A stretch of DNA of 35,976 bases from Acidimicrobiia bacterium (lineage in GTDB: Bacteria > Actinomycetota > Acidimicrobiia > Spongiisociales > UBA5794): contig JABDJC010000048.1 in NCBI GenBank assembly GCA_013003395.1, positions 66,615 to 102,590 of the forward strand, given 5' to 3'. The position numbers and the translations under genes were made by a program. Under the pieces are notes generated by a model. It did no database searches. It was not told the origin of the DNA and was given only the letters and a program-made list of their open reading frames with translations. How positions within the stretch are numbered: position 1 is the stretch's first letter; the number at the start of each line of letters is the position of its first letter. Of this stretch, positions 1 to 35,976 are shown in pieces.

Positions 1-74
1 TCGACCGGGAGCTCCAGTCGGCCCGCGAGCTGGTGGCCCCGATCGTTCACGAATGTGACAGCTTCAGATCGCAT
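1..74 (-). CDS. N-terminus of an alpha/beta-hydrolase-like protein (partial)
   Basis: Only the first 24 codons lie in the window; the gene runs off the left edge. From the ATG at 74 the peptide begins MRSEAVTFVNDRGHQLAG and continues RLELPV. This opening (a VTF strand, an N-x-RG-x-x-LAGRLELP turn) is typical of the first beta-strands of alpha/beta hydrolases, including those fused to an OsmC domain. It reads leftward, the same way as the ABC exporter to its right, whose stop lies 42 bases upstream. No clear ribosome site is visible. The family call rests on one short stretch and could be wrong. Confidence 0.4.
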   Translation of the reverse strand, partial: MRSEAVTFVNDRGHQLAGRLELPV

Positions 75-116
75 GCCGTCAGATTGGCACAGTTCGTCGC
101 TCAGGGCTCAGCCGAG

Positions 117-920
117 CTATCGGGCAACCGATCGCCGGTATTGGCGGATGGCCAGCGGCACAAAGATGATGAGAATCAACGCCACCCACAACAACGACGC
201 CAGCACGGGGTTCTGTAGGGGCCACACTTCGGGTGGCGGGAACGCCGGACTTGTGTTTCCGAACAATTCGCGGGAGGCCTGCGTGACCGCAGACACTGGA
301 TTCCACTCGGCCATCACCCGCAGCGGACCCGGAAGATTCGACGTACCCACAAACGTGTTGGCAATGAAGGTGAGGGGGAAGATCACTATGAAGCTGGCGT
401 TGTTGAACACTTCGGGGCTGCGCACGGCCAGTCCGACGACGGCCATCGGCCATGACATCGCGTAAGCGAAGAGCAACAGAACGCCGAAGCCGGCCATGGC
501 TTCGAGCGGGGAAGAGTGGATCCGCCAGCCCACGAGTAGGCCGGTGATCGCCATGACGATGACCACTATCACGTTGTTCACCAAGTCGCTCGTGGTGCGG
601 CCGATGAGCACGGCGGATCGCGCCATTGGCAGCGAGCGGAATCGGTCGATGATTCCTCTCTGCATGTCCTGGGCCAGTCCAGTGCCGGTGATCGTTGCCC
701 CAAAGATCGCGGTCTGAGTGAAGATTCCTGCCATCAAGAACTCTCGATACGAGACACCTGGGATCTCGATTGCACTCCCGAACACGTACGCAAACAGCAA
801 CACGAACATGATGGGCGACAACGTCGTGAACACGAGAAGATCAGGGACGCGTTTGATCTTGATCAGATTGCGCTTCGCCACAACTGCGCCGTCACTGAGA
901 GCCCTGGTCAAGCTGGTCAC
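117..920 (-). CDS. ABC-2 type exporter permease, DrrB-like
   Basis: This 267-residue integral membrane subunit of an ABC exporter pairs with the ATPase upstream. After a short cytoplasmic N-terminus (KRNLIKIKRVPD) come about six hydrophobic segments in the order typical of ABC-2 permeases, with the family pattern RGIIDRFRSLPMARSA in the first cytoplasmic loop and a charged C-terminus (RQYRRSVAR). The GTG start at 920 overlaps the ATPase stop by four bases (GTGA), so translation is probably coupled. The frame stays open much further upstream, but that part is antisense-like text inside the ATPase gene. The substrate cannot be read from sequence; relatives export drugs, antibiotics or lipids. 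Confidence 0.88.
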   Translation of the reverse strand: MTSLTRALSDGAVVAKRNLIKIKRVPDLLVFTTLSPIMFVLLFAYVFGSAIEIPGVSYREFLMAGIFTQTAIFGATITGTGLAQDMQRGIIDRFRSLPMARSAVLIGRTTSDLVNNVIVVIVMAITGLLVGWRIHSSPLEAMAGFGVLLLFAYAMSWPMAVVGLAVRSPEVFNNASFIVIFPLTFIANTFVGTSNLPGPLRVMAEWNPVSAVTQASRELFGNTSPAFPPPEVWPLQNPVLASLLWVALILIIFVPLAIRQYRRSVAR

Positions 921-1885
921 GCCGAGATCTCCTGCGAAGAATCCTCTTCCGCCGGGTGACCTGTCAACGTGAGAAACACATCGTCGAGCGTGGGCCGACG
1001 CAGTCCGATGTCCGTCACATCCACGGAAGCGGCATCGAGTTTGCGCAGCACCTCGATGAGGAGTTTCGGGTGCGCGTCGATCGGAACGGACACCCGCAGA
1101 CCCACTTCGTCGGTGGTGACCGCTCCCCTGCCGATGTGCCCGAGTTCGGTCACCGCGGTGGACAGATGACTCGCATCGCCGACCGTGACTTCGAGATGTT
1201 CGCCGCCCACTTGTACCTTGAGCTCGGTCGCGGTCCCTTCGGCGATCACCTTCCCATGGTCGATCACCACGATGTTGTCGGCGAGACGATCTGCTTCTTC
1301 CAGATACTGCGTTGTCAGCAGCAGCGTCGTTCCGTCGGCCACGAGCTCGCCGATGACGTCCCACATCGCCAGACGCGAGCGAGGGTCGAGGCCAGTGGTC
1401 GGTTCGTCCAGGAAGAGCACTTGCGGCTTGGCGACGAGGGCTCCGGCGAGGTCGAGTCGGCGACGCATCCCTCCCGAGTACCCCTTGACGGACCGATCGC
1501 CGGCGTCGGAGAGGTCGAAACGTTCGAGCAACTGGCGGGCTCGCAGTCGACTCTCTTGCTTGCCGAGGTGATAGAGACGACCAACCATGTCCAGGTTCTC
1601 GAAGCCGGTGAGGTCCTCGTCGACGGCTGCGTATTGGCCGGACAGGCCGATCCGTTCACGTAGCGCTGACGCCTGCGTCAGAGCATCGAGGCCGAGCACC
1701 GTCGCCGTGCCAGAGTCGGGTTTGAGCAGAGTCGTGAACACCCGAACCGCAGTGGTCTTGCCCGCGCCGTTTGGGCCGAGCAGTCCCGTAACGGTTCCGG
1801 GCTGGACCTCGAGGTCGAACCCATCGAGCGCGACCACGTCGCCGTACGTCTTCACCAAGCTCTCGGCAACAATCGCAGGTGCCAT
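917..1885 (-). CDS. ABC exporter ATPase, DrrA-like (daunorubicin-resistance family)
   Basis: This 322-residue cytoplasmic ATPase powers the ABC-2 permease encoded just downstream. Visible motifs are Walker [10 protein letters not shown] (about residues 37-45), signature YSGGMRRRL, Walker [14 protein letters not shown], and the H-loop region replaced by the DrrA-type [16 protein letters not shown]. The C-terminal part (from about residue 225) is the accessory domain of the DrrA family, ending in a [12 protein letters not shown] motif. The ATG at 1885 begins [16 protein letters not shown], the usual family start. The gene is divergent from the dehydrogenase at 1995, with 109 bases between them for two promoters. 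DrrAB-type pairs export hydrophobic compounds, but no substrate can be assigned here. Confidence 0.93.
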
Positions 1886-1994
1886 GGATCTCCCCTCGAA
1901 CAGGAGACTATCTCAAAGAGGTCGCGTTCCAGCCGCTTGGTTGGTTCAAGCGCTCACCGATAGTGTCAGCCTCCGCGACAACAAGGAGCACTGC

Positions 1995-2900
1995 GTGGAT
2001 CCGCAATCGATTCGAGTTGGCTGGGTTGGCACCGGCGTCATGGGCGCTTCCATGGCTGGACATCTCCTGGCGGCCGGCCATCCACTCACCATCCATACCC
2101 GCTCGCGCTCCAAAGCGGTTGCGCTCGAGGAGCAAGGCGCCGTGTGGGCCGATTCACCAGCCAACGTTGCACGGGAATCTGACATCACGTTCGCGATCGT
2201 CGGTTATCCAAGCGACGTACGTCAGGTGTTCTTGGGAGCAGACGGCATCGTCGCCGGCGCGAACTCAGGAAGCACGGTCGTCGACATGACTACGAGCGAG
2301 CCCTCGCTCGCCGTCGAGATCGCCACCGCGGCGTCCGCCAAGTCAGTCGGCGCGATCGATGCTCCAGTTTCGGGTGGCGACGTCGGGGCGAAGAACGCGA
2401 CGCTGTCGATCATGATCGGCGGCGCAGACGACGACGTCGCAGCCGTGTGGCCGCTCTTCGAAATCATGGGCAGGACACTCGTCCACATGGGCGGGCCCGG
2501 TGCAGGTCAACACACGAAGATGGTCAATCAGATTCTCATCGCCACCGGGATGATCGGCGTGAGCGAGGCATTGCTGTACGCCCAACAGGCTGGTCTCGAT
2601 CTCGACAGGGCGGTCGAGGCCGTGAGTGGCGGAGCCGCCGGTTCGTGGTCGTTGAGCAACTATGGACCAAGGATGCTCGAGGGAGACTTCGCTCCTGGAT
2701 TCTTCGTCGATCACTTCGTGAAGGACATGTCGATTGCGCTCAAGGAGTCCGCCTCCATGGAGCTCTCCGTTCCCGGCTTGGCGCTTGCCCACCAGCTCTA
2801 CGTCGCGCTACAGGCGCAAGGCGGCGGCAAGCAAGGCACCCAGGCGCTGCTCCTCGCGCTGGCCAGGCTCAGCGATGTCAGCTGGTCGAGAGAAGGCTGA
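1995..2900 (+). CDS. NAD(P)-dependent 3-hydroxyisobutyrate dehydrogenase family protein
   Basis: This 301-residue beta-hydroxyacid dehydrogenase oxidises a 3-hydroxyacid or reduces a semialdehyde using a nicotinamide cofactor. The N-terminus carries the Rossmann motif [17 protein letters not shown] (about residues 8-24). The substrate-binding segment [16 protein letters not shown] and the catalytic-lysine segment [11 protein letters not shown] follow, and the C-terminal helical half ends near residue 295. The GTG at 1995 is chosen because AAGGAG (1983-1988) lies six bases before it and the protein then has normal family length; the frame is open further upstream, opposite the ABC ATPase gene. 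Relatives act in valine degradation (MmsB), tartronate semialdehyde reduction (GarR) or succinic semialdehyde reduction. The exact substrate is unknown. Confidence 0.9.
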
Positions 2901-2907
2901 GGGCGGC

Positions 2908-2928
2908 GGCGCGGTTTCATCCCGCGCC
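2908..2928. terminator. Possible bidirectional hairpin between convergent genes
   Basis: GGCGCGG (2908-2914) and CCGCGCC (2922-2928) form a 7-bp stem with a 7-base loop just after the dehydrogenase stop at 2900, overlapping the 3' end of the opposite-strand SRPBCC remnant. No T-run follows on either strand, so this is only a candidate terminator or transcript-end hairpin. Confidence 0.35.
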
Positions 2929-3255
2929 CGGATCCGGTCCTGGATTGCCTCCGCTCGCGGCCGTCGTGAGCCTGGCGAGGTAGTGATTCCAGCCCTTGAG
3001 GTGCATCGGTACGTCGCCTGCCTCGAGACCGCTGTGTGTCAATCGCACCAGGGTGCCATCGCCGTCGGGGAACAGCTCGATCTCGACGATCGTTCCGCCG
3101 GGTGGGAGGTCGGGGTGCCCTCCCCAGCCCCACGTGAAACTGACTTTGTTCCCAGTGATCTCGACCACCTCTCCGCTGGCGACCATCCCATTGGGTCCTC
3201 GGGCAATCGCTCGCTCACCGCGAAAAACAACCCCGGGCGCGAGCTGGTCGCGCGC
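2917..3255 (-). pseudogene. N-terminally truncated SRPBCC/AHSA1-type protein
   Basis: An open frame of 112 codons runs from just after a TAA at 3256-3258 to the stop at 2917. It matches the middle and C-terminal half of the SRPBCC (START-like, AHSA1) fold: [14 protein letters not shown], then [20 protein letters not shown], a GTIVEIELFPDGDGT strand, LVRLTHSGL, and the final helix around HLKGWNHYLARL. Family members are about 140-160 residues and need an N-terminal helix and strands that are missing here. Where these should be encoded lie a stop codon and the thyA start region. The only in-frame ATG (3186) would give 89 residues without the first strands. I read it as a decayed gene; a shortened functional protein is less likely. 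Confidence 0.6.
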
Positions 3256-3256
3256 T

Positions 3257-3262
3257 TATCAT
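3257..3262 (+). promoter_or_regulatory. Candidate -10 box for leaderless thyA
   Basis: TATCAT lies seven bases before the thyA ATG at 3270, the spacing expected if transcription starts at or next to the A of the start codon. No Shine-Dalgarno sequence is seen in the seven bases between. No convincing -35 box was found, so this remains a suggestion. Confidence 0.35.
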
Positions 3263-3269
3263 CCACCAC

Positions 3270-4064
3270 ATGCGCCAGTACCTCAACCTCATGCAACACG
3301 TGCTCGACAACGGCACCCCGAAGTCCGACAGGACCGGCACCGGCACCCGGTCGGTGTTCGGCCATCAGATGCGGTTCGACCTGGCCGACGGGTTCCCGAT
3401 GCTCACCACCAAGAAGCTGCACCTCAAATCCATTGTGCACGAGTTGCTGTGGTTCATCTCGGGCGACACCAATACCGAATACCTCACCACGAACGGCGTG
3501 CGTATCTGGAACGAGTGGGCCGACGAGCACGGCGACCTCGGGCCGGTCTACGGCAAGCAGTGGCGATCATGGGGAACGCCAGACGGTCACACCATCGATC
3601 AATTGGCGAATGTCATCGAACAGATCCGAGCCAATCCTGACAGTCGGCGTCTCATCGTCAACGCTTGGAACGTTGGCGAGCTACCCAACATGGCGCTCCC
3701 CCCGTGCCACATGATGTTCCAGTTCTATGTTGCCGACGGCCGTCTGTCGTGTCAGTTGTATCAACGGTCAGCGGACGTGTTCCTCGGCGTGCCCTTCAAC
3801 ATTGCGAGCTACTCGCTCCTGACCGCGATGGTGGCCCAGGTCACTGGACTGGAGCCTGGTGATTTCGTCCACACCCTCGGCGACACCCACCTCTACGACA
3901 ACCACCTGGAACAGGCCAAGCTGCAGCTCAGCCGCGAGCCACGTCCGCTTCCGAAACTCGTACTGAACCCGACGGTCTCATCGATCGACGCCTTCACCTT
4001 CGAAGATGTCCAGATCCTCGATTACGACCCCCATCCCCACATCTCGGCACCGGTAGCGGTTTGA
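3270..4064 (+). CDS. thyA: Thymidylate synthase ThyA
   Basis: ThyA makes dTMP from dUMP, using methylene-tetrahydrofolate as both carbon donor and reductant and releasing dihydrofolate. The 264 residues equal the length of the E. coli enzyme. The catalytic cysteine is C146 in [13 protein letters not shown]. The dUMP-phosphate arginines sit in [12 protein letters not shown] near the N-terminus and in [11 protein letters not shown]. The folate-binding and closing segments are [12 protein letters not shown] and the DTHLYDNH block, and the C-terminus ends [10 protein letters not shown] as in classic ThyA. The downstream folA start overlaps the stop codon (TTGA). DHFR regenerates the folate ThyA consumes, so the pair forms a standard thymidylate cycle operon. 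Start context suggests a leaderless message. Confidence 0.97.
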
Positions 4065-4588
4065 CCAAACCGACCGTCACGTTGATGTGGGCGATGTCCG
4101 AGAACGAGATAATCGGAGTGAATGGTGGCCTCCCGTGGCACCTTCCCGACGAATTGCGCCATTTCAAGGCCAAGACGATCGGTAGCGCCGTCATCATGGG
4201 ACGAAAGACCTGGGAGTCGCTGCCCATCCAACCACTCGCCAATCGACAGAACATCGTCGTCACGACCAATCGGAGATACGAGGCTCCCGGTGCGGAGCTC
4301 GCACATTCGCTCGACGAGGCCCTCGATTCCGTTGCTGGTCCCACGGCCTTTGTCATCGGAGGCAAGAGTCTTTTCAACGAGGCGCTGGCGATTGCGGACC
4401 GACTCGAAGCGACCATCGTTCACGCGCACATCGATGGCGACACCTCGATGCCCTCGATCGACTGGACACAGTGGTCATTGATCGGAGAGCAACACCATCC
4501 GGCCGACGAACGTCACGAGTTTTCGTTCACCTACAAGACGTTCGAACGGGCTGGTCAGGGGGACGGAACGCGCTCGCTCCCCTGCTGA
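4061..4588 (+). CDS. folA: Dihydrofolate reductase
   Basis: FolA reduces dihydrofolate to tetrahydrofolate with NADPH. The 175-residue protein shows the DHFR order: first strand [15 protein letters not shown], the [15 protein letters not shown] segment with the active-site acidic residue in PDELRHF, the NADPH-binding [12 protein letters not shown], the TTNRRY turn, and [14 protein letters not shown]. The TTG start at 4061 is used because it lies in a four-base overlap with the thyA stop and because the first beta-strand would be lost with the next start (ATG 4088). It runs slightly past the usual end, finishing [14 protein letters not shown]. It is co-transcribed with thyA. Confidence 0.95.
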
Positions 4589-4689
4589 AGGCTCTCGAGC
4601 AGGCCACCGACACCTTTGCGCATCTGCTTGGCCGGCATCGGCCCCATGATCCAACCCGTCACGATGGGTCCGGGATCGGGACAAGTCAC
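4555..4689 (-). other. Short ORF coupled to the hrpA stop: possible gene remnant
   Basis: A 44-codon frame begins with a GTG that overlaps the hrpA stop (GTGTGA) and ends at 4555, inside the 3' end of the opposite-strand folA. The peptide contains [20 protein letters not shown], which resembles the basic C-terminal helix of SRPBCC-type proteins, and its third codon positions are mostly G or C. It may be the tail of a lost gene, a small translated peptide, or chance. There is no independent support for function. Confidence 0.25.
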
Positions 4690-7600
4690 ACGGCTGCCAC
4701 ATCGGCCAAGGCTGCCCGAATTCTCTTCTCGCTCACCTTGAACTTCGTGCCTAGCTGCTGAGCGAAGTAGCTCACCCTCAGCTCCTGGAGCATCCAATCG
4801 ACCTCGGCGAGTTGGGGGGACATTCCGAGGTGTTCGATCAGTCGATCTTGCTCAGCTTCCAAGCTCTGGATTTCCGACAGAAGCTCGAGATCACGTTGAG
4901 GGTTGTCGCGAGCCCCGATCAATCGGCGCTCCATTGCGGCGATGTAACGCTGCACGTCCGCGAGACGTTCGAACCCGAGGCTCGCAACGAAGCCCGGATA
5001 GATCAAACGATCGCGTTGCTCGATGATGTCGATCAACGTTTCATCTGGAACGACTGCGGTCTCCATCCTGATGTTCAACGTACGCACCGCATCGAGAACC
5101 TCGAGCGAACCGGAGGCCAGGTCGATGACCGCGTCGTCCACTTCCAAGCGCACCTGGGTCAGAAGGTCATCGAACGCCTCTGGTGAGAACACTGGCCCAC
5201 CCGCGTCTTCGACCAATCGGTCAACGGCGGCGTTCATACAGTCGTCGAGCCAGCCTGCGACGCTGCCGTGCGGGCCGGCGGCTATCGCCAACCTGCCGTC
5301 CGCGGTGACCAGCTCTTCGACATGCCGATACGAGTCGGTGAGCTGCAGCAACAGCAATCGACGCGTCCCTGCCCACATCGCATCGCCTTGCTCTTGCGGG
5401 GTCGCGACGATTCTCACTCCCACGGTCGAGCCCTCATCGACGAGGGCGACGTACGCCGTCACTCGGTGTCCGTCGCCTTCCAACTCGACCGTCACGGGAA
5501 GTTCACCGAAGTCCCACGAGATCGAGCCAGTCCGCTCGAGCGGGTGCAACTGCGAAGAGACCACAGACCGCGTCTCGGCAACCAACTCGTCTTTGATCAC
5601 CGCCAAGTCCTCACCTTGGCCCAGCACGACACCGTCGTCGTCGATGACTCGAAAGCGCGGACGAAGGTGAGGTGGAAGCCTGTCGAGGTCGAACGCATCG
5701 ATCGGGAGCGTTGCGTCGGCGATTCGTGACAACGTGCGCCTGAGCGACTCCACGAGACCGCCGTCCGACGGATCGAGGTCGTCCACCACAGACGCAACGG
5801 TTTCTCGAATCGGAACGAATTGAGTGCGTAGTTGCTTGGGAAGCGAGCGGATGAGCGCCTCTATCAGCTCGGCTCGATATCCCGGAACGTGCCAGTCGAA
5901 AGCTGCCGGATCGAGGCGATCGAGATCCCCCACATACACATCGATGGTCACGCCGTCGGTGTCACTTGCCGGATCGAATGCGTAGTCGAGTGGCAGTTCG
6001 ACGTCGCCGTAGCTCCAGACTTTCGGAAAGGCGGAGCTGTCATCGCCTTCCACTTCTGGAGCGGTGATGTCTTCGGTCGAAAACTCGAGCAACGTCGGAT
6101 TCTCGTGCTTGACGTCGCGCCACCATCGGTTGAAGGCAGCCACCGTGAACACGTCTGGTGGAATCCGCTGATCGAACCACGTCGCGATGTCCTCGTCATC
6201 GGCGAGAAGATCGCGACGCCTTTCGCGCTCTTCTCGTTCCAGTACCTGGGCAACCGTGGCTGCGTTGTTGGCGACGAATCGATGCGGAACGTCCCACTCT
6301 CCACCGACGAGTGCATGAAGGATGAACAACTCTCTGGACTCGGCAGCATCGAAGTGACCGAATCCGACCGTCCGACCCGACACCAAAGGAAGTCCGAAGA
6401 TCGTCACGGTTTCATTTGCGACCGCCTCACCGCGTTCGGCGTCCCACCATGGATCGGAGACCGTCCGACTCGTGAGATGCGACCCAACCTGCTCCACCCA
6501 CTCGGGTTCGATTGCCACGGCCTGATGCGCCCACATCCGGGTGGTCTCCACCAGCTCTGCCGCCATGAGCCATTGCGGGCCCTTCTTGAAGAGCACCGAA
6601 CCTGGCGAGAGCGAGAACCGGGCGTTGCGGGCGCCCCGGTAGCCGTGACCGTCAGGGTCCTTCATGCCGATGTGCGAGAGGAGGCCGGTCAACAGCGCGA
6701 GGTGGATGGGCTCGGGGTCGGCAGGCTTCCGGTTGATGGTCAGGCCAATCTGCTTGACCGTTCGACGGAGTTGGGAGTGGATGTCCTGCCACTCTCGGAT
6801 TCGGCGATAGTTGAGGAACTCGTCGCGGCACATCTTGCGGAATTGGTTCGAGCTTCTGGCCTTGCGTTCGTCCCCGATGTACGTCCAGAGATTCAACCAG
6901 CTGAGAAAGTCAGACGTCGGATGGCGGAACCGTGCATGGAGCTGGTCGGCGCGTTCTCGATGGTCCAAAGGACGCTCTCGAGGGTCTTGGATCGACAGCG
7001 CCGAAACGATGACCAACACGTCGGCGAGACACCCGTGATCAGAGCCGGCGAGCAACATTCTCCCGAGCCGGGGATCGAGCGGAAACAGGGACAGTCTTCT
7101 TCCAACCTGCGTGAGCCAGCGATTCGTGTCTCGGCGGTCTGGGTCCACCGCGCCCAACTCCTCCAGCAGGGCGATGCCGTCTCGGATCGACCGAGAATCG
7201 GGAGCATCGAGGAAGGGAAACGAGTCAACTCTGCCGAGATCCAGAGCAGCCATCTGGAGCATCACCGACGCGAGATTCGTCCGCTGGATCTCGGGCTCGG
7301 TGAACTCCTCGCGCTCGAGCAGGTCGTCTTCGGAATACAGCCGGATGCAGATGCCGGGTCCAAGGCGACCGCACCGACCGGCGCGCTGGTTCGCTGACGC
7401 TTGTGAGACCGGTTCGATCGGCAATTGCTGCACCTTCGTCCGCTTCGAGTAGCGGGAGATGCGAGCGGTGCCCGCATCGACCACGTAGCGAATTCCAGGA
7501 ACCGTCAGCGAGGTCTCGGCGACGTTCGTGGAAACGATCACCCTTCGTCCTGTGTGCCCTGAGAACACTCGATGCTGTTCGGCAGACGACAATCGCCCGA

Positions 7601-8411
7601 ACAGCGGCAACGTCTCGGTGTGAGGTAGTCGGAGCTCGTCGATCGCAGCCACCGCATCACGAATCTCTCGTTCGCCTGACACGAACACCAACACGTCGCC
7701 GGTTCCTTCGCGTGACAGCTCACGTACCGCTTCTGCGATGGCTTCGGGCTGGTCCAACTGGACCGGCGCGTCTGGGTCATCAAGAGGCCGGTAGCGGACC
7801 TCCACGGGGTAGGTCCGGCCGGAAACCTCAACAACCGGCGCGTTGTCGAAGTGCTCCGAAAAGCGTCCTGTATCGATCGTCGCCGAGGTGATGATGAGCT
7901 TGAGGTCGGGCCGGGTCGGCAGCAACGCTTTGAGATACCCGATGAGGAAGTCGGTGTTCAGCCCTCGCTCGTGTGCTTCGTCGAGAATGATGGTGTCGTA
8001 ACGGTTCAGCTTGCGGTCGGAGTGGATCTCGTTGAGCAGGATGCCATCGGTCATGACCTTGATCAGCGTCCCATCCGAGACCTGGTCGGTGAACCGCACC
8101 TTGAACCCCACCAGCTCGCCGACCTTCGAGTTCAGCTCTTCCGCCACCCTTTCGGCGATCGATCGCGCGGCGATGCGGCGAGGTTGGGTGTGGCCGATCA
8201 TGCCGGCAATACCTCGACCGAGCTCGAGGCAGAGCTTCGGTAGCTGCGTGGACTTCCCCGAGCCAGTCTCTCCAGCAACGATCACCACTTGGTGATCACG
8301 GATGGTGGCGAGCAACTCTTCCCGCCGCTCGGAGATCGGCAGATCTGGGTACGCGATGGATTTCGGGGCTACCGCCTGGCGGGCAGCCATCAGCTTGTTG
8401 GGACGTTTCAC
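4686..8411 (-). CDS. hrpA: DEAH-box ATP-dependent RNA helicase HrpA
   Basis: This large (1241-residue) cytoplasmic DEAH/RHA helicase remodels mRNA and ribosome-associated RNA; E. coli HrpA rescues stalled or collided ribosomes. Motif I is GETGSGKST (about 48-56), Ia TQPRRIAA, II DEAH (144-147), III TSATID, and VI QRAGRCGR (about 340). Winged-helix and ratchet domains follow, then the long C-terminal region of the HrpA family (DUF3418-like), ending in a charged helical tail (LSEIQSLEAEQDRLIEHL). GTG 8411 is the first start; GTG or a following in-frame ATG (MAARQAVAP) are both possible. It is convergent with folA (97 bases between stops) and divergent from the M20 peptidase. Confidence 0.95.
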   Translation of the reverse strand: MKRPNKLMAARQAVAPKSIAYPDLPISERREELLATIRDHQVVIVAGETGSGKSTQLPKLCLELGRGIAGMIGHTQPRRIAARSIAERVAEELNSKVGELVGFKVRFTDQVSDGTLIKVMTDGILLNEIHSDRKLNRYDTIILDEAHERGLNTDFLIGYLKALLPTRPDLKLIITSATIDTGRFSEHFDNAPVVEVSGRTYPVEVRYRPLDDPDAPVQLDQPEAIAEAVRELSREGTGDVLVFVSGEREIRDAVAAIDELRLPHTETLPLFGRLSSAEQHRVFSGHTGRRVIVSTNVAETSLTVPGIRYVVDAGTARISRYSKRTKVQQLPIEPVSQASANQRAGRCGRLGPGICIRLYSEDDLLEREEFTEPEIQRTNLASVMLQMAALDLGRVDSFPFLDAPDSRSIRDGIALLEELGAVDPDRRDTNRWLTQVGRRLSLFPLDPRLGRMLLAGSDHGCLADVLVIVSALSIQDPRERPLDHRERADQLHARFRHPTSDFLSWLNLWTYIGDERKARSSNQFRKMCRDEFLNYRRIREWQDIHSQLRRTVKQIGLTINRKPADPEPIHLALLTGLLSHIGMKDPDGHGYRGARNARFSLSPGSVLFKKGPQWLMAAELVETTRMWAHQAVAIEPEWVEQVGSHLTSRTVSDPWWDAERGEAVANETVTIFGLPLVSGRTVGFGHFDAAESRELFILHALVGGEWDVPHRFVANNAATVAQVLEREERERRRDLLADDEDIATWFDQRIPPDVFTVAAFNRWWRDVKHENPTLLEFSTEDITAPEVEGDDSSAFPKVWSYGDVELPLDYAFDPASDTDGVTIDVYVGDLDRLDPAAFDWHVPGYRAELIEALIRSLPKQLRTQFVPIRETVASVVDDLDPSDGGLVESLRRTLSRIADATLPIDAFDLDRLPPHLRPRFRVIDDDGVVLGQGEDLAVIKDELVAETRSVVSSQLHPLERTGSISWDFGELPVTVELEGDGHRVTAYVALVDEGSTVGVRIVATPQEQGDAMWAGTRRLLLLQLTDSYRHVEELVTADGRLAIAAGPHGSVAGWLDDCMNAAVDRLVEDAGGPVFSPEAFDDLLTQVRLEVDDAVIDLASGSLEVLDAVRTLNIRMETAVVPDETLIDIIEQRDRLIYPGFVASLGFERLADVQRYIAAMERRLIGARDNPQRDLELLSEIQSLEAEQDRLIEHLGMSPQLAEVDWMLQELRVSYFAQQLGTKFKVSEKRIRAALADVAAV

Positions 8412-8560
8412 GGTGATGGCAGGCTAGATCGCCTGGCGACCTGTCCATCTGCGGCCGTGGGACATGTCGTTGATCGATCTTGGCGGCGACGACCTGCTAC
8501 AACACAGGTAACCACGACATTGCCGCCAGCCAATCATCGCCGATCCGTTCAGGAGCGCTC

Positions 8561-9868
8561 TTGACCTTCGACCCAGTGTCCGCACTCCAGGATCTCATCC
8601 GGCTCGACACGACCAACCCGCCAGGCAATGAAGCCCTGGCGATCAACTACCTGGTGGACGTCCTCGAACGCCACGGACTGGCCCACCGGATCGTTGCCAA
8701 AGATCCCTCTCGTCCGAATCTCATTGCGTCGATCCGCGGGGCCGGAAACGCCCCAGGGCTCTTGATGCAAGGCCATGTCGACGTGGTCCCAACGGCAGGC
8801 CAGCCGTGGTCGAAGGACCCGTTCTCCGGCGACATCCATGACGGGTTCATCTGGGGTCGAGGCAGTCTCGACATGAAGAGTGGAATCGTGATGATGGTCG
8901 ACGCACTGCTGCGATTGGCCGCGTCGGACCATGAGCCGGCGGGTGACATCGTCTTCGCCGCGCTGGCGGACGAGGAGGCAGGGAGCGAGTTCGGCGCCAA
9001 GTTCCTCGTGAACGAGCACCCCGACTTGTTCGACGGGATCCGATACTCCGTTGGAGAGTTCGGGGGCTTCCCGCTGACGCTGGGTGGCGTGCGCTTCTAC
9101 CCGATTCAGATCGCCGAGCGATCGTCGGTCGTATTCCGCCTCACAATCAGAGGTGATGGCGGACACGGTTCGTTGGCCGCTCGCGGCGGGACCACGGCAC
9201 GCCTCGCGGAGGTCCTGCGGCGCCTCGATCGTCGCCACTGTCCCATCCATGTGGTGCCGCCCACCAAGATGATGCTCGAAGCGATGATGGACCACCTCGA
9301 CGGTGCACAGCGGCGCATCATCGGGACGCTGCTCCATCCACGCACCGCGGCGCCGACCCTTGCCGCTCTGCGATCGAAACTCGGCGTGCTCGAGCCCGTG
9401 CTGCGCAACACCGTTGCGCCGACCATCATCTCGAGCGGCGACAAGGTGAATGTGCTCCCCGCCACGGCGGAGGTCATCCTCGACGGAAGATTGCTCCCTG
9501 GCCTCACCGCCAAGTCGTTTGCCGCTGAAGTTCGCGATCTCGTGGGTGAAGGCGTCGAAGTCGAATTCGAGGCCGAGCAGCCCACCACAAACGACGAACC
9601 GGACATGGGGCTGTTCAACACGCTCGCCGGAATCGTCAAGGAGCGGGATCCGGAAGGAGTTCCCATCCCGTTCCTATTGCCGGCCGTCACCGACGGTCGA
9701 TGGTTCGCTCGGCTCGGAATCCAGCATTACGGGTTTCAGCCGATGAAGCTGCCTGACGACTTCGTGTTTCAGTCCACTGTTCATGCCGCCGACGAACGGA
9801 TATCGGTTGCTGCGGTCAACCATGGCGCCGACGCCATGTACGACCTGCTCACTCGCTACGAGGGGTGA
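8561..9868 (+). CDS. M20 family metallopeptidase / deacylase
   Basis: This 435-residue zinc-dependent amidohydrolase belongs to the ArgE/DapE/CPG2 group, which cleaves the C-N bond of acylated amino acids or peptides. Metal-site motifs are LLMQGHVDVVPT (His), WGRGSLDMKSG (bridging Asp) and ALADEEAGSEFG (catalytic Glu pair). The dimerisation domain follows (RLTIRGDGGHGSLAA), and the last metal His is probably in HYGFQPMKL or TVHAADERIS. TTG at 8561 is chosen over an upstream ATG because AGGAG (8551-8555) lies five bases before it and the protein then starts TFDPVSALQDLIRLDTTNPP, the family opening. The substrate is unknown. The 149 bases upstream should hold both its promoter and that of hrpA. 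Confidence 0.92.
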   Translation: MTFDPVSALQDLIRLDTTNPPGNEALAINYLVDVLERHGLAHRIVAKDPSRPNLIASIRGAGNAPGLLMQGHVDVVPTAGQPWSKDPFSGDIHDGFIWGRGSLDMKSGIVMMVDALLRLAASDHEPAGDIVFAALADEEAGSEFGAKFLVNEHPDLFDGIRYSVGEFGGFPLTLGGVRFYPIQIAERSSVVFRLTIRGDGGHGSLAARGGTTARLAEVLRRLDRRHCPIHVVPPTKMMLEAMMDHLDGAQRRIIGTLLHPRTAAPTLAALRSKLGVLEPVLRNTVAPTIISSGDKVNVLPATAEVILDGRLLPGLTAKSFAAEVRDLVGEGVEVEFEAEQPTTNDEPDMGLFNTLAGIVKERDPEGVPIPFLLPAVTDGRWFARLGIQHYGFQPMKLPDDFVFQSTVHAADERISVAAVNHGADAMYDLLTRYEG

Positions 9869-9969
9869 GGCAAACCTCTGCTACGAGCAATCCTCACGTC
9901 TACGGGTCCTCAGACCGATACTCACATGGTCGGGCCAACACGATGCAACTGATGAAGACGGGAACGGAC

Positions 9970-10290
9970 ATGGACTCAACCGGTGGCGAAACTGCACACG
10001 GCAAGCGGTCGCTGCTCCAGAATCTGACCACAACCGTCGCCATCGGTTTCGCCGGCGCAGCCATCCTCAAGGACATTCGCCAGTCGACCGGCCACCGACT
10101 CCTTCATGGCGAGGTTGCGGGCCTCATCCCGTATGACTTCCGGAGGCCGTCGGTCCGACGGATCCGAAAACGTTTCTGGGATCCTTCAGGTCCGATGCTG
10201 ACCCCGCAGGTGTTCGGCGTCGGATGGACGGTGAACCTCGGCGCCATGGCGGCGCGAGTGAAGTCGCGACCTGGTCGAGGGGCCGTCTAG
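9970..10290 (+). CDS. Small DUF5808-like hypothetical protein
   Basis: About 106 residues from ATG 9970; in-frame ATGs at 9943 and 9952 are alternatives, and none has a clear ribosome site. A hydrophobic stretch (TTTVAIGFAGAAILKD) is followed by a basic segment (PYDFRRPSVRRIRKRFW) and an aromatic/glycine block (QVFGVGWTVNLGAMAA). The combination of a PYDFR-x-P, basic W and FGVGWTVN resembles small DUF5808-type actinobacterial proteins. No function is known. It follows the M20 gene by about 100 bases and is convergent with the thioredoxin-like gene (5 bases between stops). Confidence 0.6.
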   Translation: MDSTGGETAHGKRSLLQNLTTTVAIGFAGAAILKDIRQSTGHRLLHGEVAGLIPYDFRRPSVRRIRKRFWDPSGPMLTPQVFGVGWTVNLGAMAARVKSRPGRGAV

Positions 10291-10295
10291 AAGAA

Positions 10296-10958
10296 CTACT
10301 TCGTGGCCGTCATCAATTCGACGAGCACCGGTATGTCTAGCGACCCTGCTTGCCGTGACACCACGCGACCGTCCGCATCGACAAACGCCCAGAACGGAAA
10401 TGCGTTGCCACCAAAGGCCGCCATCACTGATCCATCGGCGTCATCGAGCAGCACTGGCGGGGTCCAATCACTCAACCACTCGGACGGTGGGTAGTTGTCA
10501 CGGACCGGTTCTGTGGCAGTGGCGACACTCACGATTGCCACGCCGTCGACGCCTCCACCCTGATCGATCCACTCTTGAACTTCGACGACCTCCGCCTGGC
10601 AATGTGGGCACCAGTGCGCAAGGAACACGACCGCTGTCGGCTGGCCGGCGCCGTCGATGACCACCTCTTCGCCACTGAAGTCCTCTCCTGACACCGTTGG
10701 GGCGAGCATCCCGACCGCACCGTCGATTTGCGAGGCGTTGAACAGGGGCAGGTCAGTTCCAGAAATCTCGGGACTACCTGTTTCGCCGCCGATTTGCTCG
10801 CCACCGAAGATGATCGCGGCCAAGACCAAGATGACCACGGCGCCAAGAATGAGGCCCATCGTGGGGACTCGCTTGCCTGGCGACGCCGAGGCTGTGGCGC
10901 GAGTTCGGCTGCGATCAGTCGATGCCGTTCGCTGTGACCGGGTCTTTGTGTCGTCCAT
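10296..10958 (-). CDS. Membrane-anchored thioredoxin-like protein with CPHC site (DsbA/TlpA type)
   Basis: This 220-residue protein is anchored by one membrane helix (about residues 34-52, MGLILGAVVILVLAAIIFGG) after a basic, Ser/Thr-rich N-terminus, with the thioredoxin domain outside. The active site HWCPHC (C117 and C120) is the DsbA-type CPHC. NAFPFWAFVDADGR supplies the cis-proline. It probably forms or shuffles disulfides in exported proteins. It is the last gene of the leftward zinc operon and overlaps the DsbB-like gene upstream by 44 bases, so the two likely work as a donor-reoxidiser pair. ATG 10958 is preferred to the TTG one codon upstream because of AAGGA just before it. Confidence 0.87.
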   Translation of the reverse strand: MDDTKTRSQRTASTDRSRTRATASASPGKRVPTMGLILGAVVILVLAAIIFGGEQIGGETGSPEISGTDLPLFNASQIDGAVGMLAPTVSGEDFSGEEVVIDGAGQPTAVVFLAHWCPHCQAEVVEVQEWIDQGGGVDGVAIVSVATATEPVRDNYPPSEWLSDWTPPVLLDDADGSVMAAFGGNAFPFWAFVDADGRVVSRQAGSLDIPVLVELMTATK

Positions 10959-11532
10959 CAATTCCTTCTCTTGTCGACAAGGACAGCATCCGTAGATTCC
11001 GCCCGAGCGAAAAGGTCAGAACGACCACAAGTAGAAGGGCCGAAAGGGCCATATATGGAATCGACACAAAACCCCACAACCAGATGTAGGCCGCACTACA
11101 CGGAGCGAACACGTCGCAGGCACCGCCCTCGAGGCCAGGAAAGTGCTGTATGACGTAGTGGTAGAGGGAGAACGCCATACCAGGTAGCGCAAGAGCGAGT
11201 ACGTATCGGCGGGCGCCGACATCCCGTGTCCATGCGGCGAGCCCGAGAACGGGAACCATGGGGTAGATGAAGATCCGTTGGAACCAGCACAGGCGGCAAG
11301 GCACCAAGCCCACAACCTCTGAGAGATACAAGCTCCCAAGTGTGGCAATCGTTGCCACGCCGAACGCGAGCCAGAGTTCCACCCCGGCAATTGCGCCGAC
11401 GGCTCTATCTCGGACTTCTGCCGCCTTGCCACCAGCGCGCGCAAGGATCCACAAGCCGACGTACCCAAGCACAACCGCGTTGGCCGCGAGGGCCATGAGC
11501 CCGAACAGCAGTCGCATCGAAGCAAACGTCAT
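10915..11532 (-). CDS. DsbB-like disulfide bond oxidoreductase
   Basis: This 205-residue membrane protein probably reoxidises the CPHC thioredoxin-like protein encoded next, passing electrons to quinone. Two extracytoplasmic cysteine pairs are visible: C79/C82 in LVPCRLCWFQR and C139/C145 in ACDVFAPC, matching the DsbB/BdbC plan. At least five hydrophobic segments are present, one more at the N-terminus than the usual four-helix DsbB. The tail is basic (STREGIDGRHKDP). Its ATG overlaps the stop of the metal permease gene (ATGA), which places it in the zinc-uptake operon. Confidence 0.9.
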   Translation of the reverse strand: MTFASMRLLFGLMALAANAVVLGYVGLWILARAGGKAAEVRDRAVGAIAGVELWLAFGVATIATLGSLYLSEVVGLVPCRLCWFQRIFIYPMVPVLGLAAWTRDVGARRYVLALALPGMAFSLYHYVIQHFPGLEGGACDVFAPCSAAYIWLWGFVSIPYMALSALLLVVVLTFSLGRNLRMLSLSTREGIDGRHKDPVTANGID

Positions 11533-12374
11533 GAGCCGCCCAGCGCCGGCGCGGCCGAACGCCGCATTCGCATCGACTTGATCGTCAGCACTGCGAAGAA
11601 CAGCGCAATCGGAATCCCCGCAATCGTGGCGGAGCCTGCCGTGTCTGCGTGGTAGCTGACAAGAAGTCCGGCGACGACGGACAACACGCCTATGAGCGCG
11701 GCCGTAGCCATCATCGGTGGCACTCGGTTCACGAGGAGCGCTGCCGTTGCGGGGGGCCCGACCATCAAACCGAAGACCAGCAGAGTCCCAACCGTGCGGT
11801 ACGAACCGATGATCGTGAGCGCGATGAGCGCCAACATCACCATGTGAGCGAATCGCGGCTGCAGCCCCAACAATTGCGCCTTCTGTTCGTTGAACGAGAG
11901 CACAAGGAACGCCCGATGCAGCCCGATCACTGCGATGAGCGTGGCTCCAGTCACCAGGGCGAGGAACGCGATATCGCCGCCGCTCACCCCCAAGACGTCG
12001 CCGAACAAGATGTCGGTGAGGCTCCCCCGATACGAGTCTGTCTTGGAGATGAGGATCACGCCAAGCGCAAGCATGCCGACGAACAGCAGCCCGATGCCGG
12101 TGTCTTCAGAAAACGTCGTTTGGCGGTGCACGAGACCGATGCCACCGATCATGACGGCGGCCGCGATAGCCGCGCCGAGCAGGAGATTGAAGTCAGCGAG
12201 AACCGCTAGCGCGATTCCAGGAATGACTCCATGAACCAACGCATCGCCGAGAAACGTCATCCCGCGGATGACGACCCAAGTCCCCACGAGCGCCAATGCA
12301 ATCGCCGCAAGCGACCCTGCCACGAGTGCTTGCTGCTGAAACTCCAGCTCGAAGGGCGCGGTCAACCAATCCAT
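11529..12374 (-). CDS. znuB: Zinc (or manganese) ABC transporter permease, ZnuB family
   Basis: This 281-residue ABC-3 family permease has about eight hydrophobic helices and carries the metal across the membrane from the binding lipoprotein to the cytoplasm. The start region MDWLTAPFELEFQQQALVAG, the GMTFLGDALVHGVIPG loop (a family hallmark just after the second helix) and GPPATAALLV near the C-terminus are clear. ATG 12374 fits the family start; the frame is open further upstream but without family features. It follows the binding-protein gene by 43 bases and overlaps the DsbB-like gene by 4. Its ATPase partner is on the other strand at 13822. Confidence 0.9.
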   Translation of the reverse strand: MDWLTAPFELEFQQQALVAGSLAAIALALVGTWVVIRGMTFLGDALVHGVIPGIALAVLADFNLLLGAAIAAAVMIGGIGLVHRQTTFSEDTGIGLLFVGMLALGVILISKTDSYRGSLTDILFGDVLGVSGGDIAFLALVTGATLIAVIGLHRAFLVLSFNEQKAQLLGLQPRFAHMVMLALIALTIIGSYRTVGTLLVFGLMVGPPATAALLVNRVPPMMATAALIGVLSVVAGLLVSYHADTAGSATIAGIPIALFFAVLTIKSMRMRRSAAPALGGS

Positions 12375-12417
12375 GACACCCTGACGGTAGCTCCACAACA
12401 CCCGAGAGCCATGGCCA

Positions 12418-13290
12418 TCACGAGAGCGCTGTGACGATGCGCTCGGCATTTGTAACGAGCATCTCGGAGAGGGTCTCGGCGCCACTCCCTTCAACACCAA
12501 GCGACCCGACGAACAACTCCACCACGGTCACAGCGCCGTCGAACTCCGCAGCGACGGTCTCGGCCAATGCGGGGTTCTCGTCCATCTCGATGAAAATCGC
12601 GGTCGCGCCTTCCGCCGCCATCACACCAACGAGTTCCGCCAAGTGCGCCGAGCTGGGTTCGTCGTGGGTGGAGCCGCCCGGTCGGAGGGTGCCTACCACC
12701 GTGAAGCCATAGCGCTCGGCGAAATAGCCGAGAGCGTCATGACTCGAGACAAGGTTGCGGCGATCTTCAGGCACCATATCGGCGATCCTGCGAATCTCGG
12801 CGTCCGTGGATTCCATAGTCGCTGCGTAGGCCTCGGCTCTCGACGCCCAATCGATGGAAGAATCGATCTCGCCGAGCCGTTCGGCAATCAACATGGCGGC
12901 TTGACCCATTCGAATTGGATCCAACCAGACGTGCGGGTCGAACGAATCGCCGACCGTGCGAGGGTCGAGCTGCTCGCCGACGAGCATTGCCGATGTGCCT
13001 TCGAGCACATCATCGAGTCCCTCTTCGAGGCCAAGCCCGTTCGCCACGACGAGATCGGCCGTCGTCATTGCCGCAATCTGGCGCGAGGAGGGTTGATAGT
13101 CGTGCGGGTCAGCCTGTGGAGGAAGAAGCACCTCGACTGTGCCATCGTCGCCGACCACGGCTCGCACCACGTCGCCCAATATCGTTGTGGTGGCCACCAC
13201 ACTGACCACCTCGTTGGTGCTGTCGCCGCTCGACGAGCATGACACCAGCACGAGACTGATTGCTGCCAGCAGCGCCATCAATCTACGCAT
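12418..13290 (-). CDS. znuA: Zinc-binding lipoprotein, ZnuA/TroA family
   Basis: This 290-residue solute-binding lipoprotein has a lipobox LVSC with C18 as the lipidated residue, followed by a Ser-rich linker. Candidate metal ligands sit at the expected places: His in QADPHDYQPSS, His in FDPHVWLDP, His in VSSHDALGYFAERYG, and an acidic residue in IEMDENP. A His rather than a Glu at the third position is typical of the zinc-type proteins; manganese-type relatives usually have Glu. There is no His-rich loop like that of E. coli ZnuA. GGAGG lies six bases before ATG 13290. It heads the leftward operon and faces zur across the Zur-like box. Confidence 0.9.
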   Translation of the reverse strand: MRRLMALLAAISLVLVSCSSSGDSTNEVVSVVATTTILGDVVRAVVGDDGTVEVLLPPQADPHDYQPSSRQIAAMTTADLVVANGLGLEEGLDDVLEGTSAMLVGEQLDPRTVGDSFDPHVWLDPIRMGQAAMLIAERLGEIDSSIDWASRAEAYAATMESTDAEIRRIADMVPEDRRNLVSSHDALGYFAERYGFTVVGTLRPGGSTHDEPSSAHLAELVGVMAAEGATAIFIEMDENPALAETVAAEFDGAVTVVELFVGSLGVEGSGAETLSEMLVTNAERIVTALS

Positions 13291-13306
13291 GTCTCGCCTC
13301 CGTCTT

Positions 13307-13336
13307 TTGGATCGGTCTCAAGCTCGGACCTATAAT
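13307..13336 (+). promoter_or_regulatory. Promoter for zur-znuC
   Basis: A -35-like TTGGAT (13307-13312) is separated by 18 bases from a perfect TATAAT (13331-13336). The start codon of zur lies 48 bases downstream with GGAG at 13374-13377. The -10 box overlaps the palindromic operator, so binding there should block RNA polymerase. Confidence 0.6.
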
Positions 13337-13354
13337 GAGAATGATTTTCATTAT
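13332..13354. promoter_or_regulatory. Zur/Fur-type operator between znuA and zur
   Basis: Arms TAATGAGAAT (13333-13342) and ATTTTCATTA (13344-13353) flank a central G, with one mismatch, and the outer A/T pair extends it to 23 bp. The core TGA-n-AATGATTTTCA matches the actinobacterial Zur and general Fur-family box. It is the only operator of this quality in the divergent spacer, and probably controls both arms of the locus. Confidence 0.85.
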
Positions 13355-13384
13355 GGATCACACGTTACGACATGGAGAATCACA

Positions 13385-13825
13385 ATGACAAACCGAGGCT
13401 TCGATCGCGAGGTCGAGGCGCGACTGAGCGAGACGGCGGTCCGCTACACGTCGGGTCGCCGACGGGTGGTGGGTGCGCTTGCGGCCGCAGACGGTCCACG
13501 ATCCGCCGATGAGCTTCACCGTGAGCTCGGTTCTACGGTTCCGCTGTCGTCGATCTATCGCACGCTCGCCGTTCTGCAGACAGCGAACGTCGTCGTCCCC
13601 CACTTCAGCGCCAAGGGAGTCACTCGATACGAGCTGGCCGAATGGCTGATGGGACATCACCACCACCTGATCTGCATCGATTGTGGCGTCGTCGAGGACA
13701 TTCCGATCCCACAGCCGCTCGAGCGCCAGGTACGTGAACTGGTCGAAGTGATCGGGTCGAGGGTTGCTTTCAAACCGGTCAACCATGCGCTCGAAATCGA
13801 AGGCACATGCGGGAGATGCGCATGA
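13385..13825 (+). CDS. zur: Zur-like Fur-family zinc uptake regulator
   Basis: This 146-residue metal-dependent repressor has an N-terminal winged helix (RRRVVGALAAADGPRSADEL, then PLSSIYRTLAVLQ as the recognition helix) and a C-terminal dimerisation domain. The HHHH cluster in MGHHHHLICIDCG, the CIDC pair and the terminal CGRC pair give the metal sites, including the structural Cys4 zinc. Family members repress metal uptake when the metal is abundant. Its place between znuA and znuC, plus the palindrome over its own promoter, argues for Zur over iron Fur. It overlaps znuC by four bases (ATGA). Confidence 0.88.
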   Translation: MTNRGFDREVEARLSETAVRYTSGRRRVVGALAAADGPRSADELHRELGSTVPLSSIYRTLAVLQTANVVVPHFSAKGVTRYELAEWLMGHHHHLICIDCGVVEDIPIPQPLERQVRELVEVIGSRVAFKPVNHALEIEGTCGRCA

Positions 13826-14652
13826 GCGATGCGGTCACGGGGGAAAAGGTGGTGCTTTCGTATCCGAGTCGCACCGCAGTGGCGGAGTCGACCTTTTCGA
13901 TACCGTCGGGCAAGGTCACTGTCGTCATAGGACCGAACGGCAGCGGTAAGTCGACGCTCCTGTCAGCCATCGCCGGATTGATCACACCGACGAGCGGGAC
14001 GCTCGACGTCGCCGCCCGAAACGACGACGCCAGGCGGATTTCGTACGTGATGCAAGCCACGAAAGTGAACGACGCTCTCCCGGTCACCGTGCGCGAGGTC
14101 GTGACGATGGGTCGGTACACGACCGCCGGCCGCTATGGACGACTCGACGACGATGATCGATCGGCCGTGGCGGAGGCCATGCAGAGGACGGGCATCGTCG
14201 ACCTCGGAGATCGCCACCTCAACCAGTTGAGCGGAGGACAGCGTCAGAGAGTGTTCGTGGCTCAAGGCCTGGCACAGGATCACGACCTCCTCCTTCTCGA
14301 TGAACCGCTGACCGGAATCGACTTGCCCACGGCCCAAGCGATCGATGCCGTGATACACGACGAACTCCACAGAGGTTGCACGGTGATTCTCACCACTCAC
14401 GATCTGTCGGAAGCACGGGTGGCTGACCATGTCGTTCTCCTTGCCGGACGAGTCGTGGCCGCCGGCCCGCCCGAAGAGGTCTTGACCGCAGAGCATCTCA
14501 ACGAGGCGTACGGGCCTGCTCTGCTACACCTGGGCGATGAAGAGGTTTTCATCGAAGACCACGCCCACATGAACACCGACAGCCACCATCGTCATCGTGA
14601 GCGAACGATCCACACCGAGCACGACCCAGTGGATCTGCACGCCGACGATTGA
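13822..14652 (+). CDS. znuC: Zinc ABC transporter ATPase with His-rich tail
   Basis: This 276-residue ATPase has Walker A IGPNGSGKST, signature LSGGQRQRV, Walker B LLLLDEPLTGID and the H-loop LTTHDLSEAR. It would drive the ZnuB-type permease encoded on the opposite strand. The last ~31 residues are unusual: eight histidines occur in the stretch from EDHAHMNTDSHHRHRE to the end, with many acidic residues, and could bind zinc. ATG 13822 is chosen because it overlaps the zur stop (ATGA) and has GGGAG seven bases before it; ATGs at 13807 and 13816 are less likely. Confidence 0.9.
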   Translation: MSDAVTGEKVVLSYPSRTAVAESTFSIPSGKVTVVIGPNGSGKSTLLSAIAGLITPTSGTLDVAARNDDARRISYVMQATKVNDALPVTVREVVTMGRYTTAGRYGRLDDDDRSAVAEAMQRTGIVDLGDRHLNQLSGGQRQRVFVAQGLAQDHDLLLLDEPLTGIDLPTAQAIDAVIHDELHRGCTVILTTHDLSEARVADHVVLLAGRVVAAGPPEEVLTAEHLNEAYGPALLHLGDEEVFIEDHAHMNTDSHHRHRERTIHTEHDPVDLHADD

Positions 14653-14655
14653 CAA

Positions 14656-14669
14656 CGTTCGATCGAACG
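14656..14669. promoter_or_regulatory. Perfect 14-bp palindrome upstream of the SARP gene
   Basis: CGTTCGATCGAACG is fully self-complementary. It lies 3 bases after the znuC stop and about 90 bases before the SARP start. It could be an operator, but one or two perfect 14-bp palindromes are expected by chance in 36 kb, so the support comes mainly from its position in the short intergenic gap. Confidence 0.25.
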
Positions 14670-14760
14670 ATCACCGACAGGCGTGAGCGAGCTGGCAATA
14701 CCATCCAAAATGGCGCGCACAACACCACTTTCCGAGCGTACGATTTCGGGGAGGAGAACC

Positions 14761-15519
14761 GTGGAGTTTCACACACTCGGCGCGTTAGAGGTCTCCTGTG
14801 AGGGCACCCCGGTCCCAATCACTGGTACTCGACGACGCGCGTTGCTCGCAATTCTGCTGGTCTATCCGGGACAGGTCGTCCCCATGGACGTACTCATCGA
14901 CGCCCTGTGGCCGACAGGCCTCCCAGCTAATCCTGAAGCGAGCATCCGGTTCCACATATGGAAGTTGCGCCAGACACTCGATCAGCACGATCCGCACCAC
15001 GAAGAGCAGCCTTCCTCGATACGCTGCGCAGCAAGTTCCTACAAGATCCCGCTCGAATCGAATCTGTTCGACAACCTGGAGTTGGCCACCGCCGTGGAAT
15101 CTGCACGAGCCGTCATCGGCACCGAGCCGTCGGCAGCGCTCGCCACGCTCCAGGACGCGCTCGGAAGATGGCGAGGCTTCCCTTTCGAAGAGCTTCGCTA
15201 CGTCGAATACGCACAAGCCACCATCCACCGCCTGCGCGAGCTCCATCTCGAGGCACAGCTGCTCAGCAGCGAGTCGCTCCTCGGACTGGGGCGGCATCGT
15301 GAGGCGGTACCGACGCTGGAGGGCTTGGTCGCCGAGCACCCTCTCACCGAACCATTGTGGACGTTGTTGCTGACCGCGATGTGGCGTTGCGGGCGGCCAG
15401 CAGATGCCCTCGTGCAGTACAACCGGATGGAAACGAAGCTCGAGAATGAAATGGGAATGAAGCCGTCGCGAGAACTGCAGCAACTGAAGCAGCGGCTACT
15501 CGTGGATCAACCAGTCTGA
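14761..15519 (+). CDS. SARP-type transcriptional activator (OmpR-like DNA-binding plus BTAD)
   Basis: This 252-residue stand-alone regulator has an N-terminal OmpR-like winged helix (EFHTLGALEVSCEG, then TRRRALLAILLVYPG and VLIDALWP) and a bacterial transcriptional activation domain made of TPR-like helices (RLRELHLEAQLLS, PTLEGLVAEHPLTEPLW, then ADALVQYNRMETKLENE). It ends at the BTAD, with no ATPase or sensor domain. The GTG at 14761 is chosen for the GGAGG at 14750-14754; a frame from 14683 is open but lacks a ribosome site. SARPs often switch on secondary metabolism, but no such cluster is visible here, and its targets are unknown. It converges on modC (14 bases between stops). Confidence 0.9.
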   Translation: MEFHTLGALEVSCEGTPVPITGTRRRALLAILLVYPGQVVPMDVLIDALWPTGLPANPEASIRFHIWKLRQTLDQHDPHHEEQPSSIRCAASSYKIPLESNLFDNLELATAVESARAVIGTEPSAALATLQDALGRWRGFPFEELRYVEYAQATIHRLRELHLEAQLLSSESLLGLGRHREAVPTLEGLVAEHPLTEPLWTLLLTAMWRCGRPADALVQYNRMETKLENEMGMKPSRELQQLKQRLLVDQPV

Positions 15520-15533
15520 GGAAGCCTGGAGAC

Positions 15534-16589
15534 TCAGCGCGGCTGCGCGACGACTTCTGTCGCCTTCACCGAGCACCACACGGCCGCTCCGGGAGTGAGG
15601 GCCAATGCTGCGAGTGCGCCAGGTGTCACCTCGGCGGTGATCCCAAGCGGTTGCCCCAGCTGGACCCGAACGCGATCTCCATGGTCCTCGATGACCGTCA
15701 CCATGGTTTCCCACACGTTTCGCGCGCTGCCTTCTGGCCGTTCCAGGTGGAGCGACACCGCCCGAGGGTGGATGGTCACCACCACTTTCCCGACCAGCGA
15801 GCGGTCAGCTATGTGCACGGTGAGCCCAGCGGTCTGCACGGTTCCATGCTGCGCCTCCCCGAGCAAGAAATTCGATCCAGCCAGATCTGCGGCGTATTTC
15901 GTCTTCGGTCTGAGGCGGATGTCTGCCGGGTCGCCGCGTTGTGTCACGCGGCCACCCTCGATCAACACGACCTCATCCGCCAACAGGAACGCTTCAGCCG
16001 GATCGTGGGTGATGAGCAATCGTGGGCCGTCGAACGCTGCAAGGTGCTGCGCGAGATTTCGTTGCACTTCGACCCGCGTCGTGGCATCGAGCGCCGACAG
16101 GGGTTCATCGAGCAGAAGCATCGTCGGGGCGCCGACAAGCGACCGGGCGAGAGCGATCCGTTGCGCCTCGCCTCCAGACAGCTCGGAGGGAGACCGGTCA
16201 GCGAACTCCTGCATCCCGATGGTTCCCAGTACCTCCGTTGCCTCACGACGAGCCTGCCGCCGGCTCAGCCCTCTGCTTCTCAGACCGAACTCGACGTTCT
16301 CGATCGTCGTCAGGTGAGGGAACAGCAGACCTCCCTGGAAGACCACGCCGACCGATCGGCTGTGCGGAGCCACGAATCGGCCAGTCGTCGGATCGTCGAG
16401 CACCGTGCCGTCGAGGACGATCCGCCCCGTCTCGAGGGGCAGCAGACCTGCCAAGACGTCTACGACTGTCGACTTTCCCGCGCCGTTCGGGCCGAGAAGA
16501 GCGAGCGTGCGGTCGCTGCCGATAAAGAGGTCCAATTCGAGGTCGAGTTCACCACGCTCGACCGCGATGGTGGCTTCGAGACCGCTCAT
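15534..16589 (-). CDS. modC: Molybdate ABC transporter ATPase ModC
   Basis: This 351-residue ATPase of the molybdate importer has Walker [12 protein letters not shown], a signature motif LSGGEAQRIALARS, Walker B MLLLDEPLSALD and the H-loop ITHDPAEAF. The C-terminal third (from about residue 285) is a TOBE/Mop-like molybdate-binding domain, with TVIEDHGDRVRVQLG and an end PGAAVWCSVKATEV. The ATG at 16589 overlaps the modB stop (ATGA); upstream in-frame starts lie inside modB. ModC is the last gene of the operon. Confidence 0.93.
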   Translation of the reverse strand: MSGLEATIAVERGELDLELDLFIGSDRTLALLGPNGAGKSTVVDVLAGLLPLETGRIVLDGTVLDDPTTGRFVAPHSRSVGVVFQGGLLFPHLTTIENVEFGLRSRGLSRRQARREATEVLGTIGMQEFADRSPSELSGGEAQRIALARSLVGAPTMLLLDEPLSALDATTRVEVQRNLAQHLAAFDGPRLLITHDPAEAFLLADEVVLIEGGRVTQRGDPADIRLRPKTKYAADLAGSNFLLGEAQHGTVQTAGLTVHIADRSLVGKVVVTIHPRAVSLHLERPEGSARNVWETMVTVIEDHGDRVRVQLGQPLGITAEVTPGALAALALTPGAAVWCSVKATEVVAQPR

Positions 16590-17392
16590 GAGTGAGCCCC
16601 CCACCATCGATCGCGAAGCGACACGAGCACACCGAGCGAGATCACCATCATGAGAACGCTGATCGCGACCGCGGCATCACGATCCGTCTCCAGCGCTACG
16701 AAGACGGCGAGTGGGAGTGTCTGGGTCCGTCCCTGCAGGTTGCCTGCGAAGGTGATGGTGGCGCCGAACTCCCCGAGCGCTCGAGCCCACGTCAGCAGTA
16801 GCCCTGAAACCACCGCAGGAGATACCAAGGGGATCGTGACTCGTCGCAGCACGGTCCACGGACTCGCCCCGAGCGTCGAAGCGGCTCCCTCGTAGCGACG
16901 GTCCACGGTTCGCAATGCTGCTTCCACGGTGATCACGAGGAACGGCATGGCCACAAAGGTCGAGGCGACGATCACGCCCCACACCGAGAACGGCAGCACG
17001 AATCCGGTCGCGTCGTAGAGCGGACCTCCAACAATCCCGCGTCTCCCGAACCCGAACAAGAGCGCCGCCCCGCCCACGACTGGCGGCAGCACCATCGGCA
17101 GCAGAACGAGCCCCCTGACGAGCGGTTTGAAGGCGAAATCGACCCGAGCCAGGACCCAAGCCAGCGGCAGTCCAATCACGGTGGCCGCCGTGACCGCTCC
17201 GACCGACGCGATGAGCGACAAGCGCACCGCGTTGGCAACGATGTCACTTCGGAAGATCTCTGGTAGCGAACGCCACGGGACTTGCGCCACGATTCCGACC
17301 ACCGGAACGAGGAAGAACACCGCTCCGATCACCGCCAACGCCACCAGCGCAGGCGGCGCGCTCTGCGTGACTCGACGAGTGGGGACCTTCAT
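16586..17392 (-). CDS. modB: Molybdate ABC transporter permease ModB
   Basis: This 268-residue inner-membrane permease has about six helices. The early helix ends with PWRSLPEIF, and the conserved EAA loop is seen around YEGAASTLGASPWTVLRRVTIP, the segment that contacts the ATPase. The helix LTWARALGEFGATITFAGN is a hallmark of molybdate/sulfate-type permeases. Its ATG overlaps the modA stop and its stop overlaps the modC start, each by four bases. Confidence 0.94.
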   Translation of the reverse strand: MKVPTRRVTQSAPPALVALAVIGAVFFLVPVVGIVAQVPWRSLPEIFRSDIVANAVRLSLIASVGAVTAATVIGLPLAWVLARVDFAFKPLVRGLVLLPMVLPPVVGGAALLFGFGRRGIVGGPLYDATGFVLPFSVWGVIVASTFVAMPFLVITVEAALRTVDRRYEGAASTLGASPWTVLRRVTIPLVSPAVVSGLLLTWARALGEFGATITFAGNLQGRTQTLPLAVFVALETDRDAAVAISVLMMVISLGVLVSLRDRWWGAHS

Positions 17393-18117
17393 GGAGCCTC
17401 CAGACCGTTCGCCACGACGATGGCAACTCCTTCAGGAGACAAGAGAAACTCGACGAACGCCGTCGCCAGATCGGGTTCTCGCGCGCGATCGAGAACTGCG
17501 ATGTGATAATCGTTGGCGAAGTCGACGTCCTCCGGCAAGCCGACTCCCTCGACCATCGAAGACCCGGTCACGTCGGACCGATACACGAGGCCCATGTCGA
17601 GATCGCCGTTGCCGATCTTGGTGACCAGACTTCGCACGTTGGGCTCGTACGTGTCGACAGCAGGCACCACCCCTTGCGTGTCAAGCACGAGGGCCGCCAA
17701 CCTCCCGCAGGGAACCGACGGAGCACACAGCCCGACGAACAGGTCCGTTCTGGCGAGATCCTCGAGGCCGCTCACGTCGGCAGGATTGCCCGAGGCAACT
17801 GCGATCACCAGCCGATTGTGTGCGAAGACCTCCGAGCCGGCGGCTGCGCTCGCGTTGATCACTGCGTCCATGGTTGCCTCATCGGCCGAAGCGAACACGT
17901 CTGCAGGAGCACCATTGAGGATCTGCTCCCGTAGGGCCGATGAAGCGCCGAGGTTGAGCACGACCGAGACACCTGGATGTCGCTCTTCAAAGGCAGATGC
18001 GACTTCGCCAAACGCATTGGTGAGTGATGAGGCCGCAGACACCACGAGCTGCCGCTCGGATTCACCGCCTGAGCAAGCTGCCAACAACAGTGCGCCTACG
18101 GCCACCCGCCAGATCAT
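17389..18117 (-). CDS. modA: Molybdate-binding lipoprotein ModA
   Basis: This 242-residue binding protein captures molybdate (or tungstate) outside the membrane. A short signal peptide ends in lipobox LAAC, with C15 the lipidated cysteine. The oxyanion site is suggested by VVSAASSLTNAFGEV and LGASSALREQILNG, with ADVFASADEATM and later NRLVIAVASGNP, all in the ModA order. The ATG at 18117 is chosen because it overlaps the regulator stop (ATGA) and gives an intact signal peptide; a longer open frame is the shadow of the regulator gene. Confidence 0.93.
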   Translation of the reverse strand: MIWRVAVGALLLAACSGGESERQLVVSAASSLTNAFGEVASAFEERHPGVSVVLNLGASSALREQILNGAPADVFASADEATMDAVINASAAAGSEVFAHNRLVIAVASGNPADVSGLEDLARTDLFVGLCAPSVPCGRLAALVLDTQGVVPAVDTYEPNVRSLVTKIGNGDLDMGLVYRSDVTGSSMVEGVGLPEDVDFANDYHIAVLDRAREPDLATAFVEFLLSPEGVAIVVANGLEAP

Positions 18118-19097
18118 GCGATCTGGCTTCCGACCCGGGACAGGTCGTATCCACCGACTGCCTCGAGCCGTGCGATGAATCGACGAGTCACCATCGTGTT
18201 GACGGCGTCGCTGACGAGGCGGTCGCCGCGCCATCTCGCGTCGACCCACAGCTCCACTTCGTGCGTGGCAAGAGGGTGAAACCCCAAACCCAGCGCCGTC
18301 GCTGCCGGTTCGATCGTCACCGCCGGCAGGCCGAGCAGGAGCGACCGTTCTGCCGCCTCGACGTGGCCGCCGACCGTTGGTCCTGCGATCGGAAGGCTCA
18401 CGGCGTCGACCGCCGCCTCGAAGGTGTTCTGGACGCCTGCTCCTTGCTCCCTCTGAATGACCGGCATCTTCCCTGCGAGGGCACCACGCACCCAATCTCC
18501 CGCGGCATCCGAAGTCAACCCAACGCGCCACGTCGCTATTCGAAATCGGTCAACCCCTTCCGGGGCGACAAGCGTCTCAGGCTGACCGTGCACGACTGCT
18601 GCATGCGCTCGTCCCGCCACGAGTGCGTCCAAGGCAACGGCGTTCGATGCCAGCACGGCTATCGAGCCCATTCCCCGCTCACGCAACAACCGCTCCAGAA
18701 GATGCAGACCGGGCTCGCACCCAACGACCACCAGGCCGGCGGTGCGGGGGCTCAGCCATTCGACCGATCCGTCTCGGACAACTGCGTCACCGACGCCCCA
18801 ACCCGACCGCTCCGACGTCAGCGGCGCGGTCACGACGCGATCGCCGACGAGACCAGCGCGTACGACGGTTCCCCGAGGCGGTACCGCTCCGGTACGGATG
18901 TCTTCGGGAGCCCGACGTGCCCCGAACAGTTCGTCGACCCGTGTGCCGAGTGCACCCGCCAATGCCAGTGCCGCATCGATCCGAGGCAGATGGCGGCCCA
19001 CTTCGACAGCACTGATCAACTGCCTGCTCACTCCGGCGCGGGCAGCCAACTCCCCTTGGGTGAAACCAGCAGCGTGCCGTGCGTCCCTGAGCGACAT
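18114..19097 (-). CDS. XRE-type HTH fused to a substrate-binding (PBP-like) domain
   Basis: This 327-residue protein has an N-terminal helix-turn-helix (LRDARHAAGFTQGELAARAG, then VSRQLISAVEVGRHLP) and a C-terminal periplasmic-binding-protein-like domain with no signal peptide, so it is cytoplasmic. The second part includes LVVVGCEPGLHLLERLLRE and FHPLATHEVELWVDARW, a fold that in related proteins binds molybdate or similar anions. It is the first gene of the mod operon, each junction being an ATGA overlap. The layout suggests a one-component molybdate sensor controlling its own operon. The ligand is inferred from context only. Confidence 0.87.
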   Translation of the reverse strand: MSLRDARHAAGFTQGELAARAGVSRQLISAVEVGRHLPRIDAALALAGALGTRVDELFGARRAPEDIRTGAVPPRGTVVRAGLVGDRVVTAPLTSERSGWGVGDAVVRDGSVEWLSPRTAGLVVVGCEPGLHLLERLLRERGMGSIAVLASNAVALDALVAGRAHAAVVHGQPETLVAPEGVDRFRIATWRVGLTSDAAGDWVRGALAGKMPVIQREQGAGVQNTFEAAVDAVSLPIAGPTVGGHVEAAERSLLLGLPAVTIEPAATALGLGFHPLATHEVELWVDARWRGDRLVSDAVNTMVTRRFIARLEAVGGYDLSRVGSQIA

Positions 19098-19103
19098 GCC
19101 AGC

Positions 19104-19133
19104 AAACTAGCAGTCGTGCCACGATCCTGTCAG
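19104..19133 (-). promoter_or_regulatory. Promoter and palindrome driving the mod operon
   Basis: Reading leftward, CTGACA (-35-like, 19128-19133) is followed after 18 bases by TAGTTT (-10-like, 19104-19109). The ATG lies six bases further on, consistent with a leaderless message. Inside the spacer is TCGTG-C-CACGA (19114-19124), an 11-bp palindrome well placed for an operator. The -35 end overlaps the stop of the membrane-protein gene. Confidence 0.45.
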
Positions 19134-20179
19134 CGGTGTCTTTCGAAGTCCGCCGCTGCACCACTCGCAGCCGGCAGCGAGGCGCCGAGTACGAGAAGGC
19201 CTTGTATGCCGAGCGATGTGAGTACGGCGAAGAAGATGATTCCGCCCCAGATCTCAGGCGGCCAACCCAAGCCCCCACCCGATCGGCCGGCCATCACGAA
19301 ATACGTCGACCAGAGGACGAGCGGGTAGACCGCCGCGACCAGCCACGGGCGCTCCTTCCTCACGAGAAGGTCGCCGACCACGCCCGCGACCAGGGCAGGG
19401 CCCAGACCGACGAGATCTCGATCGAATCCGAGCGCGACCATCAGCACAATGACCACGGTGAAGAGAGTTACCGCTCCAGCCGGGAGAGCACTCCAGCGGC
19501 GAAGGACCAACAACAAGGGGGCCACCAAGATCACCGTCGTCACGATGGCCGACAACACGCCATACGCCGCGATGAACTCCGCATTCCCGCTCCCTGGAGT
19601 GAAGGCGGATCGCGGCAACTCTCCGTCGGTGAGCAGGACTGCGTAGGCCAGCATGAACGCCACCAGAGCCGCAGTCCACGTCAGCCCGAGGGCCGGGGCG
19701 AGAAACTCTTTCCAGGTGAGATTCGACCGGTCATTCGGATCTACCCAAGCCGCACGCAATGGAGCCGACGCTATCAGCGTCGCACCAACGAACAGCACGA
19801 GATGTGTCGGGCTGAGCAGAGCGTCGAGGCTCGTCTCGACTCCAAATATCGTGTGCCAGATGGCGTCGCCGACGCCTCCCAAGCCGAACAGTCCGATGCC
19901 GAGCAGCGCGCCCCGGTAGCCGCTCGGCGTTGCGTCGATCAACGACTGACCGTCAACCCGCCTGCGCACCGCAAGAAGGACGATCCAGGCGGCGGTGGCA
20001 GTGAACCCGCTGTAGAACAGTGCGTGCCACGGTGTCCAGAAGCTCTCGAGACCGGCGTCGGTTGCATGGAAATAGGCGTCGACGAAGATGCCGATGATCG
20101 TCCACGAGACCAATGCCATCGTGACGAGGTCTTCTCGGCGTGAGGCTCGGACGGTCGACGCAGTGCTCGTTGCCGTCAT
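19130..20179 (-). CDS. Multi-pass membrane protein of unknown function
   Basis: This 349-residue protein has about ten hydrophobic helices. Histidines occur repeatedly at or near helix ends: DAYFHATDAG, WTPWHALFYSG, GDAIWHTIFG and LLSPTHLVLF, with glycine-rich turns (FGLGGVGDA). These could be ligands for a metal or haem, but I recognise no family, and the idea is inference. ATG 20179 overlaps the fadJ stop (ATGA), so it is translated with the beta-oxidation genes. The last ~20 residues are charged (AASGAAADFERHR). Confidence 0.75.
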   Translation of the reverse strand: MTATSTASTVRASRREDLVTMALVSWTIIGIFVDAYFHATDAGLESFWTPWHALFYSGFTATAAWIVLLAVRRRVDGQSLIDATPSGYRGALLGIGLFGLGGVGDAIWHTIFGVETSLDALLSPTHLVLFVGATLIASAPLRAAWVDPNDRSNLTWKEFLAPALGLTWTAALVAFMLAYAVLLTDGELPRSAFTPGSGNAEFIAAYGVLSAIVTTVILVAPLLLVLRRWSALPAGAVTLFTVVIVLMVALGFDRDLVGLGPALVAGVVGDLLVRKERPWLVAAVYPLVLWSTYFVMAGRSGGGLGWPPEIWGGIIFFAVLTSLGIQGLLVLGASLPAASGAAADFERHR

Positions 20180-22368
20180 TGGCGAAGCGTCGCCCCAGAC
20201 TCTGCGTGACTCTTGATGATTTGCGCGGGAGCGAACCGAGCACCGTGCTGTTCCTGCAGCGCTTCGAGCTTGGCGACAACGGTGGCAGCACCCTGCTGGT
20301 CGATCCACGTGAATGGCCCTCCAGTGTGTGGAGGGAAACCCAGTCCGAAGATCGCGCCGATGTCTCCGTCTCGAGCCGAGCGCAGAATGCCTTGTTCGAG
20401 ACACAGCGCGGCTTCGTTCACCATGGCAAGCAGAAGTCGATCTCTCACTTCGTCGCGGCTCGTGCCAGAAACGGGCACAACGCCGAGCGTGGCGTAGACC
20501 GACTCGTCGACGCCGCCTTTCTTGCCGTTCTCGTACAGGTAGAAGCCTCGTCCGTTCTTACGTCCATGGCGACCATCGGCGACCAGCTTCGAAATGTTGT
20601 CTGGTGCGGCCATGCGCTCGCCGAACGCAGCCTGCATGACTTTCGCGACCTTTACGCCGACGTCGAGACCGACTTCGTCCATCAACACGACCGGTCCCAC
20701 CGGAAACCCGAAGGACGTCATGGCCCTGTCGATGTCTTCGATTGGGACACCTTCGGCGAGTAGGTAGGCGACTTCGTTCATGTAGGGGCCGATGATCCTG
20801 CTCGTGTAAAACCCCGGTCCATCGTTGACGACGATCACCGTCTTGCCTTGCTTCTTGCCAAAGGCGACGCAGGTGGCCGTCACCCAGTCGGCAGTATCTG
20901 GGGTGGTGATGATCTCCAGCAGCGGCATCTTTTCGACTGGCGAGAAATAGTGCATCCCGATGACCGTCTCTGGTCGCGACGAGGCCTTTGCGATGTCGCC
21001 AATCGGAATCGACGAGGTGTTCGACGCGAAGATCGTGTCGGATGTGGTGTGTTGCTCGACTTCTCTCAACATGGCCTGCTTCAGGTCCAGATCTTCGAAT
21101 ACGGCCTCGATCACGAGATCGACGTTCCCGAAGCCAGACCAGTCGGTCGAAGCGGTGACCAGGTTCTGCAGACGTTGGGCATGGCGCTTGTCGATCCGCC
21201 GCCGTTTGACACCTTCCTTCACGTTCTTGGCCACGTAGCCGAGTCCCCGCCTCACGCCTGCGTCATCGACCTCTTTGATGCGCGTTGGCGTCTTGGCTCT
21301 GATGGCATTCACCGCAGCGATTCCGCCACCCATCAATCCGCCGCCGAGCACCGCAACTTTGGAGATCTGGCGACCCTCGATCGAGGGATCGTCGGTGCCG
21401 TTCTCCTTCTTCAGATCCTGCGTGGCAAAGAAGATGGACATGAGGGCCTTGGCCTGCGGTGACACCACCAATCGCCCGAAGGCTTCGCGCTCGGCCTTGA
21501 GCCCGGCTTCGAATCCCCGCTCGAGGCCGATGCGAACGCACTCCAACGTTTCGAGAGGTGCGGGATACAGACCCTTGGTCTCGGCCAGCACGCTCTCTCG
21601 AGCTTTGGAAAACACGAACTTGCGGCCCATCGGGGTGTCCTCGGTGGCCAGTCGAGTCAACGCGTCCTTGTTCAGCACCCCACGCAGCCGCTCGATCGGG
21701 GACGCCGCTTTGGCGGTGGGTCCTCCCACTGCTTCCAGGGCCCTACGTTTCGCTACGTCCATGAGGACCTCGCGGGGTACGACTTCGTCGACCAAACCAA
21801 GTCGCTTTGCCTTGGACGGTCGAACCGGCTTTCCGGTGAGAAGGAGGTCCAGGGCGGGTGCCAATCCGATGAGACGCGGCATTCGCTGTGTGCCGCCGGC
21901 AGCAGGCAGCACCCCCAGCTGAATCTCTGGCTGACCGAGCTGCGTTGCTTTCTCGTCGGTGACGATGCGCATCGAACATGCCATGGCCAACTCACAGCCG
22001 CCACCCATTGCGGCCCCATCGATGGCCGCTACGACAGGCTTGCCAAGGTCGGTGTGAATGCGCTCGAGCCTGTTGAAACCTTCCTGCGCGGACTGCAACA
22101 TCTCGACGGCGTCAGCGGGGTCGTTGAGGGTGCGAAGAAACCTGATGTCCGCTCCTGCCATCCAGTTGCCCTTCTTGGCCGATCCGAGAATCACGGCCTT
22201 GATCGAGCTGTCTTCCTCGATGGTCGACAGGACGGCGTTGAGATCGGCAGCGACCTCGGGTCCCAAGGTGTTCATGCTCTCGCCGGCGCGATCCATGAGC
22301 ACGACGGCGACGCCGTCGTCGTCAACAGAGAACTGGAAATGAGTGAGGGTGGGGATGGTCGTGGTCAT
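20176..22368 (-). CDS. fadJ: Fatty-acid oxidation complex subunit alpha (FadJ/FadB type)
   Basis: This 730-residue multifunctional enzyme hydrates 2-enoyl-CoA and oxidises the 3-hydroxyacyl-CoA. The N-terminal crotonase part shows IDGAAMGGGCELAMAC and QPEIQLGVLPAAGGTQR, with the two catalytic glutamates. The central Rossmann domain shows VAVLGGGLMGGGIAAVNA, and the NTSSIPIGDIAKAS block followed by GMHYFSPVEKMPLLE carries the catalytic His. Two C-terminal dehydrogenase domains complete it. ATG 22368 lies two bases after the fadI stop, and FadI is the natural partner. The gene before the ATG in the same open frame is a shadow of fadI. Confidence 0.95.
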   Translation of the reverse strand: MTTTIPTLTHFQFSVDDDGVAVVLMDRAGESMNTLGPEVAADLNAVLSTIEEDSSIKAVILGSAKKGNWMAGADIRFLRTLNDPADAVEMLQSAQEGFNRLERIHTDLGKPVVAAIDGAAMGGGCELAMACSMRIVTDEKATQLGQPEIQLGVLPAAGGTQRMPRLIGLAPALDLLLTGKPVRPSKAKRLGLVDEVVPREVLMDVAKRRALEAVGGPTAKAASPIERLRGVLNKDALTRLATEDTPMGRKFVFSKARESVLAETKGLYPAPLETLECVRIGLERGFEAGLKAEREAFGRLVVSPQAKALMSIFFATQDLKKENGTDDPSIEGRQISKVAVLGGGLMGGGIAAVNAIRAKTPTRIKEVDDAGVRRGLGYVAKNVKEGVKRRRIDKRHAQRLQNLVTASTDWSGFGNVDLVIEAVFEDLDLKQAMLREVEQHTTSDTIFASNTSSIPIGDIAKASSRPETVIGMHYFSPVEKMPLLEIITTPDTADWVTATCVAFGKKQGKTVIVVNDGPGFYTSRIIGPYMNEVAYLLAEGVPIEDIDRAMTSFGFPVGPVVLMDEVGLDVGVKVAKVMQAAFGERMAAPDNISKLVADGRHGRKNGRGFYLYENGKKGGVDESVYATLGVVPVSGTSRDEVRDRLLLAMVNEAALCLEQGILRSARDGDIGAIFGLGFPPHTGGPFTWIDQQGAATVVAKLEALQEQHGARFAPAQIIKSHAESGATLRQ

Positions 22369-22370
22369 GT

Positions 22371-23675
22371 TCAGCGCTCCAGGATGACTGCGGCACCGAG
22401 TCCCCCGGCAGCGCATTGGGTTATGAGGGCGGTACCGGTGTCGCGCCGCACGAGTTCGTTGGCCATCGTCGTGAGCTGTCTGGTGCCGGTTGCAGCAAAC
22501 GGGTGCCCAAGCGAGATCGAGCCCCCGTAGAGATTCAGCTTGTCCGACGGAATCTCGCCGATCGCCCGGTCGCGACCAAGGTGTTTTTGCGCCCATTCAG
22601 GTGAGGCGAATGCCTGCAGATTCGAAAGCATCTGGGCCGCAAAGGCCTCATGCATGTCGACGACATCGATCTCATCGAGCGTCATTCCTGCCCGGTCGAG
22701 CGCAATCGGCGTGGCGAAGGAAGGACCCATGAGCATCTGCCAGGATGGGTCGAGGGCAGCAAATCCCCAGGACTTGATGAATGCTCTGGGTATGAACCCC
22801 AGCCGTTCTGCCGTCTTTTCCTCCATCAGGAGAACTGCCGAGGCACCGTCGGTGAGCGGTGACGAGTTTCCTGCGGTCACCGTGCCGTACCGCTTGTCGA
22901 ACGCCGGGCGCAACTTGGCCAAGGCTTCCAGTGTGGAGTCGCCGCGTGTGAGGTTGTCTCGCTCGGCCGTCGTCTCGTACGAAGGCGGCACCGCGAAGTG
23001 CATGACCTCAGAGTCGAAGACACCCTTCTCCCATGCCTCGTGGGCCTTCATGTGTGACTCATACGCATACGCATCTTGGGCTTCGCGACTGATGCCGTTC
23101 TCGCGTGCCATCTTCTCCGCAGCGTCGCCCATCGTCAGCCCGCTCGACATGTCTTCGAGAGCAGGCGCCGAAGGTGCAAGATCCTTCGGTCGGACCTGCG
23201 AGAAGGCCTTGAGCTTGCCGGAAACATCGCGAGCCTTTGCGGCCCTCATGAGCGCGGCCGTTGCGTTGTCGCTGTAGGTGATCGGAGGTCGAGACAGCGA
23301 ATCGGCACCGCCGGCGATGGCAACTTCCGAGTCGCCTGACAAAATCGACTGCACCGCATTGATCGTCGCCTGCGTGCTCGTGGCACATGCCCGACTGACC
23401 GAGTATGCGTCGACAGAGCGCGGCAGGTTGGCGCCTGTCGAGACTTCTCGGGCGATGTTCGGGGCTGCAACCACCGGGACCACCGCGCCGTACACCACCA
23501 AGTCGATTGCTTCTGGATCGACCGCTGAACGCTGCACGAGCTCGTTCACGGCGGCGGTGCCGAGGTCGATCGGGGTCAGGTGTTCGTACGTGGTTCCGGA
23601 TTTCATGAACGGAGTGCGCAGACCGTCAACGATCGCTACTCGACGTCCGTTTTGATACCCCTGCGGGTCAGCCAT
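22371..23675 (-). CDS. fadI: Acetyl-CoA acyltransferase (3-ketoacyl-CoA thiolase), FadI type
   Basis: This 434-residue thiolase does the last step of beta-oxidation, cleaving 3-ketoacyl-CoA with CoA. The nucleophilic cysteine is C97 in YSVSRACATSTQA. The catalytic His lies in DMHEAFAAQ and the second cysteine in CAAGGLGAA near the end. The length and the segments RRVAIVDGLRTPF, STGLTMGDAAEKMA-like and GGSISLGHPFAATG match FadI, the anaerobic/HADHB-like branch, better than the shorter FadA. AAGGAG lies six bases before ATG 23675. It heads the fadI-fadJ-membrane-protein operon. Confidence 0.95.
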   Translation of the reverse strand: MADPQGYQNGRRVAIVDGLRTPFMKSGTTYEHLTPIDLGTAAVNELVQRSAVDPEAIDLVVYGAVVPVVAAPNIAREVSTGANLPRSVDAYSVSRACATSTQATINAVQSILSGDSEVAIAGGADSLSRPPITYSDNATAALMRAAKARDVSGKLKAFSQVRPKDLAPSAPALEDMSSGLTMGDAAEKMARENGISREAQDAYAYESHMKAHEAWEKGVFDSEVMHFAVPPSYETTAERDNLTRGDSTLEALAKLRPAFDKRYGTVTAGNSSPLTDGASAVLLMEEKTAERLGFIPRAFIKSWGFAALDPSWQMLMGPSFATPIALDRAGMTLDEIDVVDMHEAFAAQMLSNLQAFASPEWAQKHLGRDRAIGEIPSDKLNLYGGSISLGHPFAATGTRQLTTMANELVRRDTGTALITQCAAGGLGAAVILER

Positions 23676-23758
23676 GAAACGCTCCTTGGAGGATTGAAGG
23701 CCCAGTCTGCCAGACGTGTGCCAATTTGGACAATCCGCTCAAATTTGCTGCGCACCCC

Positions 23759-24115
23759 CTACAAGGCGAGCGCGTGGCGAACTCGCTCGACGACGACTTC
23801 CGGCTCCAGATCGAGTTCTCGGGACCGCAGGACAAGTGCATCGATCACCTCGGCAAGGCCGAGGCCGTTGACGTCGACGGCCTCGGAAACACGAGTGCCC
23901 CTGCCTACCCGCGAGGTCACGACACCCTCGGCGGCGAGGTGCCGATACGCGCGCTGTACGGTTTCCAGATTCACTCCAAGTGAGCCGGCCAACTCGCGGC
24001 CCGGCGGGAGGCGATCGCCTGCTGCCAGCCGGCCTGAGACAAGCGCTCTACGCACCCCGTCAGCGATCTGCAGGTATATCGGTCGATCCGAGTCGAGATC
24101 GATCTCGAGTATCAC
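23759..24115 (-). CDS. GntR-family regulator, YtrA subgroup
   Basis: This 118-residue regulator has an N-terminal winged helix (IYLQIADGVRRALVSGRL, then LPPGRELAGSLGVNLETVQRAY, with the wing VVTSRVGRGTRV) and only a short C-terminal helical tail, as in YtrA-type repressors that often control ABC exporters or membrane proteins encoded beside them. It overlaps the DUF1648-like gene upstream by four bases, so it is probably co-transcribed from the promoter at 25061 and may repress it. Confidence 0.9.
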   Translation of the reverse strand: MILEIDLDSDRPIYLQIADGVRRALVSGRLAAGDRLPPGRELAGSLGVNLETVQRAYRHLAAEGVVTSRVGRGTRVSEAVDVNGLGLAEVIDALVLRSRELDLEPEVVVERVRHALAL

Positions 24116-25053
24116 GAGCGCCGATCCATGAGCGTGGCCATCACCGCGGCAGGCTCTTCAGGGTTGTCCATCGAGACCCTGAGCACCGCACCGTCGGTTC
24201 TCGTCACGACGAGGGCGGGACCTGATCGGGTGATCACCGCCGTCTCTCCTGCGATCCGGATGCCCCAGCCTCCGAACGACATGGCCTCGACGGTCCCAGG
24301 CGACGCTGAAGAGATCTCGTCGAGCGGCACGATGACGCGCGGCAGACCGAGACCCAGGCCGGCGACTCGGATGCCGGCGGGACCGAGCGTGACGGAGTAG
24401 TTCATCGATGCCGCAATGAGCAGTGCAACCGGAACCATCGCGAGGGCCGCCCACCAACTCAAGAGCAGTCCCATGGCGACAGCGATGACCAATTGAGAGC
24501 CGAGTACGACGGCAAGCGCCCGCGACCGAGGAGTTCTACCCGACCAAACGGCAGTGTGGCCTTCGTCAAGCGGAACTCTGTCTGCGTGGCGCGGGGCTGG
24601 ACCGGTTGCCTTGGGCACCTCGGCGAGCGGTCCAGAAGCCCAGACGCCGATGAACCAACCGAAGGCACCGAGACCGAGCGCAAGCGGAATCGAGGCCGCT
24701 GGTAGCGAAGGGACCACCTGTGTGTCGATCTGCACCACGGTGCTGGAGATCGCCAACGCACCGATGAACCACACGAGTGAGAGCGGAGCCCCGTTGATGG
24801 CCCGACCCCCGGCAACGGCGTTCTTCGCGGCAACGTTGGCGAGAACAGCCATCAGCCCGCCGGAGAGAAGGGTTATCCCTCCGACGACGATCGCCAGATC
24901 GCCAGGACTCGTGAAGCCATCCGCAACGCCATCGCCGTTCCAGTGAGTGGCAACCTGGTCGGGGAGCCGGTCGGCCACGACGACGAAGAACGCAACGATC
25001 GCCAGAATCGAAATGAGGGGCAACACGATCGTGCCCAGTGCTCTTGTTCTCAT
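24112..25053 (-). CDS. DUF1648-like multi-pass membrane protein
   Basis: This 313-residue protein begins with a helix and then the family-typical segment DRLPDQVATHWNGDGVADGF. Several more hydrophobic helices follow (ISILAIVAFFVVVADRLP, LAIVVGGITLLSGGLM, LVIAVAMGLLLSWWAAL). A soluble tail after about residue 230 has no clear motif. ATG 25053 is chosen because a -10 box lies seven bases before it; the in-frame TTG at 25089 would begin inside the -35 box. Together with the downstream GntR repressor this looks like a YtrA-type membrane-stress unit, but function is unknown. Confidence 0.8.
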   Translation of the reverse strand: MRTRALGTIVLPLISILAIVAFFVVVADRLPDQVATHWNGDGVADGFTSPGDLAIVVGGITLLSGGLMAVLANVAAKNAVAGGRAINGAPLSLVWFIGALAISSTVVQIDTQVVPSLPAASIPLALGLGAFGWFIGVWASGPLAEVPKATGPAPRHADRVPLDEGHTAVWSGRTPRSRALAVVLGSQLVIAVAMGLLLSWWAALAMVPVALLIAASMNYSVTLGPAGIRVAGLGLGLPRVIVPLDEISSASPGTVEAMSFGGWGIRIAGETAVITRSGPALVVTRTDGAVLRVSMDNPEEPAAVMATLMDRRS

Positions 25054-25060
25054 GTCGGCC

Positions 25061-25090
25061 ACTATATTGAATGGATTGAACCATGTCAAT
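25061..25090 (-). promoter_or_regulatory. Promoter and operator for the DUF1648-gntR operon
   Basis: Reading leftward, TTGACA (25084-25089) is followed after 17 bases by TATAGT (25061-25066). This is the best promoter in the window, and the ATG lies seven bases further on, so the mRNA is probably leaderless. Within and around the spacer, ATTGAATGG (25066-25074) and CCATGTCAAT (25081-25090) form an imperfect inverted repeat separated by six bases, a plausible site for the co-encoded GntR repressor. Confidence 0.75.
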
Positions 25091-25115
25091 CGGGTAAATA
25101 GCCCAACGCGAGGAT

Positions 25116-25796
25116 TCAGGCCTCGCGGTCAGCCTTGGCTTCGTCGTAGTAGTCGAGACGATGGATCGGCATGACGAGGGAGGTGAGCACATTCAGCGCG
25201 TGAGCAGTGATCCGCTTCAGATAGCGGTAGAGCAGCGCTCTGGCGACAGCGTGCTCAGTCGATCCTTCGGAGCTGAGCTGAGCGATGATGATGTCGTCGT
25301 ACTCGTCCTGCCAGACGTCGCCTTCCTCCAAGATCGAATGCGCCTCACCTGCGTCACGGTCGGCGAAGACTGTGGCGGTGGTTGCGATGAGCTGCGACGT
25401 CCTGTCGCGATGCCGCAGGAGCTCGTCGAGACCCTCGGCGACCTCCGATAGGTTCACCCCTGCGTCAGCAAGATCCCAGATGTTCTTGGCGTAGTCGCCG
25501 ATGCGTTCGGCGTCTTTGACGATGCTCATCGAAATCAGCATGAACGGCATGTCGGCATTGGATCCGCGAACACTGGCGTGCACAACGAGATCACTGCGAA
25601 CGGCGCGTTCCGCCTTGTTGACTTTGCGATCCGTGGCACGAATGTCCGGTCCGACGATCGAAGGGTCGGCGCCGCCCAAGAGCGCGTTGATCGCGAGATC
25701 GAAGGTGTGGCGACAGTTGAGAAGCATCTCGCGGATGGTCTGCTCGACCGCCTCGAGTTCCTGATCAGCTTTACCTCGAAAAAACTCGAGAACCAT
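25116..25796 (-). CDS. PhoU-like protein
   Basis: This 226-residue, mostly helical cytoplasmic protein carries the PhoU signature in its first half (LVVHASVRGSNADMPFMLI, then SIVKDAERIGDYAKNI), with the metal-binding acidic residues in DAERIGDYAKN. The later part (SSEGSTEHAVARALLYRYLKRI) repeats the PhoU helix pattern. In many bacteria a PhoU domain is fused to the C-terminus of Na/Pi cotransporters; here it is separate and lies 10 bases after the cotransporter gene, which suggests phosphate-dependent control of uptake. AGGAG sits six bases before ATG 25796. Confidence 0.88.
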   Translation of the reverse strand: MVLEFFRGKADQELEAVEQTIREMLLNCRHTFDLAINALLGGADPSIVGPDIRATDRKVNKAERAVRSDLVVHASVRGSNADMPFMLISMSIVKDAERIGDYAKNIWDLADAGVNLSEVAEGLDELLRHRDRTSQLIATTATVFADRDAGEAHSILEEGDVWQDEYDDIIIAQLSSEGSTEHAVARALLYRYLKRITAHALNVLTSLVMPIHRLDYYDEAKADREA

Positions 25797-25805
25797 TGAG
25801 TGCTC

Positions 25806-26960
25806 CTATCGCAGAACGAGAACGCCTATGAAGGGTAGAACGACAAACACGCCAAATACGTATATCAACACGAGCGACTTGCGCCGCTCGGCGACGACCG
25901 ATAGGGCTTCGGCGGCCCGGATCGGCAGGACCCTGAGTTTCGGAATCGGATAGAACAACACGATGCCGCTGATGTTGAAGAGCGTGTGGACCAACGCGAT
26001 AACCAGACCTTCCGGACGGTCTGTGGCCAGCGACGCCAGCAGGGCGGTGACCGTCGTCCCCAGGTTGGCGCCCAAGGTCACCGGATACGCGTTCTGCAGC
26101 GTGATGACGCCCGCTGCGATCATGGGAACCAGCACTGACGTAGTGATGCTCGAGCTCTGCACCGAGATGGTGATCAAGACGCCGATGGCCATCGCCGTCA
26201 GTCCCCCACCGCTCGAAAGCAGTGCGTTCATGCTGCGCTCGATTCTTCCGAGCATCACGAGTCTCATGTTCTTCGTGATGAGTGCGAGAGCCAAGAAGAT
26301 GAGCGCCAATCCAAACACCAACATCACCACGCCGATGACGTTGTCGCTTGCGCCTTCGATGAGCCCCTCGAGGAGCTTCACTGGCGCTTTGACGGCGTCC
26401 TTGATCGGGCTGTCCGGGTTGTCGAAAGCCAACGAGGTGTTGTCGGCGAGGAAGACGGCCAGCCAATTGGCCGACTTCGACAGATATCCCGTGAGGAGTT
26501 CGAGCGGCAGAATCACCGAAACCGCAAGAACGTTGAAGAAGTCGTGCATCGTCGCCCCGGCGAACGCCTTGCGGAACTCGCGGCTTCGCCTGAGGTAGCC
26601 GAGCGACGCCAGCGTGTTCGTGACCGTGGTACCGATGTTGGCACCCATGATCATCGGGACCGCGGCGGACACCGAGAGTGCGCCAGAACCGACGAGCCCG
26701 ACGATGGTCGCCGTACTCACCGACGAGGACTGCACGAGCACGGTGGCGAGGATGCCGACGAACAAGCCGGCGATCGGGTTCGAGACACCTTCGAACAGCG
26801 ACTCCGTGAAGTCGGCCCCGAACGCCTTGATACCCGTTTCGAGCGCCTTCACGCCCACGAGGAAGCCGTAGAGAAGCAAGAAGACGAGCGCGAGGCGTAG
26901 CCATTTCGGCACTTCGGAATCCGAGACTGGCGCGTCTGAAGACGTCTCTTCGATGCTCAT
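25806..26960 (-). CDS. Na+/phosphate cotransporter (NptA/PNaS family)
   Basis: This 384-residue symporter brings in phosphate with sodium. The two inverted repeats each carry a QSSS motif: VLVQSSSVSTATIVGLVGSG and SVQSSSITTSVLVP, together with the MGANIGTTVTNTLASLG and LGANLGTTVTALLASL segments that line the transport path. About nine helices are visible. It has a short charged N-terminus and no PhoU domain, which is encoded separately just downstream. No ribosome site is clear before ATG 26960. Confidence 0.92.
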   Translation of the reverse strand: MSIEETSSDAPVSDSEVPKWLRLALVFLLLYGFLVGVKALETGIKAFGADFTESLFEGVSNPIAGLFVGILATVLVQSSSVSTATIVGLVGSGALSVSAAVPMIMGANIGTTVTNTLASLGYLRRSREFRKAFAGATMHDFFNVLAVSVILPLELLTGYLSKSANWLAVFLADNTSLAFDNPDSPIKDAVKAPVKLLEGLIEGASDNVIGVVMLVFGLALIFLALALITKNMRLVMLGRIERSMNALLSSGGGLTAMAIGVLITISVQSSSITTSVLVPMIAAGVITLQNAYPVTLGANLGTTVTALLASLATDRPEGLVIALVHTLFNISGIVLFYPIPKLRVLPIRAAEALSVVAERRKSLVLIYVFGVFVVLPFIGVLVLR

Positions 26961-27040
26961 GCGGCGGGTACGGTAGCGCGGAACGTCATCGCGAGCTCGG
27001 TGTAGGCGATGGCGTCATACCCCGCCACCAGACGACGCTC

Positions 27041-28165
27041 TCACGTGCGCTCAGGCGTGATGCGCAAGACGTGGACATCATGGGAATCGACCCGGGTTCC
27101 GAAGGAGGCCACCACCCCATGATCGATCCTGCCAGTAGACAGATTGTGGACCGTTGCGGCAGTGTCGACCTTGAGGCCGAACAGTTCCCAGCCGACGGTG
27201 AGGAACTCGCCTGGCCGCTCTGTCCGATTGAAGATTCCGACTGCCCAGCTGCCGTCTGCCAGAGCTTTGGCCCACGTCTCTCCATGAGTGTGGCCGTGAC
27301 TCGAAGCCCTATACCCCTGCCGTCCAAGTGGGTCTTGATTGATCGCGATCAACGATTCGTCCAACAAGAGGTGCCGGGTGGCGTCATCCATCGAGCGTAC
27401 GTCGCATCCGATCATCAGCGGCGAGGCCAGGAGACACCACAAGGCGAAGTGGGAGCGATATTCGGCATCGGTCAAACCGGTACGGCCGACGTGACCTTTG
27501 CCATGCATACCGACCACCAACATGTCTGGGTCGTTCCAATGACCTGGACCTGCGTACGGATGCAGGTCGGTTTGGAGTTCAAAACCCAACCGAGAGACCG
27601 ACTCCCAGGAGTCGACGATGTCTTCGGTCGTGCGCCACATGTGGGCGCCCACGGACGACGCCCACTCCCACGGTTGGTTGGCGCCCCACTCACAGATCGA
27701 ATACAGGATGTCGCGTCCGGTAGCTCGCAGCGCCTGACCCATCCGCCGATACAGAGCCACAGGATCGGCACCGGCCGCGGTGTGACAGAAGTCGTACTTG
27801 AGGAAGTCGACCTCCCATTCGGCAAAAGTATCTGCGTCGACTTGCTCGAAGCCGTAGCTCGCGGGAAGGTCTTCGCAGGTGTGGGTGCCGGCGCTCGAGT
27901 AGATCCCGAAGAGCAGGCCTCGGTCGTGTACCTCCTGAACCAACGGACCGATACCCATCGAGAACCGCTCGGGATCCGGAACGAGGAGACCGTTCTTACG
28001 TTCCGGGGCCATCCAGACGTCGTCGACCACCAGGTAGCGATATCCAGCATCGCGCAGTCCGGTTTCAACCAGCGCATCTGCCGTCTCGAGAATGAGGTTC
28101 TCGTCGATGTTCGGACCGAACGTGTTCCAGCTGTTCCAGCCCATCGGCGGGGTCGAGGCGATCAA
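27041..28165 (-). CDS. Alpha-galactosidase, glycoside hydrolase family 27
   Basis: This 374-residue retaining glycosidase removes terminal alpha-galactosyl residues. The barrel starts with TPPMGWNSWNTFG. The nucleophile is D125 in FLKYDFC, and the acid/base is in GPGHWNDPDMLVVG (about residues 212-214). A C-terminal beta-domain follows from about residue 285. There is no signal peptide, so it acts in the cytoplasm on imported sugars or glycoside fragments. TTG 28165 is used because AAGGAG lies five bases before it. It is the last gene after the GS-like and SDR genes. Confidence 0.93.
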   Translation of the reverse strand: MIASTPPMGWNSWNTFGPNIDENLILETADALVETGLRDAGYRYLVVDDVWMAPERKNGLLVPDPERFSMGIGPLVQEVHDRGLLFGIYSSAGTHTCEDLPASYGFEQVDADTFAEWEVDFLKYDFCHTAAGADPVALYRRMGQALRATGRDILYSICEWGANQPWEWASSVGAHMWRTTEDIVDSWESVSRLGFELQTDLHPYAGPGHWNDPDMLVVGMHGKGHVGRTGLTDAEYRSHFALWCLLASPLMIGCDVRSMDDATRHLLLDESLIAINQDPLGRQGYRASSHGHTHGETWAKALADGSWAVGIFNRTERPGEFLTVGWELFGLKVDTAATVHNLSTGRIDHGVVASFGTRVDSHDVHVLRITPERT

Positions 28166-28206
28166 TGAGGCTCCTTGCGACGAGTGAAGACGGCCGGAGG
28201 TGGAGC

Positions 28207-28983
28207 TTACGACTCGGGCGTCACGTACGCTGCGGTGATTCCGCCGTCGACCACGAAGTCGGTCCCGGTGACGAATGACGACTCGTCAGACGCCAACCAC
28301 AGCGCTGCCTGAGCCATCTCGGCCGCCTCACCAAAGCGACCCATCGGAATGTGTACGAGCCGTCGTTCCTTCTTCTCGTCGGTGTCGAGAAACTTCATCA
28401 GAAGCTCTGTGCGCAAAGGACCGGGACACAACGCATTCAGTCGGATACCGTCCCTCGCGTGCACCACTGCGAGCTCCCTCGTCATGGCGAGCACGGCACC
28501 TTTGGACGCGGTGTAGGCGATCTGTGGAGTCGCGGCACCCATGATGGCCACGAACGACGCCGTATTGATGATCGAGCCGCCGCCCGAGGCGCTGATGGCC
28601 GGAATCTCGTACTTGCAACCGAGGAACACCCCCTTGGCGTTGATGTTCATCGTGAGATCCCACGTGCGCTCCGAAGTAGCGACCGCATCGCCGTCGTCGG
28701 AATGCATGATTCCTGCGTTGTTGAAGGCGACGTGTAGTGCGCCGAACCTGGCGGTTGTGGTGGCCACCATTCGCTCCGAATCCTCTGCGGAAGACACGTC
28801 GGCGGCGATGGCGATGGCCTCGCTTCCCTGGGCAGCGATGGCAGCAACCGTCGCCTCGTTGGCCTCGGCCGAGAGATCGACGCACGCGACTCTCGCTCCG
28901 TTTTCCGCGAACAGCAGCGCGGTCTCTCGACCGATGCCGGAACCAGCGCCCGTGACGAGCGCAACCTTGCCGTCGAGTCGCAT
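28207..28983 (-). CDS. Short-chain dehydrogenase/reductase
   Basis: This 258-residue classical SDR has the cofactor motif LVTGAGSGIGRETA, the NNAG motif (LHVAFNNAGIMHSDD), catalytic Ser in the TASFVAIMG region, and the YTASKGAV block with the catalytic Tyr and Lys. The C-terminus ends VTGTDFVVDGGITAAY. An acidic residue in ARVACVDLSAEA suggests preference for NAD over NADP. It lies three bases after the GS-like gene, so the two are translated together. The substrate is unknown. Confidence 0.93.
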   Translation of the reverse strand: MRLDGKVALVTGAGSGIGRETALLFAENGARVACVDLSAEANEATVAAIAAQGSEAIAIAADVSSAEDSERMVATTTARFGALHVAFNNAGIMHSDDGDAVATSERTWDLTMNINAKGVFLGCKYEIPAISASGGGSIINTASFVAIMGAATPQIAYTASKGAVLAMTRELAVVHARDGIRLNALCPGPLRTELLMKFLDTDEKKERRLVHIPMGRFGEAAEMAQAALWLASDESSFVTGTDFVVDGGITAAYVTPES

Positions 28984-28986
28984 CGC

Positions 28987-30363
28987 TCAGATCCTTTCGA
29001 AGTAGCGCGCCCGTTCGAAGTCGGTGACGGCGCGGCGCGCTGCCTCGATCTCGACCTCGGCGGCGCGCACGTAGTGGTCCACCACGTCGTCACCAAGGGC
29101 CTGCCTCGCCATCGGGCTGCTTCGCAACTCGGCAGTTGCCAGCTCGAGCGTCTGAGGCACGTGCGGCAGGTCGGCTTCGGAGTAGACGTCACCCACGAAC
29201 ATCTCGGGCGGTTCGATCTGCTGTTCGATACCCGCCAGTCCGGCAGCTATCGACGCCGCGTACGCCAGGTACGGATTGACGTCTGCGCCGGGAATCCGAC
29301 ACTCGATACGCAAACTCGGACCTTGCCCCACCACTCGAAAACCCGCAGTCCGGTTGTCGCGTGCCCACGCAACTCGCGTCGGCGCCCACGAGAGATCCTG
29401 GTACCGCTTGTAGGAGTTGATGGTCGGTGCGTACATCACCATCAGATCATTGAGGTAGCGCATCCACCCACCGAGAAACCAGCGGAATCGATCCGACACC
29501 TGCATCGCCCCCAGTTCGTGGTCGCCGGCGAAGGCGTTCGACTCCCCCTCCCAGAGGCTGAGGTGGATGTGGCAGCTGCTCCCGGCTTCCTCGGTGTGCG
29601 GCTTGGCCATGAATGTGACGCTCACGCTCTGGGCATCCGCCGTCTCTTTGAGGCATTGCTTGAAGATGACGTGGCGATCGGCCATCGACAACGCGTCTGC
29701 GTACCTGACGTTGATTTCGTGTTGCCCCCTGCCCCACTCCCCTTTGGAGTTCTCTACGGGGACGCCGGAGTGGCGCAGGTTTCGCCGCACCGCGCCCACG
29801 AAGGACTCGACGCGCGCTCCCTGCATGAGGTGATAGTCCTCGATGTACCAGCCGGCATGTTCCAGATTGGCGTACCCCTTGGCGTGTGCCTGCCGGTAGG
29901 AGTCGCCGTACAGGAAGAACTCGAGTTCGGACGCGGCCATGACGGTGAGACCGTGATCCGCTGCTCGATCGAGCTGGCGCCGCAGGATGCTCCGGGGCGC
30001 AACGGAAACCGGCGCATGGGTCTCGACGTCGACCAAATCGCACAACACGAGAGCTGTGCCTGGCAACCACGCAGCCCGACGCAGGGTATTCAGGTCCGGA
30101 ACGAGGTGGAAATCTCCGTAGCCCTGCTCCCAACTGGCGTAAGCGAAGCCGGCCATCGGTTCCATCTCCATGTCGACCGTGAGGAGATAGTTACAGCTGT
30201 GAGTGCCTGCCGATACGCCTTCATCGAGAAAGAAGTGCCCGTCGAATCGTTTCCCGACGAGGCGCCCGTAGTGATCTGTGAACGCCATGACGACCGTGTC
30301 GATTTCGTCGGCGTCGACAAGCGTACGCAAACTCTCAACAGTCAACATTCCATCAGTTGCCAT
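28987..30363 (-). CDS. Glutamine synthetase-like ligase (PuuA/GlnA3-type)
   Basis: This 458-residue enzyme has the glutamine synthetase fold. The N-terminal beta-grasp part holds DTVVMAFTDHYGRLVGKRFD. The catalytic half carries SELEFFLYGD, GRGQHEINVRYADAL and SSCHIHLSLWEG, and the ATP/metal end has SLRIECRIPGADVNPYLA. It lacks the true GlnA regulatory tyrosine loop and resembles the gamma-glutamyl-amine ligases that act on polyamines or ethanolamine. ATG 30363 (MATDGMLTVESL) is the preferred start, with 30348 as an alternative. The open frame continues upstream to 30990 through the tandem repeat, but that part has no GS homology and is not translated in my reading. Confidence 0.85.
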   Translation of the reverse strand: MATDGMLTVESLRTLVDADEIDTVVMAFTDHYGRLVGKRFDGHFFLDEGVSAGTHSCNYLLTVDMEMEPMAGFAYASWEQGYGDFHLVPDLNTLRRAAWLPGTALVLCDLVDVETHAPVSVAPRSILRRQLDRAADHGLTVMAASELEFFLYGDSYRQAHAKGYANLEHAGWYIEDYHLMQGARVESFVGAVRRNLRHSGVPVENSKGEWGRGQHEINVRYADALSMADRHVIFKQCLKETADAQSVSVTFMAKPHTEEAGSSCHIHLSLWEGESNAFAGDHELGAMQVSDRFRWFLGGWMRYLNDLMVMYAPTINSYKRYQDLSWAPTRVAWARDNRTAGFRVVGQGPSLRIECRIPGADVNPYLAYAASIAAGLAGIEQQIEPPEMFVGDVYSEADLPHVPQTLELATAELRSSPMARQALGDDVVDHYVRAAEVEIEAARRAVTDFERARYFERI

Positions 30364-30485
30364 CGTCGAAGTCCAAGCTGTCGGTTGACGTCGACGATAG
30401 AGCACAGCGCCGGAGCGCACCGCAAGAGAACGCCCACCGGTCGCCGCGCCGAAGGCCGACGGACGCGTTCGACGTTTACCCGTTG

Positions 30486-30650
30486 TGCCCCCTCCGCTCC
30501 TAGCGGAGCTTCCTCCCCCAACCGTCTCCTCCGTCGACGGGGGAGGAAACCGAACTCTCACCCTCGCGACGAAGCGATCGTCGCTCTGTCCCCCTCGCGA
30601 GCGCCAGCGAGTGTTGGGGGGACCGCGGCCTCCTAGGCCGCAGGGGGGCA
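30486..30650. other. Predicted structured element, copy A
   Basis: The copy can fold as a multi-branched structure. P1: TGCCCCCT (30486-30493) with AGGGGGGCA (30642-30650). P2: GCTCC (30496-30500) with GGAGC (30505-30509), loop TAGC. P3: TTCCTCCCCC (30510-30519) with GGGGGAGGAA (30539-30548). An extra hairpin GCGACG/CGTCGC (30566-30584). P4: GTCCCCC (30588-30594) with GGGGGAC (30617-30623), plus inner CTCGC/GCGAG. P5: GCGGCCT (30625-30631) with AGGCCGC (30635-30641). Which strand is transcribed, if any, is not known. It may be an RNA or a DNA cruciform. Confidence 0.65.
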
Positions 30651-30719
30651 TCACCGTACGAGAACGCCCACGGTCGCCGCGTTCCGAGCTCAACGAACGC
30701 GATCGACCTTCACCCGTCG

Positions 30720-30883
30720 TGCCCCCTCCGCACCTAGCGGTGCCGCCTCCCCCAAACGTCTCCTCCGTCGACGGGGGAGGAAATGAACACCCGTCCCCTG
30801 ACCAGCGCAGCGAGTTCTCTCTGTCCCCCTCGCGAGCGCAGCGAGTGTTGGGGGGACGCGGCCTCCTAGGCCGCAGGGGGGCA
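30720..30883. other. Predicted structured element, copy B
   Basis: It has the same architecture as copy A. P1: TGCCCCCT (30720-30727) with AGGGGGGCA (30875-30883). P2: GCACC (30730-30734) with GGTGC (30739-30743), the same TAGC loop with a swapped base pair. P3: CCTCCCCC (30746-30753) with GGGGGAGG (30773-30780). P4: GTCCCCC (30823-30829) with GGGGGAC (30851-30857). P5: GCGGCCT (30858-30864) with AGGCCGC (30868-30874). The variable hairpin between P3 and P4 of copy A is not kept. The linker before it can form GCGTTC/GAACGC (30679-30700). Confidence 0.65.
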
Positions 30884-30982
30884 TCACCGTACGAGAAGGC
30901 CCTAGATCGCCGCTCTGCGAGTCTCATCTTCTGCTCATTTGGGACCAATCGTTGGCTCATCTGATGGCTTGACCATGGCGTC

Positions 30983-31411
30983 ATGGACACATCACCACCT
31001 CAATCCACGCTTGTCGACGTTGCTGGCACCTTGGTCTTCATGCAAGGCGCCGTCGGTGTCATGTCGGTCGTCGAGTCTGGCGTTGCGACTGTCGCCGGCT
31101 TCGCCCCACCCACGAACCTGCTGTTGACCGCCATCCTCACGGTCGTGCTCTTCTTGTTTGCCCGCGGGCTCAGGCGTCGATCCGTTCGTTCCCGCATGTG
31201 GACGCTCAGGATCGAATCGCTACTCATTGTCTGGGCGACCGTTGACTTGGCCTTGGCCGTGGTCTTGGCAGATTCGGGTCTTGGCCTCGTGGCGACGCTG
31301 ACACGACTCGTCGTGCCGATCGCAACTTTCTGGCTGCTTCGTCGTCCTGCCGCCCGCCTCGAATTCGGCAGTCTCCGACGTGAGGTCGAGCTTGAGGAGA
31401 TGACCGTATGA
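30983..31411 (+). CDS. Small membrane protein paired with the following gene
   Basis: This 142-residue protein has about three to four hydrophobic helices (TNLLLTAILTVVLFLFARGL, ESLLIVWATVDLALAVVLA, LTRLVVPIATFWLLRR) separated by basic loops (RGLRRRSVRSRMW), and ends with an acidic, soluble tail (REVELEEMTV). I recognise no family. Its stop overlaps the next start by four bases (ATGA), so the two proteins are probably made together and may form one membrane complex. It is the first gene to the right of the tandem repeat. Confidence 0.75.
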   Translation: MDTSPPQSTLVDVAGTLVFMQGAVGVMSVVESGVATVAGFAPPTNLLLTAILTVVLFLFARGLRRRSVRSRMWTLRIESLLIVWATVDLALAVVLADSGLGLVATLTRLVVPIATFWLLRRPAARLEFGSLRREVELEEMTV

Positions 31412-32577
31412 CGAAGCTTCTACATGCCGACAACCTGTCAATCCAACCGGCTGGCGAGTATCTGTCGAGCCCCCTCTATTCGGTCATCGGCGAACACATC
31501 GCCGCACTGCTCGCCATCGCCCTGCTTCCGCTCGTACTGTGGGCATATCGTCGGCTGAGGAACCATGCGACGACGCCAACGCCACTCGATCCTTCGAGCC
31601 GGATGTTGTTCTGGCTGCTGGCGGCGAGCGCTGCCGCACACGTAGGGCTCGTCATAGGGCACGAACCATCGGTGTTGACAGCACTGTTCCTCGCTGACTC
31701 GATGCTGCTCGGCATAGCAGCGAATGGTGTTGCCAAAGGCGAACCCTCTTACCGCTTCGTTCGGTGGGTCCTGAGTGGGTCGTTGCTCGCCTTCGCCGTC
31801 TCGTCGTTCTCGGGTGAGGTACCAGACCAAGTGGCACTGTTCACGAAGTTGCTGGAACTCACTGCGCTCACCATCGTCCTGACGCCGCTTCGACCGACTC
31901 TGATCCGTCGACTCGCCTCGTCCGCCGGCGCAGTCACGATGGTGGTCCTGGTCGGTACCTCGTCGTGGGTTGGTGCCTTCGGCGCCACTGAGGGGGGACA
32001 CCACCTCGGCGAGGTACCGCAACCGGGTGTGCTGCTGCCCGTGGGAACCGACAGAGAGGCTACCGACGCAGAAGCGCAAGCTGCGGACCTCTTGCATGCC
32101 GAAACGGTGGCAGGTGTCGCCAGATTCGCCGACTCTGAAGTTGCAGCCGCTGCCGGGTACGACGTGGAAGGCATCGCCGGTCTCGACTTTCACGCTGGCA
32201 ACGAGCAGTACAAGCACGACGGCCGGGTCCTCGACCCAGAACGGCCCGAAAACCTCATCTACGCGGCCGGACCCGACGGGCCGGTTCTCGTTGGAGTCAT
32301 GTACGAGATGGAAGACATCGGAGTCGCCGGACCGGCGATCGGGGGTCCGCTTACCGTGTGGCATGCTCACAACCAGATCTGCTTTGGAGTAGTACCACCG
32401 GCTTTGGCTGGCCTTCGATCGCCGTTCGGTTCGTGTCCTGTGGGCAGCATCACCATGCCAGTTACCGGAGAGATGCTCCACGTCTTCGTAGCCCCGGGGG
32501 CGCCGGACCGGTTTGGACACCTCGACGAAGACTGGCTCAACGCGTTCGTTGCCGGCACCCTCACCGCAGACGGCTGA
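31408..32577 (+). CDS. Membrane protein with an extracytoplasmic WHAH-x-x-C domain
   Basis: This 389-residue protein has about six helices in the first half (HIAALLAIALLPLVLWAYR, MLFWLLAASAAAHVGLVIG, then a final helix ending WVGAFGATE). The second half (from about residue 195) is a soluble domain with an Ala/Asp-rich helix (EATDAEAQAADLLHAETVA), DVEGIAGLDFHAGNEQYKHD, LDPERPENLIYAA, LVGVMYEMEDIG and LTVWHAHNQICFG near residue 315. The His and Cys pattern resembles a domain seen in secreted actinobacterial proteins of unknown function and could bind a metal. It is coupled to the 142-residue protein before it. Confidence 0.78.
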   Translation: MTKLLHADNLSIQPAGEYLSSPLYSVIGEHIAALLAIALLPLVLWAYRRLRNHATTPTPLDPSSRMLFWLLAASAAAHVGLVIGHEPSVLTALFLADSMLLGIAANGVAKGEPSYRFVRWVLSGSLLAFAVSSFSGEVPDQVALFTKLLELTALTIVLTPLRPTLIRRLASSAGAVTMVVLVGTSSWVGAFGATEGGHHLGEVPQPGVLLPVGTDREATDAEAQAADLLHAETVAGVARFADSEVAAAAGYDVEGIAGLDFHAGNEQYKHDGRVLDPERPENLIYAAGPDGPVLVGVMYEMEDIGVAGPAIGGPLTVWHAHNQICFGVVPPALAGLRSPFGSCPVGSITMPVTGEMLHVFVAPGAPDRFGHLDEDWLNAFVAGTLTADG

Positions 32578-32588
32578 GCACCAGATGC

Positions 32589-32594
32589 AATACT
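32589..32594 (+). promoter_or_regulatory. Candidate extended -10 box for a leaderless hotdog gene
   Basis: TGC followed by AATACT (32589-32594) lies six bases before the GTG at 32601, the right spacing for a message that begins at the start codon. There is no Shine-Dalgarno sequence in front of the gene. The gene could also be read from the upstream operon, whose last stop is 23 bases away. Confidence 0.4.
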
Positions 32595-32600
32595 CACGCC

Positions 32601-33014
32601 GTGGATCTCACGCCGTATCAACTCAACGAATATCTGTTCGACGCCTTCCCGGCCACAGCCAAGGCGGGCTATCGCTGCACCGACCTCGGAGAAGGATGGG
32701 CGGAAGCTCACTGGACGTATGACGCATCTGCGCTACGCCCCGGTGGATACATCCCTGGACCAACCATGTTCACGCTCGCCGACCTCGCCTTGTGGTTTGC
32801 CATCTTCACGAAGATCGGGATCGAAGGCATGGCGGTGACCACCGACATGACGATGCACTTTCTCAGACCTGCCATGGGCGGCAACCTCGTCGGGCGTGCC
32901 GAACTGACGAAGGTGGGCCGTCGGCTCGCCCACGGCAAGATCGACTTGTGGATTGATGGGGATGCTGAGCGCCTGGTTGCGTTCGGTTCCGGCGCATATG
33001 CCATCCCAGCCTGA
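32601..33014 (+). CDS. Hotdog-fold thioesterase-like protein (PaaI/DUF4442 type)
   Basis: This 137-residue protein has the hotdog order: an N-terminal helix (YQLNEYLFDAFPA), strand RCTDLGEGWAEAHWTYD, the central PGPTMFTLADLALWFAIF helix where the active-site residues usually sit, and the strands TTDMTMHFLRPAMGG and LAHGKIDLWI. Family members cleave acyl-CoA thioesters. GTG 32601 is used because it keeps the N-terminal helix and sits after the -10 box; there is no ribosome site. It overlaps the flippase-like gene by one base (TGATG). Confidence 0.82.
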   Translation: MDLTPYQLNEYLFDAFPATAKAGYRCTDLGEGWAEAHWTYDASALRPGGYIPGPTMFTLADLALWFAIFTKIGIEGMAVTTDMTMHFLRPAMGGNLVGRAELTKVGRRLAHGKIDLWIDGDAERLVAFGSGAYAIPA

Positions 33015-34426
33015 TGTCTGATCGACGCAGCACGAGTCCGTTGGTGCGCGATGGGGCGTGGTCGCTGCTGGCGATAGCTCTGACCGGGACGGTGAGAGCG
33101 GGTGCCCGATTCGGCGCCGGCACGATCAGCGTCGACGCCTTGCGCACCGTGACCATCGCACTGTCGGTTGCCGGGATCATCACAATCGTCACTGCTGGCG
33201 GTTGGTCTTCGGGAATCATCAAGTTCCTGTCAGAGCTGCGCGGGAGCGATCGATCCGATGACGGTGACCGCCTGGCAACTCTGGCCTCCTGGGTCGTCGT
33301 CGGGCTTTCCGTCTTGGGGGCCGGTGCTGCCCTGTGGTACTCGGTCGCCGCCGCAGAGTTCGACGGCGCGACTGCGGCGCTCACCGCTGTGCTCACTGTC
33401 GTTTTCGGCCTCTACATCGCCGGGAAATCCATTGCGTACGGTCGCCAGCAGGTGAAGCGACAGGCCTTGCTCGAGATTGTCGGTTTCGGCCTTTTCGCCG
33501 TTTCGCTCTTGGCGATCCTCCGCGGCTCCCTGGCGCAGTGGGTGATCGTCCCTCTGGTGGTTGGATTCCTGCCAGTGGCTTCTCTCGCCATCAGCCGCCT
33601 CGCTCAGCTGCCGACGTGGCGTGGCCTGCCGACCAGAGCATTCGCCGGATACGGATTGGTTGGAGTCGTCGGCTCCCTTGCCGGAGTCGGCTTCACCAGC
33701 GTCACTCCACTTGCGGCCGATCGCCTGGATGCGGCGATCGGCGCCGCCCTCATCGGAGCCACACTCACGTACCTCGAGCCGCTTACCCTCACGCCGAGAG
33801 CAATCAGCCTCGTCCTGCTTCCCGAACTCTCCCGCGGCATCGGACGGGGCGACGACCGCACGGAGGCAGCGAAGGCGGTGCGCGCCGCCACCGCGATTTC
33901 CGCATTGATCGCTGGACCGCTGGTAGCCGTACTGATCGTCGAGCGTGACCGTGCGTTGCAGTGGCTCTTCCCCGACGACCTCGTCGGTGGGGCAACCCTC
34001 GCGTGGTTCGCTGCCGCATTCTGGGTGAGCGTGATTGGAGCGCCAGCCATTGCCGCACTCGCAGCGATCCGGCTACGCGAGGCGTCGGTGGCAATGTGGT
34101 CGAGTCTGGTGGGTTTCAGCGTGGCGATCGTCCTGTGGATCGCGCTGGGAGAGCGCATGGGGGTGGCTGCGATCGGGCTGGGCTACTTCGTTGGTAGCTG
34201 TATCCAGGTGACGGCCCCGTTGATCATCGCGACACGGTTCTATGCGATTGCGTGGAGATCGTTGTGGTTGCGCCTGGCCATGGCGGCCGCCGGCGTGTTT
34301 GCGATTGCAGCGACCGGATCAGGACTGGTTCGAGACCTGGCGAGCGTGGTGTTGGTCGTCGCCGTCATGGCTCCCGAACTTCGAATGGCGGCATCGCTCA
34401 TACGTCGCAGACGAACGACCGGTTGA
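33014..34426 (+). CDS. Polysaccharide flippase-like membrane protein (MOP superfamily)
   Basis: This 470-residue protein has about twelve to fourteen helices with short loops and few charges, as in Wzx/MurJ-type lipid-linked oligosaccharide flippases. It starts with RDGAWSLLAIALTGTVRAG. Segments such as IITIVTAGGWSSGIIKFLS and LEPLTLTPRAISLVLLPEL match positions that line the cavity in this superfamily. It ends with a basic tail (RRRRTTG). No glycosyltransferase genes are in the window, so its cargo cannot be named. It is the last gene of the rightward run and converges on the nitroreductase-like gene. Confidence 0.75.
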   Translation: MSDRRSTSPLVRDGAWSLLAIALTGTVRAGARFGAGTISVDALRTVTIALSVAGIITIVTAGGWSSGIIKFLSELRGSDRSDDGDRLATLASWVVVGLSVLGAGAALWYSVAAAEFDGATAALTAVLTVVFGLYIAGKSIAYGRQQVKRQALLEIVGFGLFAVSLLAILRGSLAQWVIVPLVVGFLPVASLAISRLAQLPTWRGLPTRAFAGYGLVGVVGSLAGVGFTSVTPLAADRLDAAIGAALIGATLTYLEPLTLTPRAISLVLLPELSRGIGRGDDRTEAAKAVRAATAISALIAGPLVAVLIVERDRALQWLFPDDLVGGATLAWFAAAFWVSVIGAPAIAALAAIRLREASVAMWSSLVGFSVAIVLWIALGERMGVAAIGLGYFVGSCIQVTAPLIIATRFYAIAWRSLWLRLAMAAAGVFAIAATGSGLVRDLASVVLVVAVMAPELRMAASLIRRRRTTG

Positions 34427-34432
34427 GCGCAG

Positions 34433-34867
34433 TCAGCTCTTCTCGAGTGAGACCACAGGAATCAGTCGATCCGTGACCTTCTGATACTCGACGTAGTCCG
34501 GGAGCGTTGAAGTGACTCGATCCCATACCTCAGTTCGCTCCGCGCCCTCGAGGACCCGAGGCCGCACCGTGTGCTCCTCTTTACCGATCGTGAGGGTCGC
34601 CTGTGGCTTTGCCTGCATGTTGAGGTACCACGCCGGATGAACGTCGTGCCCGCTGTACGACGCTATGACAGCCCAGCCGTCACCGTGGTCCACAACCGTG
34701 AGCGGCACGGTCCGTTCTTTGCCTGACTTTCGTCCCGTGGTCGTGAGCAATCCGATCGTTCCGCCGCTCATCGATGAACCGAGTTTGCCGCCACTGGCTT
34801 TGTACAGCAGCGCATGGGCTCCTGAAAAGACCTTCGTCATGCCTTTGTGCATCTTCGTCTGCGCCAC
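34433..34867 (-). CDS. Deazaflavin (F420)-dependent nitroreductase-family protein
   Basis: This 144-residue protein has the family order: HALLYKASGGKLGSSM, the cofactor-phosphate motif LLTTTGRKSGKERTVPL, VVDHGDGWAVIASYSG, then HPAWYLNMQAKPQATL and the end YQKVTDRLIPVVSLE. This is the Ddn-type split-barrel fold that binds coenzyme F420, common in actinobacteria. GTG 34867 is chosen because AAGGA (34876-34880) lies eight bases before it; an upstream GTG at 34918 gives a 17-residue extension without family matches. The substrate is unknown. Confidence 0.88.
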   Translation of the reverse strand: MAQTKMHKGMTKVFSGAHALLYKASGGKLGSSMSGGTIGLLTTTGRKSGKERTVPLTVVDHGDGWAVIASYSGHDVHPAWYLNMQAKPQATLTIGKEEHTVRPRVLEGAERTEVWDRVTSTLPDYVEYQKVTDRLIPVVSLEKS

Positions 34868-34925
34868 GGGCGAGTTCCTTCTAACGAGGTTGCTGTCGCG
34901 TTTGAGCGTACTCGTCACTTCTGGA

Positions 34926-35837
34926 TCACAATCGAACGACGTCAGGCCGCTCGGCGGTGCGACCGTGGTGTACCCATTCCATCAGATCCGGATCGAGCAA
35001 GCTCGACATTCGGCGCAGATACCGCTCGTTCTGATCGGCGGTCATCACCTCGCGCCATTGGCCGCTCGTACCTGTGGCGAAGAACTGCGCCGGCTCGTGC
35101 CAGAAGTCGAGGTGACCTTCAGGAAGCACATCCGGCGCACGTGCTCTGGCCCGTTCGATGGACGCCTCCGACGCCAGCGCTGCTGCTCTTGAATCGTCGA
35201 GGGCTATGCCAAGGTACGCGCCGAGACGCACGAATTCGGCAGGCAGGTCCCGCAAGTAGTCATCGAAGTGGAAAAGCGCCACATTTGGGCGATGCCGCTC
35301 CGCCCACACGGTCGTGTAGTGGTGCGCCAGGCCTGCAACAGACCACGAACTGCCGCCGTCGATGAAGGCGTCGAAGTACTCGCCGTCGCTGATGGCAGCT
35401 CTGGTAGGCGGGATCGACTCGTCCGTACCAATCTGCTCGCGTACGAGTTCGGTGCGACGATCCCGATCCATGTTGCGTACGTGTTTGCGCATCGATACCG
35501 CGGCATCTCGTGGATCGCGCCCGACACACACGTAGCTGACCCGGTCGTCCATCGGAACGCCATCGAGCGGAGTGTGGGTCTTGATGAAACGTCGATGCGT
35601 CTGGCGTTCGAGCACGCCATGGATCTCACTCACGGACTCGACTCGATGTTCCATCCAAGGAGACATCTTGCCGATGGGTTCGGGAAACTCGGGGCCGTCG
35701 AAGACGAGCAAGGCGACCATCAACTGCGTCCATGTCGTTCCGGATTTCGAAGGGGAGACGATGACGATGTCATCGTCCCGGAACACGAACCCGTCCCAGC
35801 GAGCGCTGTCTTCATCGAACTGCTTGTAGCGTCTCAT
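34926..35837 (-). CDS. Sulfotransferase (PAPS-dependent, Sulfotransfer_1 type)
   Basis: This 303-residue cytosolic-type sulfotransferase moves a sulfate group from PAPS to a hydroxyl acceptor. The 5'-phosphosulfate loop is IVSPSKSGTTWTQ (about residues 26-38). The 3'-phosphate site shows VGRDPRDAAVSMRKH, and the C-terminal GTSGQWREVMT matches the PAPS-binding GxxGxWK-type motif. KTHTPLDGVP holds a likely substrate-side region. ATG 35837 gives a normal N-terminus; it lies seven bases after a TACAGT box (35845-35850), so a leaderless message is possible. The acceptor is unknown. Confidence 0.92.
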   Translation of the reverse strand: MRRYKQFDEDSARWDGFVFRDDDIVIVSPSKSGTTWTQLMVALLVFDGPEFPEPIGKMSPWMEHRVESVSEIHGVLERQTHRRFIKTHTPLDGVPMDDRVSYVCVGRDPRDAAVSMRKHVRNMDRDRRTELVREQIGTDESIPPTRAAISDGEYFDAFIDGGSSWSVAGLAHHYTTVWAERHRPNVALFHFDDYLRDLPAEFVRLGAYLGIALDDSRAAALASEASIERARARAPDVLPEGHLDFWHEPAQFFATGTSGQWREVMTADQNERYLRRMSSLLDPDLMEWVHHGRTAERPDVVRL

Positions 35838-35865
35838 CGATTCCACTGTACGAGACCTGCGAAAA

Positions 35866-35976
35866 TCAGGCGTCGTCGGATTGGCGTTTGCGGTACGCCG
35901 CCACGTTCTCACGGGTCGCGCAGGTGTCCGAGCATCTGCGTCTTGACTTGTTACGCGAGGTGCCGATGAACACGTC
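35866..35976 (-). CDS. C-terminus of a CGNR zinc-finger protein (partial)
   Basis: The last 36 codons of a gene that runs off the right edge. The peptide DVFIGTSRNKSRRRCSDTCA, then TRENVAAYRKRQSDDA, matches the CGNR zinc finger: a TSRNKSRR-CS block followed by a C-x-TREN-VAAYR tail, with the CxxxC metal pair. Here the CGNR motif itself reads CATREN. Such proteins are putative actinobacterial transcription regulators. It would be read leftward, with its stop 28 bases before the sulfotransferase start. Confidence 0.8.
   Translation of the reverse strand, partial: DVFIGTSRNKSRRRCSDTCATRENVAAYRKRQSDDA

Follow-up and report, generated by a model that had tools for sequence, protein, structure and literature searches.

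A tandem, multi-branched intergenic repeat of Acidimicrobiia, probably of the BIME/BOX kind

The array between two divergent genes

The window, i.e., the whole stretch of 35,976 nt analyzed here, contains on its forward strand an array of direct repeats at 30418..30922, made up of a junction piece, two full units and the partial linker of a third unit. The array fills the gap between two divergent genes, as a sequence-only reading of the window had described: a minus-strand gene at 28987..30363 with a glutamine synthetase catalytic domain (Pfam Gln-synt_C) and a plus-strand gene at 30983..31411 with no Pfam match. In the register of that reading, unit 1 (234 bp) spans 30424..30657 and unit 2 (233 bp) 30658..30890. 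Direct-repeat spacings of 234 and 233 bp bear out both lengths, and the units were also recovered by blastn and, for unit 2, by a nucleotide profile. They are about 88% identical, with repeat blocks of 91 nt (89% identity) and 72 nt (88%) between them. A third, partial copy of the junction lies at 30885-30904, and the repeat is slightly longer than originally delimited, at about 30418-30922. The structured core of unit 2 (30716..30886) was matched with 193 bits by R1, a covariance model of the element's core. A conserved 3' terminus, delimited by information content at array ends, follows each unit: CACCGTACGAGAAC after unit 1 (30652..30665), where information content drops at 29 array ends, and CACCGTACGAGAAG after unit 2 (30885..30898), all on the plus strand.

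The element carries no protein, as had been proposed. Across 56 copies, core lengths are not multiples of 3 (remainders 19/25/12) and no frame is consistently open, and a protein-coding role was rejected on these grounds. The glutamine synthetase reading frame (28987-30990, minus strand) stays open across the whole array to 30990, which is probably chance in G/C-rich DNA, since the glutamine synthetase proteins of relatives align from the start at 30363.

Fold and hairpins of the unit

As plus-strand RNA, unit 1 is predicted to fold into a single closing stem that encloses the hairpins P2, P3, one module hairpin, P4 and P5 (-116.8 kcal/mol, z = -3.29), and none of 200 shuffles reached equal stability. 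The minus strand folds more weakly (z = -1.99); unit 2 folded as single-stranded DNA gave z = -2.64. The layout of a closing stem with several hairpins is thus the one read from the sequence at the outset; the further claim that both units fold identically holds for the stems and fails for the middle segment, which differs between them.

The following plus-strand coordinates refer to unit 1. The P0 hairpin (30439..30473, GGTCG.CGCG/CGCG..CGAC) lies 5' of the closing stem and is often the start of an array's first unit; 87% of its stem cells are paired over 34 copies. The closing stem P1 is formed by GTGCCCCCT (30485..30493) and GGGGGGCAT (30643..30651). Within it lie P2 (30496..30509, GCTCC-TAGC-GGAGC; GCACC-TAGC-GGTGC in unit 2), P3 (30512..30546, CCTCCCCC..GGGGGAGG), the variable module hairpin (30566..30584, GCGACGA-AGCGA-TCGTCGC), P4 (30588..30623, GTCCCCC TCGCGAGCGCCAGCGA..GGGGGGAC) and P5 (30625..30641, GCGGCC-TCCTA-GGCCGC). 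P1, P3 and P4 are supported by the predicted fold and by stem counts, P5 by the predicted fold and P2 by compensatory changes.

Among copies in the own genome, P1, P3 and P4 are nearly invariant, and P2 occurs in four compensated versions (GCACC/GGTGC, GCTCC/GGAGC, GCGGC/GCCGC and GCGCC/GGCGC) or is cleanly absent. In 27 copies, both sides of P2 had changed in 18 cells, with the same result on 34 copies, and the absence of stem covariation, once put forward as a finding that would count against a structured element, was therefore not observed. The whole-structure covariation score of the 27 copies, in which the stated structure is counted, was reached by 0 of 500 shuffles. RNAalifold detected almost no covariation in the within-genome alignment because most stems are invariant and P2 was omitted. 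The compensatory hairpin changes could stem from template-switch correction of palindromes and not from structural selection.

Between P3 and P4 lies a stretch of some 0-100 nt that holds 0-4 degenerate copies of the hairpin module TCTGTCCCCCTCGCGAGCGCAGCGAG. When the first half of the core was aligned to the reverse complement of the second, the mean score was 17.0 against 8.9 for shuffles (sd 1.8), a value inflated by the hairpin layout common to both halves. The alignment of the halves as inverted copies covers most of their length, so that the unit can be described, roughly, as two halves of two hairpins each, one the inverse of the other. A multibranch minimum-energy fold was obtained for 37 of 56 cores from the own genome, compared with 153 of 1120 shuffles (14%), and for 5 of 8 copies from other families, compared with 18 of 160 shuffles (11%). 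In genus g12, just 2 of 12 copies gave this fold; an alternative central hairpin competes there and is usually the one predicted.

Copies, borders and relatives

A blastn search with one unit returned 112 matches, spread over more than 30 contigs of the own assembly (3.24 Mb, 247 contigs, 82% complete). An iterated nucleotide profile, run on the stretches around these matches, resolved 121 pieces. They group into 40 arrays, which have from one unit to five or more and contain up to 10 pieces each; truncation of copies is frequent, as is interruption by another repeat. A contig end lies within 300 bp of 25 of the 40 arrays, so the array count is a lower bound; the repeats probably break assemblies, and their copy number is then underestimated. 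Adjacent units share 79% identity versus 69% for units of different arrays, some of which are possibly two ends of one broken array, and 38 of 52 units have their nearest relative in another array. This combination is consistent with dispersal and additional tandem duplication in place. The greater likeness of adjacent units is also what a mere satellite-like duplication of a G/C-rich spacer, of no wider significance, would produce. Such a reading has next to nothing left in its favor, being refuted by the roughly 40 dispersed arrays and by relatives across the order.

A second dispersed repeat, GTAGAAGACAGCGCCGGAGCGCCAGCG..GATCAGAGGCCGAACAGGACTCAGATCGC, has about 25 matches in the own genome, some of them standing alone. 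It is nested in P5 of about a dozen units, where it replaces the 5' arm, and was recorded at loci L050, L062, L064, L065, L066, L071, L074 and L075. A trace of it may be present in the window at 30405-30417 (CAGCGCCGGAGCG).

In 29 array-terminal units, conservation ends abruptly after the 14 nt of the 3' terminus, and most arrays end there. At the 5' border, the first unit either begins close to P0 or is cut off at a position that varies. The element resembles MITEs (PMC10969869) in being small, non-coding, foldable, dispersed and probably non-autonomous, and differs from them in that inspection of the 40 array borders revealed neither terminal inverted repeats nor target-site duplications.

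Of 31 genes lying 3' of an array, 24 point towards it (binomial p = 0.003), as do 14 of 26 genes lying 5' of one. The difference between the two sides is not significant (Fisher p = 0.09), and an orientation bias towards gene 3' ends is only suggestive. Among 17 arrays with both neighbors known, two lie between divergent genes, the window array being one of them. Neighboring genes are unrelated from copy to copy and occur in several orientations.

R1 was run on 138 genomes of the order, and the architecture was found in 19 of them, from 13 genera; within the own family, g12, g7 and g19 are genera with matches. The absence of further copies, likewise named at the outset as a finding that would count against the element, was thus not observed. 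A phylum-wide search, of low sensitivity with only 8 candidates scored per genome, yielded no match in 345 other genomes, leaving the own genome as the sole match among 346. A DNA pattern for P4 matched named records of Acidimicrobiia and Acidimicrobiaceae MAGs. No matches were found in phages, plasmids or viral contigs, and a phage or plasmid origin was rejected. In these relatives, the layout persists while hairpin sequences differ widely, and the palindromes often match on both strands; for genus g12, an alignment of its own sequences was too heterogeneous to be of use. Upstream of the glutamine synthetase gene, 9 of 10 relatives have no element, and in G027 the site is occupied by a copy of that genome's own lineage. 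Because the orthologous sites compared lie in other genera, they can suggest insertion rather than loss at this site, not establish it.

Two related loci showed further peculiarities. At L085 (G069:C116), the R1 match is a lone two-hairpin half-unit (CTCCCCCTCAGGGGGAGGTGCCGCCCGCAGGGCGGCGGAGGGGG), as if half-units also existed alone. At L093 (G070:C120), the element is preceded by a tandem repeat of another kind, about 112 bp long (..CATCGTCTCCACGAGGGGGGCTCACCTGCCC..), apparently the repeated 3' ends of a tRNA-like sequence.

The strong fold, the compensated stem changes, the conservation of the architecture over genera and the position of arrays near gene 3' ends would all suit a family of functional structured RNAs, i.e., regulatory ncRNAs or mRNA 3'-end elements under RNA-level selection. 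This explanation appears unlikely, given copies beside unrelated genes, arrays of up to 10 often truncated or interrupted pieces, palindromes that in relatives often match both strands, and the lack of an Rfam match. At the Rfam gathering cut-off, neither the window nor 12 related loci gave a match (best sub-threshold E = 0.53). The sequence-only reading had left open a dispersed structured repeat or an ncRNA: the 112 genome hits, the order-wide relatives and the P2 covariation support the former, and a dedicated ncRNA is not supported, given the unrelated neighbors and the missing Rfam match. The family looks like a new one of the small dispersed repeat kind and not like a dedicated RNA gene.

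The mobilizer and known repeat classes

RAYTs are the usual mobilizers of REP/BIME repeats. The own genome encodes one RAYT-like Y1_Tnp gene, and the hairpins of the element might be classical REPs moved by this transposase; the inverted relationship of the unit halves (17 versus 8.9 in shuffles) and the tandem units, as in BIME-2, would agree with that. The gene, however, lies on a 6.5-kb contig without an array, the repeat at its flanks is another one (TGGGGTCGGGCCTCACTAGGTACAAG), and no Y1_Tnp was detected in the other 137 genomes of the order, 18 of which bear the element. RAYT was therefore rejected as the mobilizer, and a RAYT-driven REP/BIME family, already largely refuted, is very improbable. 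The palindromic repeat TGGGGTCGGGCCTCACTAGGTACAAG itself flanks the genome's sole RAYT-like transposase at L157, 4807-4925 and 5946-6022 (G000:C226), with several copies on one side and inverted copies on the other. A reverse transcriptase was likewise rejected, as no RVT_1 was found in the own genome. The search for RAYT and RVT_1 thus identified no mobilizing enzyme for the element; as the assembly is 82% complete, a mobilizer gene could be missing from it.

Composed roughly of two inverted two-hairpin halves, the units form arrays that resemble BIME-2. With the BIME-2 and REP elements of enterobacteria and pseudomonads they share high copy number, intergenic location, tandem series of palindromic units in inverted pairs, compensated stem changes and the formation of chimeras with a further repeat family (PMC2817692). 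The 112 blastn hits and 121 profile pieces exceed the roughly 100 extragenic palindromic copies per genome that mark REP/BIME families, and palindromic units alternate in orientation, their pairs standing in tandem, although the layout common to both halves inflates the score behind this. The element differs in its half-unit, which has two hairpins in about 70 nt where a REP is one 20-40-nt palindrome, in its common 3' terminus, in its extra variable hairpin modules and in having no cognate RAYT flanked by the repeat, either in the own genome or in the 137 others of the order (PMC2817692).

The second point of comparison is BOX of Streptococcus pneumoniae, a boxA-boxBn-boxC composite (PMC3049150). 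In both, the ends of a composite repeat are constant and the number of hairpin modules inside it varies (0-4 here), and both are intergenic, near gene ends and interrupted by other repeats; the element, unlike BOX, is very G/C-rich, also forms tandem arrays of whole units and is spread over an order (PMC3049150). Sequence identity with boxA, boxB or boxC is unlikely in so G/C-rich an element, and the comparison is one of architecture.

By nature and behavior, the family belongs with the small structured interspersed repeats. We consider it probable that the array represents one site of a BIME/BOX-like family of structured repeats, intergenic and non-autonomous, in an uncultured acidimicrobial bacterium. 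Its copies would be spread by an enzyme that acts in trans and recognizes the folded strand, preferably into sites beside a gene's 3' end or beside a copy already in place. Units and hairpin modules may then be gained locally, through slippage or tandem duplication. Where it is read through, the element would probably do no more than give neighboring mRNAs a very stable structure at the 3' end or in the leader. More tentatively, and with considerable doubt, this could be an order-wide composite folded family that moves without RAYT. Its enzyme would recognize the multi-branched fold of the strand and set the 3' end at CACCGTACGAGAAC, and stems would be remodelled by paired changes.

A literature search of open-access papers found no report of such repeats in Acidimicrobiia. 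The kind of repeat is known; its architecture and missing mobilizer are not. In this family, BIME-like units, inverted and in tandem, are joined with variable modules reminiscent of BOX, and the question arises what mobilizes REP-like repeats in the absence of RAYTs.
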